Below are positions 1 through 64,000 of a stretch of 64,000 nucleotides of DNA, one piece after another (position 1 is the first letter of the stretch; each line of letters starts with the position of its first letter). The DNA comes from Halobellus sp. LT62. GTDB taxonomy: Archaea > Halobacteriota > Halobacteria > Halobacteriales > Haloferacaceae. The position numbers and the translations under genes are program-made. The notes under the pieces are model-generated. The model ran no database searches and was not told the DNA's origin. It saw nothing but the letters and a program-made list of their open reading frames with translations. Where the stretch lies: the NCBI RefSeq assembly GCF_037031285.1, contig NZ_JAYEZO010000001.1, forward strand, positions 62,001-126,000, in the 5' to 3' direction.

Positions 1-2
1 CC

Positions 3-980
3 GTGGCGGAGGCGCTCGGAGCGCGCGGCGCGAACGTCGTGACGACGTACGCCTCCGAGGAAGTTTCCCGCGCGTACCTCCGCGCACACGCGGGAGACTT
101 CGAGACCTCTGAACACGAACTCGCGCTCTACGAGCGCGCCGATTCGGTGCTCATCCTCGGCGGCGGCCGCAACACGTTCGCGACCGCGGACGTCGACGGC
201 GAGACCCGCCAAGCGGCCGCCCGCGCGAAGCAGCCGATCAGGGAGGCGCGGATGGCGACCGACTGGATGTCGACGGTCCATCCGACGCGTGCGCTCGCTC
301 AACAGGCCGGGATGTCCTACGAGGCGTACCGGGACTTCGTCTACGAGGCGATTCTCCGCGACTGGGAGGCGCTCGCCGAGGAGATGGCGCAGCTGAAGCA
401 GCTCCTCGACGACGGCAATGAGGTCCATCTCGTGAGCGAGCGCACCGACCTCCGGATGTCGATCGAGGGGCGGAACGCGATCAACTCCGCGGCGTCGGTC
501 GCCTACGACTCGCACAACCTCCCGTCCGGAGAGGTGTTCACCGCGCCGTACGACACCGAGGGCGAGGTCGTCTTCGACGTCCCGATGACCATCTCCGGCG
601 CACGCGTCCGTGACGTGTGGCTCCGGTTCGAGGACGGCCGCGTCGTCGACTTCAGCGCCGAGAGCGGCGAGAACACCATCGCCGACCTGCTCGACACCGA
701 CGAGGGGGCGCCTCGGCTCGGAGAACTCGGGATCGGGATGAACCGCGGGATAGATCGGATAACCGACAACATCCTCTTCGACGAGAAGATGGGCGATACG
801 GTCCATCTCGCGCTCGGGCGCGCGTACGACGCGTGTCTCCCCGAGGGCGAGTCGGGTAACGACTCGGCGGTCCACGTCGACCTCATCACCGACGTCAGCG
901 AGAACTCGCGGCTCGAAATCGACGGCGAGGTCGTCCAGCGAAACGGCCGGTTTCGTTGGGAAGACGGGTTCGAGCCCTAA
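3..980 (+). CDS. M29 family aminopeptidase (5' truncated by window)
   Basis: Cytoplasmic metallo-aminopeptidase of the M29 (AmpS/AmpT) family, which removes N-terminal residues from peptides. The visible 325 residues lack the beginning of the protein; the reading frame is open to the window edge, so the first Met shown is probably internal. The set of metal-binding and catalytic residues known for the family can be followed with nearly the expected spacing: Glu177 (LPSGEVFTAP), Glu241 (LGELGIGMN), His268 (TVHLALG), Tyr275, and His291/Asp293 (VHVDL). That complete C-terminal set argues for an active enzyme. Nothing in the neighbourhood suggests a specialised role; S6e follows 126 bases later on its own promoter. 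Confidence 0.9.
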   Translation: MAEALGARGANVVTTYASEEVSRAYLRAHAGDFETSEHELALYERADSVLILGGGRNTFATADVDGETRQAAARAKQPIREARMATDWMSTVHPTRALAQQAGMSYEAYRDFVYEAILRDWEALAEEMAQLKQLLDDGNEVHLVSERTDLRMSIEGRNAINSAASVAYDSHNLPSGEVFTAPYDTEGEVVFDVPMTISGARVRDVWLRFEDGRVVDFSAESGENTIADLLDTDEGAPRLGELGIGMNRGIDRITDNILFDEKMGDTVHLALGRAYDACLPEGESGNDSAVHVDLITDVSENSRLEIDGEVVQRNGRFRWEDGFEP

Positions 981-1075
981 TCGGAGCGGAGATGGTATGC
1001 GGCGTTCCCAATCGGCTTCGATACCCCCCAATCGGCTCCTCTCGGTCGCGTTCGGGCGGGAGTCGCTTTCGACGT

Positions 1076-1085
1076 ACTTTTTATC
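1076..1085 (+). promoter_or_regulatory. TATA-like box for rps6e
   Basis: T-rich box ACTTTTTATC centred about 27 bases before the S6e ATG. This is the spacing expected of a leaderless haloarchaeal transcript. Seen by eye; no transcript evidence. Confidence 0.5.
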
Positions 1086-1106
1086 GACGGCCGTCTCCTC
1101 CCGTCT

Positions 1107-1703
1107 ATGGCTGAATTCAAGGTCGTCGTCTCCGACGGGACCGGACACACAGAGCAGTTCGAGGTCGACGGACAGGACGCGAACCGATTCATCGGGCGCG
1201 AGCTCGGCGACGAGGTCGACGGCGGTGCCGTCGGCCTCGACGGGCAGGCGCTGGAACTCACCGGCGGCTCCGACGAGGCGGGCCGTCCGATGCGCGCCGA
1301 CGTCGCCGGCGCGAACCTAAAGGAGCTCCTCCTCGAGGGCGGCGTGGGCTACAAGCCCTCGCGTGACGGCGAGCGCAAGCGGGTGACGGTCCGCGGCCGA
1401 CAGATAACCGACGCCACCGCGCAGGTCAACGCATCGCTCGTCGACGGCACGATCGCCGGCGACGACGAAGACGATGCGGTCGAAGAGGACGAAGCGGGCG
1501 AGGACGAGGCTGAGACGGATGCAGACGAAGCCGGCGAACCTGAAGCCGACGAGGAAGACGCCGAGGCGGACGACGACGAAGAAGCTGCCGACGCGGACGA
1601 CGATGAAGAAGCTGCCGACGCGGACGACGATGAAGAAGCTGCCGACGCGGACGACGATGAAGAAGCTGCCGACGCGGACGGCGACGAGGACGACGAAGAG
1701 TAA
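1107..1703 (+). CDS. rps6e: 30S ribosomal protein S6e with acidic repeat tail
   Basis: Small-subunit ribosomal protein S6e. Residues 1-125 or so carry the S6e domain ([11 protein letters not shown] start, the [10 protein letters not shown] region, and the [12 protein letters not shown] segment typical of the family). The archaeal protein is normally about 125-135 residues. Here it is followed by about 70 residues made almost only of Asp, Glu and Ala, including four copies of a nine-residue unit (ADDDEEAAD). The ATG is placed 27 bases after a TATA-like box, so the message is probably leaderless. The DUF7112-type gene begins six bases after the stop, suggesting co-transcription. The function of the tail is unknown; acidic C-terminal tails are common in halophile proteins, but this one is unusually regular. 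Confidence 0.95.
1566..1673 (+). repeat. Tandem 27-bp repeat (4 copies) in rps6e tail
   Basis: Four head-to-tail 27-base units beginning at 1566, 1593, 1620 and 1647. Copies 2-4 are identical and copy 1 differs by one C/T in the Asp codon run. A fifth, diverged unit begins at 1674. The period is a multiple of three, so gain or loss of a unit keeps the reading frame. Confidence 0.95.
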
Positions 1704-1709
1704 CCCTCC

Positions 1710-2138
1710 GTGTCCGAACGCATTCCGAGCGATCACGACTCCGTGCGGAGCCTCCGCGCGTCGCTCGCTCGGAGCGGCGGCACCAGACGACCCTGTCTTC
1801 GACTCCCCGACGATGTCGCCGTCGAGAAAGGCGACACCGTTCGCCTGTTGCTCGATGGCACGACGACGCACGCGCGGGTCTCTTCCGACGCGAACGGGCT
1901 GCTTCTCCGCGGGTCGTACGACAACCAGCGACTGGCCCGCGAACCCGGCGAGGGTGAGAACCGGCTCGTCGAGTGGTGTGAGACGCACGACCGCGGCCCG
2001 GGTGATGCGGTCGAACTCGACGAACTCGATCAGGGGTTCTGTTACGGGCTCCGCGAACCGGGGGAGCGCGTCGTCTACGACGTTCCCCGCCGTCCGAACC
2101 AGTCGCTCTCGGACATCGCCTCGAAGCTCGGCGAGTGA
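1710..2138 (+). CDS. DUF7112-like haloarchaeal conserved protein
   Basis: Small acidic cytoplasmic protein of 142 residues, unknown function. It starts at GTG (1710), six bases after the rps6e stop, so it is probably in the same transcript. No membrane segment, cysteine cluster or recognised catalytic motif. The C-terminal half (DQGFCYGLREPGERVVYDVP, then PNQSLSDIASKL) reads like a family known only in Halobacteria and often found beside S6e. The DUF7112 label is from memory of that family and was not checked; the gene itself is well supported by its composition and by its coupling to the upstream gene. Confidence 0.75.
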   Translation: MSERIPSDHDSVRSLRASLARSGGTRRPCLRLPDDVAVEKGDTVRLLLDGTTTHARVSSDANGLLLRGSYDNQRLAREPGEGENRLVEWCETHDRGPGDAVELDELDQGFCYGLREPGERVVYDVPRRPNQSLSDIASKLGE

Positions 2139-2228
2139 GGCGACGGATAGCTTCGGTGGCCGCTCATCGGCGGTCCCGACAGTCGCCGGGTGAGTAACTC
2201 TTACCACGTCGCCACGGCTTTTTCCCCT

Positions 2229-4025
2229 ATGGGTCAGGTTCCCGAGCGAAGCGAGATCGACGTCGAGGACACGTGGGACCTCACGAGCATCTACGCCGAC
2301 GACGAGGCGTGGGAAGACGCCTACGAGTCCGTCAGAGAGCGCGTTGAGGACCTCCGCGCGTACGAGGGGCGGGCGACCGAGAGTCCCGAGACGCTGTTGG
2401 AACTCCTCGAACTGCAGGAGGAGCTCCTCCGCGAGGTCGCACAAGTCAGCAGCTACGCGACCCTTCGGAGCGCCGAAGACACCCGAAATCAGGAGTACCA
2501 AGCGATGAACGCGAAATCCGAGTCGCTCGCGTCGGCGACGCAGTCGGCGGTGAGTTTCCTCGAACCGGAACTGCAGCGGCTCGAAGCGTCCGACGTCGAG
2601 TCGTTCCTCGAGCGGGAACCCGCGCTCGCGCAGTACGAGCACTACTTCGACGACGTTCTGCGGATGAAACCGCACACCCGGTCGGCAGAGGTCGAGGAAC
2701 TGCTGGCGGAACTGGGCGAGGTCGCGGGCGCGTCCTCCGACATCTACGGGATGCTCTCGAACGCCGATATGACGTTCCCGACGGTCGAGCGTCCCGACGG
2801 CGAGTCGGTGGAGATCTCGCAGGGCAACTTCACGAAGCTGCAGAAACACCCCGACCGGGACTTCCGCCGGGAGGTCTACGAGCAGTTCTACGACGAGTGG
2901 GCCGACGTCCGCAACGCGGTCGGGACGTCGCTGAAGAACAGCGTCCGAAAAGACGTCAAGTACGCCCGTGCACGGAACTACGAGACCGCTCGGGCGGCGG
3001 CGCTCGACGGACCCAACGTCCCGGTCGAGGTGTACGACACGCTGGTCGACACCGTTCACGATAACCTCGACAGTCTGCACCGACACGCCGAGCTGAAGCG
3101 CGAGGCGCTCGACGTCGACGAACTCCGGATGTGGGACCTGTATCTGTCGCTGAGCGGCGACGAGGGGCCGGAGATCACGTACCAGCAGGCGTCAGAGTTC
3201 ATCGTTGAGGCGGTCGCGCCGCTCGGCGAGGCGTATCAGGAGCGCGTCGCCGAGGGACTGGACTCCCGCTGGGTCGACGTCTACGAGAACCGCGGGAAAC
3301 GCTCCGGCGCGTTCTCCTCGGGCACCTACGACACCCAGCCGTTCATTCTGATGAACTACCAGGACGACATCGCCTCGATGTTCACGCTGGCGCACGAACT
3401 CGGCCACTCGCTGCACTCCGAACTCGCGAAGGACGCCCAGCCGTGGCAGTACGCCGACTACACGATCTTCGTCGCGGAGGTCGCCTCGACGGTCAACGAG
3501 ACGCTTCTGACGCATCACCTCCTCGAGACGGTCGAGGACGACGAACTGCGGATGCACGTCCTCGACGAGTACCTCGAACGCTTCCGCTCGACGCTCTTCC
3601 GGCAGACGATGTTCGCGGACTTCGAGCAGCAGATCCACGAGATCGCCGAGGACGACGGCGCGCTCACGCCCGAGCGGTTCGACGAGACCTACCGCGACCT
3701 CAAATCGCGGTTCTACGAACCGGCCGCCGTCGATGACCGGATCGACCGCGAGTGGATGCGCATCCCGCACTTCTACTACAACTACTACGTCTACCAGTAC
3801 GCGACGGGCATTTCTGCTGCTGTCGCGATCGTCGAACGGATCCTCGAAGACGGTGAGGATGCGGCGTCGGCGTACCGCGAAGCGTTGGCACTCGGTGGTT
3901 CGGAGTACCCGATCGACGTCCTCGAAACCGCGGGCGTCGATATGACGTCCTCGGAGCCGATCGAGTCGGCTATCGGCGTCTACGACGGCTATCTTGACCG
4001 GATCGCCGATCTGCTGGAGCAGTAG
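2229..4025 (+). CDS. pepF: Oligoendopeptidase F (M3 family)
   Basis: Cytoplasmic zinc endopeptidase that cleaves oligopeptides, M3B/PepF family, 598 residues from the chosen ATG at 2229. An in-frame GTG at 2190 would add 13 residues, but the ATG fits the family N-terminus (VPERSEIDVEDTWDLTSIY) better. The zinc motif HELGH is at about residues 389-393, with the third ligand Glu in the FVAEVAST segment near 417, and the conserved FYYNYYVYQYATG region near the C-terminus is intact. Length is normal for the family. Likely monocistronic; the 3' side is a 430-base intergenic region holding two repeat elements. Confidence 0.95.
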   Translation: MGQVPERSEIDVEDTWDLTSIYADDEAWEDAYESVRERVEDLRAYEGRATESPETLLELLELQEELLREVAQVSSYATLRSAEDTRNQEYQAMNAKSESLASATQSAVSFLEPELQRLEASDVESFLEREPALAQYEHYFDDVLRMKPHTRSAEVEELLAELGEVAGASSDIYGMLSNADMTFPTVERPDGESVEISQGNFTKLQKHPDRDFRREVYEQFYDEWADVRNAVGTSLKNSVRKDVKYARARNYETARAAALDGPNVPVEVYDTLVDTVHDNLDSLHRHAELKREALDVDELRMWDLYLSLSGDEGPEITYQQASEFIVEAVAPLGEAYQERVAEGLDSRWVDVYENRGKRSGAFSSGTYDTQPFILMNYQDDIASMFTLAHELGHSLHSELAKDAQPWQYADYTIFVAEVASTVNETLLTHHLLETVEDDELRMHVLDEYLERFRSTLFRQTMFADFEQQIHEIAEDDGALTPERFDETYRDLKSRFYEPAAVDDRIDREWMRIPHFYYNYYVYQYATGISAAVAIVERILEDGEDAASAYREALALGGSEYPIDVLETAGVDMTSSEPIESAIGVYDGYLDRIADLLEQ

Positions 4026-4071
4026 CGCCGCGGCTCCCCGTCCGACTCCTCGCTTGTCGGCTACGCGTGGG

Positions 4072-4345
4072 CGAACAGTCGGCACCCGCTCGCGACTCGC
4101 GACGACGCCCTCGTACGCGCCTCCGCTTCGCCGTCGGAGGCGCGCCGCCGTCGCTGTCGATCCCGCGTCGACGTGCCGAACCTCGCCGCGTTTGCGAGTC
4201 TGCGGACGTCGATCGCACGTCCGCGTGCGATCGGACGCAAACCAGTTGCAAACGCGGCGAGACCGCGGCCCGACGCGGGGTCTCTGCTACGTCACGGCGG
4301 CGTTGGCCTCGTCATCGCACTTAAATCCGCGTTCGGGGGGTGGCG
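4072..4345 (+). repeat. Dispersed intergenic repeat, copy 1 (interrupted)
   Basis: One of three related intergenic sequences (others near 25505-25700 and 49960-50130). All share, in order: a gGCACCCGC-like start soon after a stop codon; the inverted pair CCCGCGTCG / CGACGCGGG (here 4162-4170 and 4271-4279); a CACGGCG...TTGGCCTCG stretch; and an A/T-rich box followed by CC(T/G)CG. In this copy the pair is separated by 100 bases, against 21-22 in the others. The excess is accounted for by the 80-base palindromic element within it. Boundaries are approximate. Confidence 0.75.
4182..4261. mobile_element. MITE-like palindromic element, copy C (nested)
   Basis: 80-base element with perfect 14-bp terminal inverted repeats CTCGCCGCGTTTGC (4182-4195) and GCAAACGCGGCGAG (4248-4261). 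The core GATCGCACG-n3-GCGTGCGATCG matches copy A (36753-36830), and the GCGTTTGC/TTGCAAACGC ends are shared by all three copies. It interrupts copy 1 of the dispersed repeat at a point where copies 2 and 3 are continuous. It encodes no protein. Mobility is inferred from the empty sites; no target duplication is evident. Confidence 0.7.
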
Positions 4346-4457
4346 TGTTCGCGTACGAGCGGGGTGCACGCGTGAGAACCACCACCGTCGTTCGGGGCGC
4401 TTCTCGCTCGCCGAGAGCAGGCGACACTCTCAATAAAACGCCGCCCAACGTTCGACT

Positions 4458-5540
4458 ATGAACTTCCAGACGCTGGGCGACTCCGACGTCGAAGTGAGCG
4501 AGGTCGGATTCGGCGCGTGGGTCGTCGGAACCGACTGGTGGGGCGACCGCACGCGCGAGGACTCGATCGAACTGATCCACCACGCGATCGACGAGGGGGT
4601 CACCTACTTCGACACCGGCGACGTCTACGGTCACGGCGATAGCGAGGAACTCCTCGGCGAGGCGCTCGCCGAGTATCGTGACGACGTGACCGTCGCGACG
4701 AAGGTCGGCTACGACTTCTACAACCACCCGCAAGCGGGCCACGGCGAACTGCCGAAAGAGATCACCGGCGAGTGGGTCCGCTCGGCGACCGAGAAGAGCC
4801 TCGATCGACTCGGAATGGAGTACGTCGACGTCTTACAACTGCACAACGCGAACGTCGACGAGGTCGACGCCGACGTCCTCGAAGCGCTCGACGAACTCAA
4901 AGAGGAAGGCCTCGTGCGCGCGACCGGTTGGGCGCTCGGGCCGTCGATCGGCTGGCTCGCCGAGGGAGATATGGCGATAAAAGAGGAGTTCGACGCCGTC
5001 CAACTCGTCTGGAACCTCTTCGAGCAAGACGTTGGAAATCACTTCCTCGACACCATCGAGGAGACGGGCTCGTCGACCAGCCTAATTCCGCGCGTTCCGC
5101 ACTCCTCGGGCCTCCTGAACGAGCAGGTGACACCCGAGACGGGCCACGACCTCGACGACCACCGCGGCTTCCGCCCCGACGCGTGGTACGAGACGGGCTG
5201 GGAGAAGCTCGAGACGCTGCGCTTCCTCGAACGCGAGGGCGAGCGAACGATGGGCCAAGCGGCCATCGCGTACCTCCTCAGCCACGACGAGGTCGCGACC
5301 GTGACGCCGACGTTCCACACCAAGGAGGACATCACCGAGTGGGCCGCCGCCAGCGACGTGCCGAAGCTCTCCGAAGCGGAACTGGCCCGCGTCGCCGATC
5401 TCTACGAGGCGAACTTCGAGATCGACTGCGAGGACGGGATGGACGAACTGCGCTCCTCCGTGGGCGGCGAGGACATCCGCGCCGCCGGTATCGACAAGCG
5501 GGCGACTGCCGGTCCCCGAAACTCCGCGTCGTCGGACTGA
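4458..5540 (+). CDS. Aldo/keto reductase
   Basis: NADPH-dependent aldo/keto reductase, 360 residues, predicted cytoplasmic TIM barrel. The family tetrad can be placed at Asp52 or Asp55, Tyr57 (FDTGDVYGHGDSEELLGEAL), Lys82 (VATKVGYD) and His129 (VLQLHN). The LIPRVPHSSGLL and GQAAIAYLLSHDEVATVTPT segments are typical of the family's cofactor end. Substrate cannot be told from sequence. The small membrane protein gene at 5542 begins one base after the stop, so the two are probably co-transcribed. Confidence 0.93.
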   Translation: MNFQTLGDSDVEVSEVGFGAWVVGTDWWGDRTREDSIELIHHAIDEGVTYFDTGDVYGHGDSEELLGEALAEYRDDVTVATKVGYDFYNHPQAGHGELPKEITGEWVRSATEKSLDRLGMEYVDVLQLHNANVDEVDADVLEALDELKEEGLVRATGWALGPSIGWLAEGDMAIKEEFDAVQLVWNLFEQDVGNHFLDTIEETGSSTSLIPRVPHSSGLLNEQVTPETGHDLDDHRGFRPDAWYETGWEKLETLRFLEREGERTMGQAAIAYLLSHDEVATVTPTFHTKEDITEWAAASDVPKLSEAELARVADLYEANFEIDCEDGMDELRSSVGGEDIRAAGIDKRATAGPRNSASSD

Positions 5541-5541
5541 C

Positions 5542-5727
5542 GTGGCGCTCGAATCCCCGACCTCGCGAACGGCGGCGTTCGTCGCGATCACCGCGGTCGC
5601 TCACGTCGCACTCGCCGCGTGGGTCCGTCGCGACGCCCGAGCGCGCCAGACCGACCCGTCGCCGTGGGATGAGCTGACCCTCCTGACTGGCGTCGCCGGC
5701 GCGCTCGCGTACCGCCGTTATCGATGA
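5542..5727 (+). CDS. Small membrane protein, hypothetical
   Basis: 61 residues from a GTG start one base after the aldo/keto reductase stop. One hydrophobic segment is clear (residues 11-28, AFVAITAVAHVALAAWV) and a second, weaker one lies near residues 44-56, with a positively charged loop between them (RRDARARQ). No known family recognised. The tight spacing and membrane-like composition support a real gene, but the size and the lack of a recognisable relative keep confidence moderate. Confidence 0.55.
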   Translation: MALESPTSRTAAFVAITAVAHVALAAWVRRDARARQTDPSPWDELTLLTGVAGALAYRRYR

Positions 5728-5865
5728 TCCGCCCCGAAAGCACGCCGTTTCTCTGAACTGCCCGTTTCTCAACCCCTTCGTTTCGCTTCGAAACCGACAC
5801 ACTGCGTCGCGTCTGACGCTGCAGTCGCAGACGCGTCAGACGGTTTAAAAAAGAGAACGTCCGGT

Positions 5866-7446
5866 CTACGCTAGGAAGACGTGTCGCGGTCGGTCGGCGA
5901 GCACGTCGCGGCCCCACTGAACCGTCTCGCGGAACTCCTCGGAGCGGAAGAACTCCATCGCGTTCTCGCGGGCGTCCCACTGGCTGGAGATGAACATGTC
6001 GTTCTCGTCTTCGACGTTCATCATCAGATCGGTGTCTTGGTGGCCCTCCATCTCGTCGAGGAGCGCGCCGACGGTGCCGAACGTGTCGACGAAGTCCCCG
6101 TGGTGCTCGGGTTTGACCGTGTAGAACATCCCCATCGTGCCGAAGCCGGATTCCTCGCCGGCCCGAGAGACGATTTCGGGGAGTTCCGAGAGAAATCCGG
6201 CGGCAGTCTCCGCCGCCGACTGGGTCTCCCAGATGCTCACGACGGCGCTTCGGTCCCCGCCGTGGGCCTCGTAGACTGCGGTCTTGACGTGCGTTTCGTA
6301 GTGATCGAAATTCGCGCGCAGTCCCGTCACCTCCTCGAACAGTTCGTCGCTGTCGGCCTCCGAGTAGAGGACCGTCGCGTACACGTCCTCGCCGTGCGGT
6401 TGCCCGGCGTAGATGTTCAGATCGGCGAGTTCCGCGCGGATGTCGTCTTCGACGCCGTCGCCGGCGTTCGCTCCGGCCCCCTCGCCGTGCGGCGAGTCGC
6501 CGTGTGCGCTTCCCCCGCCGTGACCGCCGTGGCCGTTCTCGCTCCCGCCGTGGGCGGCGTCACCGTGAGCGTGCCCGTGCGCCTCGCCGTGGGCGTCTCC
6601 ATTGCCGTGCGGGTGGTCGCCCCCGTGCGTGCTTTCGGGGTGTGAGTTCCCGCCCTCGCCGTGTTCGCTCGTCGGCACGCCATCGCCCGCGAGGTACGCG
6701 CCGAGATCCGTCGGCGGGAAGCGACGGCCGACGTAGAACTGGCCGAACTCGCCGTACTTCGAGGATACCTCGTCGAAGCGCATATCGTAGACGATGTCCT
6801 TGATGTGCGTCGGATCGTCCGAGAACAGCGTCACGCCCCACTCGTAGTCGTCGAAGCCGACCGAGGAGGCGATGACCTGTTTGATCTTCCCGGCGTACTC
6901 CTTGCCGGTCTCGGCGTGCGTCGCCATCAGGTCCGCGCGCTCCTCGAAGGAGAGGTCGTACCAGTTGTGCTCCTCGCCGCGGCGCTTCGACATCGGGTAG
7001 AAGGAGACGTACTCGTCTTCGGGAATCTCCGGCGTCTTTTTGCCCTCCATGTAGCGTCGCAGACCCTCGTCGACCGATTCGGGGTCCTCGAAGTAGTCGG
7101 GACTGGTGTAACCCGAAATTTCGGTGACGGAGACGTAGGAGGTCGGCTGCTCGGTGAATCCAGCGAACGCGGTCCGCTCGAACTGTCGCTCGGCGCGCGA
7201 GAGGTCGTCGAGCGTCGGTCGAAAGTGGACGACGAGCAGGTCGGCCTTGTGGCCGATCACCGAGAAAACCGCGGAGTCACCCTCGTCGGCGTCTGCAATC
7301 TCCTCGTGACGGCTGAGGTATTCGGTCCCTTCCCGAACCGCGCGCTCGCGTTCCCGCTCGGGCGCGTCCCGCCACGCGTCCCAGTCGACGGTCCGGAAGT
7401 CGTGCAGCACGAACCAGCCCTCGTCGGTTGGTGGGGCCTCTGGCAT
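5866..7446 (-). CDS. pitA: PitA-type chlorite dismutase / ABM-domain fusion (heme protein)
   Basis: Fusion of a chlorite dismutase/HemQ-like domain (about residues 10-245) to an antibiotic-biosynthesis-monooxygenase-like ferredoxin fold (about 340-526). The architecture is that described for Haloferax volcanii PitA. The likely proximal heme ligand is His177 (LMATHAETG), followed by GFDDYEWGVTLFSDDP, the family's core strand. The linker (about 257-330) is extraordinarily rich in His and Gly (AHGEAHGHAHGDAAHGG) and may bind metal. Start chosen at ATG 7446, which gives MPEAPPTDEGWFVLHDFR; an upstream in-frame ATG would add 28 basic residues unlike the family. HemQ relatives act in heme biosynthesis; the exact activity of PitA is not settled. 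Confidence 0.9.
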   Translation of the reverse strand: MPEAPPTDEGWFVLHDFRTVDWDAWRDAPERERERAVREGTEYLSRHEEIADADEGDSAVFSVIGHKADLLVVHFRPTLDDLSRAERQFERTAFAGFTEQPTSYVSVTEISGYTSPDYFEDPESVDEGLRRYMEGKKTPEIPEDEYVSFYPMSKRRGEEHNWYDLSFEERADLMATHAETGKEYAGKIKQVIASSVGFDDYEWGVTLFSDDPTHIKDIVYDMRFDEVSSKYGEFGQFYVGRRFPPTDLGAYLAGDGVPTSEHGEGGNSHPESTHGGDHPHGNGDAHGEAHGHAHGDAAHGGSENGHGGHGGGSAHGDSPHGEGAGANAGDGVEDDIRAELADLNIYAGQPHGEDVYATVLYSEADSDELFEEVTGLRANFDHYETHVKTAVYEAHGGDRSAVVSIWETQSAAETAAGFLSELPEIVSRAGEESGFGTMGMFYTVKPEHHGDFVDTFGTVGALLDEMEGHQDTDLMMNVEDENDMFISSQWDARENAMEFFRSEEFRETVQWGRDVLADRPRHVFLA

Positions 7447-7529
7447 ACGTCGGCGTTCGCACGCCACCCGTATGGACGTTGCGAGTCGTTCTCGAACCTC
7501 GATCCGATTCACTGTGACCGTCTGACACA

Positions 7530-7538
7530 CCTTTAAGT
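7530..7538 (+). promoter_or_regulatory. TATA-like box for HalOD1 gene
   Basis: CCTTTAAGT centred about 27 bases before the ATG at 7561, suggesting a leaderless transcript. It lies in the 114-base divergent region shared with pitA. Confidence 0.5.
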
Positions 7539-7560
7539 GAATCCCCCACGTTGAGACGTT

Positions 7561-7824
7561 ATGCCGCAGAAGCGAAGTCCTGTCGCTGAACGAGTTATCG
7601 AACGCGTCGCAATCGCGACCGAGAGCGACGAAATCGACCTCCCGCCGTTGTTCGATGCGATCGATCCCGACGCATTGGAGACGGTCGTCGAAACGATGTC
7701 CAGCGGCGAGATCACGTTCGCCTACGCGGACCGCGACATCACCGTCGGCAGCGATGGATCAGTCAGCGTCGCGGACGAATCGACCGAGGGCCCCGCAGCG
7801 CAAGTCGCCGTCAGTAATTCCTGA
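7561..7824 (+). CDS. HalOD1 output-domain protein
   Basis: 87-residue stand-alone HalOD1 domain (haloarchaeal output domain 1). The fold region spans about residues 8-72 (ERVIERVAIATESDEIDLPP, then LFDAIDPDALETVV, then GEITFAYADRDITV). Elsewhere the domain is often fused to response-regulator receiver domains, and its function is unknown. Here it is a small soluble protein, divergent from pitA and downstream of a good TATA-like box. The tail after residue 72 is variable and acidic. Confidence 0.85.
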   Translation: MPQKRSPVAERVIERVAIATESDEIDLPPLFDAIDPDALETVVETMSSGEITFAYADRDITVGSDGSVSVADESTEGPAAQVAVSNS

Positions 7825-7904
7825 TCGCGCCGCCGACGCCGGTTGATCCCGCTTCGGGCTCGTTTTTTCGTTCAGTTGGCGCTACGTTGGGTCGCTTCGC
7901 CGAC

Positions 7905-9722
7905 TCACCCGAGAAGCGTCGGGCCGAAGAGCAGAAGCAGCAACGACAGCAGCATCGTCACGCCCACGCCGGTCGTGATCGTGCTCACCACGCGGTTCCG
8001 ATCCGTCACGGGAAGCCGAGAGACGACCGCCTCGACGCTCGTCCGGAGGATGCGACCGCCGTCCAGCGGATAGCCCGGAATGCAGTTGAACAGCCCGAGT
8101 TGGAGGTTGATCCAGCCCATCCAGAAGGACACGTTGGCGAGGACGAACACGCCGGTCCCGAGGAAGCCCAGCGGGCCGCCGATGCTGTAGAAGTTGAACA
8201 CGCTGGCGGTGAACCCGGGGAAGTTCGGAATGCCAAGCACGAGCGACGCAAGCGGCAACACCAGCGAGATGTACACCGCCGCGAGCGGTGAGTCGCCGAC
8301 GGCACCCGACAGCCCGGCCGCGTCGGGACCGCCGTCGCCGCCGAGCAGTTCGAGGTACGTGCCCGCCGGGTAGGACTGAACGCCGAAATCAGTCAGCAGC
8401 AACCCGCTCGTCCCCGGGAAGATATTGACGCCGAGGAAGCCGCTGCCGTCTTGGGGGTTCTCGCCGAGCGTCACCTCGTAGGTGTCGAGTTCGCCGTCGT
8501 GATACACCTCGACGGCCACCGTCTCTCCCGGCTCGCTCCCGTCGAGCGCGCGCGTGAGTTCGGTCGAGGAGACGACGCGCTCACCGTCGATCGCGGTCAC
8601 GATCACGCCCGGTTCGGTCGGTGCGCCCGAAGCCGCCAGCGGGCCGTCCTCGGCGACTTGGATGAGATACGCGCCGACCGGGATCGTCACGGTCCCGCGC
8701 TCGGTCTCCAGTTCGGCGAATCGGTCCTCGCCGACCGCGTCAGCGAAGCCGACGCGCGTGTACACGGGCGATCCGTTGACGGCGGTGACCGAGATCGGCT
8801 CGTCCTCCTCCGCGACGCTGATATTCGCGGGGTTGCCGGCGACGGATCCGGTCACGACGAGGGCGCGTTCGACGTCGACCGTCCGCGCCTCTCTGCCGGC
8901 GGCGCTCTCGCCGCCGTCGAGTTCGACCGCCACGGTTCGCTCGTCGATCGACAGCAGCACATCGTCCAGTGAGGTCTCATTGCCGACTGGCGCGCCGCCG
9001 ACGGCGGTGATCCGGTCGCCCTGTGCGACCCCCGCCTCCGCGGCCGGCGAGCCTCCGTATGCGCCCTGCACGGCCATCCCGGGTGCGACCCCGACGCTCG
9101 CGATCACCGGGCCGAAGAGCAGCGCGAACGCGAGGAACGTCACGAAGAAGTTGTTCGTCACGCCCGCGGCGAACATCCGCGTCCGACCGCCGCGGCTCGC
9201 CTCCCGCTGGCTCTCCTCGTCCGGCTGGACGAACGCGCCGAGTGGGATGATGGTGAACAGAAATATCCCCATCGAGTCGATGTCGATCCCCTCGACGCGA
9301 CAGAGGATTCCGTGACCCCCCTCGTGGACGACGAGGCCGACGAGGAGCCCGAACACGATCTCGGGGGCGACAGAAAGCGGCAGGAAGTCGTTGAGGCCGG
9401 GGATGACGAGGAAGTTCTGCGGCTGATTTACTGTCGAGGGGGCGGGCGGATCCCTCGCGATCGCGATCCCCTGAACGAGGAGGAAAAAGAACATCCCCGC
9501 CATGATTACCAGCGCCGCGCCGACGCCGAGGTTGCTCCACGCGCGCCAGAACCGCTTCGGCGTCGCGACCCAGTCGATGAACTCGCGCCCGCGCTTGGTG
9601 TGTACCGTCGTGAACGGCCCCTGCACGCGGACCGAGTCGGGCAACAATCCGCGCTGGGAGAGATACAACGCGGCCGCCGAGTACGCGGTGAGGCCGACGA
9701 GCACCCACAGAAGCGTATTCAT
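7905..9722 (-). CDS. Site-2 protease family membrane metalloprotease (M50) with PDZ domain
   Basis: 605-residue polytopic zinc protease. The ATG at 9722 begins with a hydrophobic helix (NTLLWVLVGLTAYSAAALYL). The zinc motif HEGGH is at 133-137 in a membrane segment, and the third-ligand motif (FNCIPGYPLDGGRIL) lies near the C-terminus. A PDZ-like domain (QGAYGGSPAAEAGVAQGDRI and a second AVGGAPVGNETSL turn) and a further extracytoplasmic region sit between. Longer readings upstream run into the hairpin cluster and are rejected. Family role: intramembrane cleavage of membrane-bound regulators; the substrate is unknown. It lies downstream of lysS on the same strand but is separated by about 200 bases of strong hairpins, so it is probably transcribed separately. 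Confidence 0.9.
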   Translation of the reverse strand: MNTLLWVLVGLTAYSAAALYLSQRGLLPDSVRVQGPFTTVHTKRGREFIDWVATPKRFWRAWSNLGVGAALVIMAGMFFFLLVQGIAIARDPPAPSTVNQPQNFLVIPGLNDFLPLSVAPEIVFGLLVGLVVHEGGHGILCRVEGIDIDSMGIFLFTIIPLGAFVQPDEESQREASRGGRTRMFAAGVTNNFFVTFLAFALLFGPVIASVGVAPGMAVQGAYGGSPAAEAGVAQGDRITAVGGAPVGNETSLDDVLLSIDERTVAVELDGGESAAGREARTVDVERALVVTGSVAGNPANISVAEEDEPISVTAVNGSPVYTRVGFADAVGEDRFAELETERGTVTIPVGAYLIQVAEDGPLAASGAPTEPGVIVTAIDGERVVSSTELTRALDGSEPGETVAVEVYHDGELDTYEVTLGENPQDGSGFLGVNIFPGTSGLLLTDFGVQSYPAGTYLELLGGDGGPDAAGLSGAVGDSPLAAVYISLVLPLASLVLGIPNFPGFTASVFNFYSIGGPLGFLGTGVFVLANVSFWMGWINLQLGLFNCIPGYPLDGGRILRTSVEAVVSRLPVTDRNRVVSTITTGVGVTMLLSLLLLLFGPTLLG

Positions 9723-9748
9723 TGAGAGGAGCAAAGTGATGCGCGCAA

Positions 9749-9858
9749 AAAGGTGTTCCTCATCCACCTTTTTACTGTGGAGGGGTCCTGCGGACCCCTC
9801 CGTGCAAAAACCTGGAGGGAAAAACTTCCCGCGAGGGTCGCCACGGCGACCCTCGCGG
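9749..9858 (-). terminator. Cluster of four hairpins downstream of lysS
   Basis: Read on the minus strand after lysS there are four inverted repeats in a row. (1) 9829-9858: 14-bp perfect stem, 2-base loop. (2) 9817-9830: 5-bp stem GGGAA/TTCCC, sharing two bases with the first. (3) 9779-9801: 10-bp perfect stem GGAGGGGTCC/GGACCCCTCC with a 3-base loop. (4) 9750-9772: 7-bp stem AAAGGTG/CACCTTT ending in a T run. The T tracts that follow the stems make transcription termination or mRNA 3'-end formation for lysS the simplest reading. The last T run may also act as TATA for the M50 gene. Confidence 0.6.
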
Positions 9859-9926
9859 TACAATCACTGGTGGTTTCCGTACCGCCCCACTGCCTCCGCT
9901 ACCGCAACAGCCCCGCACCGCCTCCG

Positions 9927-11603
9927 CTACGACTCGCGGCGCAATCTGGCGACGACGAACGCCGTGTCGAGTTCGCCGAGGAACTCTCCCAGTCTCGGGC
10001 CCTGCGGCTGGTCGAAGAAGAGCAGATAACCGGCGTCGAAGAAGTCGCCGATCTCGACCCCGTGAGCTCTGGCCGTCTCGTACATCTCCCCCTGAATCTC
10101 CTCGCCGTCGCGACCCGCTTCGACGTACGCCGCGAGATCGTCGAGCGCGGCGGCGACGTCGGCGTCGAAGTCGACGTCGGGAAGTTCCTCTTGGAGCCGG
10201 TAGTTGTAGGCGTTGTCCTCGCGCACGGCCCACGCGCGCGCCCGATCGACCCGTTCGAGCGCCTCCTCGATCGCCCATTCTGGGGTATTGTCGTCGAAGT
10301 ACCCCTCGTTTCGGGCCATCTCGATCCGCAGGTCGCGGTCGTCTGTCATCCCGAGAACGGCCGCGAAGGTGTACGGTAGGCGGACGCGTTCCTCGCGGAC
10401 TTCGTCGACGACGAAGGGATACGCCCGCTCTGCGAACGCGGTGAGCGCCTCGTCGTCGACGTCGCCGAAGTACGCCCGCTCGAAACGGTCGAAGTCGTCG
10501 ACGAGTTGATCCAGCCGGGAGACGTCGAGATCGCGCGCCTTCCGCGGGTTGAGAGCGAAGAAGTACTTCAGGACCTCCGGCTCCAGCAGATCGAGCATCT
10601 CCGCGACGGTGACGATGTTCCCGGCCGACGAAGACAGCGCCTCGCCGTTGAGCGTGAACCACTCGTAGACCATCGGGACCGGCGGCTCGATCTCGAGGAC
10701 GTTGCGCGCGATGTCCTCGCCGGAGGGCCACGACCCCTCGGCGTGGTCCTTTCCGAACGGCTCGAAGTCGACACCGAGGACCTGCCACTGGGCGGGCCAC
10801 TCGAAGCGCCACGGGAGCTTCCCGTCGCGGAACGACGCCGTCCCCTCGTGGCCGCACCCCTCGATGGTGTTGTCGCCGACGGTCATATCCGTACAGACGT
10901 ACTCGACGGTCCCGGCGTCGACGTCGACCGATGTGACCGTCTCGGTGATTTTCCCACAGTTCTCACAGACCGGGTTGAACGGCACGTAGTCGGCGTCGAC
11001 CTTCGATTGGTACTTCGAGAGTACCTCTCGCGCGCTGTCGACATGTTCGAGGACGTGTTTGACGACATCGTCGAATGTCCCCTCCTCGTACATTTCGGTG
11101 TTCGAGAGCATTTCTACCTCGATTCCGAGCCGATCCGCGTCGGCCTTCAGCAGCGCGGCGAAGTGCGCCGCGTACGACTCCGACTCGCCGAAGGGGTCGG
11201 GGATGTCGGTGTATGGCTTGCCTAAGTTTCGACCGAGCGCGCCCGCGTCGACGTCGCCGAGGCCGACGATGGTGCCGTCGACGTCCGCGAGCTTTCGAGG
11301 GAGCTTCCGCAGCGGGTCGCGGTCGTCGCTGGTGAACACCTGCCGGACCTCGTGACCGCGTTCGCGCAGCACCGCGGCGACGAAGTACCCGCGCATAATC
11401 TCGTTGAAGTTGCCCAAGTGTGCGACTCCGGAGGGAGAGACGCCGCCTTTGATAACGATCGGATCCTCGGGCTCTCTGGCTTCGATCTCGTCTGCGACCT
11501 CGTCGGCCCAGAACGCGTGTCGAGGCCCGTCGCTGCCGTCGCGGTCGTCGCCGTCGCTGCCATCGACGCCGCGGTCGTCACCAGCGGTTGCTTCCCCGGA
11601 CAT
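9927..11603 (-). CDS. lysS: Lysyl-tRNA synthetase, class I
   Basis: Charges tRNA-Lys with lysine; the class I (archaeal) form, 558 residues. The N-terminal 28 residues are an acidic low-complexity extension. The HIGH-type motif is HLGN at 62-65 (SPSGVAHLGNFNE). The KMSKS-equivalent is in NGEALSSSAGNIVT. A zinc-binding pair CENC followed by a GCGH element is present in the insertion. Three bases separate it from upstream pyrH, so the two are almost surely one operon. The cognate tRNA-Lys(TTT) gene also lies in this window, at about 54.6 kb. Confidence 0.97.
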   Translation of the reverse strand: MSGEATAGDDRGVDGSDGDDRDGSDGPRHAFWADEVADEIEAREPEDPIVIKGGVSPSGVAHLGNFNEIMRGYFVAAVLRERGHEVRQVFTSDDRDPLRKLPRKLADVDGTIVGLGDVDAGALGRNLGKPYTDIPDPFGESESYAAHFAALLKADADRLGIEVEMLSNTEMYEEGTFDDVVKHVLEHVDSAREVLSKYQSKVDADYVPFNPVCENCGKITETVTSVDVDAGTVEYVCTDMTVGDNTIEGCGHEGTASFRDGKLPWRFEWPAQWQVLGVDFEPFGKDHAEGSWPSGEDIARNVLEIEPPVPMVYEWFTLNGEALSSSAGNIVTVAEMLDLLEPEVLKYFFALNPRKARDLDVSRLDQLVDDFDRFERAYFGDVDDEALTAFAERAYPFVVDEVREERVRLPYTFAAVLGMTDDRDLRIEMARNEGYFDDNTPEWAIEEALERVDRARAWAVREDNAYNYRLQEELPDVDFDADVAAALDDLAAYVEAGRDGEEIQGEMYETARAHGVEIGDFFDAGYLLFFDQPQGPRLGEFLGELDTAFVVARLRRES

Positions 11604-11606
11604 CGC

Positions 11607-12326
11607 TCACCCCTGCGCCCAGTAGGTGGGTTCGCCCTCGACGCCGTTCGGCACGATGTCGGTCCCGTCGTGCTCGCCGCGGAGCACGGCGCTCTCGATC
11701 CGCCCGGGATCGGTGCCGTCGAGCACGATCGTCCGCATCTCCGAGCGCTCGATCAACTTCGCGGCCAGCAGGTCGACCGGCGCGGACGCGCCCGCGTCGC
11801 GGCTCATCGGCGCGATCACGTCGACGAGTTCGCGCCCGGTAAGCGTCCGGTACTTCTCCGCGTCAGCGTCGGTACTCGGATCGGCGCTGTAGACGCCGTC
11901 GACGCTCGTCGCGTAGACGAGGAGGTCCGCGTCGACGTACTCGGCGAGCGCGGCGGCGACCGCGTCGGTGGTCTGACCGGGCATCACGCCGCCCATCACG
12001 GAGATGTCGCCGCGGCGGATCGCGTCCCCGGCGTCCTCGTAGTCGCGCGCGACCTTCGGATCGACGTTCGCCCCGAGCGAAGCGATGAGCAGTCGGGCGT
12101 TGATGCGGGTCACGTCGATGCCGATCTGGTCCAACTGGACCTCGTTTGCGCCCAACTCGCGGGCCGTCCCGATGTAATCGCGGGCGACGCCGCCGCCGCC
12201 GACGACCGCACCGATCTCACAGCCCTCGTCTACGAGCGTCTCGACCACCGCTGCGTGTCCCTCGACCCGTTGGGCGTCGAGGTCGGGGGCGAGAACGCTC
12301 CCCCCGATAGAAACGACGACTCTCAT
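11607..12326 (-). CDS. pyrH: UMP kinase (archaeal type)
   Basis: Phosphorylates UMP to UDP in pyrimidine nucleotide synthesis. 239 residues, amino-acid-kinase fold. Visible motifs are the N-terminal VVSIGGSVLAP loop, VVGGGGVARDYI, and the YATSVDGVYSADPSTDADAEK segment near the nucleotide site. Length is normal for the archaeal form. First gene of a pyrH-lysS unit; a divergent promoter region of about 150 bases separates it from the molybdopterin synthase gene. Confidence 0.96.
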   Translation of the reverse strand: MRVVVSIGGSVLAPDLDAQRVEGHAAVVETLVDEGCEIGAVVGGGGVARDYIGTARELGANEVQLDQIGIDVTRINARLLIASLGANVDPKVARDYEDAGDAIRRGDISVMGGVMPGQTTDAVAAALAEYVDADLLVYATSVDGVYSADPSTDADAEKYRTLTGRELVDVIAPMSRDAGASAPVDLLAAKLIERSEMRTIVLDGTDPGRIESAVLRGEHDGTDIVPNGVEGEPTYWAQG

Positions 12327-12483
12327 TACACCGTCGTTGCTGCGAACCGGGCTTAAGGGTTGTCAACCGAGAATGACGGCGAATCCGTCCGCGGCCGCTG
12401 CGGCGCGACTGACGCGCGTTGGGGAGCGGTGGTGGCTGTCACAGCCGACAGTATCAAGCCGGTCGACGCCCCGATTTCGGAGT

Positions 12484-13269
12484 ATGCAACTACTCGGTAT
12501 CGTCGGGCCGGAGGCGCGATCGCTCTGCGAGCACCTCGCCGCGCACCTCGACGGCCGCGTTGCCATCGTCGAGCACCGGATAGAGGGCTCACCGAGTGCA
12601 CCCGACGGCGACGTCGACACAGTCTACGAACTCGCTTCCGACGGCACGTGGACGGCCGCGGGCGCGGACCGAACGCTCGACGGCATCCTCGACGACCTCG
12701 CGGCGACGTACGACCACGCCCTCCTCGCCGGATTCACCGACGCCGACGTCCCGACGGTCGCGCTCGGCGATGCCGATGTCGAGGATCCGACGATCGAAGC
12801 CGACACCGCGGACGCCGTCGACGTCGGCGAGGCGATCGACGCGCTCGCGGTGGCCGAACCGCGCGTCACGCTCGAAACGCTCGTCGAACGGGTGAAGGCG
12901 TCGCCCCGAGCCTCGCACGCGGGCGCTATCGCGACTTTCACGGGTCGCGTTCGGACCAAAGACGGCGACGACGACGCCGAGACGCTCAGCCTGACCTTCG
13001 AGAAGTACGAGGGCGTCGCCGAGGAGCGGCTTCGCTCGATCGAATCGGAGCTTATGGAGCGCGACGGCGTCGAGGAAGTCGCGATGTTCCACCGGACGGG
13101 AACGATCGAATCTGGCGAGGACATCGTTTTCGTCGTCGTGCTCGCGGGCCACCGCGAGGAGGCGTTCGAGACGGTCTCCGACGGCATCAACCGGCTGAAG
13201 GACGAGGTCCCGATCTTCAAACACGAGACGACCGTCGAGGAGGACTTCTGGGTCCACGACAAGCAGTGA
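12484..13269 (+). CDS. moaE: Molybdopterin synthase catalytic subunit MoaE with N-terminal MobB-like extension
   Basis: The C-terminal half (about residues 125-261) is MoaE, the large subunit that transfers sulfur to make molybdopterin. Key stretches are SHAGAIATFTGRVRTKDG, LTFEKYEGVAEERL, MFHRTGTIESGEDIVFV and the Lys-containing DEVPIFKHETTVEEDFWV end. The first ~110 residues (MQLLGIVGPEARSLCEHLAA) resemble the start of MobB-type proteins but without a P-loop. The start at ATG 12484 is chosen because the upstream frame is non-conserved and Arg/Ser rich. MoaD, the sulfur carrier partner, is not in the window. Confidence 0.9.
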   Translation: MQLLGIVGPEARSLCEHLAAHLDGRVAIVEHRIEGSPSAPDGDVDTVYELASDGTWTAAGADRTLDGILDDLAATYDHALLAGFTDADVPTVALGDADVEDPTIEADTADAVDVGEAIDALAVAEPRVTLETLVERVKASPRASHAGAIATFTGRVRTKDGDDDAETLSLTFEKYEGVAEERLRSIESELMERDGVEEVAMFHRTGTIESGEDIVFVVVLAGHREEAFETVSDGINRLKDEVPIFKHETTVEEDFWVHDKQ

Positions 13270-13575
13270 TCGGTGCGTCGCCCTTGTCTTGCCTCTCTCT
13301 CTCTCTCAAACCGGAGTCGAAATATATTTTTTCGAAGAATTGAGTCAGAAATAATCTCTCAAACCGCCGATTTCGCCGTGTTCGCTACCGTATATATTCT
13401 TCATTCAAGAGTATGAAATAAATTCTTAGAGGAGTGTATAAAATTTTTAACTGAGTTTCGTAGCTGTTGAACTATTGATTTTACCACCACTTATCGCTAA
13501 ACAGAACCGAATTGCACCTAACGTTCCTCCGTTTATATACTCTCCCGGCGACAAGGCGTGGATGAGGTCACACAG
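13270..13575. promoter_or_regulatory. AT-rich 306-base leader/promoter island
   Basis: Non-coding stretch with strikingly low GC compared with the rest of the window. It contains a (CT)n run near 13295, several TATA-like stretches (AAATATATTTTTTC, GTATATATTC, GTATAAAATTTTTAA) and the likely functional TATA at 13532-13539. It leads into the DUF7123 gene. No open frame or RNA motif recognised. Confidence 0.6.
13532..13539 (+). promoter_or_regulatory. TATA box for DUF7123 gene, with downstream SD
   Basis: TTTATATA, predicting a start of transcription near 13562. A GAGGT Shine-Dalgarno-like motif (13564-13568) then lies seven bases before ATG 13576. This decides that ATG over the upstream in-frame GTG at 13558, and makes this one of the few leadered genes in the window. 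Confidence 0.6.
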
Positions 13576-13845
13576 ATGAGCGCAACCGCGACACCCTCCA
13601 CCGAACCAGTCAGCGACGATCCGTCCAAAGAGGAGCGACTGAAGTCGTACCTGCTCGCGAAGGCACAGGACGGCGAGATGTACTTCAAATCGAAGTTCAT
13701 CGCCGACGAGGTCGGCCTCTCGCCGAAGGAGATCGGCGCGCTGATGGTGAAACTGCGCGATTCCGCCTCGGAGCTGACCGTCGAGAAGTGGTCGTACACG
13801 AGCGCGACCACGTGGCGGATCGAACCGACACAGGATTCGGCCTGA
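13576..13845 (+). CDS. DUF7123 family protein, winged-helix-like
   Basis: 89-residue soluble protein found widely in Halobacteria. The central part (residues 18-80: KEERLKSYLLAKAQDGEMYF, SKFIADEVGLSPKEIGALMV, then EKWSYTSATTWRI) has the helix-turn-helix plus wing look of a small DNA-binding domain. DNA binding is inferred from pattern, not proven. It is preceded by a long AT-rich region with several TATA-like sequences, which suggests a highly expressed or regulated gene. The family label is from memory. Confidence 0.8.
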   Translation: MSATATPSTEPVSDDPSKEERLKSYLLAKAQDGEMYFKSKFIADEVGLSPKEIGALMVKLRDSASELTVEKWSYTSATTWRIEPTQDSA

Positions 13846-14007
13846 CGCCCTCCCCGACGGCCCGCGGTGTGTTCCCCACGCCGCCCTGAACCCTATTTTC
13901 GGTTTTCCGACCGATTAGTCGCTACACCGGGTTTTCACCGGACGAAAGCGCCGACGACGGGCGTACTGTCGTGGCGTTTATCCGGCCGTACTCCGTATCG
14001 TGAGGTA

Positions 14008-15147
14008 ATGGAAACCCCGGAATCGGTGGGCGAACCACCGATCGAGTCCCTGCAAACGGTCTTTCACCTCCACGAGGCCCAACGCGACGGCGACCGCGTG
14101 CTGTTCTTCGGCGAGTCGCTGGTACCCGAGCGGATGCTGATCGAGGAGGTGTGGACGCCGTTCCGCGAGGCGGGGTACGAAATTCAGGTCGCCTCGACGC
14201 GCGGCGGAGACGAGGACGTCGTCATCGCCCGTCCGATCAGTCACGGCGTCGACGGGATCCCGTGGAAGAACGTCGCGCTCTTCGCGGCGACGGTCCTCTC
14301 GACACTGCTCGTCGGCTCGCTGACGTGGTATTACACCCCGTTTTCGGAACTCCTCGCCGACCCGATACTGCTCTTCCAGGCGTGGCCGTTCACGGCGGCC
14401 ATTCTCGGCGTGCTCGCGACGCACGAACTCGGCCACTACGCGATGGGTCGATACCACGGCGTCGACGTCTCCCTGCCGTACGTGATCCCGTTTATCTTCC
14501 CGTTCGGGACGCTCGGCGCTGTCATCCGGATGCGCGGGCAGATGCCCGACCGGAAGGCGCTCTTCGACATCGGCGTCGCGGGGCCGCTCGCCGGACTCGC
14601 GGCGACGGTCGCCGTCACCGCGATCGGCCTCTCGCTGCCGCCGATCACGGTCCCCGAATGGGCGATACAGAACTCCGGACAGGTGATCGTGTTCAACAAC
14701 CCGCCGCTCTTGGACCTCATCGCGGGCGTCCTCGGTCGACCGACCGAGTACGCCGATCCGTCGACGGCGGTCAACCCGGTCGTTATCGGCGGCTGGGTCG
14801 GGATGTTCTTCACCGTGCTGAACCTCCTGCCGGTCGGTCAGTTGGACGGCGGCCACGTCCTCCGGGCGATGCTGGGCGAGTCCCAAGAGCGCGTCGCGGC
14901 GATCGTTCCGGCGGTGCTGTTCGGCCTCGCGGCGTACCTCTACTACGGCCTCGGCTACTCGCTGAACGAGTCGGTCGGTCTGTGGGGTTTCTGGGGGTTG
15001 CTCTCGGCTCTCGTCGCGTTCAAGGGACCGGCGCACCCCGTCGACGACTCACCGATCGGAACCGCGCGACTCGCCGTCGGGATCGCGACGTTCGCGCTCG
15101 GCGCGCTCTGTTTCCTGCTCGTCCCCGTCGAAGTGATGTCGGTCTGA
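14008..15147 (+). CDS. Site-2 protease (M50) family membrane protease
   Basis: 379-residue polytopic zinc metalloprotease without a PDZ domain. A soluble N-terminal region (1-85) of the kind seen in plant/cyanobacterial EGY-like S2P proteins precedes the first membrane helix. HELGH is at 139-143, and the third-ligand motif is in NLLPVGQLDGGHVLRA. At least seven hydrophobic segments. ATG at 14008 is preceded by GAGGT, a reasonable ribosome site. The 3' end overlaps the convergent small membrane protein gene by 99 bases. Confidence 0.92.
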   Translation: METPESVGEPPIESLQTVFHLHEAQRDGDRVLFFGESLVPERMLIEEVWTPFREAGYEIQVASTRGGDEDVVIARPISHGVDGIPWKNVALFAATVLSTLLVGSLTWYYTPFSELLADPILLFQAWPFTAAILGVLATHELGHYAMGRYHGVDVSLPYVIPFIFPFGTLGAVIRMRGQMPDRKALFDIGVAGPLAGLAATVAVTAIGLSLPPITVPEWAIQNSGQVIVFNNPPLLDLIAGVLGRPTEYADPSTAVNPVVIGGWVGMFFTVLNLLPVGQLDGGHVLRAMLGESQERVAAIVPAVLFGLAAYLYYGLGYSLNESVGLWGFWGLLSALVAFKGPAHPVDDSPIGTARLAVGIATFALGALCFLLVPVEVMSV

Positions 15148-15447
15148 GCGGGACGATCCCGGCCGTTCCCGACGGTCCCCACGTTGCGGAACGCTGGCGA
15201 GATCGATCCCCCGAACGACGATATACAGCAGGACGATTCCGGTGCCGACCGCGAGGACGAACTGCCCGATAAGGGCGAATACCCGTCCGAAGATCGAGAA
15301 TCCGAGCAAGAATGCGATCGCGAACGGCACTGCAGCCACGGCAACGACTGACAGGATGAGTTTCGCGAGCGGGACGGCTTCTGCGAGGAGCTGATTCCTG
15401 TCGACCGAGCCGGTTTCGGCGTCGATGAACGGGCGGCGGGAGGGCAT
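15049..15447 (-). CDS. Small two-helix membrane protein, hypothetical
   Basis: 132 residues with hydrophobic segments at about 27-52 (AKLILSVVAVAAVPFAIAFL) and 55-80 (FALIGQFVLAVGTGIVLLYI), then a highly charged Arg/Asp/Glu tail. No family recognised. The tail overlaps the convergent M50 gene by 99 bases; such overlap is unusual, and the true protein could be expressed with part of the tail being non-essential. The hydrophobic half is not a shadow of another gene, which supports it. Confidence 0.6.
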   Translation of the reverse strand: MPSRRPFIDAETGSVDRNQLLAEAVPLAKLILSVVAVAAVPFAIAFLLGFSIFGRVFALIGQFVLAVGTGIVLLYIVVRGIDLASVPQRGDRRERPGSSRSDRHHFDGDEQETERAERERRDPDGESRGSDR

Positions 15448-15487
15448 CGATCACCCATCTCGCGCGACGGCATTAGAACTTGGTGCT

Positions 15488-16360
15488 CTATTCGTGCGTA
15501 TACCCCTCGTCGGCGAGCGGCTCACCGTCCATTTTGACGCCCTCGTCGACGACGTCGCCGACGACCGTGAGCGGCACCGACACCTCGCTCCGGACGTCGT
15601 CGACGGCGTCGGCCGGAAGCGTGCACACGAGCTCGAAATCCTCGCCGACCGTCGTCGCCATCCGTCGCGTATCGGCGTCGTCCGCGGCGTAATCGATGAC
15701 GGCGTCGTGGACCGGAACCGCCTCCCACGAGACGTCGAAGCCGACACCGGAGGCCTCCGCGAGCTGGTGGAGCGACCGCGCGAGGCCGTCGGAGGAATCC
15801 ATCATCGCGGTCGCGTGCGGCGCGAGCGCGACGCCCGCGGCGACGCGCGGCGAAAACCGAAAGAGGTCGTTCCCGCGCTCGGCGTCGCCGGCCTCGAACG
15901 CCCGCAGACCCGCGGCAGTCCGGCCGAGCGCGCCGGTCACGCAGATCACGTCACCCGGGTTCGCCCCCGAGCGGCGGACCGGGGCGTCAGTTTCGCCGAG
16001 TGCCGTCGTCGAGACCGTGAACTCCGCCGTGGTGTCGAGGTCGCCGCCGACGTACTCGGCGTCGACGGACTCACAGACGTCGACTGCGCCGTCGACGAAC
16101 GCGTCGAGTTCGGACTCCTCGAGCGTCGGCGCGGCGTACGCGGCGACCGCGGCCGTCGCTGACGCACCCATCGCGGCGACGTCCGACAGCGACGCGCCGA
16201 CGGCCCGCCAGCCGGCCGTGTAGCGTGTCGTCCCCGGCGGGAAGTCCGCCGACTCGTGGAGCATATCGATCGTCACGACGAGGCCGTCCACGACGGCGGC
16301 GTCGTCGCCGGCGGTCGGAAGCGCCGCCGCGAGGCGACGGAGCGCCGATCGTTCGTCCAT
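15488..16360 (-). CDS. thiL: Thiamine-monophosphate kinase
   Basis: Converts thiamine phosphate to the pyrophosphate cofactor using ATP. 290 residues, PurM/ThiL fold. Motifs seen: the early GDDAAVVDG phosphate-binding loop, TIDMLHESADFPPG, SDVAAMGA, GGDLDTTAEFTVSTTALG, and MMDSSDGLARSLHQLAE. Slightly short for the family (usually 300-330) but with all core motifs. Probably a single-gene unit, divergent from the flippase-like gene at 16481. Confidence 0.95.
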   Translation of the reverse strand: MDERSALRRLAAALPTAGDDAAVVDGLVVTIDMLHESADFPPGTTRYTAGWRAVGASLSDVAAMGASATAAVAAYAAPTLEESELDAFVDGAVDVCESVDAEYVGGDLDTTAEFTVSTTALGETDAPVRRSGANPGDVICVTGALGRTAAGLRAFEAGDAERGNDLFRFSPRVAAGVALAPHATAMMDSSDGLARSLHQLAEASGVGFDVSWEAVPVHDAVIDYAADDADTRRMATTVGEDFELVCTLPADAVDDVRSEVSVPLTVVGDVVDEGVKMDGEPLADEGYTHE

Positions 16361-16480
16361 AGCACTCGTGCGGTCCGGGCGGGCAAAAAGCCGACGTCAC
16401 GCGCCGTTCGTGGCGGCGACACCTTCCGCTCGCGGGCACTGTTTCGATGGCTTGATGCCGGGACGAACGGACGGTGTACT

Positions 16481-17530
16481 ATGATCCGCGAGAACCTCCC
16501 GGCGACGATTCTCGGGTTTCTCGCGGCCGTCGGCGTCTTCGCCCTGTTGTTCTCCTTCGCGGGCGTCGACGAACTCGTCTCGACGCTCGCCCGCGCCGAC
16601 CCGGTCTACCTCGGCCTTATCGCCGCCGTCACGCTCGCGTGGCTCGCGGCGTGGAGCGTCTCGCTGAACACCGTACTCCACGTGCTCGACGTCGACGTGT
16701 CGTATCTGTCGTCGTTTCTGGTGTTCTCCGGGGCGACGTTCTCGAACAACATCACGCCGTTCGGACAGGCGGGCGGCGAGCCGGTGACGGCGTACCTCAT
16801 CTCCCGCGTCGCCGACGCCGAGTACGAGCGCAGCCTCGCCGCCATCGCGAGCGTCGACACACTGAACTTCGTGCCCTCGATCACGATCGCGCTCGTCGGG
16901 GCGGGCTACTTCGCCTCGGAGGTCGCGCTCGGCACGAACGAGAACCTCCTCGGGGCGATCGGTGCCGTCGCCGCGCTCGCGGTGGTCGTTCCGACGCTCA
17001 TCTATGTCGGCTGGAAGCGCCGATACCGGCTGGAATCACGCGTTATCGCCGCGTTGACGCCGGTCATCCGATCGGTGGCCGACCGGGTTCCGCGGGTCCC
17101 GGTGCCGACGCCCGAGGGAATCGAGCACCGGATCAACGGCTTCTTCCGCGCGATCGAACGGATCGCCTCGAACCCCCGGGGACTCGCGGTCGCGCTCGCG
17201 GCGTCGACCGCCGGATGGCTGTTTCAGATGGTCGGCCTCTGGCTGGCCTTCGCCGCGATCGGCGTCGACGTGCGACTCTCGATCGCGCTCGTCGTCGTTC
17301 CGATCGCGGCGATCGCGGGCGTGACGCCGCTACCCGGCGGTGCGGGCGGCATCGAAACCGTACTCGTGTTGTTGCTTCTGGCCGCGCCGCTCCCGCAGGT
17401 GACGGAATCGACCGCCGTCGCCGCCGTCGTTATCTTCCGCGGAGCGGTCTACTGGATCCCGACAGCCATCGGCGGATTCGTCGTCGCGTGGATCGGGAGC
17501 GGCGTCGGAATCAGGCGAAGCGGCCCGTGA
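16481..17530 (+). CDS. Flippase-like membrane protein (UPF0104 / LPG synthase TM-domain family)
   Basis: 349-residue polytopic membrane protein. At least eight hydrophobic segments. The family's FGQAGGEPVTAYLISR motif is clear near residue 90, and GVTPLPGGAGGIETVLVLLL near the end is the second hallmark. The family covers lysylphosphatidylglycerol synthase TM domains and putative lipid or polyprenol-phosphate flippases; here there is no soluble transferase domain. ATG at 16481 chosen because upstream in-frame sequence lies over the thiL 5' end and is not membrane-like. Confidence 0.88.
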   Translation: MIRENLPATILGFLAAVGVFALLFSFAGVDELVSTLARADPVYLGLIAAVTLAWLAAWSVSLNTVLHVLDVDVSYLSSFLVFSGATFSNNITPFGQAGGEPVTAYLISRVADAEYERSLAAIASVDTLNFVPSITIALVGAGYFASEVALGTNENLLGAIGAVAALAVVVPTLIYVGWKRRYRLESRVIAALTPVIRSVADRVPRVPVPTPEGIEHRINGFFRAIERIASNPRGLAVALAASTAGWLFQMVGLWLAFAAIGVDVRLSIALVVVPIAAIAGVTPLPGGAGGIETVLVLLLLAAPLPQVTESTAVAAVVIFRGAVYWIPTAIGGFVVAWIGSGVGIRRSGP

Positions 17531-17637
17531 ATCCGAGCGTTGCGCCGGGCGGTCGCGGTCCGTGCCGAATTCACGGTTCGTCGCCGATCCCAGATCGTCT
17601 GAGAGTCCGTCTCACGCGCCGTAGGACCGATACGATG

Positions 17638-17646
17638 GCTTTAAAC
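17638..17646 (+). promoter_or_regulatory. TATA-like box for rps19e
   Basis: GCTTTAAAC centred 28 bases before the ATG at 17670, the leaderless spacing. Confidence 0.5.
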
Positions 17647-17669
17647 GACGCGGACAGGAACGAGTACCT

Positions 17670-18125
17670 ATGGTAAGTGTCTACGACGTTCCGGCCGACG
17701 CCCTCATCGAGGACGTCGCCGACCGCCTCGCGGATCGAATCGAGGAGCCCGACTGGATCGAGTTCGCCAAGACCGGCGAGACCCGCGAACTCCCGCCCGA
17801 GCAGGACGACTTCTGGTACGTCCGCTCGGCGTCGCTCCTCCGCAAGGTCGCGAAGGAAGGCCCGATCGGCGTCGACCGACTCTCGACGGAGTACGGCGGC
17901 CGCAAGCGCGGCACCAACCGGTACCGCGTCTCCGGTAACAGCTCCGCGCCGGGCAGCAAGAAGATCATCCGCGAGGCGCTCCAGCAGCTCGAAGAGGAGG
18001 GCCTCGTCGAGACGGCGAAGGGTCAGGGCCGCCGCATCACCAGCGAGGGCCAGAGCTTCCTCGACAACGCCGCCGCCGACGTGCTCGAGGAACTCGACCG
18101 GCCGGAACTCGAACGCTACGCGTAG
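17670..18125 (+). CDS. rps19e: 30S ribosomal protein S19e
   Basis: Archaeal/eukaryal-type small-subunit protein, 151 residues, winged-helix fold. Diagnostic stretches are MVSVYDVPADALIEDVADRL, WYVRSASLLRKVAKEGPIGV, STEYGGRKRGTNRYRVSGNS and SKKIIREALQQLEEEGLVE. Full length. First gene of a cluster with the PDCD5-like protein and a PP-loop protein, an order frequently kept in haloarchaea. Confidence 0.97.
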   Translation: MVSVYDVPADALIEDVADRLADRIEEPDWIEFAKTGETRELPPEQDDFWYVRSASLLRKVAKEGPIGVDRLSTEYGGRKRGTNRYRVSGNSSAPGSKKIIREALQQLEEEGLVETAKGQGRRITSEGQSFLDNAAADVLEELDRPELERYA

Positions 18126-18160
18126 GCGCGATCTGCAGTTCGAGGCTGAACGACGTAACC

Positions 18161-18169
18161 GTTTTTAGC
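18161..18169 (+). promoter_or_regulatory. TATA-like box for PDCD5-like gene
   Basis: GTTTTTAGC centred 27 bases before ATG 18192, so the gene probably has its own leaderless promoter in addition to possible read-through from rps19e. Confidence 0.45.
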
Positions 18170-18191
18170 GCTGCGACAGAATCCTACAACG

Positions 18192-18554
18192 ATGAGTGGA
18201 AACCCCGACGACGACCGACTGGAGGAACTGCGCGAAAAGAAGATGCAGCAGCTCCGCGACCAAGCCGAGGGGCAGAGCGGAGGCGGTTCCAACGAGGCCG
18301 CCCAAGAGGCCGCCCGCGAGCAGGCGGAGGCCCAGCAGGATGCGATGCTGAAACAGTACCTGACCGACGGCGCGCGACAGCGGCTCAACGCCGTCGAGAT
18401 GTCGAAGCCCGACTTCGCGGAGTCGGTGAAAAAGCAGGTGCTCGCGCTCGCACAGAGCGGCCGCATCCAGGACCGAATCGACGAAGAACAGATGAAGGAT
18501 CTGCTCCGCGAGCTCCAGCCCGAATCGAAGAGCTTCGACATCCGCCGTCGATAG
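18192..18554 (+). CDS. PDCD5-related DNA-binding protein
   Basis: 120-residue, mainly helical protein of the archaeal PDCD5/TFAR19 family. It has a charged, Gln-rich N-terminal helix ([20 protein letters not shown]) and the conserved core [20 protein letters not shown], ending in SFDIRRR. Members bind DNA in vitro; their cellular role in archaea is unsettled. It lies between rps19e and the PP-loop protein, seven bases upstream of the latter, so co-transcription is likely. Confidence 0.93.
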
Positions 18555-18561
18555 CGCACTC

Positions 18562-19161
18562 GTGGATCTCGCACTCCTCTACAGCGGCGGGAAAGACTCG
18601 ACGCTCGCCGCGCTGTTTCTCGACTCGTTTTACGACGTCCGGCTCGTCACCGGCCACTTCGGGGTTACGGACGACTGGAAACACGCCGAAGCGGCGGCAG
18701 ATCGCTTGGGCTACCCCTTCGAGGTCGTCGACCTCGACCGCTCGGTCGCCGAGGCGGCCGTCGAGCGGATGCGCGACGACGGCTACCCGCGAAACGGCAT
18801 CCAGCGCGTCCACGAACACGCGCTCGAACGGGTCGCGGAACTCGACGTCGACGCCGTCGCCGACGGGACTCGCCGCGACGATCGGGTACCGACGATCTCG
18901 CGAGCGCAGGCGCAGAGCCTCGAAGACAGACACGGCGTCGACTACCTCTCGCCGCTGGCCGGGCTGGGTCGGAACGCGGTGGATCGGCTGGTCGAGGAGC
19001 GGCTGACGGTCGAAACGGGGCCCTCCGCACAGATCCCGAAGGGCGACTACGAGGCGGAGTTGCGGGCCCTCCTCGCGGAGACCGAGGGTCAAGACGCGAT
19101 CGGATCGGTGTTCCCCGACCACGAGCAATCGTACGTGCGGGGACTGCGTGACAGCGCTTAG
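18562..19161 (+). CDS. PP-loop ATP-pyrophosphatase family protein (DUF7411-like)
   Basis: 199 residues from a GTG start. The N-terminal SGGKDSTLAALFL is a PP-loop motif, which binds ATP and adenylates substrates, as in tRNA-modifying or amide-forming enzymes of the N-type ATP pyrophosphatase superfamily. Conserved later segments are VADGTRRDDRVPTISRAQAQ and YLSPLAGLGR. Substrate unknown; the stable position next to S19e and PDCD5 hints at a translation-related task, but this is inference. The DUF number is from memory. Confidence 0.88.
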   Translation: MDLALLYSGGKDSTLAALFLDSFYDVRLVTGHFGVTDDWKHAEAAADRLGYPFEVVDLDRSVAEAAVERMRDDGYPRNGIQRVHEHALERVAELDVDAVADGTRRDDRVPTISRAQAQSLEDRHGVDYLSPLAGLGRNAVDRLVEERLTVETGPSAQIPKGDYEAELRALLAETEGQDAIGSVFPDHEQSYVRGLRDSA

Positions 19162-19272
19162 CGACGACACCGAGCGACAGCGCGTACACCGACACCTCCG
19201 CCGTCGCTGTCGACCGAGGAGATTCGATCTCGAATCCGAACACATTTCTCCCGGTGTGGGTCACGTCAGAAC

Positions 19273-20154
19273 GTGTTCTCCGTCTCTCCCGGTATCGGCT
19301 ACGCCCTCTTCGCGGCGCTCGTCTGGGGAACGTACATCTTCGTCCTCAAGCAGTACTTCGAGGGGTATCCCAGCACGGTCATCACCGTCGGGATAAACGC
19401 GACCGCGGTTCTGTGGTACCTCCCTCTCACGATCTCTCGCACGGCCCCGGCTGACGTCCCCTCGCTCTCCTCATTCGGCGTCGCCGAGGGGGCGCTCGTC
19501 GTCGGAACCATCGTCGCAACGGCGGCGGCGTTGCTGGTGTTCCTCTGGGCGCTCGAACGCGGCGAGGTCTCCTACGTCGCACCGATCAGCAAGATCGTCC
19601 CCGTGTTCGTCCTCCCGATCGAGGTGGTGTTCCTGCACGAGCACCTCACGCCGCTGCAGGTGACCGGGGTCGTGGTCGCCACGCTCGCGGTCTACGTCGC
19701 GAACTACCGCACCGGCTCCCTGCTCGATCCGATTCGGAAGGCGGCGTCGTCGCGAGCGGCCCAACTCGGCCTGTTGAGCGCGGCGATCTTCGCCGTCAGC
19801 GACGTCGGCAAGCGGGTCGCGCTACAGGAGCTCGGATTCCCGCTCGAACTGTGGGTTCCGACGGTGCTCGGCGGCGTGCTCGTCGTCGTGCTGCCGCTCG
19901 CGGCCCGCGAGTGGGTCCCGATTCGCGACGCGCTCCCGAGGTTCGTGCTCGCGGGCGGGGGCGTCGCTCTCGGCGAACACGCGACGTCGCTGGCGCTGTC
20001 GACCGTTCCCGCGTCGATCGCGTCGCCGATCATCAACACGCAGGCGGTGGTCGCGGTGATTCTCGGTGGGATTATCCTCCGCGAGGACTCCTTCGGGATT
20101 CGACTCGCCGCGGCCGCGCTCGCCGTCGTCGGCGTCGGCCTGATCGCGACGTGA
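19273..20154 (+). CDS. EamA/DMT family transporter
   Basis: 293-residue membrane protein with about ten hydrophobic helices arranged as two EamA repeats (about 10-140 and 155-290). The second repeat ends in GIILREDSFGIRLAAAALAV, matching IEVVFLHEHLTPLQVTGVVV in the first. GTG start at 19273, immediately before the first helix. The family exports metabolites or drugs; the substrate cannot be assigned here. Confidence 0.88.
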   Translation: MFSVSPGIGYALFAALVWGTYIFVLKQYFEGYPSTVITVGINATAVLWYLPLTISRTAPADVPSLSSFGVAEGALVVGTIVATAAALLVFLWALERGEVSYVAPISKIVPVFVLPIEVVFLHEHLTPLQVTGVVVATLAVYVANYRTGSLLDPIRKAASSRAAQLGLLSAAIFAVSDVGKRVALQELGFPLELWVPTVLGGVLVVVLPLAAREWVPIRDALPRFVLAGGGVALGEHATSLALSTVPASIASPIINTQAVVAVILGGIILREDSFGIRLAAAALAVVGVGLIAT

Positions 20155-20208
20155 CTGGCTGGTCGGACTGTCGTCGAGCGCCGAGCGGGGGGCGTGGGGG
20201 CGTTCCGG

Positions 20209-21321
20209 TCAGGGCTCGCTGACGCGGAGCACCGGCTTGATACTGCTTCCCTCTTCGGAGTCCTCGACGGCCTGCTCGATCTCCTCGAAGTCGTAGTACG
20301 TCACGAGTTCGTCGAAGGGGAACTTCCCCTGTCGGTACAGCTCGATGAGGTCCGGAATGAACTCCTTGGGGTTGCTGTCGCCCTCGACGACGCCCGTGAT
20401 CGACCGGCCGTTCAGGATGAGGTCGTTGACGTCGTAACCGGCGCGCGTTCCCAGCGCGGGAGCGCCGACGACGGCGAGCGTACCGCGCTGAGTGAGGGTA
20501 TCCACGGCCTGCTCGGCCACGTCGGCGACGCCCGTCGTCTCGACGGCGTAGTCGGGGCCGCCGCCGGTAACCTCCCGGACGGCCTCGACGACGTCGTCGA
20601 CGGACTCGGGGTTGACGGTCGCCGTCGCCCCCAGTTCCTCGGCCTTCTCCAAGCGGTTGCCCTTGATGTCGATCGAGACGATGTCGGTGCACCCCGTGAG
20701 GTTCGCCGCCATCACCGCGGAGAGGCCGACCGATCCCGCGCCGAAGACGGCAATCGACGAGCCCGCCCGCGGGTCGAGCGTGTTGATCACCGCGCCGGCC
20801 CCGGTCTGGACGCCGCATCCGAGCGGTCCGAGGAGTTCGAGCGGAACGTCGTCGTCGACGGCGACGACGTTGCGTTCGGTGGCGATCGCGTGCGTCGCGA
20901 ACGACGACTGTCCGAAGAAGCGCCCGCTGAGCGCTTCGTCACCGCGCGAGAGCGGCGAGCTCCCGTCCTCCGGCCGCCTCCCGCCGAAGTTGTGCGCGAA
21001 GAAGTCCTCGCAGTAGGCCGGGTGACCGGCGTGACAGCTGGAGCACTCGTCGTCGTAGTCGAAGCTCAGCACCACGCGATCGCCCGGTTCGACCTCGGTG
21101 ACCGCGTCGCCGACCGCCTCGACGACGCCCGATCCCTCGTGGCCGAGCACGGCCGGTAGCGGCGTTGGATACAGCTGGTCCCGGACGATCATATCCGTGT
21201 GGCACACGCCGGCACCGACGACGCGAACGAGTACCTCGTTGGCCTGCGGCTCGCTCAGCTCGACGCTCTCGATCGTGAACGGTCCTCCCTCCTCGTTGAC
21301 CACGGCTGCTTTGATCTCCAT
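20209..21321 (-). CDS. Zinc-dependent alcohol dehydrogenase (MDR family)
   Basis: NAD(P)-dependent medium-chain alcohol dehydrogenase, 370 residues. Catalytic zinc ligands are in GAGVCHTDM (Cys near 38), LGHEGSGVVEAVG (His-Glu near 60) and LGPLGCGVQTGAGAV (Cys near 168). The Rossmann motif is FGAGSVGLSAV. The structural-zinc loop is reduced (DDECSSCHAGHPAYCEDF keeps Cys residues but with altered spacing). Resembles aryl/benzyl-alcohol dehydrogenases. Divergent from hisS with 127 bases between. Confidence 0.93.
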   Translation of the reverse strand: MEIKAAVVNEEGGPFTIESVELSEPQANEVLVRVVGAGVCHTDMIVRDQLYPTPLPAVLGHEGSGVVEAVGDAVTEVEPGDRVVLSFDYDDECSSCHAGHPAYCEDFFAHNFGGRRPEDGSSPLSRGDEALSGRFFGQSSFATHAIATERNVVAVDDDVPLELLGPLGCGVQTGAGAVINTLDPRAGSSIAVFGAGSVGLSAVMAANLTGCTDIVSIDIKGNRLEKAEELGATATVNPESVDDVVEAVREVTGGGPDYAVETTGVADVAEQAVDTLTQRGTLAVVGAPALGTRAGYDVNDLILNGRSITGVVEGDSNPKEFIPDLIELYRQGKFPFDELVTYYDFEEIEQAVEDSEEGSSIKPVLRVSEP

Positions 21322-21448
21322 CGGTACATATCAGCGAAGGGAAACGGATAAGCGTTCTTTCCAGTTCAATCGCTGTCCATTCGGGTCGTGCGACCGCACG
21401 CGCCGAAGCTTCAACAGTTTCAAGCGCGCCACCGCCGAACTCCGGCGT

Positions 21449-22744
21449 ATGTACGACCGACTCAAGGGCTTTCGGGACTTCTACCCCGAAGAGATGGCCC
21501 CCCGGCGGCAGGTCATCGACACGCTGGAGGACGCCGCCGCCGGCTACGGGTTCCGCGAGATCTCGACGCCCGCGCTCGAACGGACCGAGATGTACGTCGA
21601 CAAGAGCGGCGAGGAGATCGTCGAGGAGCTGTACGCCTTCGAGGACAAGGGCGGCCGCGAGGTGTCGCTGACGCCGGAGCTGACGCCGACGGTCGCGCGG
21701 ATGGTCGTCGCCAAGCAGCAGGCGCTCTCGAAGCCGATCAAGTGGTACTCGACGCGGCCGTTCTGGCGCTTCGAGCAGGTCCAGCAGGGCCGATTCAGGG
21801 AGTTCTACCAGACGAACGTCGACATCTTCGGCTCCGCCGAACCCGAAGCCGACGCGGAGATCCTCGCCTTTGCCGCGGACGCACTCACCGATCTCGGACT
21901 CTCCGGCGAGGACTTCGAGTTTCGCGTCTCCCACCGCGACATCCTCGGGGGCCTGCTCCGCGCCTTCGACGCCGACGTCGACACCCGCGCGGCGATCCGC
22001 GCGGTCGACAAACGCGCGAAAGTCGAGGAGACGGAGTACCTCGGTCTACTCTCGGACGCCGGGCTTTCTTACGGCGAGGCCGAGGACTTCGACGACCTCG
22101 TCGCCGCGGGTGACCTCGACGAGATCGCCGAATTCGGCGGCGACGACGTCGAGCGCGCGGTCGAGAATCTCCGGGAGGTGCTCGCGGCCGCCGAGGACTT
22201 CGGCGCGCGCGAGTTCTGTGAGGTGTCGCTGACGACCGCTCGCGGGCTGGATTACTACACCGGCGTCGTCTTCGAGTGCTTCGACTCGACGGGCGAAATC
22301 TCTCGGTCCGTGTTCGGCGGCGGCCGCTACGACGACCTCATCGAGAGCTTCGGCGGCCAGCCGACGCCCGCGGTCGGCGTCGCGCCCGGTCTCGCGCCCC
22401 TCTCGCTGCTCTGTCAGCGCGCCGGCGTCTGGCCGGACGAGGCGCTCGCGACCGACTACTACGTCCTCACCGTCGGTGACACCCGCGACGTCGCCTCGCG
22501 GATCGCCCGGGAGCTCCGCGCCGGTGGAAACGTCGTCGAGGTCGACGTCTCCGATCGGAGTTTCGGCGCGCAGATGGGCTATGCCGACGGCATCAACGCC
22601 GACACGGTCGTTATCGTCGGCGAGCAGGACCTCGCGAACGGCGAGGTGACCGTGAAGGACATGGGCTCCGGCGACCAAACGACTGTTCCCGTCGACGAGT
22701 TCCCCGGCGAGCGCGCGTCGCCGACGCTCGACGACCTGCTCTGA
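21449..22744 (+). CDS. hisS: Histidyl-tRNA synthetase
   Basis: Class II synthetase, 431 residues. The start MYDRLKGFRDFYPEEM at ATG 21449 is the normal N-terminus; a longer reading of 117 codons upstream is antisense to the alcohol dehydrogenase and rejected. Class II motif 2 is YSTRPFWRFEQVQQGRFREF, and the histidine-specific motif GLDYYTGVVFE is complete. Motif 3 lies in SVFGGGRYDDLIESFGG. The C-terminal anticodon domain is present (YYVLTVGDTRDVASRIAREL). Confidence 0.97.
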   Translation: MYDRLKGFRDFYPEEMAPRRQVIDTLEDAAAGYGFREISTPALERTEMYVDKSGEEIVEELYAFEDKGGREVSLTPELTPTVARMVVAKQQALSKPIKWYSTRPFWRFEQVQQGRFREFYQTNVDIFGSAEPEADAEILAFAADALTDLGLSGEDFEFRVSHRDILGGLLRAFDADVDTRAAIRAVDKRAKVEETEYLGLLSDAGLSYGEAEDFDDLVAAGDLDEIAEFGGDDVERAVENLREVLAAAEDFGAREFCEVSLTTARGLDYYTGVVFECFDSTGEISRSVFGGGRYDDLIESFGGQPTPAVGVAPGLAPLSLLCQRAGVWPDEALATDYYVLTVGDTRDVASRIARELRAGGNVVEVDVSDRSFGAQMGYADGINADTVVIVGEQDLANGEVTVKDMGSGDQTTVPVDEFPGERASPTLDDLL

Positions 22745-22815
22745 GCCGAATGCGGCCGGTGCTCGACGCCGGCATTGATGCCGGATCCGAACCGGTTCTC
22801 GTCACGGCCGCGCGG

Positions 22816-22825
22816 TGATATTTTA
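22816..22825 (+). promoter_or_regulatory. TATA-like box for universal stress protein-truA unit
   Basis: TGATATTTTA centred 28 bases before the ATG at 22849, in a GC-rich surround with short inverted repeats (gccggcattgatgccgg). Confidence 0.55.
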
Positions 22826-22848
22826 CCCTTCCTCGCGAAAGTACAGCT

Positions 22849-23334
22849 ATGTACGAGACGATTCTGGTCCCCGTCGACGGAAGCGCTCCGAGCGACGCGG
22901 CGGCCGAGCACGCCATCGCGTTGGCGCGGGACGCCGGGGCCACGCTCTCGGTTCTCTCCGCCGTCGACACCCACGCGCTCGAAGCGGCGAAGTTGGACGC
23001 GGCGGAACTCCTCGAGGGCTACGAAGCGGAGGCCGAGAAATACGTCGACGCCGTCGCAGAACGCGCTCGCGACGTCGGCGTCGACGTCGACGTCGAGACG
23101 GCGGTGGTCCGCGGTGCGCCATACCGCGTGATTCTCGATCGAATCGACGAAATCGGCGCGGACCTCGTCGTGATGGGCAGTCAGGGTCGCAGGGGACTCG
23201 AACGCTACCTCCTCGGGAGCACGACAGAGCGCGTGTTCAGGCTCTCGGCGGTCCCGGTGCTCGTTCTTCGGAGCGACGAGGGCGACTACCGCGACCCCGA
23301 CGACGCGGACCGTTTCGGCTCGACCGATGCATAG
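22849..23334 (+). CDS. Universal stress protein
   Basis: UspA-fold protein, 161 residues. N-terminal strand YETILVPVDGSAPSDAAAEHA, and the ATP-binding signature VVMGSQGRRGLERYLLGSTTE near residues 106-126, matching G-2x-G-9x-G-S/T, so it probably binds ATP. The last eight bases overlap truA, so the two are translationally linked. One of four Usp proteins in this window. Confidence 0.93.
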   Translation: MYETILVPVDGSAPSDAAAEHAIALARDAGATLSVLSAVDTHALEAAKLDAAELLEGYEAEAEKYVDAVAERARDVGVDVDVETAVVRGAPYRVILDRIDEIGADLVVMGSQGRRGLERYLLGSTTERVFRLSAVPVLVLRSDEGDYRDPDDADRFGSTDA

Positions 23335-24244
23335 CGGCGGCGAATCGGGCGACGGCGGATCGGTCGACGGAGAATCAGACGACGGCGAATCGAGCGGCTA
23401 CGATCTGAAACGTGCGTTTCGGATCGCGTACGACGGTCGGCCGTTCCACGGCTTCCAGCGACAGCCGTCGGTGCCGACCGTCGAGGATTCGATCTTCGAC
23501 GCGCTCGACGCGCTCGGCATCTACCACCGCACGGGGCGGCACCGACCGCGCGGCTACGCGGCCGCTGGACGCACGGATGCCGGCGTCTCCGCGCTCGCAC
23601 AGACGGTCGCGTTCGAGTGCCCCGAGTGGTGCACCCCGCGGGCGCTCAACGGGGAGCTCCCGCCCTCGGTGCGGGCGTGGGCCGCCGCGGACGTGTCGAC
23701 GGACTTCCACGCGACACACGACGCCGCCCGTCGCGAGTACGTCTACGACCTCTACGCGCCCGACCTCGACGGCTCTCTCGCTTCCGACGCCGCCGCGACG
23801 CTCGGCGGCGAGCACGACTTTCACAACCTCTCGCTCGACGACCGCGGGACCGTTCGCGACGTCGCAATTGGTCTCGAACGCGACGGCGACTTCCTGTCGA
23901 TCCGCGTCGCTGCCGGCGGGTTCCCGCGGGAACTGGTCCGCCGACTGGCGTCGGTGATCCGGAGTGTGGGAGCCGGTGAGCTGTCGCTGACGGACGTCGA
24001 ACGACTGCTCGGATCGGAGCCGCTCGACGGCCCGGCGGGCGTCCCGTCGGCCCCGGCTCAACCGCTCCTCTTGGCGGATGTCTTCTATCCCGACCTCGAC
24101 TTCGAGCGCGATCCCCGCGGCGTCGAGAGCGCTTCGTCGGTGTTCGGGGAACGACGGCGGGACGCGCTCGTTCGCGCCCGCGTCGCGGGTCGGGTCGTCG
24201 ACGGGGTCGACGACGCCGATGGCGTCGCTAGCGAGGATGGCTGA
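23327..24244 (+). CDS. truA: tRNA pseudouridine synthase A
   Basis: Makes pseudouridine in the anticodon arm of tRNAs. 305 residues with an acidic, Ser/Gly/Asp-rich extension of about 25 residues before the first strand (KRAFRIAYDGRPFHGFQRQP). The catalytic aspartate is Asp84 in AAGRTDAGVSALAQ. Further conserved stretches are REYVYDLYAP and GFPRELVRRLASVI. It overlaps the stress protein gene by eight bases. Confidence 0.95.
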   Translation: MHSGGESGDGGSVDGESDDGESSGYDLKRAFRIAYDGRPFHGFQRQPSVPTVEDSIFDALDALGIYHRTGRHRPRGYAAAGRTDAGVSALAQTVAFECPEWCTPRALNGELPPSVRAWAAADVSTDFHATHDAARREYVYDLYAPDLDGSLASDAAATLGGEHDFHNLSLDDRGTVRDVAIGLERDGDFLSIRVAAGGFPRELVRRLASVIRSVGAGELSLTDVERLLGSEPLDGPAGVPSAPAQPLLLADVFYPDLDFERDPRGVESASSVFGERRRDALVRARVAGRVVDGVDDADGVASEDG

Positions 24245-24277
24245 AGGTTTATCACGCGGCTGACCGACCGCGAACGT

Positions 24278-24643
24278 ATGAGCTCTCGCTCGCTGCTCCC
24301 CTCCACGGACCAAGCACACCGCGATGCGGCATATCGATTCGCCGTCGGCGCGTTCTACTTCGCCGTGATCTCCGGCGTCGGTTCGCTCGTTGCACTCCTG
24401 TTCGGGCCGTTCGGGATCGTCGTGAGCATCCTCGTCTCGCTCGTCGGCGTCTATTACGGCGGTATCGAAGTCGCTCGCGGCATCGACATCGTGATCCGAC
24501 ACGCGCTCTCGGAGTCTCGAACCGAACCCAACGCAGAGATCCGGCCGGACGGCGACGATCCGATTCGAGACGACGCGGGCGAGTCGGAGGACGAACCGGA
24601 GCGAGATGACGGTGACTCGCTCGACGGTGGGGTCGACGGCTGA
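24278..24643 (+). CDS. Two-helix membrane protein with acidic tail
   Basis: 121 residues: a short hydrophilic start, hydrophobic segments at about 21-43 (FAVGAFYFAVISGVGSLVAL) and 44-62 (FGIVVSILVSLVGVYYGG), then a strongly acidic tail. No known domain. A TATA-like GGTTTATC lies about 28 bases before the ATG, and truA ends 33 bases upstream. Seen to be a plausible membrane protein; function unknown. Confidence 0.72.
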   Translation: MSSRSLLPSTDQAHRDAAYRFAVGAFYFAVISGVGSLVALLFGPFGIVVSILVSLVGVYYGGIEVARGIDIVIRHALSESRTEPNAEIRPDGDDPIRDDAGESEDEPERDDGDSLDGGVDG

Positions 24644-24748
24644 TCTCGACGAACCGGAGCGCAACCGTCGAGGTCGCTCGAAACAGTTCCCTTCGAACGT
24701 TATGTTTTCCCCTAAATATTATCTCGATTCAATACAAATCGCCGACTG

Positions 24749-24904
24749 ATGCCGAACTGCGAGAACTGCGGGTCATTTGTCACTGCGGAGTACGTACGGG
24801 TATTCGCACCGAACGGGATGGATCAGCCGCGGGTCTGCCCGAACTGCGAGGACAAGGTCCGCGATGGGGCTGACGTCCGCGAGGCGCGCGCGACGAGACA
24901 CTAG
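24749..24904 (+). CDS. DUF7563-like zinc-finger microprotein
   Basis: 51 residues, short enough to be missed by length-filtered gene calling. Two Cys pairs, CENC at residues 4-7 and CPNC at 30-33, make a likely zinc ribbon: MPNCENCGSF, VTAEYVRVFAPNGM, then VCPNCEDKVRDGADVREAR. The sequence matches my memory of a widespread haloarchaeal microprotein family. A TATA-like AAATATTATC centred about 30 bases before the ATG supports expression. DNA, RNA or protein binding not known. Confidence 0.88.
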   Translation: MPNCENCGSFVTAEYVRVFAPNGMDQPRVCPNCEDKVRDGADVREARATRH

Positions 24905-24949
24905 CGGCGATTTCACTCGTCTTTTAGCCCTTCGTACCCTCTCGACGCT

Positions 24950-25501
24950 ATGAGCAAACTGGAGGAGTTTCTGGCGGGCGAGCGTCACGAGGACGTCGCG
25001 CTGTTTCTGACCGAGGCGTATCTCGACAGCCAAGGAAAGCTGCCGAAGATGGGCGAGACGGTCGAGTCGGGCTACGTACTCGTCGTCCCCGGCGACGACG
25101 GTCGCCGGGCGTTCTCCGCCGGAACCGGGATGGACGCGATGGAGTTCGCTCGCGGCGCGATGGCCGAGCGCGGACACATCTCGCGGACGCTCGACGGCGG
25201 CGAGTGTCCCGAAGCCGCCGCCGAGACCGATGACGACGATGTCGACGCTGCTGAGACCGACGCCGACGACAGCGACGCCGACGAGAGTGACTCCGTCGAC
25301 GACCACGAGGTCGAGTTCATCTTCGCGTTTTCCGAGGAACAAAACGAGGAAGTCGGTGGCCTCTACGAACGCGGCGAGGTCGTCCACGCCTACGCGCACT
25401 GCGAGTGCGGCGCGAGCTACTCGGACAAGTGGGTCGTCGGCGAGGAGACCGAGACGGGCGTCCAGCCCGGCGGCTCGGAACCGGCCGAAGGAACCGAATA
25501 A
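24950..25501 (+). CDS. DUF5807-like acidic protein
   Basis: 183-residue soluble protein. The N-terminal domain (1-85: KLEEFLAGERHEDVALFLTE, then YVLVVPGDDGRRAFSAGTGM) and the C-terminal domain (105-165: VEFIFAFSEEQNEEVGGLYE, then YAHCECGASYSDKWVVG) flank an Asp-rich linker. CEC and the nearby Cys-His could hold a metal but do not form a classic ribbon. The family is halophile-specific and of unknown function. A TATA-like CTTTTAGCC lies 25 bases before the ATG. Confidence 0.82.
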   Translation: MSKLEEFLAGERHEDVALFLTEAYLDSQGKLPKMGETVESGYVLVVPGDDGRRAFSAGTGMDAMEFARGAMAERGHISRTLDGGECPEAAAETDDDDVDAAETDADDSDADESDSVDDHEVEFIFAFSEEQNEEVGGLYERGEVVHAYAHCECGASYSDKWVVGEETETGVQPGGSEPAEGTE

Positions 25502-25504
25502 GGC

Positions 25505-25700
25505 GAACAGCCGACACCCGCGCGTGCGACTCGTCGGCGTCGCAGCGTTCCGCGCTACCGTGCAGCGTCTACATCGTCGCCGTCGGACGCACGTCCCGCG
25601 TCGGTGGTGTCGGACAACCGCTGGCCGACGCGGGGTGATCGTCACGTCACGGGGCGTCTGGCCCCGTACTCGTATATAAATCCTCGCGGCAGAAATCGAC
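25505..25700 (+). repeat. Dispersed intergenic repeat, copy 2
   Basis: It begins four bases after the DUF5807-like stop and runs almost to the 3' end of the convergent DHH gene. It holds the inverted pair CCCGCGTCG (25595-25603) / CGACGCGGG (25626-25634) with a 22-base spacer and an uninterrupted CGGACAACCGCTGG site. The CACGTCACGG stretch and GTATATAAATCCTCGC follow. Matches copy 3 most closely on the right half. Boundaries approximate. Confidence 0.75.
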
Positions 25701-25719
25701 GTTCGCCAGTCGAATCCCG

Positions 25720-27036
25720 TTACTCGTTCTCGTCGGCTGCGTCGTCGGAGTCGGTAGCAGCGTTGCCGTCGCCCGGGTCGTCGCCGTTAGCGGCTTCGCT
25801 AGCCACGTCCTCCGCGTCGTCAGCTTCGACCTCCGCGGCGACTCGCTCGAAGGCGTTGAGAATGACACGTTTCGTCGTCGCGCCCTGCGTCGTCCAGTGG
25901 TGCGCGTAATCCAGCATATCGTCGTAGATGTCGGGTTTACAGCCCGCGGCGCGCGGGTGACCGCCGCCGTTTACGTGCCCCGCGACCTCGTGGGCGCGCT
26001 CGAAACCCTCCGAACCGCGGATGCTCGCGCTTCCGGCGGGCTTGACGACGACCGCCGCGTCGGCACCCTGCTCGCGCAGCGCGTCGGCGACCTCGTTCTG
26101 CGAGCAGCGGCCGTAGGTGACACCGACCGACCACGGTCCCACCTGCTTGATCTCCGCGCGGGAAACGGCGGCGTCGATCAGTTCTCGCTTCTCGACGCGG
26201 CGCAGGTCGATATACTGCTCGACGATCTCGGGGAGGTCGACGCCGAAGTTGCCGACAGCGGCGACGTACTCCTCGGCGTCGGTCCAGTAGGCGTAGTCCG
26301 CGAGATCGTCGCTTCGGTGGTCCTCCTTCAGCCACAGGTCGTGATCGCGCGTGACCGCGGCGAGTTCGACCCACCGCTCCTCGAAGTCGTAATCGAGCGA
26401 TCGGAGCGTCACGTCGACGGTGCACTCCTCGTCGGACTCGCCGACGACGAGGTCGACGCCCGCTTCGCGGACGGACGCGGCGGTCTCGTCGCTCCACTGA
26501 TGGTGGTCGAACCACGAGACGGACGCGGCGATCGAAATCGCCGCATCGAGTTCCTCGGCGATCCAGTCGTACCTGTCGGGACAGAGATCACAGATGTAGA
26601 GGTCGATTCCTTCCGGGGCGTACTCGGCGACGTTTTCGAGCGCCTCGTCGAGAGAGTAGGGCCCGGCACCGACGAGCGCGACCGGCGACCGCGGGCGGTC
26701 GTCGGCGTCTTCGAGCGCTTCATCGTCGGCGTCTTCGGGTTCCTCCTCTTCGTCGGCACCCGAGCCCTCCCAGCGCTCGACGCGCTCGGCAATCTCGTCT
26801 TCGAAGGGCGTCCACTCGATGGTCGCGCCGTACAGTTCACGGATCAGCGCAACACAGCCCAGTCCGTCGGCGTCGGTGTCGGCGACGACGACGGCCTCCG
26901 CGCCGTCGACGGCCTCGGCGACGCGTTCTTCGGCTCGGCCCTCGTCGAGGGAGTCGGGATAGAAGAACCCCGTTCCCGGAAGCTGCGACTTCCGGGACAG
27001 CGAGAGGCTCGCGCTATCGATGAGTTCGTCTTCCAT
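25720..27036 (-). CDS. DHH-family phosphoesterase (RecJ-like)
   Basis: 438 residues. DHH motifs are visible: DTDADGLGC at 53-61, LYICDLCPD, and WFDHHQWSDE. The DHHA1 region near the C-terminus has the GGGHPRAAG nucleotide-binding motif. Such archaeal proteins are RecJ-like nucleases or phosphodiesterases acting on short nucleic acids; the exact activity cannot be told. An acidic insert at about 90-115 and an acidic C-terminal tail are halophile features. It ends 19 bases from repeat copy 2. Confidence 0.92.
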   Translation of the reverse strand: MEDELIDSASLSLSRKSQLPGTGFFYPDSLDEGRAEERVAEAVDGAEAVVVADTDADGLGCVALIRELYGATIEWTPFEDEIAERVERWEGSGADEEEEPEDADDEALEDADDRPRSPVALVGAGPYSLDEALENVAEYAPEGIDLYICDLCPDRYDWIAEELDAAISIAASVSWFDHHQWSDETAASVREAGVDLVVGESDEECTVDVTLRSLDYDFEERWVELAAVTRDHDLWLKEDHRSDDLADYAYWTDAEEYVAAVGNFGVDLPEIVEQYIDLRRVEKRELIDAAVSRAEIKQVGPWSVGVTYGRCSQNEVADALREQGADAAVVVKPAGSASIRGSEGFERAHEVAGHVNGGGHPRAAGCKPDIYDDMLDYAHHWTTQGATTKRVILNAFERVAAEVEADDAEDVASEAANGDDPGDGNAATDSDDAADENE

Positions 27037-27172
27037 ACCTGTCTTCGACGGTGGCCCCCGTGAAAACCGCCGTGGTTCCGACGCCCGTCTCGTCGTCGGG
27101 CGTCGTCCGCACCCGTTTCGTCGGCGGATATCGTTTGCGGCCGGGGCCGACGCTACCTGCGTCCGAGTGCTG

Positions 27173-27640
27173 TCAGCCCATCTCCGGGGTCCCGGTGAGT
27201 TCCGTTTCGCCCTCGTCGGCCGCGAGCTGTCGGACCGTCAGGACCGGAATCGGACACGTTCTGACCACGCGCTCGGCCACGGAGCCGATCAGGAACCGGT
27301 TCTCACCGTGTCGCCCGCGGGTGCCCATCGCGACGACGTCGGCGTCGACGCCGCGGGCGTACTCGTCGATAACGGAGGCGGGTCGACCCTCTTCGATCGC
27401 GGTGACGACGTCCCGATCCGTCGAGTCGCGGACCTCGTCGATCGCCTCTTCGCCCCGTTCGACTAACGCGCTCTCCATCTCCTCGCGGAGACGCTCCGGT
27501 GCGGACGCGACGTCGCCCTCGTCGACGACGTACAGGCAGTGGACTTCGGCGTCGAAGCGATCGGCGAGATCGAGCGCCACGTCGACGGCCCGCCTGACGC
27601 TCTCGGAGCCGTCGGTGGCGATGACGATCGTCTCGAACAT
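27173..27640 (-). CDS. Universal stress protein
   Basis: 155-residue UspA-fold protein: FETIVIATDGSESVRRAVDV at the start and VAMGTRGRHGENRFLIGSVAE as the nucleotide-binding signature, so likely ATP-binding. It lies between the PAP2 protein and the DHH gene on the same strand, with 136 bases to the latter, and is probably transcribed alone. Confidence 0.93.
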   Translation of the reverse strand: MFETIVIATDGSESVRRAVDVALDLADRFDAEVHCLYVVDEGDVASAPERLREEMESALVERGEEAIDEVRDSTDRDVVTAIEEGRPASVIDEYARGVDADVVAMGTRGRHGENRFLIGSVAERVVRTCPIPVLTVRQLAADEGETELTGTPEMG

Positions 27641-27722
27641 AGCGGTTCGTTCACCGCCGTCCGGGATAAAGCCCGCCGGCTCGGCTTCGTCTACTGATTC
27701 TGATCTGAGACTCTCATCGCAC

Positions 27723-28580
27723 TCACTCGGAGACGCGGTCTCGTCCCCGCCACTGACGGAACGACTCCGTGAGCCGGCCGTCGTCGATACGGACCGCGAG
27801 CTCTACGCTCGCGGCCGCAACGAGAAGTCCCGCGGCAACGTCGGTCGCCCAGTGAATCCCGAGGTACATCGTCGAGATGATGATCGAGACGGCCAGCACG
27901 GTCGCGACCGGGAGCCAGCGGGGGTAGATCGAGCGGAACCGGTAGGCGACCATCGCGACCGTCGCCGACAGAGACGTGTGCAGCGACGGGAACACGTTCG
28001 TGCGTACGTTCACCTCCTGGACGAGCAGTTGCGATTGCGGCCAACTCGTGAACAGCAGCGGCTCGACCAGTTCCGGCATAAAGTTCCGCGGCCCGTACGC
28101 GACGAACAGGACGTAGCAGACGAACCCGACCCCGTAGTTCAGAATATACGTGAGAAGCAGGACGCGGAGCGGTCGCGATCGCTCGTACACCGCGTACGCG
28201 AGGACGGGGAACGTCAGGAGGAACGTGTACCCGAAGACGTACACGAAACCGAAGTACGCCGTCAACGTCGGGTTCGCATAACTCTGAACGACCGCGACGA
28301 ACTGCGATTCGATCAGATAGATGTATCCCGTCAGGTTGATCCCGATGAGCCACGAGAGCTCGACGCCGATGTCGCGAACGACCTTGTTAATGATGAGAAC
28401 GACGCCGAGAAGTCCGAGCGTCGGCAATAGCTCGGTGACGTTCTGTCGCAACCGCTGCCGCAGGGGCGGTTCGTTCGACGCGCTCTGACGCGGGTTCCAG
28501 CGGACGACGACGAGGAACGTGAGGAGGTGACCGAGCGCGACCACCATTCCCACTTGGAGGAGAACATCTGCGAGCGCCAT
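27723..28580 (-). CDS. PAP2-family membrane phosphatase
   Basis: 285-residue membrane protein with about seven hydrophobic segments. The PAP2 catalytic motifs are PSLHT at 198-202 and GIHWATD at 241-247, both on the outer face in this family; the first motif (KxxxxxxRP) is less clear, possibly the GPRNF segment near 163. Substrates in the family are lipid or polyprenyl phosphates. Its ATG overlaps the stop of the upstream binding lipoprotein by one base, so the two are translationally coupled, an unusual pairing. Confidence 0.9.
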   Translation of the reverse strand: MALADVLLQVGMVVALGHLLTFLVVVRWNPRQSASNEPPLRQRLRQNVTELLPTLGLLGVVLIINKVVRDIGVELSWLIGINLTGYIYLIESQFVAVVQSYANPTLTAYFGFVYVFGYTFLLTFPVLAYAVYERSRPLRVLLLTYILNYGVGFVCYVLFVAYGPRNFMPELVEPLLFTSWPQSQLLVQEVNVRTNVFPSLHTSLSATVAMVAYRFRSIYPRWLPVATVLAVSIIISTMYLGIHWATDVAAGLLVAAASVELAVRIDDGRLTESFRQWRGRDRVSE

Positions 28581-30427
28581 TACGTTCGCCTCATAAGTTT
28601 CTCATCCTCGTACTCGAATCCGGCGTTTCTGAATTCCGTTCTGACAGCTTCGAGGTCTAGGTCGCCGTTGCTCCCGAGGAACGGCGTCATCGGATCCGCT
28701 CCGTCCCACTCGAGGCCGTCGGACACCCACTCGGTTCCGTCGAGAAGCGTCACCGCCGGACGCGCGTAGCCGTTGAACACGTCCGCGGTGATCGAAGACC
28801 GGTCTACCAAACGTGCGAGCGCGTGTCTGATCCGCGGGTTCGTGAGTGGGGGGCGCTGTGTGTTGTATCCGAGGAGGTACGGCGACGACGAGGACTGGCT
28901 CACGAGGAGGTCGACGTCGCTGCTTCGACCGATCTGCGGGACCGTGTCGGCACCGACCGGCGTCGCGGTCACGTCGGCGTCGCCGTCGGCGACGACTCCC
29001 ACGGCCGCGTTGTCGGAGCCGACGATCTGCAGTTCGAGGCGGTCGAACCGGGGTGGACCGATCCCCGTCGCGCCGTCCTCGTCAGACTCCTCGAAGAGGA
29101 AGTGCTCCCCGAAGGGTTCGAGTACCAACGATTCCCGCGGCGTGTTCTCGACGAACCGGAGCGGTCCGCTCCCGACGGGTTCGATGTTGTTCGTCACGAG
29201 TGCCTCCGTCGCGCTGCCGACCTCGATGCCGCTGATCGAAACCGGATCAGTCCGCTCTTCCCAGACGTGCTCCGGGAGGATCGGCACGGTGAACGCCCGC
29301 CTTGCGACCTGCGGTGAACAGTCGGAGAAGTGGATGACGGCGGCGGACGGATCGACGACAGTGACCTCGTCGACGAGTTCGGTCCGCCCTTGGAAGCGGG
29401 GGGCGGGAATCCGCGTTTCGGCCTCCGTTTCGCCCTCTCGCTCCTCCGTCGCTCCGAGCGAGGTGTCGGCGAGCATCGCGTACGTGAACGCGACGTCCTC
29501 GGCGGTCAACGGCTCCCCGTCGTGCCACGTCCGATCGGGGCGCAGGTGCACCGTCGCACGCGGGCTGTCGTCGGTCTCGGCGAACGTCCACGACTCTGCG
29601 AGCCACGGCGACACCCCGTCTGCGGTCGCGCGGCCGAGCGAGTCGTACAAGAGCTTCGTCAGAACGTTCGAACGCCGGTACTCGACTGAGAGCGGATTCA
29701 GGTTCTCCGTGGGCCTGCGATCGGTCCCGACGATCCGCAGTGCCGACCCGTCGTCTCCGTCGTCATCGCCCGCAGGCCCGTCGGTCTCGGCGACGGTGTT
29801 GAGCCGCAGATACCCGTACGGAGAGTGCAGTTCCGCGCGCTGCCAACTCCGGTAATTTTCGCTGCGGGCGGCCCGGATTTCGTCGGAGAAACAGAGCACG
29901 GTGAACGGCTGTGAGCGCCCGATCGATTCGATGAGGTCGGTGACGACGTCCGCTCTGCGATCCCCGGTCGCCCGCCGCTGCGTTTCGAGCCACTCGTCGA
30001 CGTCGAGGTCAGTGTAGCCGAACGGGTTCTGCCACCCGCGGGTATCAGCAAACCTCGAGTGCAACAGCCCGTACAGGATGTCGGGATCGCGATCGAGCGA
30101 CGCGGTCCGGGCGAGGAAGATATCGAAGTCGTTCCCCAAGAGCACCTGTCTGAGGAGTTCCTCCTCGGACACCGGAATCACCTGCGCGTCGATCCCGGCC
30201 GCCTGATACCACGAGACGATCATCCGCGCGGCGTGAAGCGCGTAGGGATCGGAGTCCGCGGGGAGGGTCTTGATCCGCAGTGACACCTGCGTCCTCGAAT
30301 CCCAGCCGGCGACGGACCGGGCGCGACGAAGGCAGCCGCCCACGCTCGCCGTCGCTCCCGCTGTGAGCGTACCGAGCACGGCTCGGCGTCGGATTTGGGG
30401 ACCCTTCGACGACTCCACCATACCCAT
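28580..30427 (-). CDS. Extracellular oligopeptide-type solute-binding lipoprotein, apparently circularly permuted
   Basis: 615-residue exported lipoprotein: twin-arginine stretch RRR at 13-15, hydrophobic core, then a Cys at 32 (SVGGC). Residues about 48-210 read like the C-terminal part of a family-5 (Dpp/Opp) binding protein (WYQAAGIDAQVIPVSEEELL, GNDFDIFLA, YTDLDVDEWLETQRRATGD). Residues about 228-615 read like the N-terminal part: GTDRRPTENLNPLSVEYRRS, SPWLAESWTF, WHDGEPLTAEDVAFTYAMLA, then the YNTQRPPLTNPRIRHALARL hallmark. The protein ends at AVRTEFRNAGFEYEDEKL, where the usual family continues. An acidic linker joins the halves. No permease or ATPase genes are adjacent. Coupled to the PAP2 gene. 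The domain order is read by eye. Confidence 0.85.
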   Translation of the reverse strand: MGMVESSKGPQIRRRAVLGTLTAGATASVGGCLRRARSVAGWDSRTQVSLRIKTLPADSDPYALHAARMIVSWYQAAGIDAQVIPVSEEELLRQVLLGNDFDIFLARTASLDRDPDILYGLLHSRFADTRGWQNPFGYTDLDVDEWLETQRRATGDRRADVVTDLIESIGRSQPFTVLCFSDEIRAARSENYRSWQRAELHSPYGYLRLNTVAETDGPAGDDDGDDGSALRIVGTDRRPTENLNPLSVEYRRSNVLTKLLYDSLGRATADGVSPWLAESWTFAETDDSPRATVHLRPDRTWHDGEPLTAEDVAFTYAMLADTSLGATEEREGETEAETRIPAPRFQGRTELVDEVTVVDPSAAVIHFSDCSPQVARRAFTVPILPEHVWEERTDPVSISGIEVGSATEALVTNNIEPVGSGPLRFVENTPRESLVLEPFGEHFLFEESDEDGATGIGPPRFDRLELQIVGSDNAAVGVVADGDADVTATPVGADTVPQIGRSSDVDLLVSQSSSSPYLLGYNTQRPPLTNPRIRHALARLVDRSSITADVFNGYARPAVTLLDGTEWVSDGLEWDGADPMTPFLGSNGDLDLEAVRTEFRNAGFEYEDEKLMRRT

Positions 30428-30503
30428 TCAGTAGCCGCACGACGGTAATAGCCCTTGGGACATCGTCGTTTCCTCCGGGTCATCTCCGATGCGGGAAATC
30501 GGT

Positions 30504-30540
30504 GATATCCCCGGCGGGGAAGTCGACGATATCCCCGATG
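30504..30540. promoter_or_regulatory. Repeated GATATCCCCG elements, candidate operator
   Basis: Two direct copies of GATATCCCCG (30504-30513 and 30528-30537), 24 bases apart. Each leads into a short inverted CCCCG...CGGGG. They lie about 40-75 bases upstream of the arylsulfotransferase TATA, in the divergent region shared with the binding lipoprotein. Regulator unknown. Confidence 0.4.
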
Positions 30541-30575
30541 CGGGGTGGTATCTCGCATCTGGGGCGTTTCCCGAC

Positions 30576-30584
30576 GGTATATTA
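30576..30584 (+). promoter_or_regulatory. TATA box for arylsulfotransferase-like gene
   Basis: GGTATATTA centred 27 bases before the ATG at 30607; it supports that start over upstream in-frame ATGs. Confidence 0.55.
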
Positions 30585-30606
30585 CGCCCTCCCTCGATAC
30601 CTCTGT

Positions 30607-31998
30607 ATGGCCCTCCCTCACCGGACCCGTCGCGGTCTTCTCGCGGCGCTCGTCTTGCTGTCGGCAGCCCTGCTCGCCGGCGGCTTCGCCCACGCCGAGT
30701 TGACGAACGATCAGGTCACGGGCGACCCGAGCGTCGAGCAGGCGTTCCGGACCGGTGACCGATCGCCGGTCGTCGCTCCTCGGCCGAACGGCACCGTCGT
30801 CGCGACCGACTCGAACGCCTTCGTCGCCGACGAGAACGACGCGCCGCGCGCGCAGGCGGAACTCGTCGCCTTCGCGCCCGACGGACGAATCGACTACTAC
30901 GAGAACGAGCACACGCGGTACTGGGACGTCGACCCCGTCTCCGGGACCGACGCCACCGTCGAGTTCGTCTACGCCGACCACCTCGACCCCGCCGAGTGCG
31001 GCGGCGACTCCGTCTGCACGCGCAACGGCGTCGAGCGCGTCAACCTCACGACGGGCGAGCGGACGGACGTCTTCAGCCGGATCACGCCCGGAAAGCACTC
31101 GACGCGGTGGCACGACGTCGATCGGATCGACGACGAGCGCCTGCTCGTGGCCGACATCGACCGCGACCGCGCGTTCGTCGTGAACACGACCACCGGGCTC
31201 ACCGAGTGGGAGTGGGACGCCCAGTCGGACTTCGACGTCGCGAGCGGCGGCCCGTACCCGGACGACTGGACGCATCTCAACGACGTCGAGCACGTCGAGA
31301 TCGATGGGCGAGACGCCGCGATGGTCAGCCTCCGGAACCACGATCAGGTCGCGTTCATCGACTTCGAGCGCGGTCTGCTGGACGACTGGACGCTCGGTGC
31401 CGACGGCGAGCACGACACGCTCTACGAACAGCACAACCCGGACTATATCCCGCCGGAACGCGGCGGCCCGGCGGTGCTCGTCGCCGACTCGGAGAACAGC
31501 AGGCTCGTCGAATACCAGCGCGTGGACGGGTCGTGGGAGCGCTCGTGGACGTGGAGCGACGAACGGATGCAGTGGGCGCGCGACGCCGACCGGCTGCCGA
31601 ACGGCCACACGCTCGTCACCGACTCGAACGGCGACCGCGTCTTCGAGATCGACACCGACGGCGAGGTCGTCTGGTCCGCGACCGTTGGGTTCCCCTACGA
31701 GTCCGAGCGACTCGGAACGGGCGACGAGAGCGCGGGCGGCGAGAGCGCCGCATCGCTCGATCTGCCCTCCCGCACGCCGAGCGCGTCCGACGGTTCGCTC
31801 CTTGACAGAGTGGTCGCCGCCCTTCCGCCGAAAGTCGTCAACGGGATCGCGTACCTGTTCCCGCGGTGGGTCGGCGTGATCGAGGGAATCGCGGCGCTCG
31901 TACTGGTCGTCACGCTCCCCTCGTGGGCGCTCGTCGAATGGCGTCGGTCCCCGCGAACGCTCGAACTCAGGTGGCCGCTCAGGATCGGACGAAAATGA
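30607..31998 (+). CDS. Arylsulfotransferase (ASST)-like membrane-anchored protein
   Basis: 463 residues. An N-terminal hydrophobic segment (about 9-27, GLLAALVLLSAALLAGGFAH) anchors or exports the protein. The body (40-385) is a beta-propeller of the arylsulfotransferase/quinoprotein type, with repeating units such as GRIDYYENEHTRYWDVDPV, HDVDRIDDERLLVADIDRDR, THLNDVEHVEIDGRDAAMVS and RDADRLPNGHTLVTDSNGDR. A C-terminal membrane helix (about 425-445) precedes a basic end. Family members move sulfate between aryl groups or are non-enzymatic propellers; the catalytic His is not certain here. Its stop overlaps the next ATG (ATGA), so the two are coupled. Confidence 0.85.
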   Translation: MALPHRTRRGLLAALVLLSAALLAGGFAHAELTNDQVTGDPSVEQAFRTGDRSPVVAPRPNGTVVATDSNAFVADENDAPRAQAELVAFAPDGRIDYYENEHTRYWDVDPVSGTDATVEFVYADHLDPAECGGDSVCTRNGVERVNLTTGERTDVFSRITPGKHSTRWHDVDRIDDERLLVADIDRDRAFVVNTTTGLTEWEWDAQSDFDVASGGPYPDDWTHLNDVEHVEIDGRDAAMVSLRNHDQVAFIDFERGLLDDWTLGADGEHDTLYEQHNPDYIPPERGGPAVLVADSENSRLVEYQRVDGSWERSWTWSDERMQWARDADRLPNGHTLVTDSNGDRVFEIDTDGEVVWSATVGFPYESERLGTGDESAGGESAASLDLPSRTPSASDGSLLDRVVAALPPKVVNGIAYLFPRWVGVIEGIAALVLVVTLPSWALVEWRRSPRTLELRWPLRIGRK

Positions 31999-33683
31999 GC
32001 GGGAACGCGCCTGACCCGACGTCCGGCGGTCGATTCGGTTCGCCGCTCGGTCGGCTTCGACCCGTCGTCGACGGCGTGCGAGCGGCCGCCCCGTTCGACG
32101 CGCGGGACCGCCCGTGGCTCGCACTCGCGCTCCTTCCGGGCGTCGTCGCCTTCGCGATCTACCTCGTCACGAACCCCTACCCCGCCTACGGGGCGGGGCT
32201 GTACGCGAAGATCGCAGCCGAGATCGCCGCGAACGGCTATCTGCTCCCGACGCGTATTCCGGGATACACCGCCGACGGCGTCCCGTTCGCCTACCCGCCG
32301 CTACAGTTCTACCTGTACGCGTTCCTCCTCGACCTCGGCGGCGACCCGGTCGCAATCTCGCGGTTCCTTCCCGGCGTCGGATTCCTCGCCGCGCTGGTGC
32401 CGACGTACCTGCTCGGTCGCGACCTCGCCGGTTCCCGACCGGCGGGGGCCGCGGCGGCGGCGCTCGTGGCGTTGAATCCGCAGATTCTGGAGTGGCACCT
32501 CTCCGCCGGGGGCGTCGTCCGCGCGTTCGCGTTCTGCTACGCGATGATCGCGGTTTACGCTGGCTACCGAATCTACGCCCGCGACGGGACGGCTGGAATC
32601 GTTTCCCTGCGACGTCGGCGTGGCGAGATCCTCCTCGGCACACTCGCGTTCGGCTTGACAGTGCTGACGCATCCGGTGTACTCGCTGTTCGTCGTCGTGA
32701 GCTACGTCCTGTTGTGGCTCTTGGCCGATCGGTCGCTTTCGGGCTTTCTCTCGGGGCTGGCGGTCGGACTGGGCGGGGCCCTGATCGCGTCACCGTGGCT
32801 CGCGTGGGTCGTCGCGACGCACGGAATCGAGATATTCACCGCGGCGTCCGGAACCCACGGTGGGGTCGGCGGGGGAGCCAACGCGCTCGCCGGGGAACTC
32901 TCTCCGGGTGTCGCCGTCGCGCTCTTGCCCGCGCTCTACCTGCTGCTTCGGCGCGAGTACCTCCTTCCGGCGTGGCTGATCGCCGCGGAGTTACTGTTCA
33001 AACAGCCGCGGTTCGCCTACACGGTGGCCGCCGTACTCGTGCCCGCGGTCGTCGTGATACTGGTGCGTGATCGGCGCGCCGCCTCCGACGCGGGCCGGAC
33101 CGATCCGGGCCGCAAAGCAGGGAGCGACGCGGGGTCGACGCGGTCGGAACGCTCCCGCCTCGACGTCGACCGCCGCGCTGCGGCGGCCGCACTCGTGATT
33201 CTCTTGGGGACGGTCGTCGGCGGCGGGTACTTCGCTTACGAGGCGACACTCGTGTCCGACCCCTCGACGCCGGAGTTCGTCGACGGCGACGCGATCGACG
33301 CGATGGCGTGGATCGAGACCGAGACCGATCCCGACGCGCGCTTCGTCGTTCTCGGCGACGCCGCCGAGTGGCTCCCGGCGCTGACGGATCGGACGCTGCT
33401 CGTCGGATATTGGGGAGTCGAGTGGGAGGGCCCCGAGGCGTTCGCACGCCAAGAGGCGGCCTACGAGTCGGTCTCGACGTGCCAGAGCGTCGAGTGCGTC
33501 GAAGGCGTCGCCGCCGACGTCGGCGGCGAGCGGCCGACGCACGTCTACGTGCCGAAAGGACAGTACACGGTTCGCGGCGATCCCGCCACGCAGTTCGGGA
33601 CGATCGAACGCTCCTTCGAGCGGTCCGAGCGCTGGGAGGTCGCGTACGAGAACGACGGCGTCGTGATTTATCGTCGCTTGTAA
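31995..33683 (+). CDS. Polytopic glycosyltransferase-like (PMT/GT39-type) membrane protein
   Basis: 562 residues. About ten membrane helices from residue 38 to about 400 form a GT-C-like array: LALALLPGVVAFAIYLVTNP, then YPAYGAGLYAKIAAEIAANG with acidic and aromatic loop residues, then PPLQFYLYAFLLD. A soluble C-terminal domain (about 440-562) follows the last helix. The first loop lacks a clear DD/DE pair, so enzyme activity is inferred only from fold-like pattern. ATG overlaps the stop of the arylsulfotransferase-like gene, implying joint function in envelope glycan or lipid decoration. Confidence 0.8.
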   Translation: MSGNAPDPTSGGRFGSPLGRLRPVVDGVRAAAPFDARDRPWLALALLPGVVAFAIYLVTNPYPAYGAGLYAKIAAEIAANGYLLPTRIPGYTADGVPFAYPPLQFYLYAFLLDLGGDPVAISRFLPGVGFLAALVPTYLLGRDLAGSRPAGAAAAALVALNPQILEWHLSAGGVVRAFAFCYAMIAVYAGYRIYARDGTAGIVSLRRRRGEILLGTLAFGLTVLTHPVYSLFVVVSYVLLWLLADRSLSGFLSGLAVGLGGALIASPWLAWVVATHGIEIFTAASGTHGGVGGGANALAGELSPGVAVALLPALYLLLRREYLLPAWLIAAELLFKQPRFAYTVAAVLVPAVVVILVRDRRAASDAGRTDPGRKAGSDAGSTRSERSRLDVDRRAAAAALVILLGTVVGGGYFAYEATLVSDPSTPEFVDGDAIDAMAWIETETDPDARFVVLGDAAEWLPALTDRTLLVGYWGVEWEGPEAFARQEAAYESVSTCQSVECVEGVAADVGGERPTHVYVPKGQYTVRGDPATQFGTIERSFERSERWEVAYENDGVVIYRRL

Positions 33684-33687
33684 CTCG

Positions 33688-35115
33688 TCACACCATTCCG
33701 AGGAGCGTGGCCGCGAGGATCGTCAGCCACAGGACCACTCCGACCCCGGCGATCGGTCGCTCTTCGCTTGCGACGCCCAGCGTGAACAGGCCGAAGACCC
33801 CGACGAGGGCGAACCGGTGCAGTACGAGCCGAATCGGGATTACCGACACGCCCACGCTACTCCAATCGAGGACGAACGCGGTACCGAGCCCGGCGGCCGC
33901 GAGGAGCGCCATCCGCGTCGCTGGCCGGTTTCGAGCCAAGAGCGCGCTGGCGACGAAGGGCCCGGAGATCAAGATCGGATAGAGGATTCCGGCGAAGATC
34001 TTCGGATTCGCCGCCGGGAACAGTCCTTCGGCGGCGATCCCGGCCGAACGGACGCCGAGCACGATCGCGACGACCGCGGCCGGGAACACGAGATCACGGA
34101 TGTCACGCCGTCGCATCGGAGCCGCGGCGACTGCGAAGACCGCCGCGGCGGGGACGATACCGACGACTCCGAGCGTCGTCATCCGCGCCGAGGCGTCGCC
34201 GGCGGAGGCCGACGGGACCAGCGTCCAGTTCGCCGACGTGAGACGGATCACCGACATCCAACCGTCGCTGCCGCCGCCGCTGTGTCCGTGGTATACGCGG
34301 TTGACCTCTGCGACGAACGGCTCGTCTCGGAGGTCGCGCTCGACGGTCCGTCCGCCGCTTTCGACCCCCGTCACGGAGTGTCGAAGCCGGAACCAGTCCC
34401 AGTACTCGGTGTGTGCCTGCAGCGCGGTCCAGTTGTCCGACGGGCCGGGATACGCGCGGATGTGCGTCCGGCTGCCGAGGTACGTCCCGGTCGCGAGTTG
34501 ATACTCGGATTTGACCCACTGCCCGGAGCTGAGATTGTCGGCTACGTACGTATAGCGCGAGGACCCGCGCGCGGACCGCCACGGCGAGAGGTCGATCGAT
34601 TCGTTGAGCCGCGAGAGTGTGTCCGATTCGTTGCGTTGTTCGGTGGAATCGGACTCTGTCGTCCGTTCGGAGGTTCCCGATTCGGTGAGCCGTTCGGTGG
34701 AATCGGATTCCGTGGTCTGCTCGGTGGGGTTGGATTCAGTGGTCTGTTCGGTGGACGTCGATTCGTTGGCCTGACCGAGGGACGTCGATTGGTTGAGGGC
34801 CTCGATCGCCACCGAACCGTTGGCGTCGTGGTCCTCGTCGGCCTCCGTCCACTCGAGTTCCGAGCGGTCCGTGAGGATGGTCCGAACCTCCTCGGGCGTC
34901 CCGACGATCACGACGTTCAACGCGAGGGTCCGCCCCTCGACCGAGCGACTTCGGCTCGTGTAGGGCCAGACGTAACTCTCGGCCTCCGAGGGGCGGAGCA
35001 ACTGCTCCGCCGGAGGGTTCTCCCCGCCCGTGCCACCGCCCGGGCCGACGAACGCGCTCCCCAGCGCTCCGGTGACGACCAACACGACGAACAGCAGTGC
35101 CCAGCGATACCGCAC
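33688..35115 (-). CDS. Membrane protein with LssY-like domain and Ser/Thr/Glu repeats
   Basis: 475 residues: an N-terminal hydrophobic helix (4-25), an extracytoplasmic domain whose parts (GRTLALNVVIVGTPEEVRTI and DEPFVAEVNRVYHGHSG) resemble LssY C-terminal domains, and six to seven helices from about 300 to the end. Between residues about 108 and 165 lies a degenerate ten-residue repeat of the form STEQTTESDS, rich in potential O-glycosylation sites. The gene is convergent with the glycosyltransferase-like gene, four bases apart. Function unknown; the LssY link is tentative. Confidence 0.75.
   Translation of the reverse strand: MRYRWALLFVVLVVTGALGSAFVGPGGGTGGENPPAEQLLRPSEAESYVWPYTSRSRSVEGRTLALNVVIVGTPEEVRTILTDRSELEWTEADEDHDANGSVAIEALNQSTSLGQANESTSTEQTTESNPTEQTTESDSTERLTESGTSERTTESDSTEQRNESDTLSRLNESIDLSPWRSARGSSRYTYVADNLSSGQWVKSEYQLATGTYLGSRTHIRAYPGPSDNWTALQAHTEYWDWFRLRHSVTGVESGGRTVERDLRDEPFVAEVNRVYHGHSGGGSDGWMSVIRLTSANWTLVPSASAGDASARMTTLGVVGIVPAAAVFAVAAAPMRRRDIRDLVFPAAVVAIVLGVRSAGIAAEGLFPAANPKIFAGILYPILISGPFVASALLARNRPATRMALLAAAGLGTAFVLDWSSVGVSVIPIRLVLHRFALVGVFGLFTLGVASEERPIAGVGVVLWLTILAATLLGMV
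34626..34770 (-). repeat. Degenerate 30-bp tandem repeat in membrane protein gene
   Basis: About five imperfect 30-base units encoding variations of STEQTTESDS. The period keeps frame. Units differ by several bases, so this is older than the S6e repeat. Confidence 0.75.
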
Positions 35116-35244
35116 GTATCCAAATTAGCTGTCTCGGTAATGAGCGTACCGCCGCATTTGTTTCACACCGGGGTCGACGGTCGTCTCTCGCGCTCGCCGT
35201 CCTCGAAGTGAGGCTTTTTGCTGCCGGCCGCCACACGTGGTGGT

Positions 35245-35703
35245 ATGACCGAACGCCGACCGCTGTCGGTCGACCTCGTACTCGCCCCCGTCGACGCGAG
35301 CGACGAATCGGCAGACGCGGTAGCGCACGCCGCCGCGATCGCCGCCAAGTACGATGCGACGGTTCACGTCGTCCACGTGCTCGGAGAGGAGGTCGTCGAG
35401 GCGATCGAAGACGGCGACGTCGACGACGCACAGGTCGCCGCCGACGGCGAAGCGATCACCGAGACCGCCGAACGGATCGCCGCCGAGCACGACGTCCCGC
35501 TGTCGACGTCGGTCGCGTACGGCTTCTCGACGAAGATGAAGCTCAGACATCCGGGGAGCGTCGTGCTCGACACCGCCGAGGAACTCGACGCGGACTTTCT
35601 GGTCGTTCCCCGCGAGCCGATCTCGGGCGATCCCGGCGAGGTGCTCGCGAAGGCGGCGGAGTACGTTCTGCTGTACGCGAGCCAGCCTGTTCTCTCGGTG
35701 TAG
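35245..35703 (+). CDS. Universal stress protein
   Basis: 152 residues from ATG 35245 (MTERRPLSVDLVLAPVDASD). The UspA fold is evident, but the usual G-2x-G-9x-G nucleotide signature is replaced by VVPREPISGDPGEVLAKAAE, so ATP binding is doubtful. A short frame extension upstream (to 35218) is not needed. Stands between the LssY-like gene (divergent) and the acetyltransferase gene (convergent). Confidence 0.85.
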   Translation: MTERRPLSVDLVLAPVDASDESADAVAHAAAIAAKYDATVHVVHVLGEEVVEAIEDGDVDDAQVAADGEAITETAERIAAEHDVPLSTSVAYGFSTKMKLRHPGSVVLDTAEELDADFLVVPREPISGDPGEVLAKAAEYVLLYASQPVLSV

Positions 35704-35736
35704 TCCGCGACCTCCCAGCCGGATCCGACGCGGCGC

Positions 35737-36285
35737 TCAGTCGTCCGCGCCGTCGCCGATCCGGACCGCCATTTCCATCTCGAAGCTCTCGGAGTCGCTG
35801 ATCTCGAACCCGATCTTCTTGTACAGGCCGACGGCCGGCTGGTTCCATCGCTCCACGGTCAGCCACACCTTCTCGACGCCCGACTCCGCCCCGTAGCCGA
35901 GGAGTGCCTTCATTAGGCGCGTCCCGATCCCCGCCTCTTGGTACGCCTGCAGGACGAAAATCGCCAGTTCGGAGGCGTCGCCGTCGGGGACGAGCGTGGC
36001 GTGACCCGCGGCCGTCTCGCCGTCCCACGCGACGACGTTCAGACAGTCGCCGGTGAGGATGTTGTCGAGCCACTCGCGGATCCGTCGCTCGTCGCTCGGC
36101 GGGATTCCCTGCGCGCGATCCGCCGGATCGAACTCGTCGTACATCGACGCGAGCGACTCGTACTCGCGGTCGCTTCCGTCGTACGCGCGGATTTCGATCT
36201 CCCGTCCCGTTCGGTCGGTGAACCGAATCGGCGGCGTCTCGAACGGCCCGGTGACTTCGTCGGGAAAGCGGCGATTCGAGCTCAT
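35737..36285 (-). CDS. GNAT family N-acetyltransferase
   Basis: 182 residues. The acetyl-CoA-binding stretch YQEAGIGTRLMKALLGYGAE matches the Q/R-x-x-G-x-G/A motif of the fold, preceded by the strand ELAIFVL and followed by VEKVWLTVERWNQPAVGLYK, a typical fold end. Substrate unknown. Its ATG overlaps the stop of the upstream stress protein gene (four bases), indicating an operon. Confidence 0.92.
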   Translation of the reverse strand: MSSNRRFPDEVTGPFETPPIRFTDRTGREIEIRAYDGSDREYESLASMYDEFDPADRAQGIPPSDERRIREWLDNILTGDCLNVVAWDGETAAGHATLVPDGDASELAIFVLQAYQEAGIGTRLMKALLGYGAESGVEKVWLTVERWNQPAVGLYKKIGFEISDSESFEMEMAVRIGDGADD

Positions 36286-36650
36286 CTGATGAGAGTGACG
36301 CTGACGTGGGAGTTCAGGAGGACGAACTCCGCGGTGCTACTGAGCTGGATCTTTCCCATCGGACTGGTCGTCCCCCCGCTGAGTGCGATCTGATCGAAGC
36401 CTTCCGACTCGGCGATCGAGACGAGTTCGCTTCCGGCGTTTCCGTCGATGTACCGGACGTCCGCGTCGAGGCCGTTCTCCTCGAGCGCGGCGTTGACGTC
36501 GGCTTCGATGTCGTCGACGGAGCGATCGCCGGTGACTTCCTCGAGAATCGCGACGGTCAGGTCGTCGCCCGTCACGACCGCCCGTTCGACCGTCCGATGT
36601 AACGCTTGGCGCGACTCGTCGGACCCGCCGACGCCCAAGAGAATTTTCAT
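36282..36650 (-). CDS. Universal stress protein (short)
   Basis: 122 residues, a compact UspA-fold protein (MKILLGVGGSDESRQALHRT; IALSGGTTSPMGKIQLSSTA). The nucleotide signature is partial (SGGTTSPMGKIQLSS), suggesting ATP binding with an altered loop. First gene of the pair with the acetyltransferase. Upstream lies a 331-base intergenic region containing a MITE-like element. Confidence 0.9.
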   Translation of the reverse strand: MKILLGVGGSDESRQALHRTVERAVVTGDDLTVAILEEVTGDRSVDDIEADVNAALEENGLDADVRYIDGNAGSELVSIAESEGFDQIALSGGTTSPMGKIQLSSTAEFVLLNSHVSVTLIR

Positions 36651-36981
36651 ATGCCCCGATGTCGTGGGCGGAGTAGAAAAATCGTCGGGTGCCCGTCACG
36701 GGTCGGTCTGTGGGTTTTCACCTGTGCCGTCGCTGACACCGGTGGTCGACACAGTAGCGTTTGCAACTGACCTCTCATCCGATCGCACGACAGCGTGCGA
36801 TCGAGCGAGTGAAGACTTGCAAACGCTACTATCTGCCATCGTCGTCCGTGATTTGCGCGCGCAGGTGCCGCGGTCGTGCGCCGGGAGGCGATTACGCCCG
36901 AAAACCCTCTTTCACTCCTCGCTCAACAGTACCGGTGCTGCCGACAGAATCCTTTTTTGCGTCGGCGCGACACGCGGCAGT
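36651..36981. other. 331-base divergent intergenic region
   Basis: Between a stress protein gene (minus) and the DUF5806 gene (plus). It contains MITE-like copy A (36753-36830). The rest has no clear coding frame. A run CCTTTTTTGC near 36950-36959 is a candidate TATA for the DUF5806 gene, about 27 bases before ATG 36982. Confidence 0.6.
36753..36830. mobile_element. MITE-like palindromic element, copy A
   Basis: 78 bases with perfect 14-bp terminal inverted repeats AGTAGCGTTTGCAA (36753-36766) and TTGCAAACGCTACT (36817-36830), and an internal palindrome GATCGCACG...GCGTGCGATCG. Close relative of copy B (55630-55713), with the same TIRs and spacing, and of copy C's core. No coding capacity. 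Confidence 0.75.
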
Positions 36982-37806
36982 ATGGACGACGACGACGCGG
37001 ACGCGTCATCATCCGGGCTCTCGGCTTCTGGGGCGGACGACCCCGCTGCGGACACCACAGAGACGGACGCAGACGCGTCTCGGTCGCAACCAGACGAACA
37101 GGCGGAGTCCGCCGATGGAGCGAACCGCGGCGGGGACGGGTCGGCTTCGGACGACGCGACATCGAGTGATACGAGCCCGGACGACGGCGACACCACGCAG
37201 GCCGCGGCCGACGAGGCCGCCGATCAAGGGCCGCCGTCGGACGTCGAAAAGTACGCGCGCTTCAAGAAGGTCGACGGCGCGCAGTACGACCGCGTCAACG
37301 ACTTCCTCCGGGATCGGACGTACATCACCGCGCGGGAGTGGGCCATCGCGCGACTGTGCGCCGATTTCCGCACGGAGACGGGCGTCGAGATGACGAAGAT
37401 CGGAGAGAACCTTCCGGAGCTGGTTCCGTTTATGACCGACACGTACACGCCGCAGGCGGTCAACCAAGCCCGTTCGTCCTTCGAGGGCAAGATCCGGAAG
37501 TCGGGAGCGACGTTCCTCTACGGGGCGATGTCCGGATTCTTCACCGCCGAGGAACTCGACGAACTGATGTACGAGGTAAGCGAGATCGCGAAGTTCCTCT
37601 TGGAGGTCGAAGGCGTCGACCTCTCCGTCGAGGAGGAGTTGGAGGCCGAAGAACGAATCTCGAGCGTGATGCGGGAGGTACGAGAGGCGAGCGCGGACCT
37701 CCGCACCGAAGAACTGACCGGACGTGACGACGCGGATGGAGACGCCACCGGAGAAGACGACACAGATCAAGACGCCGCCAGCGACAATCCTCCTGCCGAT
37801 AACTGA
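36982..37806 (+). CDS. DUF5806-like protein
   Basis: 274 residues. The first ~85 are acidic low complexity. The conserved part (88-235) contains YARFKKVDGAQYDRVNDFLR, TAREWAIARLCADFRTETGV and ATFLYGAMSGFFTAEELDEL, then an acidic tail. Helical and soluble, without catalytic signatures; halophile-specific. Start taken at ATG 36982 because upstream in-frame sequence crosses the MITE-like element and is not conserved in character. Confidence 0.85.
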   Translation: MDDDDADASSSGLSASGADDPAADTTETDADASRSQPDEQAESADGANRGGDGSASDDATSSDTSPDDGDTTQAAADEAADQGPPSDVEKYARFKKVDGAQYDRVNDFLRDRTYITAREWAIARLCADFRTETGVEMTKIGENLPELVPFMTDTYTPQAVNQARSSFEGKIRKSGATFLYGAMSGFFTAEELDELMYEVSEIAKFLLEVEGVDLSVEEELEAEERISSVMREVREASADLRTEELTGRDDADGDATGEDDTDQDAASDNPPADN

Positions 37807-37933
37807 CCGTTTGGGCCGCTCGCAGACCTGTCCGGCTCCTCCTCGACACGTCCGAACCGCTCCCGTATCGTCGCTTAGTTGCATTTACTCCGAGGAGCAC
37901 AACGATTATACTCGAAGATGTACTGGAATAATT

Positions 37934-38239
37934 ATGAAGATAACTGACCTGTCCGACTACCTCGAAGCCGAACTGACCTACCCGATCGACCGAGAGAACG
38001 TTATCGAACGGATCGGCTCGGTCGAAATCGAGGCTCCCGACGCCGAGCAGAACGAAACGGTCGAAACGATCGTCACCAACCTCGGGCAGGAACGCTACGA
38101 CTCGGCGGAGGAACTGTTCACCACCATTATCGGGAACGTCAGCGACGAGTACATCGGGCGGAAGTTCTACGACGACCGGGGTGGCAATCCGCCGGAGACT
38201 GAGTCGGGGCCCAGAGACGAGGACAACGTCTCGTTTTGA
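37934..38239 (+). CDS. DUF5789-like small protein
   Basis: 101 residues (MKITDLSDYLEAELTYPIDR, then VETIVTNLGQERYDSAEELF). A small helical protein with the look of the DUF2795/DUF5789 group, common in haloarchaea, function unknown. ATG at 37934 is preceded by the AT-rich GATTATACTCG about 30 bases upstream. A long upstream extension overlaps the previous gene and is rejected. The MBL gene follows after 65 bases. Confidence 0.75.
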   Translation: MKITDLSDYLEAELTYPIDRENVIERIGSVEIEAPDAEQNETVETIVTNLGQERYDSAEELFTTIIGNVSDEYIGRKFYDDRGGNPPETESGPRDEDNVSF

Positions 38240-38304
38240 GCGCTGTACCACCCTCCGACGAGTAACCGACGAGGTCAAACGGCCCGAGCCAGTGGTTCCT
38301 CGCA

Positions 38305-39582
38305 ATGGAACTCCGGTTTCTGGGCGGCGCTGGCGAGGTCGGACGGAGCGCGATCCTCGTCAACGACTCGCTGCTGCTCGATTACGGGATGCTCGCGGGA
38401 ACGCCCCCGAAGTTCCCCGTCGACGCGCCGGAGCCGGACGCGGTTGTCGTGAGTCACGGTCACCTCGACCACGCGGGGGCGGTTCCGGCCTTGCTGAGCG
38501 GTAGGGACCGTCCGTCGATCCACTGGACGCCGCCGACCCGAGAGCTCGCGCTGACGCTCGCGCGCGACACGCTCAAATTACATAGTGGGACGTTCCGCTG
38601 CCCGTTCACCGAGACTGATGTCCAGCGCGTCACGCAGGTCTCCGAGACCCACGGGTACGGCGAGACCTTCGAGGCGGCGGGTCACGAGGTCACCCTCTAC
38701 AACGCGGGTCACATTCCCGGGAGCGCGCACGTCCTCGTCGACGAGGCGGGACGAAGTCCCGCTAGCAGCCGAACGCGGTCCGTCGATGACGGCGACACAC
38801 GGCTGTTCTACACCGGCGACTTCCACACCGACGACCAGCAGTTGGTCGCCGGAACGACCGCGCGTCCCGACGCCGACGTCGTCGTCTGCGAGAGCACGTA
38901 CGCGGACGTCGAGCACGACGCGCGCGCGGACGTGGAAGCGCGCTTCGTCGAGAGCGTCGAGACGACGCTGTGGGAGGGCGGATCCGTGATCGTTCCGGCG
39001 TTCGCCATCGGCCGCACGCAGGAGCTACTGCTGGTCTGCGAGCAGTACGATATCCCCTGTTACGTCGACGGAATGGGCAAATCCGTGACGAAGATGCTCC
39101 GCGGACATCCCGAATTCGTCCGCGACGCCGACGCACTGCGCCGGGCGAAATCGCACGCGCGGTTCGTCACCGGTCGGAACGGCCAGCGCGAGCGTATCGT
39201 CGACCAGCAGGCCGCGATTATCACCACCAGTGGGATGCTCTCCGGGGGGCCGGCGATGACGTACATTCCCGAAATCCGCTCGAACCCGACGAACAAGATC
39301 ACGCTGACCGGGTATCAAGTCGAGGGGACGCCGGGGCGGAACCTCCTCGAAACGGGGAGTGCGGAGATCGACGGGCGGATGCTGACGGTGAGCGCGCGGG
39401 TCGAACAGTATGCCTTCTCGGCGCACGCCGACCGCTCCGGACTGCGCTCCCTCCTCGACGAGTACCGAGACGCGGAGATACTCGTCAACCACGGGGACCG
39501 GTGTGACTCCTTCGCCGCGGAGCTCGAAAACGAGGGGTTCAGCGCGAGCGCGCCGGCGGTCGGCGAGACCCGTTCCGTGTGA
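38305..39582 (+). CDS. MBL-fold beta-CASP ribonuclease (RNase J/CPSF-like)
   Basis: 425 residues. Metallo-beta-lactamase motifs: HGHLDH at 51-56 and YTGDFH near 171-176; beta-CASP motifs follow (CESTYAD; AFAIGRTQELLLV; TTSGMLSGGPAMTYI; FSAHADRSGLRSLLDEY). Such archaeal enzymes process or degrade RNA. Start at ATG 38305 (MELRFLGGAGEVGRSAI). A 20-residue insert (DEAGRSPASSRTRSVDDGDT) in the catalytic half is unusual but in frame. Confidence 0.92.
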   Translation: MELRFLGGAGEVGRSAILVNDSLLLDYGMLAGTPPKFPVDAPEPDAVVVSHGHLDHAGAVPALLSGRDRPSIHWTPPTRELALTLARDTLKLHSGTFRCPFTETDVQRVTQVSETHGYGETFEAAGHEVTLYNAGHIPGSAHVLVDEAGRSPASSRTRSVDDGDTRLFYTGDFHTDDQQLVAGTTARPDADVVVCESTYADVEHDARADVEARFVESVETTLWEGGSVIVPAFAIGRTQELLLVCEQYDIPCYVDGMGKSVTKMLRGHPEFVRDADALRRAKSHARFVTGRNGQRERIVDQQAAIITTSGMLSGGPAMTYIPEIRSNPTNKITLTGYQVEGTPGRNLLETGSAEIDGRMLTVSARVEQYAFSAHADRSGLRSLLDEYRDAEILVNHGDRCDSFAAELENEGFSASAPAVGETRSV

Positions 39583-39612
39583 TTCGGTTCGTCGGCCGGG
39601 GGCGACGCCCGG

Positions 39613-39945
39613 TCATTCCTCGGTCGGCACCGCGCGGACCTCGAACTCGCGGTACCCGCCGTAGGCGGTCTCCAGCGCGCCGAGCCACCAGTTCCAGCGG
39701 TCGGCGACGCTCGATTCGGCGGGCGCGTCTTCGAGGTTGTCGACGATCTCCGCTGTCGTCAAGGGATCGCCGCGGTCCTCGGCGACGATCCCGACGTCGG
39801 CCAGATCGCGCGCTTGTCTGGCGACGACGCGGAACTCCGCGGGTTCTCCGTCGAACGCTTCTTCGAGCGCTTCGGCCAGTTCTGCGGCGGTGAAGCCCGC
39901 CGTCGTCAGCGAGGCGTCGCCACCGGCGTTGCTGTGCTCCGTCAT
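39613..39945 (-). CDS. Conserved-looking haloarchaeal protein, unknown function
   Basis: 110 residues, acidic, soluble. A helical region (TAAELAEALEEAFDGEPAEF, then LTTAEIVDNLEDAP) and the end VADRWNWWLGALETAYGGYR EFEVRAV look like folded sequence rather than noise. No domain recognised. Convergent with the MBL gene (30 bases apart). Gene reality supported by clean boundaries and codon character. Confidence 0.7.
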   Translation of the reverse strand: MTEHSNAGGDASLTTAGFTAAELAEALEEAFDGEPAEFRVVARQARDLADVGIVAEDRGDPLTTAEIVDNLEDAPAESSVADRWNWWLGALETAYGGYREFEVRAVPTEE

Positions 39946-40087
39946 ATATCACCCTACGTTCCCCACAGAAAAGAATCCGCCGGCGGAGCGTGAGCGCCGA
40001 TTCGGGGACGGCTGGGGTGAACCGGCTCCGATCGGAGCGCCGACTTTCACTGTTCGCGCGGGCTCCGATCGGAGGTCGATTCCGGCG

Positions 40088-41212
40088 CTACGCCCACCAC
40101 TCGCTGCGACGCTCCTCGTAGGAAGCATCGCGGAACGGCGACGGCTTGTCGGCGTCGTCCTCGGCTCCGAACCCGTTCGCGAGCCAGTAGCCGACGTGCC
40201 AGCCGACCGCGTCGGTGTCGAGGTCGACGAGCGAGATCCGCATCGACGTGTAGGTCTCGATTGCGCCGTCGCCGTCGGGATCCGTGCCGGCGGTCGCGCC
40301 GCAGGATGCGGCTCCCTCACCGCACGGCGACGTCTCGACGGCCCGGATCACGATATCCGCCTCCTCGGGGTCATCGACCGTCGTGAACGAGAGGTTCGTC
40401 GGCATTCCCTCCGGGGCGTCCTCGCCCTCTGGACCGTCCTCGTAGTACGCCAACGCGTGCTCGACTTGCGTTCGCATTCCGTCGGGATCGCTCGCATTCT
40501 CGGCGTCGACGTGGACGGTAAAGTCGGCGTCCTCCCACGGGAACGCGCGCTCGGTCGCGTCGGGTTGTGGTTCGGTGTACAACACGGTCTGGCTGGCCAT
40601 TATTTCCGCGGGCGCGTCGTCGTGGGTGAGCCCGAGGGTGTGTCCGAACTCGTGTTCGACCACCCGGACCGTCGAGTCGTCCGAAAAGCCCGTGCGAATG
40701 TACACCGTCTCGGGACGATCGATCTGTCGTGCGTCCTCGATCAGCGGCGCACAGCCCGCGGCGTCGCCCGAGCCGTCGCACTCGGGAATCTCGTCGACGA
40801 ACTCGACGACGAGGTCGGGATTCGACGCGTCCGGACGGATCTCGTAGTCGACCGGGAAGCCCGCGAAGCGCTCGGCGTTGGTCTCCCAGTAGCCGGCCGC
40901 CTCCTCGACGAGCGGTGTCCACTCGCGGTCGGTCCCCGCGGTGTCGCGGACGCCGACGACGACGGGATCCGGCCCCCACGGGTTCGACCCGTCGGAAACG
41001 GCCGTCGGCGTCGCGGACGGCTGTTCCGACGGCGACGACGGGGACGTGGACTCCCCGGTCGTTCCCGTGGCTCCCCCCGTCGACGACGTCGACGCCCCGC
41101 CGTCCTCGCCGATCCCGGTGGACGGGAGGTCGACCGTCGATCCGGCACAGCCGGCGAGCGCGAGGAGGAGCGCCAGCGAGACGACAGCCAGTCGGTGCGA
41201 CCGCTTCGACAT
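40088..41212 (-). CDS. Metzincin-like zinc protease lipoprotein
   Basis: 374 residues. The signal peptide ends in a lipobox, LAGC with Cys22, followed by a Ser/Thr/Gly-rich spacer of about 80 residues. The metzincin signature HEFGHTLGLTH (187-197, HExxHxxGxxH) shows a zinc protease, and a following Met-turn-like IMASQT is in place. The protein lies outside the cell, membrane-anchored through its lipid. It begins about 100 bases downstream of the RNase P RNA gene on the same strand. Confidence 0.9.
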   Translation of the reverse strand: MSKRSHRLAVVSLALLLALAGCAGSTVDLPSTGIGEDGGASTSSTGGATGTTGESTSPSSPSEQPSATPTAVSDGSNPWGPDPVVVGVRDTAGTDREWTPLVEEAAGYWETNAERFAGFPVDYEIRPDASNPDLVVEFVDEIPECDGSGDAAGCAPLIEDARQIDRPETVYIRTGFSDDSTVRVVEHEFGHTLGLTHDDAPAEIMASQTVLYTEPQPDATERAFPWEDADFTVHVDAENASDPDGMRTQVEHALAYYEDGPEGEDAPEGMPTNLSFTTVDDPEEADIVIRAVETSPCGEGAASCGATAGTDPDGDGAIETYTSMRISLVDLDTDAVGWHVGYWLANGFGAEDDADKPSPFRDASYEERRSEWWA

Positions 41213-41318
41213 ATGCTTCCGGGAGGGCGCTCACCGACAAGAAGTTTCGCCACTGCGCCGGTAGCCAACAATCCGTTGTCATTTCTTCTCCGACGACGCC
41301 GTCGCTGGCGGGCGAAAA

Positions 41319-41768
41319 ACGGCTGAGAGGAGTAAGCCCCCTTCTGTTCGTCTCGGCATTCGGCTAAGCGGCCGCGCCCTGTCCGGACTACCTTGGCGGC
41401 GCGGACTTGCACCGGTGGGGATTCGCCGTTCCATCCGTTCTCGACCGTCTATGTCAGCGATCACGAAGTGATCGTGCTGTTCGCGGCTGACGCCGCTCAC
41501 TTTTCGCGATCACTCCGTGATCGCTATCCTCGACGGGTTAACTCCCTCCCCTTACGGGTCGGTTCGCGCGCTCGCGGGTCGCCCCGCGAGCGCCGGCGGC
41601 GGAATCCGCCGCACGCGTCTCATCGGTCGGGTCGAGGGGTCTCGTTTCTGTTCCAGAGCCAGCCGTCTCCGACTCCGGGCTTGCGCCCGGCCACCTGTCC
41701 GGACGGTGGGGGGACTTTCCTCATCAGTCCGGTGTGGACCGACGGGAGCCGAGCTCTCTCTGCCGTTC
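41319..41768 (-). ncRNA. rnpB: RNase P RNA
   Basis: RNA subunit of the enzyme that trims tRNA 5' ends; about 450 nt, ends approximate. On the minus strand, the near-universal GAGGAAAGTCC motif lies just after P3 (complement of 41710-41720) and the closing ACAGAAGGGGGCTTAC of P4/P2 (complement of 41332-41347) is present. The two ends can pair as P1 (CGGCAGAGAG with CTCTCAGCCG). A TATA-like CTTATTGG lies 26 bases upstream of the predicted 5' end, and a T5 run follows the 3' end. Inside is a variable arm (about 41455-41525) with two self-complementary GATCAC...GTGATC units. Confidence 0.93.
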
Positions 41769-41786
41769 GATTCGAGGGGCGAGCGT

Positions 41787-41794
41787 CCAATAAG
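41787..41794 (-). promoter_or_regulatory. TATA-like box for rnpB
   Basis: CTTATTGG on the minus strand, centred about 26 bases upstream of the predicted RNase P RNA 5' end near 41765. Confidence 0.5.
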
Positions 41795-41993
41795 CCGTTC
41801 GGTCGTCCCGCTATTCGATCGCCCGCCGAACGAGAGGATCGATCAGCGATCGTACATCTATCCCGAATATTTTGGTACATTCTGGTGGCGAATGCGTTTC
41901 CGACAGTCGATCCGCTCTAAATACGCGCCTACGGCCGTTTAGCCTCCAGAAAGAAGGGAAGCGTTCAAGTCGGACGGGTCCCTGTACGGATAT

Positions 41994-42599
41994 ATGTCCG
42001 AGGCGCAGACCGTTCGTCTCACCTACGAGGATGGGGCGAGGGCGGTCGAGTTAGCGCGTGAATCGGTCGAATCGTACGTTTTACACGGACAACGCGAACA
42101 GCCGGGCAGTATGCGTGACGCCTTCTACGCCCGCACCGGCGCGTTCGTCCGAATCCGATCGACGCGCGGACGCGGGCGATTGCGCGGTTGCGCCGGCGCA
42201 TATCGCGGCAAAGACCAGTTGGGACACGCAATCGTCGACGCGGCGATTCAGGCCGCTTCGGAGAACTCCTGTGGCTCCGAGATCGAGCAACCCGAACTGT
42301 CGAACCTCACGATTTCCGTCTGTGTCGTCTGCAAGTACACCCAGACGGACCGCCCGCTCGACGATATCGAACTGGGGACACACGGCGTCGTCGTCGACAA
42401 GGACGACAACCACGGCTGGCTGTACCCGACGATCCCGGTCGAAAACGGCTGGAACGAAGAGCAGTTCCTCACACACGCCTGCCGAAAGGCGGGGCTCTCC
42501 CCGCTCGCGTGGCAGGACGACGACACGGAGGTCACGCTGTTCGACGGGCAGGTCTTCCGCGAGCGCGCCGACGGCGGCAGCGTCGAAGAGCTGAACTGA
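41994..42599 (+). CDS. AMMECR1-domain protein
   Basis: 201 residues, the archaeal TIGR00296/AMMECR1 family. Diagnostic LRGCAGAYRG (family LRGCIG) is near residues 62-71, and ISVCVVCKYTQTDRPL plus GTHGVVVDKDDNHGWLYPTI fill the core. The biochemical role is unknown despite broad conservation in archaea and eukaryotes. The start MSEAQTVRLTYEDG is at ATG 41994. A T/A-rich box lies weakly upstream. Confidence 0.93.
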   Translation: MSEAQTVRLTYEDGARAVELARESVESYVLHGQREQPGSMRDAFYARTGAFVRIRSTRGRGRLRGCAGAYRGKDQLGHAIVDAAIQAASENSCGSEIEQPELSNLTISVCVVCKYTQTDRPLDDIELGTHGVVVDKDDNHGWLYPTIPVENGWNEEQFLTHACRKAGLSPLAWQDDDTEVTLFDGQVFRERADGGSVEELN

Positions 42600-42624
42600 A
42601 AACCACGCGTCGAAAAACTGCAGA

Positions 42625-43794
42625 CTACTGACTGTTGGCGTCATCAGCGCCGTATCCGCATCTCTCGGCGTCCCGAGCGGCCCGCTCGGCGGCCGCGTCG
42701 ATTCCGAGGTCGACGTCGTCGACGATGTCGCCGCCCCGCACGAGCGGCCGGAGGAGCGCCTCTCCCTCCTCCGGCCCCGACTCGTCGCGCCGCCCGACGT
42801 GGTGACCGCCCCCGGGTGTTCGATAGACCGCCTTCGCGCCGGTGAGCTTCCCGCGCTTGGCCGCCGGTTCGCCGTCGACTTCGACAATGTCGAGCGCGAA
42901 GTCGACGGGGTCGGCGTTGGAGACGTAGCCGCCGACGCCGAAGCCGTCGGCGACGTCGTCGAGCTCGCGGAGGTCCGACGGGCCGAGCCCGCCGGAGACG
43001 AAGATGTCGACGTCCTCGTGGTCGTACGTGTCCAGCGTCCAGCGGACTTCCCTGATGATGTGACGGAAGTCGCCGCGCCGCGAGCCGGTGGTATCGAGCC
43101 GCACGCTGTCGAGGCGATCGCCGAGGGCCTCTGCGGCCCGCAGCGCCTCGTCGGTCTCGTCGGAGTAGGTGTCGCACAGCGCCACGCGCGGCACGTCCTC
43201 GTCGACAGCGTCGTCGAACGCCCGCCACGCCTGCTCTTGGTTGTCGCGACCGAAGCAGATGAGAAGCGCGTGCGGCATCGTCCCGCCCGCCTCCCGGTCG
43301 ATCACCTCGCCGGCGGCGACGTGCGAGAACCCGTCGAGCCCGGCGACGAGCGCGCTGCGCTCGATCATCGCCGCGATCGAGGGGTGGACGTGTCTCGCAC
43401 CGAAGGAGAGGACCGTCGACGCCGGTGCCGCCCGGCGAACGTCGAGCGCGGCGGTCGCGACGCCCGAGGCGTGCGAGAGAAATCCGAGCAGCGATGTCTC
43501 GAAGCGCGCGAACTCGAGATACTCGCCCTCGATCCGCATCACTGGGCCGCCGTCGAACAGTCGCCCCGGCGGGACGACGTCGACGTCGACGTCCTTCCCT
43601 TCTAAAAGCGCGGCGGCGTCTTTGACGCCCGCCAGCAGTTCGTAGTCGCCGTCGGGGAACTGATCGGCGGTCACCTCCGCGACGACGCGGGGGTTCCGCC
43701 CCGCGTGCCGGAGCGTCGTCTCCGTCCGATCGAAGTACGCGTCGGTCGCCGACCCCTCACTGATGGCGTCGGGACCGACGATGTCGAACTCCAT
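42625..43794 (-). CDS. pncB: Nicotinate phosphoribosyltransferase
   Basis: Makes nicotinate mononucleotide in NAD salvage. 389 residues, archaeal short form. Motifs: the N-terminal SEGSATDAYFDRTE loop, LSFGARHVHPSIAAMIERSA (catalytic His region), RLDTTGSRRGDFRHIIREVR and FVSGGLGPSDLREL. Nicotinamidase, which makes its substrate, lies about 1.8 kb away, so this is a salvage neighbourhood. Strand is opposite to pncA. Confidence 0.95.
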   Translation of the reverse strand: MEFDIVGPDAISEGSATDAYFDRTETTLRHAGRNPRVVAEVTADQFPDGDYELLAGVKDAAALLEGKDVDVDVVPPGRLFDGGPVMRIEGEYLEFARFETSLLGFLSHASGVATAALDVRRAAPASTVLSFGARHVHPSIAAMIERSALVAGLDGFSHVAAGEVIDREAGGTMPHALLICFGRDNQEQAWRAFDDAVDEDVPRVALCDTYSDETDEALRAAEALGDRLDSVRLDTTGSRRGDFRHIIREVRWTLDTYDHEDVDIFVSGGLGPSDLRELDDVADGFGVGGYVSNADPVDFALDIVEVDGEPAAKRGKLTGAKAVYRTPGGGHHVGRRDESGPEEGEALLRPLVRGGDIVDDVDLGIDAAAERAARDAERCGYGADDANSQ

Positions 43795-43912
43795 ACGCGC
43801 CGTTGGCGGGGCGCGTTGAAAAATTCACTCGTTCGGCCCGTCACTCCGAAGGGGATTCCTCTTCAATTTCGGCGGGCCAGATTGCGACGCTGTCGATCCG
43901 GCCGCTGCCAAC

Positions 43913-45361
43913 TCAGGACTGTCGCGGCCGGATGTCGTCGACGTCCTCGACCGTTGGTCCGTTCACGATCGTCACGCGCGTCCCCGATCGGGTGACGCGG
44001 AACGCGTCCGCGAACTGCCCGTCAGGGACGACGTAGGTGTTCGTCGCCCGTTCTTCGGCGTCGTGAGCGTCGAGGATCGCCCGATAGGCGCGCTGGAACT
44101 CGCGCGCGTCCCGCTCGGTGTCCCACTCGGTCGTCCAGACGTACCCGTACTCGGTCCCCGACTCGGTCGCCTGTTTGTAGGGGAACAGGCGGTCGTTCGC
44201 CCAGCCGGCGGACGGCTCGGCGTCGTAGTTGTAGGTGTCGTAGCGGTTCTCGACGTTGCCGATGGTTCGCGGGTCGATCGTCTCCGCGCCGCTCTGGCGG
44301 GCCTGATACCAGAACATCACGTACATCGACGCCTCGCCGACGGTGTCGGAGCCGTCTTCGCCCTGCTCGGGGAACGTCTCCCATCCGTTCCGCGCTCGAT
44401 CGCGGTACTCGATGGGGACGGGTTCCTCGTCCGTCCGGTGGATGATCTGCTCGGAGGACGCCGGCGGCGTCTCGAAGCGCTCGTCGATCGCGCTCCAGCC
44501 TTCACGCTCGACGAGGTCGTGGACGTAGACTGGCCCGTCGGAGTACGGCTGGAAGATCGTCAGGAAGATGCCGAGGTTCGGCGTTCCGCCGCCACCGCCG
44601 CCGCTCCCGCCGCTCGACGGCGTGGCGACGCACTCCCACGACTCCCCGCAGCGCTGCACGTAGCGCTGTTCGACGTACTTCGCGTCACCCTCGACGAGGC
44701 CGTCGGCCGCGAGCTGTTCGTCCTGCGTGTCCCCGCCGTATTTCTCCTTCGTCAGGTCGTACTGCTGGTCCTGCAGCGCGTGGACGAGTTCGTGGACGAG
44801 CGTCGCGTTGTTGATCGTCGGCGACTCCGGGGAGTCGGTGATGATCTTGATCTCGTCGTCCGCGGGCGAGTAAAAGCCCGCGACCGCGGAACTTCGCGTC
44901 TCGCCGATCGCCTCGCCGCTGCTCTCGGACTCCCCGGTGACGAACAGCGCTTCCCACACTTGGTCGTTCCAGCGCTCGTACTCGCTGGGCTCACCGTCGC
45001 TCGACCCGCCCGAAGAGCGGTTTCGGTACTCCGCACGGGAGATCACGTTCACGGGGACCTCGGAGTCGAACTCCTCGCCGCGGATGTACTCGACTCTGGC
45101 CATCGCCCGCGCGACGTACGCCTCCAACTCCGCGTCGGAGAGGCCGTCGGACTGGTCGACGTCGACCGATTCGTTGTGCCAGTAGCCGTTCTCCCAGCCG
45201 AGCACGTCGCCGTCGGGATCGTCGAAGTCGGCGTTCGGCGTCGCCGCGGCGTCATCGCCGGCCGGCGGAACGGGGTCCGACTCCATCACCGGAGCGCTAC
45301 ACCCGGCGAGGACGAGCAACAGGGCGAGGGCTGCGGCGAGTGTGCCGCGGTTCCGCGTCAT
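43913..45361 (-). CDS. Hvo_1808-like surface lipoprotein with HExxH motif
   Basis: 482 residues. A lipobox signal peptide (LALLLVLAGCSAP) anchors the protein outside. HELVH at 190-194 within TLVHELVHALQDQQYD is a zinc-protease-type motif, with a downstream Glu in LVEGDAKYVEQRY as possible third ligand. A Gly-rich loop (SSGGSGGGGGG) lies near 285. The start at ATG 45361 removes a non-signal upstream extension. The halophile family name is from memory. It lies between pncB and pncA. Confidence 0.88.
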   Translation of the reverse strand: MTRNRGTLAAALALLLVLAGCSAPVMESDPVPPAGDDAAATPNADFDDPDGDVLGWENGYWHNESVDVDQSDGLSDAELEAYVARAMARVEYIRGEEFDSEVPVNVISRAEYRNRSSGGSSDGEPSEYERWNDQVWEALFVTGESESSGEAIGETRSSAVAGFYSPADDEIKIITDSPESPTINNATLVHELVHALQDQQYDLTKEKYGGDTQDEQLAADGLVEGDAKYVEQRYVQRCGESWECVATPSSGGSGGGGGGTPNLGIFLTIFQPYSDGPVYVHDLVEREGWSAIDERFETPPASSEQIIHRTDEEPVPIEYRDRARNGWETFPEQGEDGSDTVGEASMYVMFWYQARQSGAETIDPRTIGNVENRYDTYNYDAEPSAGWANDRLFPYKQATESGTEYGYVWTTEWDTERDAREFQRAYRAILDAHDAEERATNTYVVPDGQFADAFRVTRSGTRVTIVNGPTVEDVDDIRPRQS

Positions 45362-45549
45362 TGTCCCAAGAACGGACCACGGAGGGAAGTACCTTTCCGC
45401 GTCGTCTGCGTGCCGGTTCGCGTCGTCCGCTGCCACCCGCTATCACTCGGCACTACCCGCCGCCACTGCTACCACCCGGTACACCCGCCGTCACGCCGCC
45501 GAACACCCCCGACCGAACGCCTTTGTCGACCGCAGTACTACGTTCCAGT

Positions 45550-46131
45550 ATGTCGACCGAAGCGTTCGATCCCGACCGAACCGCCGTCGTCGTCGTCGAT
45601 ATGCAGAACGGTTTCTGTCATCCCGACGGGAGCCTCCACGCGCCCGCGAGCGAGGCCGTCATCGATGACGTAACCGACCTCGTCGACGACGCTCGCGACG
45701 CCGGCGCGCGGATCGTCTACACCCGCGACGTCCACCCGCCGGAGCAGTTCGACGAGGCGCACTACTACGACGAGTTCGCCCGCTGGGGCGAACACGTCGT
45801 CGAGAACTCTTGGGAGGCCGAACTCGTCGACGAACTCGACGTTCGCGAGGGCGACCACGTCGTCGAAAAGCACACCTACGACGCCTTTTATGAGACGGAA
45901 CTCGACGGCTGGCTCTCCGCGCGCGGCGTCGACGACCTCCTCGTTTGCGGCACGCTCGCGAACGTCTGCGTCCTCCACACGGCGGGCAGCGCCGGACTGC
46001 GCGACTACCGCCCGGTACTGATCGAGGACGCTATCGGGGCCATCGAGGAGGCCCACAAGGAGTACGCCCTCGACCACGCCGATTGGCTCTTCGGCGAGGT
46101 GGCGACACGAGACGACATCGCGTTCGGGTAA
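45550..46131 (+). CDS. pncA: Nicotinamidase / isochorismatase-family hydrolase
   Basis: 193 residues. The cysteine-hydrolase triad is visible: Asp17 (VVVDMQNGF), Lys107 (VVEKHTYDAF) and Cys140 (GTLANVCVLHTA), with metal ligands near Asp60/His62 (TRDVHPPEQF). This fits nicotinamidase, making nicotinate for the pncB product nearby. ATG 45550 is consistent with the family N-terminus. A general isochorismatase role is the alternative. Confidence 0.87.
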   Translation: MSTEAFDPDRTAVVVVDMQNGFCHPDGSLHAPASEAVIDDVTDLVDDARDAGARIVYTRDVHPPEQFDEAHYYDEFARWGEHVVENSWEAELVDELDVREGDHVVEKHTYDAFYETELDGWLSARGVDDLLVCGTLANVCVLHTAGSAGLRDYRPVLIEDAIGAIEEAHKEYALDHADWLFGEVATRDDIAFG

Positions 46132-46164
46132 CTGACGCCGATCGGCACCGATCCCGCGGCTCGC

Positions 46165-46665
46165 TCAGTCCCGGAACAGCCGATAGGAGGCCTGTCCAGT
46201 AGCGACGGCCTCGCCGGAGGACGTTCCTTCCCGACGGCTCGAGACGTCGTCGACGTCCTCGGGACTCCGGCTGACGACTGTCACCGTACTCACGCCGATC
46301 GTCCCGCCGGAACGCACGACTTCGGCGGTCGCGGTCAGATCGCCCGACGCGCGTCGGAGGTAGTTGACGTTGAGGTTCACGGTCGCGACGCCGCCGTCGA
46401 TCGGATCGCCGAGGAGCGTCCGCTGTGCGATCCCGCCGGCGGTGTCGATGAGGGTCGCCGCGATACCGCCGTGGACGGTCGGCGGACTCGTCGTGTTCGT
46501 CAGTTTCTCGTCGTACGGGATCGTCATCACCGCTCGCCCGGGTTCGAGCGTCTCGATCCGCGTGCCGAGCCACGAGAGGTAGCCGTGCTCGCGTTCGATA
46601 TACGCTTGGACGAACGCCGCGGCGTCGTCGGGCAGCCCCGACAGCTCCTCGTCTTCGTCGGTCAT
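46165..46665 (-). CDS. PaaI-type hotdog thioesterase
   Basis: 166 residues. The hotdog-fold thioesterase signature VHGGIAATLIDTAGGIAQ holds the conserved HGG and Asp, followed by ATVNLNVNYLRRASGDLTAT. Hydrolyses acyl-CoA thioesters in the family; the substrate is unknown. A charged insert (EDVDDVSSRREGTSS) occurs near the end. It sits between pncA (convergent) and the M23-like gene. Confidence 0.92.
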   Translation of the reverse strand: MTDEDEELSGLPDDAAAFVQAYIEREHGYLSWLGTRIETLEPGRAVMTIPYDEKLTNTTSPPTVHGGIAATLIDTAGGIAQRTLLGDPIDGGVATVNLNVNYLRRASGDLTATAEVVRSGGTIGVSTVTVVSRSPEDVDDVSSRREGTSSGEAVATGQASYRLFRD

Positions 46666-46739
46666 ACCGAATCCGCGCGCGGAGCGCGTATGTACCCGAC
46701 GGTCTCGTCATCAGGGACGACGCACGGTCTCACCGCGCT

Positions 46740-47765
46740 CTATCCGAGTCTGATCGGATCGTCGCTCTCGCGGATTTCGACTTCGACCCGCTCTCCGACT
46801 CGAAACTCGCGATCCGGACAGACGAGTTTGGCTCCGAACTCGGGATCGAGCGCGGCGAACAGCGAGAGGCCGGTTATCCGATCGCCGTTCGCGAGGACGT
46901 CGATGTCGCGCCACGCGACGGTTCGTCCCGACGCGTCGCCGACGCAGTGGCCGAGGAATGACACCGGGTCGAACGCTGTCCGCTCCGCTCTGCGCCCCCG
47001 CCCCAACGCACCGCCGTCGGCGTAGTGGGCCATCCCGCCGTCGAGGACGATCCGCTCTCCTTCCCCGTCGCCGACCCGTTCTCGTCCGTCGACGACGCCT
47101 GCGATCCCGGCGAACCGCTTGCCCGGGCTCGGATGCGCTGGCGCGTCGAGAAGCGCGTACGTGTCGCCCGTTTCGACCACCGTCCCGACGCCGTCCCACG
47201 CGAGGGGTTCGACCTCGACGGCGGCGGCGACCGGGAGCGATCCGCCCGCGCGGTGGAGGTTTTGGCCGCCCCGTCGGAACCCGACGTGGACGTGGTTCGC
47301 GACCCACGGCGCGAAGAAGCCCGAGCGGACCATCGGTCCGAGCGAGTCGCCGACGCCGACCGTCTCGCCCGGTTCGACTGTCGGCCGGACGTGGAGGATT
47401 CGTGCGACGAGCCCGTCCGCGCACTCGGCGTCGCCGCCGCCAGTGCCGTCGCTTCCGACGCGGATCCCGCTCCGTTCGCAGTCGACGTCGACGAGGATCA
47501 GGAACTCCGCGTCGTCGGCGTACGATTTCGGCGGCGCTCGCACCGTCTGCGTCTCCAGCACCTCGCCGGCGACGGGAGCGATCCCCTCGTTCGTCGCCGG
47601 GTAGAGATCGATCGCACAACCCGCCGCGTGTGCGGGATACGGCGAGTTATAGAGGGAAAACCGGCGATACCGACGGAGCGTCGACGCCGGGACGAGGACG
47701 TCGTCGCCGGGGGCTTGCGACCGCCTCTCCGTCTCCCGATACCGACGACCGTCACTCGGCGTCAC
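46740..47765 (-). CDS. M23/LytM-like putative peptidase domain protein
   Basis: 341 residues if the GTG at 47765 is used (M/VTPSDGRRYRETERR); the start is uncertain. The first half has the M23 shape: YPAHAAGCAIDLYPATNEGI, APVAGEVLETQTV, then ARILHVRPTVEPGETVGVGD and ANHVHVGFR, the last being the H-x-H metal site. The first zinc ligand motif is altered, so activity is doubtful. No signal peptide is seen. The rest (about 200-341) is beta-rich and unassigned. Divergent from the lipoate-ligase gene. Confidence 0.75.
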   Translation of the reverse strand: MTPSDGRRYRETERRSQAPGDDVLVPASTLRRYRRFSLYNSPYPAHAAGCAIDLYPATNEGIAPVAGEVLETQTVRAPPKSYADDAEFLILVDVDCERSGIRVGSDGTGGGDAECADGLVARILHVRPTVEPGETVGVGDSLGPMVRSGFFAPWVANHVHVGFRRGGQNLHRAGGSLPVAAAVEVEPLAWDGVGTVVETGDTYALLDAPAHPSPGKRFAGIAGVVDGRERVGDGEGERIVLDGGMAHYADGGALGRGRRAERTAFDPVSFLGHCVGDASGRTVAWRDIDVLANGDRITGLSLFAALDPEFGAKLVCPDREFRVGERVEVEIRESDDPIRLG

Positions 47766-47834
47766 GTCGATCCACCGACCATACGCCTCGGCGGGACCGA
47801 GAGCGCTTAGGTGCGTCGGCACCGATCCCCGAGC

Positions 47835-48578
47835 GTGATCGACCGCCTCGTCGCCGACTGTGAGTCGGTCCGAACCGTCTGCGGACGCGCGCCGTCGTTG
47901 GACGCCGACCGGAGGGTCGTCGAGCGACTCAGCGATGCGGTCGCAGAGACGGGTGTGCCCGCGGTTCGCGTCTGGACGCCGCATCGACAGGTGGCGTTCG
48001 GCCGTCGCGACGCGCGTGCGGACGGCTACGACCACGCTCGCGAGCGAGCGGAAGCGCACGGCTATCCCGCGATCGAGCGGAGCGTCGGCGGGCGGGCGGT
48101 GGCGTACGCCGGAACGACGGTCGCGTTCGCGGTGATCGTGCCCACAGTGAGGCCGCGCCGTGGGACGGAAGCGCGCTACGACGCCGCGACGACGGGCGTC
48201 GTCCGCGCGTTGCGATCGCTGGGCGTCCCCGCTCGCCGCGGCGAGCCCGAGGTGTCGTTCTGCCCCGGTGACCACTCGGTGCAGGCGCGCGGGAAGATCT
48301 CGGGGCTCGCCCAGCGGATCCAGCGGGAGACGGCGCGCGTCTCCGGCATCGTCGTCGTCGACGCCCACGAGGAACTCGCGGCGGTCCTCGACGATGTCTA
48401 CGACGCGCTCGGCGTCCCGTTCGATCCCGAGTCGATGGGCAGCGTCGATCGCGGCGGCGGTCCCGCGGATCCGGACACGGTCGTCGAGGCGTTGTTCGAC
48501 GCGTTTTGCGGTGATCTTCTGCGAGAGTCGGCGACTGTCGACGAAGTCCTCAGAGAGACGGGCGAAGCCCGAGACTGA
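47835..48578 (+). CDS. lplA: Lipoate-protein ligase-like protein
   Basis: 247 residues from GTG 47835. Family features: WTPHRQVAFGRRDARADGYD (substrate loop), ERSVGGRAVAYAGTTVAFAV with the RxxGG motif, and CPGDHSVQARGKISGLAQR with the catalytic Lys in a GKISGLAQR context. It attaches lipoate or octanoate to lipoyl domains, or may be a related acyl transferase. No lipoylated partner lies in the window. Confidence 0.85.
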   Translation: MIDRLVADCESVRTVCGRAPSLDADRRVVERLSDAVAETGVPAVRVWTPHRQVAFGRRDARADGYDHARERAEAHGYPAIERSVGGRAVAYAGTTVAFAVIVPTVRPRRGTEARYDAATTGVVRALRSLGVPARRGEPEVSFCPGDHSVQARGKISGLAQRIQRETARVSGIVVVDAHEELAAVLDDVYDALGVPFDPESMGSVDRGGGPADPDTVVEALFDAFCGDLLRESATVDEVLRETGEARD

Positions 48579-48634
48579 GTCCATCCGACGATCTGAACCG
48601 TCGGGCTTAGGTCGCGCGCGGACGACGCCGACGT

Positions 48635-49936
48635 ATGTCGATGCTCTTTCGCGACGCCCGTCTCGCCGACGGACGGATCCGTGACGTTCGAACCGAATCG
48701 GGGCGGATCACCGCCGTCGACCGCGCCGTCGACGCTGCGGACGACGACCGCGTCGTCGCTGCCGACGAACGACTGCTGCTCCCGGGGGCGATCGACGCTC
48801 ACGTTCACTTTCGCGAGCCGGGACACGCGCACAAGGAGACGTGGACGACGGGCTCTCAGAGCGCGGCTGCCGGCGGCGTGACGACTGCCGTCGACCAACC
48901 GAACACGTCCCCGCCGACGATATCCGGCGAGACGTTCGACGCGAAGGCGTCGCTCGCGGCCGAGTCGTGTATCGACTACGGCATCAGCGGCGGCGTCACG
49001 CCCGAGTGGGACCCCGAACCGCTGTTCGCCCGACCGCTGTTCGCACTCGGCGAAGTGTTTCTCGCGGACTCGACGGGCGATATGGGCATCGAGGCCGACC
49101 TCTTCGCGGACGCGGTCGAACGGGCGGCCGATGCCGGCGTCGTCGTCACTGTCCACGCGGAGGACGCCGACCTGTTCGACGAGACGGCTCGCGAGCGCGA
49201 CGCCGGCGGCGTCGGTCACGACGCCGACGCCGACGTCTGGAGTCAGTACCGGGCCGCCGAAGCCGAGGCGGCGGCGGTCGCGCGCGCCGTCGAGGTCGGT
49301 GCAGACTCCGGTGCCGACATCCACATCGCGCACACGAGCACCCCCGAGGGCGTCGACGCGGCCGTCGCCGGCGGCGCGACCTGCGAGGCGACGCCGCATC
49401 ACCTCTTTCTCTCTCGCGAGGACGCGAGCGAACTCGGGACGTACGGGCGGATGAACCCGCCGCTCCGCAGCGAGGAGCGCCGCGCGGCGCTGTGGCAGCG
49501 GCTCGTCGACGGCGACGTCGACATCGTCGCGACCGATCACGCCCCGCACACCGTCGAGGAGAAGGAGGTCGGGCTGTGGGACGCGCCGAGCGGCGTCCCC
49601 GGCGTCGAGACGATGCTGCCGCTGTTGCTGGAGCGAGCGCGACGGGGAGATCTCTCCTACGAGCGCGTCCGCGACGTCACCGCGACGAACGCCGCGGAGA
49701 TCTTCGACCTTCCGCGAAAGGGCCGCGTCGCCGAGGGCTACGATGCGGACCTCGTGCTCGTCGATCCCGACGCCTCACGGGAGATCCGCGGCGAGGACCT
49801 CCACTCGAAGTGCGGGTGGACGCCGTTCGAGGGGTTCGAGGGCGTCTTCCCGGACCTGACGCTGGTAGGAGGCGAGGTCGTCTACGACGGAAGTAATGTC
49901 GTCGGAGACCCGACCGGCCAGAACGTCCGGCGATAG
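48635..49936 (+). CDS. pyrC: Dihydroorotase
   Basis: Third step of pyrimidine synthesis, 433 residues, amidohydrolase fold. Metal-site HVHFREPG has His56 and His58. TTGSQSAAAGGVTTAVDQPN, HIAHTSTPEGVDAAV and VATDHAPHTVEEK complete the set. Full length for the archaeal form. Start at ATG 48635; a second Met two codons on is an alternative. Another pyrimidine gene, pyrH, is elsewhere in the window but not linked. Confidence 0.95.
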   Translation: MSMLFRDARLADGRIRDVRTESGRITAVDRAVDAADDDRVVAADERLLLPGAIDAHVHFREPGHAHKETWTTGSQSAAAGGVTTAVDQPNTSPPTISGETFDAKASLAAESCIDYGISGGVTPEWDPEPLFARPLFALGEVFLADSTGDMGIEADLFADAVERAADAGVVVTVHAEDADLFDETARERDAGGVGHDADADVWSQYRAAEAEAAAVARAVEVGADSGADIHIAHTSTPEGVDAAVAGGATCEATPHHLFLSREDASELGTYGRMNPPLRSEERRAALWQRLVDGDVDIVATDHAPHTVEEKEVGLWDAPSGVPGVETMLPLLLERARRGDLSYERVRDVTATNAAEIFDLPRKGRVAEGYDADLVLVDPDASREIRGEDLHSKCGWTPFEGFEGVFPDLTLVGGEVVYDGSNVVGDPTGQNVRR

Positions 49937-49959
49937 ACGCCGCTGTCCGGTTTTAGCTG

Positions 49960-50130
49960 ACAGCTGGCACCCGCGAGCGCGACGCGTTCCGCTCCCGTCT
50001 CGCGTCCGCGTCGCCCGTGGATCCCGCGTCGACGTGCCAGACAACCGCTGCCCGACGCGGGGCCGTGTTCAAGTCACGGCGACGGTGGCCTCGCTATCTG
50101 ATATAAACTCTCGCAGGAAACGTCGCTTCT
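49960..50130 (+). repeat. Dispersed intergenic repeat, copy 3
   Basis: Between the convergent 3' ends of pyrC and the amidase gene. It carries the inverted pair CCCGCGTCG (50023-50031) / CGACGCGGG (50053-50061) with a 21-base spacer, and an intact ACGTGCCAGACAACCGCTGC site. The right half has CACGGCGACGGTGGCCTCG and then GATATAAACTCTCGC. Left half similar to copy 1 (GGCACCCGCGAGCGCGA). Confidence 0.75.
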
Positions 50131-50151
50131 GGCCGTCGATTCGAGCGAAAC

Positions 50152-50949
50152 TCAGAGTCGCCGGTCCGCGAGCGCCGGGAACGACTCGCGCGTCTCGCGG
50201 ACCTCCTCGCGGTCGACCTCCGCGTACGCCGTCCGCGCGTCCGTCCCGGCGTTCGCGCGCTCGACACCCCACGGGTCGACGACGACGCTCTCGCCGCCGA
50301 GGTCGACGCCGTCGATCGAACCCGTGAGGTTCGCGGCGACGAGGATCGTCTGATTCTCGACCGCCCGAGTTCGGGTGAACAGGTGCCAGTGGTCGATCCG
50401 CTCGCGGGGCCACGCGGAGGTGACGAGGAGAATTTCGACGCCGGCGTTGACGAGTCTGCGATAGAGCGTCGGGAACCGGAGGTCGTAGCAGGTCGTCAGC
50501 CCGACCGTCCCGAGGTCGGTCTCGACGACGCTGGGGTCGGTGCCGGGAGTGAGCAGGTTCGACTCCTCGGAGTCGTATCCGAACAGGTGGATCTTCCGGT
50601 AGGTCGCGAGGAGATCGCCGCCCGGACCGAACAGCAGCGAGGTGTTGTAGAGTTCTTCCCCGGTTTCGTCTCCGCCGGGTTCGCTGCCGACACGCTCGAC
50701 GAGGCTGCCGCCGTGCAGGTGAATCGACAGGTCGTCGGCAAGCTCCGACAGCCAGTCGGCCGTCGGTCCCGGAACCGACTCCGCGGCGTCGCGGTAGGCG
50801 TCGAACGCGAAGTAGCCCACCGGCCACAGCTCCGGGAGGACGACGAGGTCCGCGCCGTCCGCCGCGGCCGCGTGAATTCGCGATTCGGCCCGGTCTCTGT
50901 TGCCCTCCGGATCGTTTCGAGCCGGGAGTTGGACGGCGGCGACGCGCAT
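50152..50949 (-). CDS. Carbon-nitrogen hydrolase (nitrilase superfamily)
   Basis: 265 residues. The Glu-Lys-Cys triad is in place: Glu40 (VVLPELWPVGYF), Lys119 (YRKIHLFGY) and Cys154 (GLTTCYDLRFPTLYR). Likely an omega-amidase or related amide hydrolase; the FPTLYRRLVNAGVEILLV signature fits that branch. The ATG lies two bases after the glpK stop, so it is co-transcribed with glycerol kinase, though a metabolic link is not obvious. Confidence 0.93.
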   Translation of the reverse strand: MRVAAVQLPARNDPEGNRDRAESRIHAAAADGADLVVLPELWPVGYFAFDAYRDAAESVPGPTADWLSELADDLSIHLHGGSLVERVGSEPGGDETGEELYNTSLLFGPGGDLLATYRKIHLFGYDSEESNLLTPGTDPSVVETDLGTVGLTTCYDLRFPTLYRRLVNAGVEILLVTSAWPRERIDHWHLFTRTRAVENQTILVAANLTGSIDGVDLGGESVVVDPWGVERANAGTDARTAYAEVDREEVRETRESFPALADRRL

Positions 50950-50951
50950 TC

Positions 50952-52487
50952 TCACTCCTCGTCTCGCGCCCAGTCGAGCGAGCGCTCGACGGCCTCCTGC
51001 CAGCGATCGTACCGCGCGTCGACGTCGGCGGCGCGGTTCGGCTCGAACTCGCGATCGACCCGCCAGTTCTCGCGGAGTTCGTCGAGCGACGCCCAGTAGT
51101 CGACGGCGAGTCCAGCGGCGTAGGCCGCCCCGAGCGCGGTCGTCTCGTCGACTTCGGGCCGAACGATGTCGGTGCCGACGACGTCGGCTTGGAGTTGGCA
51201 CAGGAAGTTGTTCTTCACCGCGCCGCCGTCGACGCGGAGCCCCGAGAGTTCGATACCGCTGTCCTCGGTCATCGCCTCGGCGACGTCGCGCGTCTGGTAC
51301 GCGATCGACTCCAGCGTCGCGCGGACGATGTGCTCGCGCCGCGTGCCGCGGGTCATCCCGACGATCGTCCCGCGGGCGCGCTGGTCCCAGTGCGGCGCGC
51401 CGAGCCCGGTGAAGGCGGGCACGACGTAGACGCCGTCGGTCGAGTCGACCGAGCGCGCGAGCGCCTCGCTCTCGGCGGGGTTGTCGATCAGCGTCAGGTC
51501 CTCGAGCCACTCGATGGCCGCGCCGGTGATGAAGATCGAGCCCTCCAAGGCGTACTGGGCGGGCTCGCCGGAGCGCTGGAAGCCGACCGTCGTGAGCAGC
51601 CCGTTCTCGGATGTGACGGCGTCGCTGCCGGTGTTCATCAGCATAAACGAGCCCGTCCCGTAGGTGTTCTTCGCGTCGCCGGCGTCGAAGCAGGTCTGGC
51701 CGAACAGCGCCGCCTGCTGGTCGCCGAGCGCGCCCGCGACGGGGACGGACGCGCCGAGGAACCCCTCGGGATCGGTCGCGCCGTAGTGGTCGTCGTCGGA
51801 GGAGGGACGGACCTCCGGGAGCATCGCCGCGGGGACGTCGAACTCGTCGAGGAGTTCGTCGTCCCACGCCAACTCGTGGATGTCGAACAGCATCGTCCGC
51901 GAGGCGTTCGTGACGTCGGTGACGTGCTCGCCGGTCAGCTTGTAGATCAGCCACGAGTCGATCGTCCCGAAGCAGAGCTCGCCCGCTTCCGCGCGGTCGC
52001 GGACGTCCTCGGGACGCATCCGCTGGAGTTTGATGGGATCGGCGTTGTCGAGGAGCCACTCGACTTTCGTCGCCGAGAAGTACGCGTCGGGTTCGAGGCC
52101 GGTCCGCTCGCGGATCCACTCGTCTTTGCCCTCTCGCTCTAGCGCCTCGATCCGGTCGGTCGTCCGGCGGTCCTGCCAGACGATGGCGTCGTACACCGGC
52201 GTCCCCGACTCGCGGTCCCAGACGACGGTCGTCTCGCGCTGGTTGGTGATCCCGATCGCCGCCAACTGGGAGGCGTCGATGCCGGCCTCGTCGAGCGCGC
52301 GCTCGATGACGACGGTGGTGTTCTCCCAGATCTGCTCGGGGTCGTGTTCGACCCATCCCGGTTCGGGATACCGCTGTTCGTGCGTCTCGTAGGCGTTCGC
52401 GACGGGCTGGCCGCCGTGGTCGAAGACGATGAACCGCGTTCCGGTCGTTCCCTGATCGATCGCGCCGACGTACGTGCGTTCGTTCAT
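50952..52487 (-). CDS. glpK: Glycerol kinase
   Basis: Phosphorylates glycerol, a main carbon source for haloarchaea. 511 residues, FGGY family: YVGAIDQGTTGTRFIVFDHG at the start, PEPGWVEHDPEQIW, and GLRVDGGAVKNNFLCQLQAD near the end. Start at ATG 52487; the upstream frame (to 52604) is Gly/Ser/Arg-rich and not part of the family. Glycerol-3-phosphate dehydrogenase genes, often beside it, are not in the window. Confidence 0.96.
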   Translation of the reverse strand: MNERTYVGAIDQGTTGTRFIVFDHGGQPVANAYETHEQRYPEPGWVEHDPEQIWENTTVVIERALDEAGIDASQLAAIGITNQRETTVVWDRESGTPVYDAIVWQDRRTTDRIEALEREGKDEWIRERTGLEPDAYFSATKVEWLLDNADPIKLQRMRPEDVRDRAEAGELCFGTIDSWLIYKLTGEHVTDVTNASRTMLFDIHELAWDDELLDEFDVPAAMLPEVRPSSDDDHYGATDPEGFLGASVPVAGALGDQQAALFGQTCFDAGDAKNTYGTGSFMLMNTGSDAVTSENGLLTTVGFQRSGEPAQYALEGSIFITGAAIEWLEDLTLIDNPAESEALARSVDSTDGVYVVPAFTGLGAPHWDQRARGTIVGMTRGTRREHIVRATLESIAYQTRDVAEAMTEDSGIELSGLRVDGGAVKNNFLCQLQADVVGTDIVRPEVDETTALGAAYAAGLAVDYWASLDELRENWRVDREFEPNRAADVDARYDRWQEAVERSLDWARDEE

Positions 52488-52725
52488 ACTCGTGTATCTG
52501 GTGTCTGTTGCGTTCTGTCGTCCGTTCGATTCGTTGTCCGCGCCGCCGGAAGTCGTCGGGGGCGGTGTTGACCCGGCGTCCTGATTCGCGAGTTGTCGAT
52601 ACACTTCTGGCGCGAGGGGTGCTAAAACCCGGCGTTGTCGCCGCGGACCACGGTGTCGATTCGAGGCCCCGATACCGGTCTGAGAATCCGCTTCGTTCGT
52701 TCGCGCGACGTCGTCCGGCGAAAGC

Positions 52726-52752
52726 TATCTACCGTCGGCGACGGCAGATAGT
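52726..52752. promoter_or_regulatory. Inverted repeat before the flavoprotein start
   Basis: CTATCT-A-CCGTC and GACGG-C-AGATAG around a GGC centre, three bases before ATG 52756. It may be an operator or an mRNA 5' hairpin that hides the start. Function inferred from position only. Confidence 0.4.
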
Positions 52753-52755
52753 GGT

Positions 52756-54186
52756 ATGTCCGATCCCTTCGTCGTTGTCGGCGGTGACGCCGCCGGACTC
52801 TCGGCGGCGAGCAAGTGCCTGCGTACCGATCCCGATCGCGAGGTCGTCGTCTTCGAGAAGGGCACGTGGGTCTCCTACGCCCACTGCGGGACGCCCTATT
52901 TCGTGAAAGGGGAGGTCGACCGGCTCTCGGATCTGTTGTCGCTCTCGCCCGCCGAGGCCGAGGAGCGCGGCATCGATCTCCGCCGCGGTCACGAGGTGCG
53001 TGCGGTCGACACCGACGCGCGGACGGTCACCGTCGAGGCCGACGACGCGACGTTCGAGCACCCCTACGGCAACCTGCTCGTCGCCACCGGCGCGCACGCC
53101 GTCTCCGACCCGATCGAGGGCGCGACGCTCGACGGCGTCTTCACCCTCCACGGGCTCGATCACGCCGCCGCGATCCGCGCGTATCTCACGCCCCCGGAGG
53201 ACTTCGACGTCGACGACCTCGGCGGCGGCGACGCCCTCGACGAGGCGGTCGTCGAACGCTACGGGACGATGACGCCGCCGAAGACCGTCGCGGTCGTCGG
53301 CGCGGGCTACGTCGGTGTCGAGATGGTCGAGGCGTTCGAGGCGTGGGGGGTCGACGTTCACCTGTTTCAGCGCTCCGAGCGGCCGGTTCCGGGGTTCGGC
53401 GAGGCCGTCGGCGACGCGGTCACAGAGCACCTCCGCGAGTCGGGCGTCACGCTGCACTTCGGCGAGGAAGTACGCCGGCTCGACGGCGACGGCGGGCACG
53501 TCGATCGGGTCGTCTGTGAGAGCGGCTCCGAACTCGCGGTCGACGCCGCACTCGTCGGGATCGGCATCGAACCCAACACCGACCTGTTGGACGGCACGCC
53601 GGTCGAGATCGGCGAGTCGGGTGCCGTCGCCACCGACGCGCACGGCCGGACCTCGGTCGAGGGCGTCTACGCCGCGGGCGACGTCGCGGAGATGCCGCAT
53701 ATGGTCACTGGCGAGCCGACGTGGGACCCGCTGGGGCTCCCGGCGAACCGCGCCGGCCGGGCCATCGGCGCGACTGTCGGCGGCGACCCCACGCCCGTCG
53801 GTTCGGTCGCGGGCACGGCGATGGTGAAGGCGTTCGATCTCGAATGCGGCCGAACCGGGGTTCTAGACCACGAACGCGCCCGTGAGGCCGGCTTCGATCC
53901 CGTCTCCGAGACGATCACCGCCGGCTCTCGGTCGGGCTACTACCCCGGCGCGGCCGAGACGACCGTCACGCTCGTCGCCGATCGCGACACCGGGCGGCTC
54001 CTCGGCGGCAGCGTCGTCGGCACCGACCGCGCGGCGGTCCGTATCGACACGGTCGCGACGGCGCTCGGTGGCCAGATGACCGTGGGGGAACTCGAACGAC
54101 AGGACCTCGGCTATGCCCCGCCGTTCAGCCCGGTTTGGGATCCCGTCCTCGTGGCCGCGAAGGTGCTGAACGGGTCGCTGTCGTAG
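52756..54186 (+). CDS. FAD-dependent disulfide reductase-like (CoADR/NADH oxidase family)
   Basis: 476 residues: an FAD-binding start (FVVVGGDAAGLSAASKCLRT), a redox Cys at 44 in SYAHCGTPYFV (the single-Cys CoA-disulfide reductase/NADH oxidase type), an NAD-binding motif VAVVGAGYVGVEMVEAFEAWG, and a second FAD motif GVYAAGDVAEMPH. The C-terminal dimerisation domain is present. The substrate could be CoA disulfide, persulfide or oxygen; not resolvable. An acidic insert lies near 150-165. Divergent from glpK. Confidence 0.9.
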   Translation: MSDPFVVVGGDAAGLSAASKCLRTDPDREVVVFEKGTWVSYAHCGTPYFVKGEVDRLSDLLSLSPAEAEERGIDLRRGHEVRAVDTDARTVTVEADDATFEHPYGNLLVATGAHAVSDPIEGATLDGVFTLHGLDHAAAIRAYLTPPEDFDVDDLGGGDALDEAVVERYGTMTPPKTVAVVGAGYVGVEMVEAFEAWGVDVHLFQRSERPVPGFGEAVGDAVTEHLRESGVTLHFGEEVRRLDGDGGHVDRVVCESGSELAVDAALVGIGIEPNTDLLDGTPVEIGESGAVATDAHGRTSVEGVYAAGDVAEMPHMVTGEPTWDPLGLPANRAGRAIGATVGGDPTPVGSVAGTAMVKAFDLECGRTGVLDHERAREAGFDPVSETITAGSRSGYYPGAAETTVTLVADRDTGRLLGGSVVGTDRAAVRIDTVATALGGQMTVGELERQDLGYAPPFSPVWDPVLVAAKVLNGSLS

Positions 54187-54573
54187 CTGTTCGTGGCATC
54201 GGCTCCCGACCCAACCACGAGGCGCGTGCTGGCGGGGGCTCCGTCGCCCGCCGCACGCACGCGAGGGGCGACGAGCGAGCGTCGCGAGCGAGGAGTCGGC
54301 TGGGGAGGACGCGGCGGTGCGGCGCTGTCGGGTGGGATCGCAAGGGGCCGGGCGCTTGCAGGGGTCATCTCGGCCCTAGAATACTCCACGTTGAGTCGTT
54401 CAACGGCGACACAGCCGCGCGGCTCCTCACTTTGTTCGGAGACGGCTTACGAGTCGGACGCGATTTGAACGCACGGTCGGACGTGCTCGCTTCGCTGCGC
54501 CCGACCTCCCTGCGATTCAAACCCCGCCGGTTGCGATACTCGCCGCTCGCGAATGTGCTCGCGGCGAGAAGAC
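54187..54573. other. 387-base intergenic region with tRNA 3'-end relic
   Basis: It follows the flavoprotein and precedes tRNA-Lys (minus). It holds a GC-rich inverted repeat (54224-54236 / 54247-54258, GCGTGC.GGCGGG arms). At 54455-54525 it holds a partial copy of the tRNA-Lys 3' end with an inverted T-arm copy. No protein frame with convincing character; no promoter identified. Confidence 0.55.
54455..54472 (-). repeat. Partial copy of tRNA-Lys 3' end
   Basis: 18 bases (CGGACGCGATTTGAACGC on plus) identical to tRNA-Lys T-arm/acceptor positions 54578-54595, 123 bases away, downstream of the tRNA gene. Similarity continues imperfectly for some bases on each side. It could be an old attachment-site-like duplication. 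Confidence 0.7.
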
Positions 54574-54646
<73 letters not shown>

Positions 54647-54766
54647 GCACCGAGGGGTAACTGGTCGTCGGTGATAAGCGTTTACTCTCGGATCCCGCCG
54701 CGGTCGGTGGGTCGAGGAGACGCACCCGAGCGGGGGAAGACCGACACCCGAGGTGAGAACCGCGAC

Positions 54767-55504
54767 TCACTCCGGCGCGGTCGATTCGTCGGCGAAGTAC
54801 CGTTCGAGAGCGTCGGACATCATCTCGCCGGGATCGCGGTTTTCGATCGACGCGCGGCGTCTGAGTTCGCGGTAAGTGTCCAAAGGAAGCGACAGTTCGA
54901 TCCGCCCGAGTTCGACCCCCCGAGCCCGGAGGGCGTCGGCGGCGCTCGTCTCACCGTCGACCTCGCTGGCGATTCGCCGGACCTGCCGGACCGTGAGGTC
55001 GGCGTCGACGACCGCCCACGCGAGGTCGAAGCGGTCGACGCCGGAGACGCGAGCGATGTGCTTTGCGGCCGTCGGCGCGATGTCGCCGCGGGCGACGTGC
55101 CGTCGGATCGCCTGCGGGAGGTCATGCACGCGCGCCCACTTGCGGACGAAGGAAACGCTCACGTCGCCGCCGGCTCGCTCGACCGCCTCTTTGTAGGAGC
55201 CGACGCCCCTGACGAGCGCTGCACAGGCGGCCGCACCGCGGAGCATATACACGTTGTCGGCGGCACCGGCGGTGTTCTCCGAGAACGCCCGAACCGTCTC
55301 GGCCGCTTCGGCGACGCTCTCGGGGTCGTCGGGGTCGAACCCGACGGCCTCCTTCGCGCGCTCGCCGGTGACTGCCGGATCCGCGCGGACGACCGGCTCT
55401 CCGACCGGCTCTTCGCGGTCCGCGGGAAGTCGCCGCCCGCGGCGTGGGGGGCGGCCGCCGTCCGGCTCGGGTCGCTCGGCGCGGTCACCGGCGTCATCAG
55501 TCAT
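54767..55504 (-). CDS. DUF7119-like / ParB-core-like protein
   Basis: 245 residues. The N-terminal ~45 are acidic and Arg/Pro rich. The middle (85-200) is helical: ENTAGAADNVYMLRGAAACA, SFVRKWARVHDLPQAIRRHV, GDIAPTAAKHIARVSGVDRF, resembling the helix-turn-helix core of ParB/KorB-type proteins. The C-terminal part (LSLPLDTYRELRRRASIENR) looks like a ribbon-helix-helix-type end. DNA binding is therefore plausible. The halophile DUF number is from memory. Start ATG 55504 rather than 55570. Confidence 0.82.
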   Translation of the reverse strand: MTDDAGDRAERPEPDGGRPPRRGRRLPADREEPVGEPVVRADPAVTGERAKEAVGFDPDDPESVAEAAETVRAFSENTAGAADNVYMLRGAAACAALVRGVGSYKEAVERAGGDVSVSFVRKWARVHDLPQAIRRHVARGDIAPTAAKHIARVSGVDRFDLAWAVVDADLTVRQVRRIASEVDGETSAADALRARGVELGRIELSLPLDTYRELRRRASIENRDPGEMMSDALERYFADESTAPE

Positions 55505-55629
55505 CGTCGAATCCACGTAGTGAGGCCGCAAGTAAAAGCCTCTCCCCCGGTCGAGTCGCGTGACTGACACGGACGGTGTGTGCCGCTTCCGGAGTTCGCT
55601 GGGTCACCGGCGAGGCTCCGGTACACAGT

Positions 55630-55713
55630 TATAGTAGCGTTTGCAACTGATTGCTCATCAGATCGAACGCAGTCGTACGATCGAGTGAGTAAAGACTTGC
55701 AAACGCTACTATA
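55630..55713. mobile_element. MITE-like palindromic element, copy B
   Basis: 84 bases with perfect 17-bp terminal inverted repeats TATAGTAGCGTTTGCAA / TTGCAAACGCTACTATA, extending those of copy A by TAT/ATA. The interior has CTCATCAGATCG facing CGATCGAGTGAG. Lies in the 234-base gap between the DUF7119-like gene and the 70-residue acidic protein gene. Confidence 0.78.
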
Positions 55714-55738
55714 CGTCCGACCGTACGGCGGGTCCCGA

Positions 55739-55951
55739 TCACTCTTCGCGACTGTCTGAGAGGTGCTCCCAGATCTCGGTGCAGCCCGCCCCGTCTGCGA
55801 GGTCGTCGAGGTGGCTGTAGTCGTCAGCCTCCGCTTCGTCGGCAGTTTCGGCCGCTTCGTCCGCCGTTCGGGCTGCTTCCTCCTCGGGGTCGTGTTCCAT
55901 TGTCAGCGTCATCGTTGCTCCGCTACCGTCTGCGTTCGTTCGCTCGTCCAT
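55739..55951 (-). CDS. Small acidic haloarchaeal protein
   Basis: 70 residues, strongly acidic, Ala/Glu-rich through residue 45, ending in DDLADGAGCTEIWEHLSDSR, a stretch I recall as a recurring haloarchaeal C-terminal motif. No known function; a single Cys in GAGCTEIWEHL may matter. Internal Mets at 14 and 18 are alternative starts. The ATG at 55951 is close to the 343-base gap that holds three hairpins. Confidence 0.65.
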   Translation of the reverse strand: MDERTNADGSGATMTLTMEHDPEEEAARTADEAAETADEAEADDYSHLDDLADGAGCTEIWEHLSDSREE

Positions 55952-56294
55952 TCGTCCTCGGTCCCTTTCGGTGACTCGTACAGTTCCGGAGCGGCATCCG
56001 CTGGGGCGTGCTGCCGCTGCTCGACAGTCCGTTCACTCGGTCGTAAACGGAGACACTGCCGGCGGTGGTCTGTCATCAGACCACCCTATGAACCCTTCCT
56101 GTATAAGGGCCGCTTCCGGAGTAAATCGGACCACTACTCCCGGATACCGGAAGTCGCTTCCGGATTCTGTGACACCGAGATTTCGTCGAAATCGGGGGAC
56201 AGAGGCGTGATTGACACTCTGAGACTCGTCGCCGACATCGTCGCGGTTTGTGACCGCCGTCAATGATGAGGTGATCCAGCCCCTATTCCCTTGT
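55952..56294. other. 343-base gap with three hairpins and a TATA-like box
   Basis: Between the 70-residue gene (minus) and the gene at 56295 (plus). Contains perfect inverted repeats 56064-56085 (GGTGGTCTG / CAGACCACC, loop TCAT), 56147-56163 (CCGGAAG / CTTCCGG) and 56178-56192 (GATTTCG / CGAAATC). TGTATAAGG near 56100 could start a plus-strand transcript at about 56130. It may hold a small RNA or a long leader; no coding frame seen. Confidence 0.5.
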
Positions 56295-56606
56295 GTGACG
56301 ACACGACTTCGCATCCTCGACGACGGCGCGTGGCTCTCCGTCGACGACTCCCGTCGAGTGAGCGTAAGTGAGCTCTGGCGACTCGACGAGCCGGATTTCT
56401 GCGAATGCGACCTCGCGGATATGGTGGTTGAAAACTTCCTCGAAACGGGTGTCGACGGCCGGACCGTTCAGGTTCGAGTCTACGGCCAGTGCATCGTCTG
56501 CGGGACGAAGTCGACGACCGACTGGGTTCCCGTCGGCCGCGTCGTGAACGGCGAATTCGTCGATATCGACCGTGAGGGCGTACTCACGTCGACCGGCGAC
56601 GAATAA
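56295..56606 (+). CDS. Cysteine-pair protein, unknown function
   Basis: 103 residues from GTG 56295 (M/VTTRLRILDDGAWLSVDDSR); an earlier in-frame GTG at 56250 is possible. Two Cys groups, FCECD near 42-46 and QCIVCGT near 75-81, plus DWVPVGRVVNGEF, look like a small metal-binding beta-rich protein. No family recognised. The nitrite/sulfite reductase follows after 89 bases. Confidence 0.7.
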   Translation: MTTRLRILDDGAWLSVDDSRRVSVSELWRLDEPDFCECDLADMVVENFLETGVDGRTVQVRVYGQCIVCGTKSTTDWVPVGRVVNGEFVDIDREGVLTSTGDE

Positions 56607-56657
56607 GCGGCAATATTTTCTTATTAACGGGAGCAGCGGGAAGGGTTGACGACACGG

Positions 56658-56674
56658 CACCTTCTTTGAAGGTG
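56658..56674. promoter_or_regulatory. Hairpin in nitrite/sulfite reductase leader
   Basis: Perfect inverted repeat CACCTTC-TTT-GAAGGTG, ending 22 bases before ATG 56696. It follows the AT-rich TTTTCTTATTAACGG (56618-56632), a likely TATA with transcription start near 56655. Thus the hairpin would lie at the very 5' end of the message or at the start site, suggesting an operator or leader control. Confidence 0.45.
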
Positions 56675-56695
56675 GAGGTATTGTACCCGATAAGG

Positions 56696-58444
56696 ATGCC
56701 AACGGACGTCGAAAACTGGAAGTCAGAGGTCTACGGTAACGAGATACGAGAACACCTGTTCAGGTTCGCCGAGGAGGGGTTCGAAACCATCCCGGACGAC
56801 GAGCGCGACGCGTGGTTCGAGCGCTTCAAGTGGTGGGGGCTGTACCACCAGCGGAACGGCCAAGAGGGCTACTTTATGATGCGGATCGGGACGCCGAACG
56901 GGATGCTCGAACCCGGGCAACTGCGCGCCGTCGGCGAGATCGCCGACGAATACGCGAGAGGTCCGGGGACGAACCCGATCTTCGGCGACGCATACGCTGA
57001 CTACTCCACCCGACAGGCGATCCAACTGCACTGGATCGAGCTCTCGGACGTGCCGGACATCTTCGAGAAGCTCGAATCAAACGGTCTGTCGACTCAGCAG
57101 GCGTGTGGCGACTCGTGGCGGAACATCGTCGGCAACCCCGTCGCCGGGAAGGACGCGCAGGAAGTCATCGACGCGTGGCCGGTCATCCGCGAACTCAACG
57201 AGACGTTCAAGGGCGACGAGGACCACTCGAACCTCCCGCGGAAGTGGAAGGTCTCGGTCACGGGATCGGCCGACGGCTCCGGGCAGGGCGACATCAACGA
57301 CCTCGCCTTCGAGCCCGCATATAAGGAGATCGACGGCGAGGACGTCGTCGGCTTCAACGTCCGCGTCGGCGGCGGCCTCGCGCGCAACGAGCCGCGATTC
57401 GCCCGCGACATCGACGTGTGGGTTCCTCCGGAGAACGTCTCCGACGTCGCCGGCGGGATCTCCGCGCTCTTCCGCGAAAACGGTGACCGCGAGGACCGCT
57501 ACAACGCCCGCATCAAGTTCCTCGTCGACGAGTGGGGCGCAGAGAAGTTCCGCGACACGCTGCAGGAGGAGTTCGTCGACTTCGAGCTCCACACCGCCGG
57601 TCGCGACGTCCGCGAGGAGTACACGTACAACACCGGCGGGGGCGAGCGCAACGACCTCGTCGGCGTCCACGAACAGAAAGACGGGAAGTACTTCGTCGGC
57701 CTGAACGTCCTCGTCGGCCGGATGGGCGTCGACGACGTCTACGAGCTGGCTGACCTCGCCGACGAGTACGGCTCCGGCGAGGTTCGGCTCTCCCAGCGCC
57801 AGAACGTCATCGTCACCGACATTCCGGAGTCCGACCTCGACGACTTCCTCGCCGAGGACCTGCTCGAACACTACTCGCCCGACCCGTCGCCGTTCATGCG
57901 CGGCTCGATCGCCTGTACCGGCACGGAGTTCTGTTCGCTCTCGATCGTCGAGACGAAGAACCGACAGGTGCGCTTCGCGCGCTGGCTGAAGGAGAACGTC
58001 GAGCTTCCGGAGGGCGTCGACGAGTTCCACATTCACCTGTCCGGCTGTACCGCGTCGTGCGCGCAGCCGCAGATCGCCGACGTGAGTCTGCGCGGAATGA
58101 AAACGAGAAAGGACGGCGAGGCGGTCGAGGCGCTCGACATCGGCCTCGGTGGCGGCCTCGGCGCGGAGCCGCAGTTCGCCCGCTGGGTCACCCAACGCGT
58201 CCCGGTCGACGAGGTGCCCGGCGCGATCTCGAACCTGATCGAGAACTTCGCCACAGAGCGCGAGGAGGGCGAGTCCTTCCGCGCGTTCATCGAGCGCTAC
58301 GACGACGAGGAACTCGACGCGTTCGTCGAACCCGAGGAGACCGACTACGAGGACCCGATGATGCACAACACGAAGATGACGTGGTACCCCTACGCCGAGG
58401 ACGACTCGATGGACGCCGCGCCGCCGACTCCTGCGGACGACTGA
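56696..58444 (+). CDS. Ferredoxin-dependent nitrite/sulfite reductase
   Basis: 582 residues. Binds siroheme and a 4Fe-4S cluster: Cys407 and Cys413 (CTGTEFC) and Cys451 and Cys455 (SGCTASCAQPQ). Two ferredoxin-like half-domains are visible (FMMRIGTPNGMLEPGQLRAV and KYFVGLNVLVGRMGVDDVYE). Whether it reduces nitrite (assimilation) or sulfite cannot be decided from sequence alone; no nitrate reductase or transporter is adjacent. Start ATG 56696 gives the family's start. DUF6360-like gene follows after 77 bases. Confidence 0.95.
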   Translation: MPTDVENWKSEVYGNEIREHLFRFAEEGFETIPDDERDAWFERFKWWGLYHQRNGQEGYFMMRIGTPNGMLEPGQLRAVGEIADEYARGPGTNPIFGDAYADYSTRQAIQLHWIELSDVPDIFEKLESNGLSTQQACGDSWRNIVGNPVAGKDAQEVIDAWPVIRELNETFKGDEDHSNLPRKWKVSVTGSADGSGQGDINDLAFEPAYKEIDGEDVVGFNVRVGGGLARNEPRFARDIDVWVPPENVSDVAGGISALFRENGDREDRYNARIKFLVDEWGAEKFRDTLQEEFVDFELHTAGRDVREEYTYNTGGGERNDLVGVHEQKDGKYFVGLNVLVGRMGVDDVYELADLADEYGSGEVRLSQRQNVIVTDIPESDLDDFLAEDLLEHYSPDPSPFMRGSIACTGTEFCSLSIVETKNRQVRFARWLKENVELPEGVDEFHIHLSGCTASCAQPQIADVSLRGMKTRKDGEAVEALDIGLGGGLGAEPQFARWVTQRVPVDEVPGAISNLIENFATEREEGESFRAFIERYDDEELDAFVEPEETDYEDPMMHNTKMTWYPYAEDDSMDAAPPTPADD

Positions 58445-58521
58445 GCGGGACGTCGGCGGAGCGGCCGAGCCCGACCCGCGTAAGCGGTACCGACTTCCCG
58501 TTCCGCCTCTTCTCTCCGGAT

Positions 58522-58830
58522 ATGCCGAACCGACTGCTCAGGGTGAACGCCTACACGACGCTCGACCTCGTCGACGCCGCGGCACGCGGCCACGACTTCG
58601 AAGACGAGGCCGTCGCGGTGTTGAACGTCACCTCGCCCCGAGAGAACCCAGATCACGTGAAACTCCAGTTGGAACTCGATAACAGCCACCTCGAATCGGT
58701 GCCGCCGCACGCCGACGAAGTGACGCTCTCGGCGGCGGAGGCCCGAACGATCGCGTCGGCACTGGAATCGCACGCCGCTAAGGTCGAGGCCGCGAACGAC
58801 TCCACCTCCGCCGGAGACGGGGACGACTAA
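58522..58830 (+). CDS. DUF6360-like small protein
   Basis: 102 residues, acidic, soluble (MPNRLLRVNAYTTLDLVDAA, VAVLNVTSPRENPDHVKLQL, PHADEVTLSAAEARTIASAL). The halophile family is of unknown function; the name is from memory. It follows the nitrite/sulfite reductase on the same strand and may share its transcript. ATG 58522 chosen; the longer upstream frame is Arg-rich and overlaps the reductase. Confidence 0.8.
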   Translation: MPNRLLRVNAYTTLDLVDAAARGHDFEDEAVAVLNVTSPRENPDHVKLQLELDNSHLESVPPHADEVTLSAAEARTIASALESHAAKVEAANDSTSAGDGDD

Positions 58831-58946
58831 CACGTAGTCGGAGCGACGCGATTCACGCTTTGGTAATCACCACGTAGATCTGCATTCGCTTTCGAATCGA
58901 AACCGGCGGGGGCAACCGAAAAGGCGGTCGAGCCCGAACGACGCGT

Positions 58947-59540
58947 ATGTCCACGCTCGACGAGACCGACATCCGGATCCTCGAACTGTTGGTGGAGGAC
59001 GGCCGTCGCTCTTACAGCGACCTCGCCGACGCGGTCGACCTCTCGCCGCCGGCCGTCTCCGATCGCATCGAGCGACTCCGCGAATCCGGCGTCATCCGGC
59101 GTTTCACCGTCGACCTCGACCGCTCACAGCTGCGCGCGGGCGTGCCGGTGCTCGTGACGCTCGAACCGTCGATCGACTCGATCGAGGAACTCCGCGACGA
59201 CGTCGTGAGCGCGGACGCCGTCGAGCACGTCTTCGTCACTGCCGAGGGCGATGTCGTCTTTCACGCTCGCCTCCGCGCGAACGCCGTGCGCGAGCACCTC
59301 GACCGACTCGTCGACCTCTCGCGCGTCGACGACTACGAGGTGACGATCGTCGGCGACGTCGAGTGGTCGCCCGCGGTCGGCGGCACGGAGTTCGCCCTAT
59401 CGTGTGCGGAGTGCGGCAACACCGTCACCAGCGAGGGGCGGAGCGAGCGCATCGGCGGCGAGCGATACCACTTCTGCTGTCCGTCGTGTCTCGCCCGGTT
59501 CCGCGAGCGATACGAGCGGTTCGAGACCGACGTGGAGTGA
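58947..59540 (+). CDS. Lrp/AsnC-family regulator with TRASH metal-binding domain
   Basis: 197 residues. N-terminal helix-turn-helix (DIRILELLVEDGRRSYSDLA, VDLSPPAVSDRIERLRESGV), then an Lrp effector-like region, then a TRASH domain at the end with SCAECGNTV and YHFCCPSCLARFRERYERF holding the conserved Cys residues. Haloarchaeal regulators with this architecture sense metals such as copper. Regulated genes are not evident, although the reductase locus lies upstream. Confidence 0.93.
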   Translation: MSTLDETDIRILELLVEDGRRSYSDLADAVDLSPPAVSDRIERLRESGVIRRFTVDLDRSQLRAGVPVLVTLEPSIDSIEELRDDVVSADAVEHVFVTAEGDVVFHARLRANAVREHLDRLVDLSRVDDYEVTIVGDVEWSPAVGGTEFALSCAECGNTVTSEGRSERIGGERYHFCCPSCLARFRERYERFETDVE

Positions 59541-59616
59541 GGCAGGCGACCGAACCCCGTACCCGTCACTGCGCGTGACCGCTGTGGGCGACTCGATCAC
59601 CCCGTTGAGAAGAAAA

Positions 59617-59703
59617 TGCGCCAGCCGGGAGTCCCGTGAGCCGTGCGAACGCGACGTCGGCTGGCAAACGACTGGAAGGAGTGCGCCAGCCGGGAATTGA
59701 ACC
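59617..59703 (-). repeat. Two partial copies of tRNA-Gly 3' end
   Basis: TGCGCCAGCCGGGA at 59617-59630, and a 22-base copy at 59682-59703 identical to 59792-59813 at the tRNA-Gly 3' end. They lie 110 and 175 bases downstream of the tRNA on its transcription direction. The second is followed at about 59743-59752 by the inverted T-arm TTCAATTCCC. Confidence 0.75.
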
Positions 59704-59792
59704 ACGGTCGCTCTGCTCGTTTCACTCGCGACGCTCCCTGATTCAATTCCCACGGTGACGCATTCGCTCGTCACCTGCGTTCCTCGCAGAAT

Positions 59793-59862
59793 GCGCCAGC
59801 CGGGAATTGAACCCGGGCTAGTGGCTTGGGAAGCCACTGTCCTACCACTGGACCACTGGCGC
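59793..59862 (-). tRNA. trnG: tRNA-Gly (anticodon CCC)
   Basis: 70-nt cloverleaf on the minus strand. Acceptor GCGCCAG/CTGGCGC, anticodon stem GTGGC/GCCAC around the loop TTCCCAA, and T-arm CCGGGTTCAATTCCCGG. CCA not encoded, no intron. A minus-strand TATA-like CCTTAAGT (59911-59918) lies about 50 bases upstream, implying a short 5' leader that RNase P removes. Confidence 0.95.
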
Positions 59863-59965
59863 GCAGACGACCGGACGCCGTCGTACACTCGAAACAGAGC
59901 CGCAGCCCGGACTTAAGGATGACGGAACATCGCACCGCGTCGCCGTCGTCGTGAACGGGTTCGGC

Positions 59966-60529
59966 TTACGCGTCCAGTCGGTAGAACAGCGCCTCGAAGT
60001 CCTCGCCGTCGAGTTCAGACAGGTGCGCCTCGGACTCTTTTCGAAGCGTCTCGATCTCCGACTCCAACCGTTGATACCGCTCGTCGGCTTCGAGTTCGAA
60101 CTGCGGCTTTTTCGCCATTAGCGCCTCCCGCTTCGAGAGCTTCGCGAAGAACGTCTGCAGCGTGTCGGTGTACTCCGATCGTCGGAGGAGCCGATCGACG
60201 ACGTTTTTGAGCCCCGTCTCACCGACGGGCTTCGTGAGGTACGCGTCGAATCCCAACTCCAGAATGTCGAAGTCGGGGTCGACGGCGGTGATCATCGCCA
60301 CGCTGCACTCGGGGTCCCGCTCGCGGATCCGTTCGAGCACCTCGTCGCCTGACATCCCCGGCATCCGTCGATCCAAGAGCGCGACGTCGGCCGGCTGATC
60401 GAACCGTTCGAGCGCGGTCGCGCCGTTATGAGCCGTCTCGACGGCGTACTCGTCGTCCAACCACGACGCGTACAACTCCGCGAGGTCGGGCTCGTCGTCG
60501 ACGATCAAGACGTGAGGCAGAGCGCTCAT
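59966..60529 (-). CDS. Response regulator with HalX domain
   Basis: 187 residues. Receiver domain at 5-118 (HVLIVDDEPDLAELYASWLD; phospho-acceptor Asp53 in ALLDRRMPG; AYLTKPVGE with the conserved Lys), then the HalX domain (about 120-187), a helical output module found in haloarchaea and thought to act in signalling. The cognate histidine kinase is not in the window. Divergent from the DUF7504-like gene. Confidence 0.95.
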   Translation of the reverse strand: MSALPHVLIVDDEPDLAELYASWLDDEYAVETAHNGATALERFDQPADVALLDRRMPGMSGDEVLERIRERDPECSVAMITAVDPDFDILELGFDAYLTKPVGETGLKNVVDRLLRRSEYTDTLQTFFAKLSKREALMAKKPQFELEADERYQRLESEIETLRKESEAHLSELDGEDFEALFYRLDA

Positions 60530-60618
60530 ACTGTCGAGGTATTCGAGGATCCATTTATTCGTAGAAGTGATAAGTCTACTCCCTTTGACTCTCTGTGGCT
60601 CGAAGGCGCTCGTATCAA

Positions 60619-60628
60619 GATTTATTAT
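60619..60628 (+). promoter_or_regulatory. TATA-like box for DUF7504-like gene
   Basis: GATTTATTAT centred 26 bases before ATG 60650; leaderless spacing. Confidence 0.5.
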
Positions 60629-60649
60629 GCGAGTCTAACAGTATCCCCT

Positions 60650-61504
60650 ATGCAACACGACGAGGGCGAGTCGTCAGCGGAGGACGACGCGCCGTCCTCG
60701 TCACTCGGTGATCTCGCCGATCGACTCGGCGACTCCGCCGACGAGGAGTCCTCGGACTCTGAGAACTCGAAGTCGCTGTCGGAACTCACCGAATCGATCG
60801 AAAAGCGCGATAGCGCGCCGTCCACCGATTCGATCGACGACGGCGACTTGGGCCGGTGGGACTTCGTCGCCCGAGACGACGACGGCGACGCGGCCGCGCT
60901 CGACCCGAAAACCGAAGCCCTGCTCGAGTTCGCTGACGGGGCGTCAAATATCCTGCTCAGTGGCCCCGGTGAGTGTCCCGCAGAGCAAAACCTCTGTTCG
61001 CGCCTGATGGAGTCGGGCACGGACGCGCCCGCGAACCTCCTCGCTATCACCGTCTCCGAGACGCCGAGCCAGCGGCTGTCCGCCCTCGAAAATTACCTCG
61101 AAGGGCCGGTCGGAGAGACGGCCGTCGTCGACGTTCGCAACTACAACCGCGAGACGACCTACGAGGAGTACGACGGTCCCGTCGAGGTCCGCACCGTCTC
61201 GAACCCGCAAGATCTCCGGCGGATCGGCATCGTCACCAGTAAGATCCTCACCGAATGGGACGAGCTGTCGGGTCCGACGACGATGTGTCTCCACTCGCTG
61301 TCGGATTTGCTTGACTTCAACGAGGACCACCAGCGGGTGTTCCGGTTCCTCCACGTCCTTCGCGGGCGGGTCCAATCGGCCGGGGTGCGGGCGCACTACC
61401 ACTTCGACCCCGAACGGCACGAGGGGCAGACCGTCCGAACGTTCCAGTCGCTCTTCGAGACGGTTCTCGCGTTCGACGAGGACGGCTCCGTCGCGCTCGA
61501 TTAA
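60650..61504 (+). CDS. DUF7504-like RecA-fold protein
   Basis: 284 residues. An acidic, Ser-rich first 75 residues precede a RecA/KaiC-like fold region: ALLEFADGASNILLSGPGEC, PANLLAITVSETPSQRLSAL, VVDVRNYN and MCLHSLSDLLDFNEDHQRVF. The Walker A motif is degenerate (SGPGECPAEQ), so ATP hydrolysis is unlikely. Such proteins occur beside haloarchaeal signalling genes. The start ATG 60650 is fixed by the TATA box. Its stop overlaps that of the convergent gene by four bases. Confidence 0.83.
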   Translation: MQHDEGESSAEDDAPSSSLGDLADRLGDSADEESSDSENSKSLSELTESIEKRDSAPSTDSIDDGDLGRWDFVARDDDGDAAALDPKTEALLEFADGASNILLSGPGECPAEQNLCSRLMESGTDAPANLLAITVSETPSQRLSALENYLEGPVGETAVVDVRNYNRETTYEEYDGPVEVRTVSNPQDLRRIGIVTSKILTEWDELSGPTTMCLHSLSDLLDFNEDHQRVFRFLHVLRGRVQSAGVRAHYHFDPERHEGQTVRTFQSLFETVLAFDEDGSVALD

Positions 61505-62862
61505 CTGCGCTCGTTGCGTTCGAGTTCCGAGAGGTCGCCGAACGGCGAGTCCGACTGTGAGGAACCGGCGTTCTCCCCGTCGTCACCGTCGCCGAGGTCC
61601 TCCGAGTCGAACTCGAACGGCGACGCGGATTCCCGTTCGTCGGTCGCGCCCCGGTCAGCCGCCGATTCTGCGCTCACACCGTGTCCGAACTGTTCGTCGT
61701 CTCCGGGGTCCGATCCGTCGGTGTCCGAGAGTGAATCTTCGACGGGGATCCCGCCTCCCTGCCCGCTTTGTCCCCCGGCGTTCGATCGCGGCGACTGGCG
61801 CTGACGCGAGACGCGCTCCGGCGGATCGTCCGGCGAGTCGGCTGGTGAGTGCGCCGGGACTTCGGCGGAACGGGGACTGTCCGGGGTGTTTCCATCGCGG
61901 GTCTCGCTGTCCGTCGTGACGATAGCATCGGACAGAAATAGCCATTTTTTCCGCTTTTCGACGCCCGATACTGAGTTCTCGCAGTGCGGACAGTACGGTC
62001 GCGAGAGCAAGTCGAGATCGATCGTGGCCTCGCACGATTCGCATATCCCCTCGTGAACGCCGAGCGCCGCGGCGTCGCGCTTGACCGACTGCAGCGCGTC
62101 GCGTTCCCACCGGAGGTTCGAGAGCGCCTCTCGAGAGCGATTCTCCGCGCTCGCGATGTCCGTTTCTAACTCGTCGGTCTGTGAGACGAGGTACTTGAGA
62201 ATCGTTTCGAGATTCTCGAACTCGGCGTCGATCCACGATCTGAGCTGCTCCTGCTCGGACGCGAGTTCGGACTGCTCGGACGCGACCTGTTGGTGTTTCC
62301 GGTCGACGACCGATTCGAGCGAATCGACTCGCGTTCGCAGCGATTCGTACTGCTCAGTGAGGGATTCCCGCGTGGTCTCGGCAGTTGTCGTCACCTCGTC
62401 GAGTTCGGCTTCGATTTCCGCCAGCCGAGTCGCGACCGCCTCCGTCACGTCGCCGAGGGACTGACCGCGCTCGGTCTCCGCTTCGACCTCCGCTTGCAGG
62501 TCGTCGACGCGCTCTTTGAGCGACTCGAACTGCGATTCGAGGTCACCGTCAGGGCGCTCTTCCGTGCTGGTGTCCGCTCTCCGATCCTCGTGGCGGGCTT
62601 TCTTCTCGCGTCGTATCGCATCCGCGTCGAACTCGGCCGGTTTCTCCGCCCCGCTGACCGTCTCGTCCTCGAAGGGGTGGTTTCTGCCTCCGGAATCGTC
62701 GAGCAACTGGGTCAGCTCGTTGAGCGTCCAGTACGACGAGACCAAGCGCTCGAACAGTTCCTCCCGAGAGATGCCCTGACTCGCGGCGTGCTGGTCTAGC
62801 CACTCCTCGAAAGAGGTCGCCGTCGGAGTGCTATCTCCAGCGTCGGGGAAGTCGTCGGACAT
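61501..62862 (-). CDS. Coiled-coil protein with zinc-ribbon and disordered tail
   Basis: 453 residues: a helical N-terminus (SFEEWLDQHAASQGISREEL), then a long coiled coil (about 100-265, e.g. ESQFESLKERVDDLQAEVEA), then a Cys-pair zinc ribbon (CESCEATIDL and YCPHCENSV, about 278-305), then an acidic Ser/Asp-rich tail of about 130 residues. No enzyme motif. Start ATG 62862 (MSDDFPDAGD). It looks like a structural or partner-binding protein; function unknown. Divergent from the DUF5305 gene. Confidence 0.85.
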   Translation of the reverse strand: MSDDFPDAGDSTPTATSFEEWLDQHAASQGISREELFERLVSSYWTLNELTQLLDDSGGRNHPFEDETVSGAEKPAEFDADAIRREKKARHEDRRADTSTEERPDGDLESQFESLKERVDDLQAEVEAETERGQSLGDVTEAVATRLAEIEAELDEVTTTAETTRESLTEQYESLRTRVDSLESVVDRKHQQVASEQSELASEQEQLRSWIDAEFENLETILKYLVSQTDELETDIASAENRSREALSNLRWERDALQSVKRDAAALGVHEGICESCEATIDLDLLSRPYCPHCENSVSGVEKRKKWLFLSDAIVTTDSETRDGNTPDSPRSAEVPAHSPADSPDDPPERVSRQRQSPRSNAGGQSGQGGGIPVEDSLSDTDGSDPGDDEQFGHGVSAESAADRGATDERESASPFEFDSEDLGDGDDGENAGSSQSDSPFGDLSELERNERS

Positions 62863-62993
62863 CTCAGTGGGTACAGCTACGTGACGTTTGATTGGCGAGG
62901 ACAAAAGTTTTGTTGCAGTTGCGAGCATATGCGACGTGATGGTTGCCGCTTGGCGGTGTTTGACCACTGTTTGGTTTGGAGACTCTGCTACCG

Positions 62994-64000
62994 ATGGCGT
63001 TTGAACACCGCGTGAAGCTGTTTATCAGCGAAAACCACCGCCTTATCGTCGCTGCGCTCGTTCTGGTGGGTGTCCTCTGTCTGGTCGGCGCGGGGTACGT
63101 CTTCAGCACGCCGACGACCCAGACGATCACCGAGGAGACCGATCGACAGACCTTCGAGACGCGCGCGGACCCCAGCGCGCTCGTCACCCGTCAGACGGCA
63201 CTGTACGAACAGGGCGAGCGGTTGGACAACCGTTCGGTGTACTTTCTCTCCGCGTCGCCGTCGATGACCTTCGACGTCGAGACGACGGTCCCGGCCGACG
63301 TTCCGGTTCGGTTGAACCATCGACTCGAACTGGAGATCCGCGGGGTACGGGACGGTCAAGAGTTCTACCGCTCGACGGAGACGCTTCTGGAAGCGAACGA
63401 AACGGTCACTGACGGGCAGTTCACCGCCTCGGAGACAGTGAACGTCTCCGCGCTTCGCGGCGAGCTTCAGACGCTTCGAGCCTCGACGGAGGGTGTCGGC
63501 GAGTTCGAGATTCGGCTGTCGCAGACCGTGCAGTATGAAACCGAATCGTACGAAGGAACCTTGGTATCGACGGTCCCGTTCGTCATCGACGGCCGGTCGT
63601 ACTACCTCGAGGAGACGGTCGAAGCCGAGCAGGTCGAGTCGATGTCGGTCCAACGACAGGTCACGGAGCCGCCGAACCCGCTCGAATACGGCGGATTCGC
63701 GCTCGTCGGCCTCCTCCTGCTCGGCGTCGCGGTGCTCGCGCGCGACCTCGACGACCGGATCGACACAGAGGAACTGCGCACCCGGATCGTCCACGACCGA
63801 CACGACGAGTGGATCTCCCGCGGCGAGTTCCCGACGAACTCCCAGAAGCAGTACATCTCGATTCTGACGCTCGAAGACCTCGTCGACGTCGCGATCGACA
63901 CCAACCGCCGGGTGATTCACGACCCGCAGATCGACGCTTACGCCGTGATCGACTCCTCGGAGATCTACTACTACGCGATCGAAGAGGTCGCCGCCGACGA
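62994..64000 (+). CDS. DUF5305-like membrane protein (3' end beyond window)
   Basis: 335 codons visible from ATG 62994 with no stop in the window. N-terminal helix at about 18-38 (LIVAALVLVGVLCLVGAGYV), an extracytoplasmic beta-rich domain (about 60-225; FLSASPSMTFDVETTVPADV), a second helix near 236-252 (YGGFALVGLLLLGVAVLARD), then a cytoplasmic tail (DRHDEWISRGEFPTNSQKQY). The family is halophile-specific and often near a signal peptidase gene, which could lie just outside. The name is from memory; the gene was recognised from the continuous frame. Confidence 0.85.
   Translation, partial: MAFEHRVKLFISENHRLIVAALVLVGVLCLVGAGYVFSTPTTQTITEETDRQTFETRADPSALVTRQTALYEQGERLDNRSVYFLSASPSMTFDVETTVPADVPVRLNHRLELEIRGVRDGQEFYRSTETLLEANETVTDGQFTASETVNVSALRGELQTLRASTEGVGEFEIRLSQTVQYETESYEGTLVSTVPFVIDGRSYYLEETVEAEQVESMSVQRQVTEPPNPLEYGGFALVGLLLLGVAVLARDLDDRIDTEELRTRIVHDRHDEWISRGEFPTNSQKQYISILTLEDLVDVAIDTNRRVIHDPQIDAYAVIDSSEIYYYAIEEVAAD

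Follow-up and report, generated by a model that had tools for sequence, protein, structure and literature searches.

Genes and features of the locus

The window, that is, the whole stretch of 64,000 nucleotides that was analyzed, carries on its minus strand a gene for a family-5 solute-binding protein (SBP), referred to here as the target, and directly behind it a gene for a PAP2-family membrane protein. The features of this region are as follows.

27723 to 28580, minus strand: membrane protein of the PAP2 family with 285 aa; PSLH(201) and GIHWxxD(247) are conserved and six TM segments predicted
28578 to 28582, minus strand: TAATG, stop/start overlap of the SBP and PAP2 genes, 1 nt common
28580 to 30427, minus strand: circularly permuted family-5 solute-binding lipoprotein (the target), 615 aa, from PF00496 matches, HMM and comparison with CtaP
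28595 to 29773, minus strand: aa 219-611, C-terminal here, corresponding to the start of family-5 SBPs in normal order (hmm 37 to ~364)
29744 to 29800, minus strand: acidic linker, aa ~210-228, between what were ancestrally the C terminus and the N terminus
29837 to 30310, minus strand: aa 40-197, N-terminal here, corresponding to the end of family-5 SBPs in normal order (hmm 360-511)
30332 to 30427, minus strand: Tat signal and lipobox (aa 1-32, RRR...GGC32), from the sequence and orthologs
30502 to 31998, plus strand: divergent arylsulfotransferase-like gene (PF14269), present in 20 neighbourhood gene sets
31866 to 33683, plus strand: polytopic membrane protein, GT-C-like, weakly similar to archaeal STT3 (E 6e-5, far under the model cut-off)
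33688 to 35115, minus strand: membrane protein with a WPYTS motif, homologs in 36 neighbourhood gene sets

Order of the family-5 pieces in the target

The sequence-only reading of the window had proposed that the open reading frame at 28580-30427 (minus strand) encodes a circularly permuted protein, and all the tests that we ran bore this out, placing the last third of a normal member at aa ~40-197 and the first two thirds at ~219-611. In the Pfam search with the native order, aa 272-610 matched positions 2-284 of the PF00496 profile and the protein scored 157.8 bits (gathering score 32.4); the N-terminal piece, aa 41-219, matched positions 290-358 when searched alone, with 16 bits. When the protein was rotated by hand, these two swapped matches merged into a single match over positions 2-358 of 368, with 170.1 bits in comparison to 157.8 bits for the native order. 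Against a normal-order reference HMM of 529 positions, built from 38 normal-order family-5 SBPs, hmm 360-511 was found at aa 40-197 (43.6 bits) and hmm 37-350 at aa 219-579 (176.8 bits). The ortholog profile aligned with the solved CtaP chain 5isu in the same swapped manner, profile positions 235-559 corresponding to chain residues 32-322 and positions 64-193 to residues 356-482. No profile alignment of the target in the normal order was seen; the profile is covered with its order swapped, and the protein is therefore filed as a circularly permuted derivative of the family.

The acidic linker that had been read between the two pieces is present, and its residues 215-226 form a low-confidence stretch in the AlphaFold model of the target (mean pLDDT 80, pTM 0.77). 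With this model, Foldseek aligned ~400 of the ~500 residues with SBPs of family 5 at TM 0.4-0.5, the aligner being sequential and not permutation-aware. At the start of the protein, the RR and the GC of the Tat/lipobox region were unchanged in 18 orthologs. The alignments show that the 615-aa protein is a genuine circularly permuted SBP of family 5 (PF00496), with nothing lost. The canonical family-5/cluster C SBPs (PF00496: DppA, OppA, AppA, CtaP) are homologous to it over the full length and probably share its predicted fold, but the target clade differs from them in its swapped order and in having no linked importer.

Distribution of the target and of permuted relatives

Orthologs of the same order were found in related genomes of many families, with 80 named loci in Halobacteria, and matches to the target were obtained in 132 of the 194 Halobacteria genomes at E<=1e-12. 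In the tree the orthologs form a single clade with support 100, and no normal-order sister or ancestor of this clade was found there. Of the seven PF00496 proteins in the host genome, L041-L043 have the normal order and the other four, L038-L040 and the target, are permuted, so that the break point of the target is common to three of the six other family-5 proteins. Unlike the target, L038-L040 adjoin DppB/C/D/F-type genes.

Relatives with the same break, which the annotation calls merely substrate-binding proteins, were also found in other haloarchaea and, as sampled from plasmid records only, in alphaproteobacteria (Nitratireductor, Ketogulonicigenium, Roseomonas, and Maritalea), there within full ABC operons. 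They lie mostly inside complete ABC-importer operons, and in most of the permuted relatives, archaeal as well as bacterial, the pieces join at hmm ~364/366 and neither overlap nor lack residues. In a census of PF00496 proteins that covered 15 genomes and was judged by eye, the separately listed late stretch of the profile lay upstream of the first in 14 of 14 such genes. The earlier reading had implied a tie between the swap and the absent transporter or the PAP2 gene, and this did not hold, since permuted relatives cut at the same point belong to complete DppBCDF-type operons, both in this genome and in bacteria. Permutation as the cause of a lost transporter was thus rejected, given that permuted paralogs retain complete operons.

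The alphaproteobacterial plasmid loci L138, L139, L140, and L201 carry permuted SBPs in full ABC operons, some of them near hydantoinase or M20 peptidase genes. These plasmid-borne proteins suggest transfer between archaea and bacteria. No lipobox was found in the alphaproteobacterial permuted SBPs by a regular expression, which misses several evident haloarchaeal lipoproteins, and by reading of the sequences, on which the bacterial absence also rests.

Repeated permutation at several break points

Two genomes of the same genus hold the two orders at the same locus, the permuted form in L222 (8666-10639, minus strand, genome G047) and the normal form in L219 (7353-9350, plus strand, genome G126), with 7.7 kb of the neighbouring operon aligned at 87% DNA identity. 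Residues 89-413 of the normal protein correspond to 334-658 of the permuted protein (69%) and residues 413-663 to 89-323 (65%), the signal peptides align in place, unmoved, and the break lies at normal residue 413. The permuted form of this type is collinear in 5 sampled genomes, and others at ~65-70% identity have the normal order. On these alignments the pair is shown to represent a single-gene permutation in situ, in a group other than the target clade. In addition, L216 (2114-6859, minus strand) holds two family-5 SBPs head to tail in one open frame of 1582 aa, which possibly resembles a duplication intermediate.

Other haloarchaeal SBPs are cut at hmm ~336 (L211, L212), ~329/347 (L213), and ~466 (L215). 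L211 (3701-5557, minus strand) and L212 (4209-6101, minus strand), with the ~336 break, belong to full ABC operons and have normal-order L028 and L164 as tree neighbours. In L215 (4377-6791, minus strand) and L224 (7581-9272, minus strand) the ~55 residues with which a normal SBP ends are now at the front; the two are 57% and 46% identical, respectively, to normal-order L030, and this form is collinear in ~16 of 145 genomes. In the tree of rotated sequences, the SBPs with other breaks group beside different normal-order relatives, and at least five order changes are required by well-supported branches. The trees were built by quick searches, with SH-aLRT values as branch support; from the tree alone, gain and loss of an order are not separable, and reversion from the permuted to the normal order seems unlikely. 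For the proteins first grouped as having the same break, a single origin was not rejected (p-AU 0.177), and in the larger tree they fall into more than one clade. In general, permutation of family-5 SBPs has happened repeatedly in haloarchaea and at several break points; with its commonness in Halobacteria and the one same-locus pair in both orders, the manner and the causes of protein permutation become open to direct tests in archaea that can be transformed.

The PAP2 partner gene

No permease or ATPase lies beside the target in the window, as had been stated, and the PAP2 gene noted as coupled to it overlaps the target stop codon by 1 nt. PAP2 was found in 78 of the 80 named target loci, directly downstream in 73 and elsewhere within 3 kb in 5, and in 55 of 78 loci the stop of the SBP gene and the start of the PAP2 gene share 4 or 1 nt. 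With both at E<=1e-40, the SBP was found in 126 of 194 Halobacteria genomes and PAP2 in precisely these 126; the cut was chosen after the lists were seen and sets aside six genomes with a weaker SBP match (1e-12 to 1e-32) and no PAP2, taken as other SBPs. Given this choice and the relatedness of the genomes, the Fisher value should not be read as a real probability. Based on translation coupling and co-occurrence, it is strongly implied that the SBP-PAP2 pair acts together. No DppB/C-like permease was found within 5 kb of the target orthologs in 82 loci, 4 of which have some ABC ATPase nearby, and the target clade thus lacks the linked DppB/C-type permeases by which an ABC importer is recognized. 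It is the PAP2 partner, not the permutation, that distinguishes the target clade.

The partner matches PF14378/PF01569 and has the catalytic His/His/Asp, with His201, His243, and Asp247 conserved. Its closest solved protein by sequence is PgpB (3e-7), and its closest folds are AUR1/IPC synthase followed by LpxE. Tandem duplicates of the SBP-PAP2-SBP-PAP2 type were observed in L092, L098, L105, L114, and others, e.g., at Natronolimnohabitans and Natronorubrum loci.

Origin and possible function

The swapped pair found in situ with its signal peptide in place, along with the tandem-fused frame of L216, points to an origin by duplication, on evidence that comes from another permuted group and not from the target clade. 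An in-frame duplication of the SBP gene, downstream of its own signal peptide, would have been followed by trimming; the linker would then join the old C and N termini, and the new termini would open at a hairpin of the C-terminal lobe, with nothing lost. That the two pieces came from different SBP genes is very improbable to us: with no normal-order sister of the target clade found, a common parent of the pieces is not demonstrable, but the join at hmm ~364/366 without overlap or loss in most permuted relatives, and the true single-gene permutation seen in situ in another family-5 group, both argue against such a chimera. The possibility of an assembly or sequencing rearrangement is negligible and was ruled out by the search for orthologs in other Halobacteria that had been proposed, since the same swapped order recurs in collinear orthologs across many independent assemblies, complete chromosomes included.

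As for the function, we consider it probable that the target is a permuted SBP which left ABC import and is now the surface-tethered, co-translated partner of the adjoining PAP2 lipid-phosphate enzyme. The protein would fold as a normal two-lobed binding protein with the lipid anchor on the other lobe. It would capture an extracellular ligand or lipid head group and then present it to, or gate, PAP2, a putative phosphatase or phosphotransferase whose lipid phosphate would belong to the metabolism of envelope lipids or glycans. An ordinary importer SBP that docks on a permease encoded elsewhere, with PAP2 processing the ligand, e.g., dephosphorylating a phospho-compound before uptake, is rather unlikely; permuted relatives do serve complete ABC operons, of which the host genome has several, and unlinked permeases could serve the target, but the lack of an adjoining permease in all 82 loci, the presence and absence that track PAP2 exactly, and the coupling of translation to PAP2 speak against it. 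A role like that of LpqW, in which a non-transport lipoprotein of family-5 fold steers a membrane glycosyltransferase pathway and PAP2 recycles the polyprenyl carrier, is somewhat better placed, though still doubtful, and is a specific version of the partner role preferred here, not fully exclusive of it. LpqW (2grv) is among the Foldseek matches to the target model, and the GT-C-like membrane protein and sulfotransferase genes adjoin the pair in the window; against this, LpqW stands at rank 48 as one of many family-5 folds listed, and the two genes occur in a minority of loci and are conserved in only part of the class. For the partner role, we infer that the target does not serve transport but is the binding subunit of a surface enzyme, a phosphatase or phosphotransferase for lipid phosphates; like LpqW, the pair may have a part in the metabolism of glycolipids or glycan carriers. 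It is a tentative extension that family-5 SBP genes of haloarchaea are repeatedly recut in place, and that one ancient permuted form has become an obligate non-transport subunit of PAP2; with the anchor of this subunit moved to the other lobe, its closure on the ligand could act on the partner in the membrane. The permutation should shift the anchor to the other lobe, and permuted relatives still accompany importers.

Comparison with known systems

To our knowledge, TpMglB-2 (Tp0684) of Treponema pallidum is the only natural circularly permuted SBP that has been described, and no description of circular permutation in family-5 SBPs was found in the open-access literature searched. TpMglB-2 is membrane-tethered, binds its ligand with conformational change, and was proposed as "Type Ic / Cluster Bc", its topology being discussed as an adaptation to tethering (PMC4990184). 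The permuted order is common to TpMglB-2 and the target, but TpMglB-2 is a type I/cluster B protein for glucose whereas the target matches cluster C/PF00496. The tethering idea does not appear general here, because the alphaproteobacterial permuted SBPs show no lipobox, and membrane tethering as the driver of permutation is thereby weakened.

LpqW of mycobacteria is a lipoprotein of family-5-like fold, as the target is predicted to be, the target also being without a linked importer, and we know of no report of LpqW as permuted or PAP2-paired. AUR1-Kei1 (9ivc), PgpB, and the haloarchaeal PAP2 are all PAP2-fold membrane enzymes, and AUR1 has a dedicated partner subunit, Kei1, which is not known to be an SBP. 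LpqW reportedly directs PIM intermediates to lipomannan and has a part in the control of envelope glycolipids, not in import (PMC3229680), and PgpB is described in both PG and undecaprenyl-phosphate synthesis (PMC7413402); both reports are in line with the LpqW-like role considered above. The SBP-PAP2 pair is a widespread and apparently undescribed envelope module that the annotation "ABC transporter substrate-binding protein" conceals, and counts of haloarchaeal importers based on such labels may therefore be inflated.

Regarding the WPYTS-motif neighbour, its identity as LssY_C was rejected, with no Pfam match in 14 homologs. In other genera, homologs of this protein are often encoded directly upstream of the SBP.
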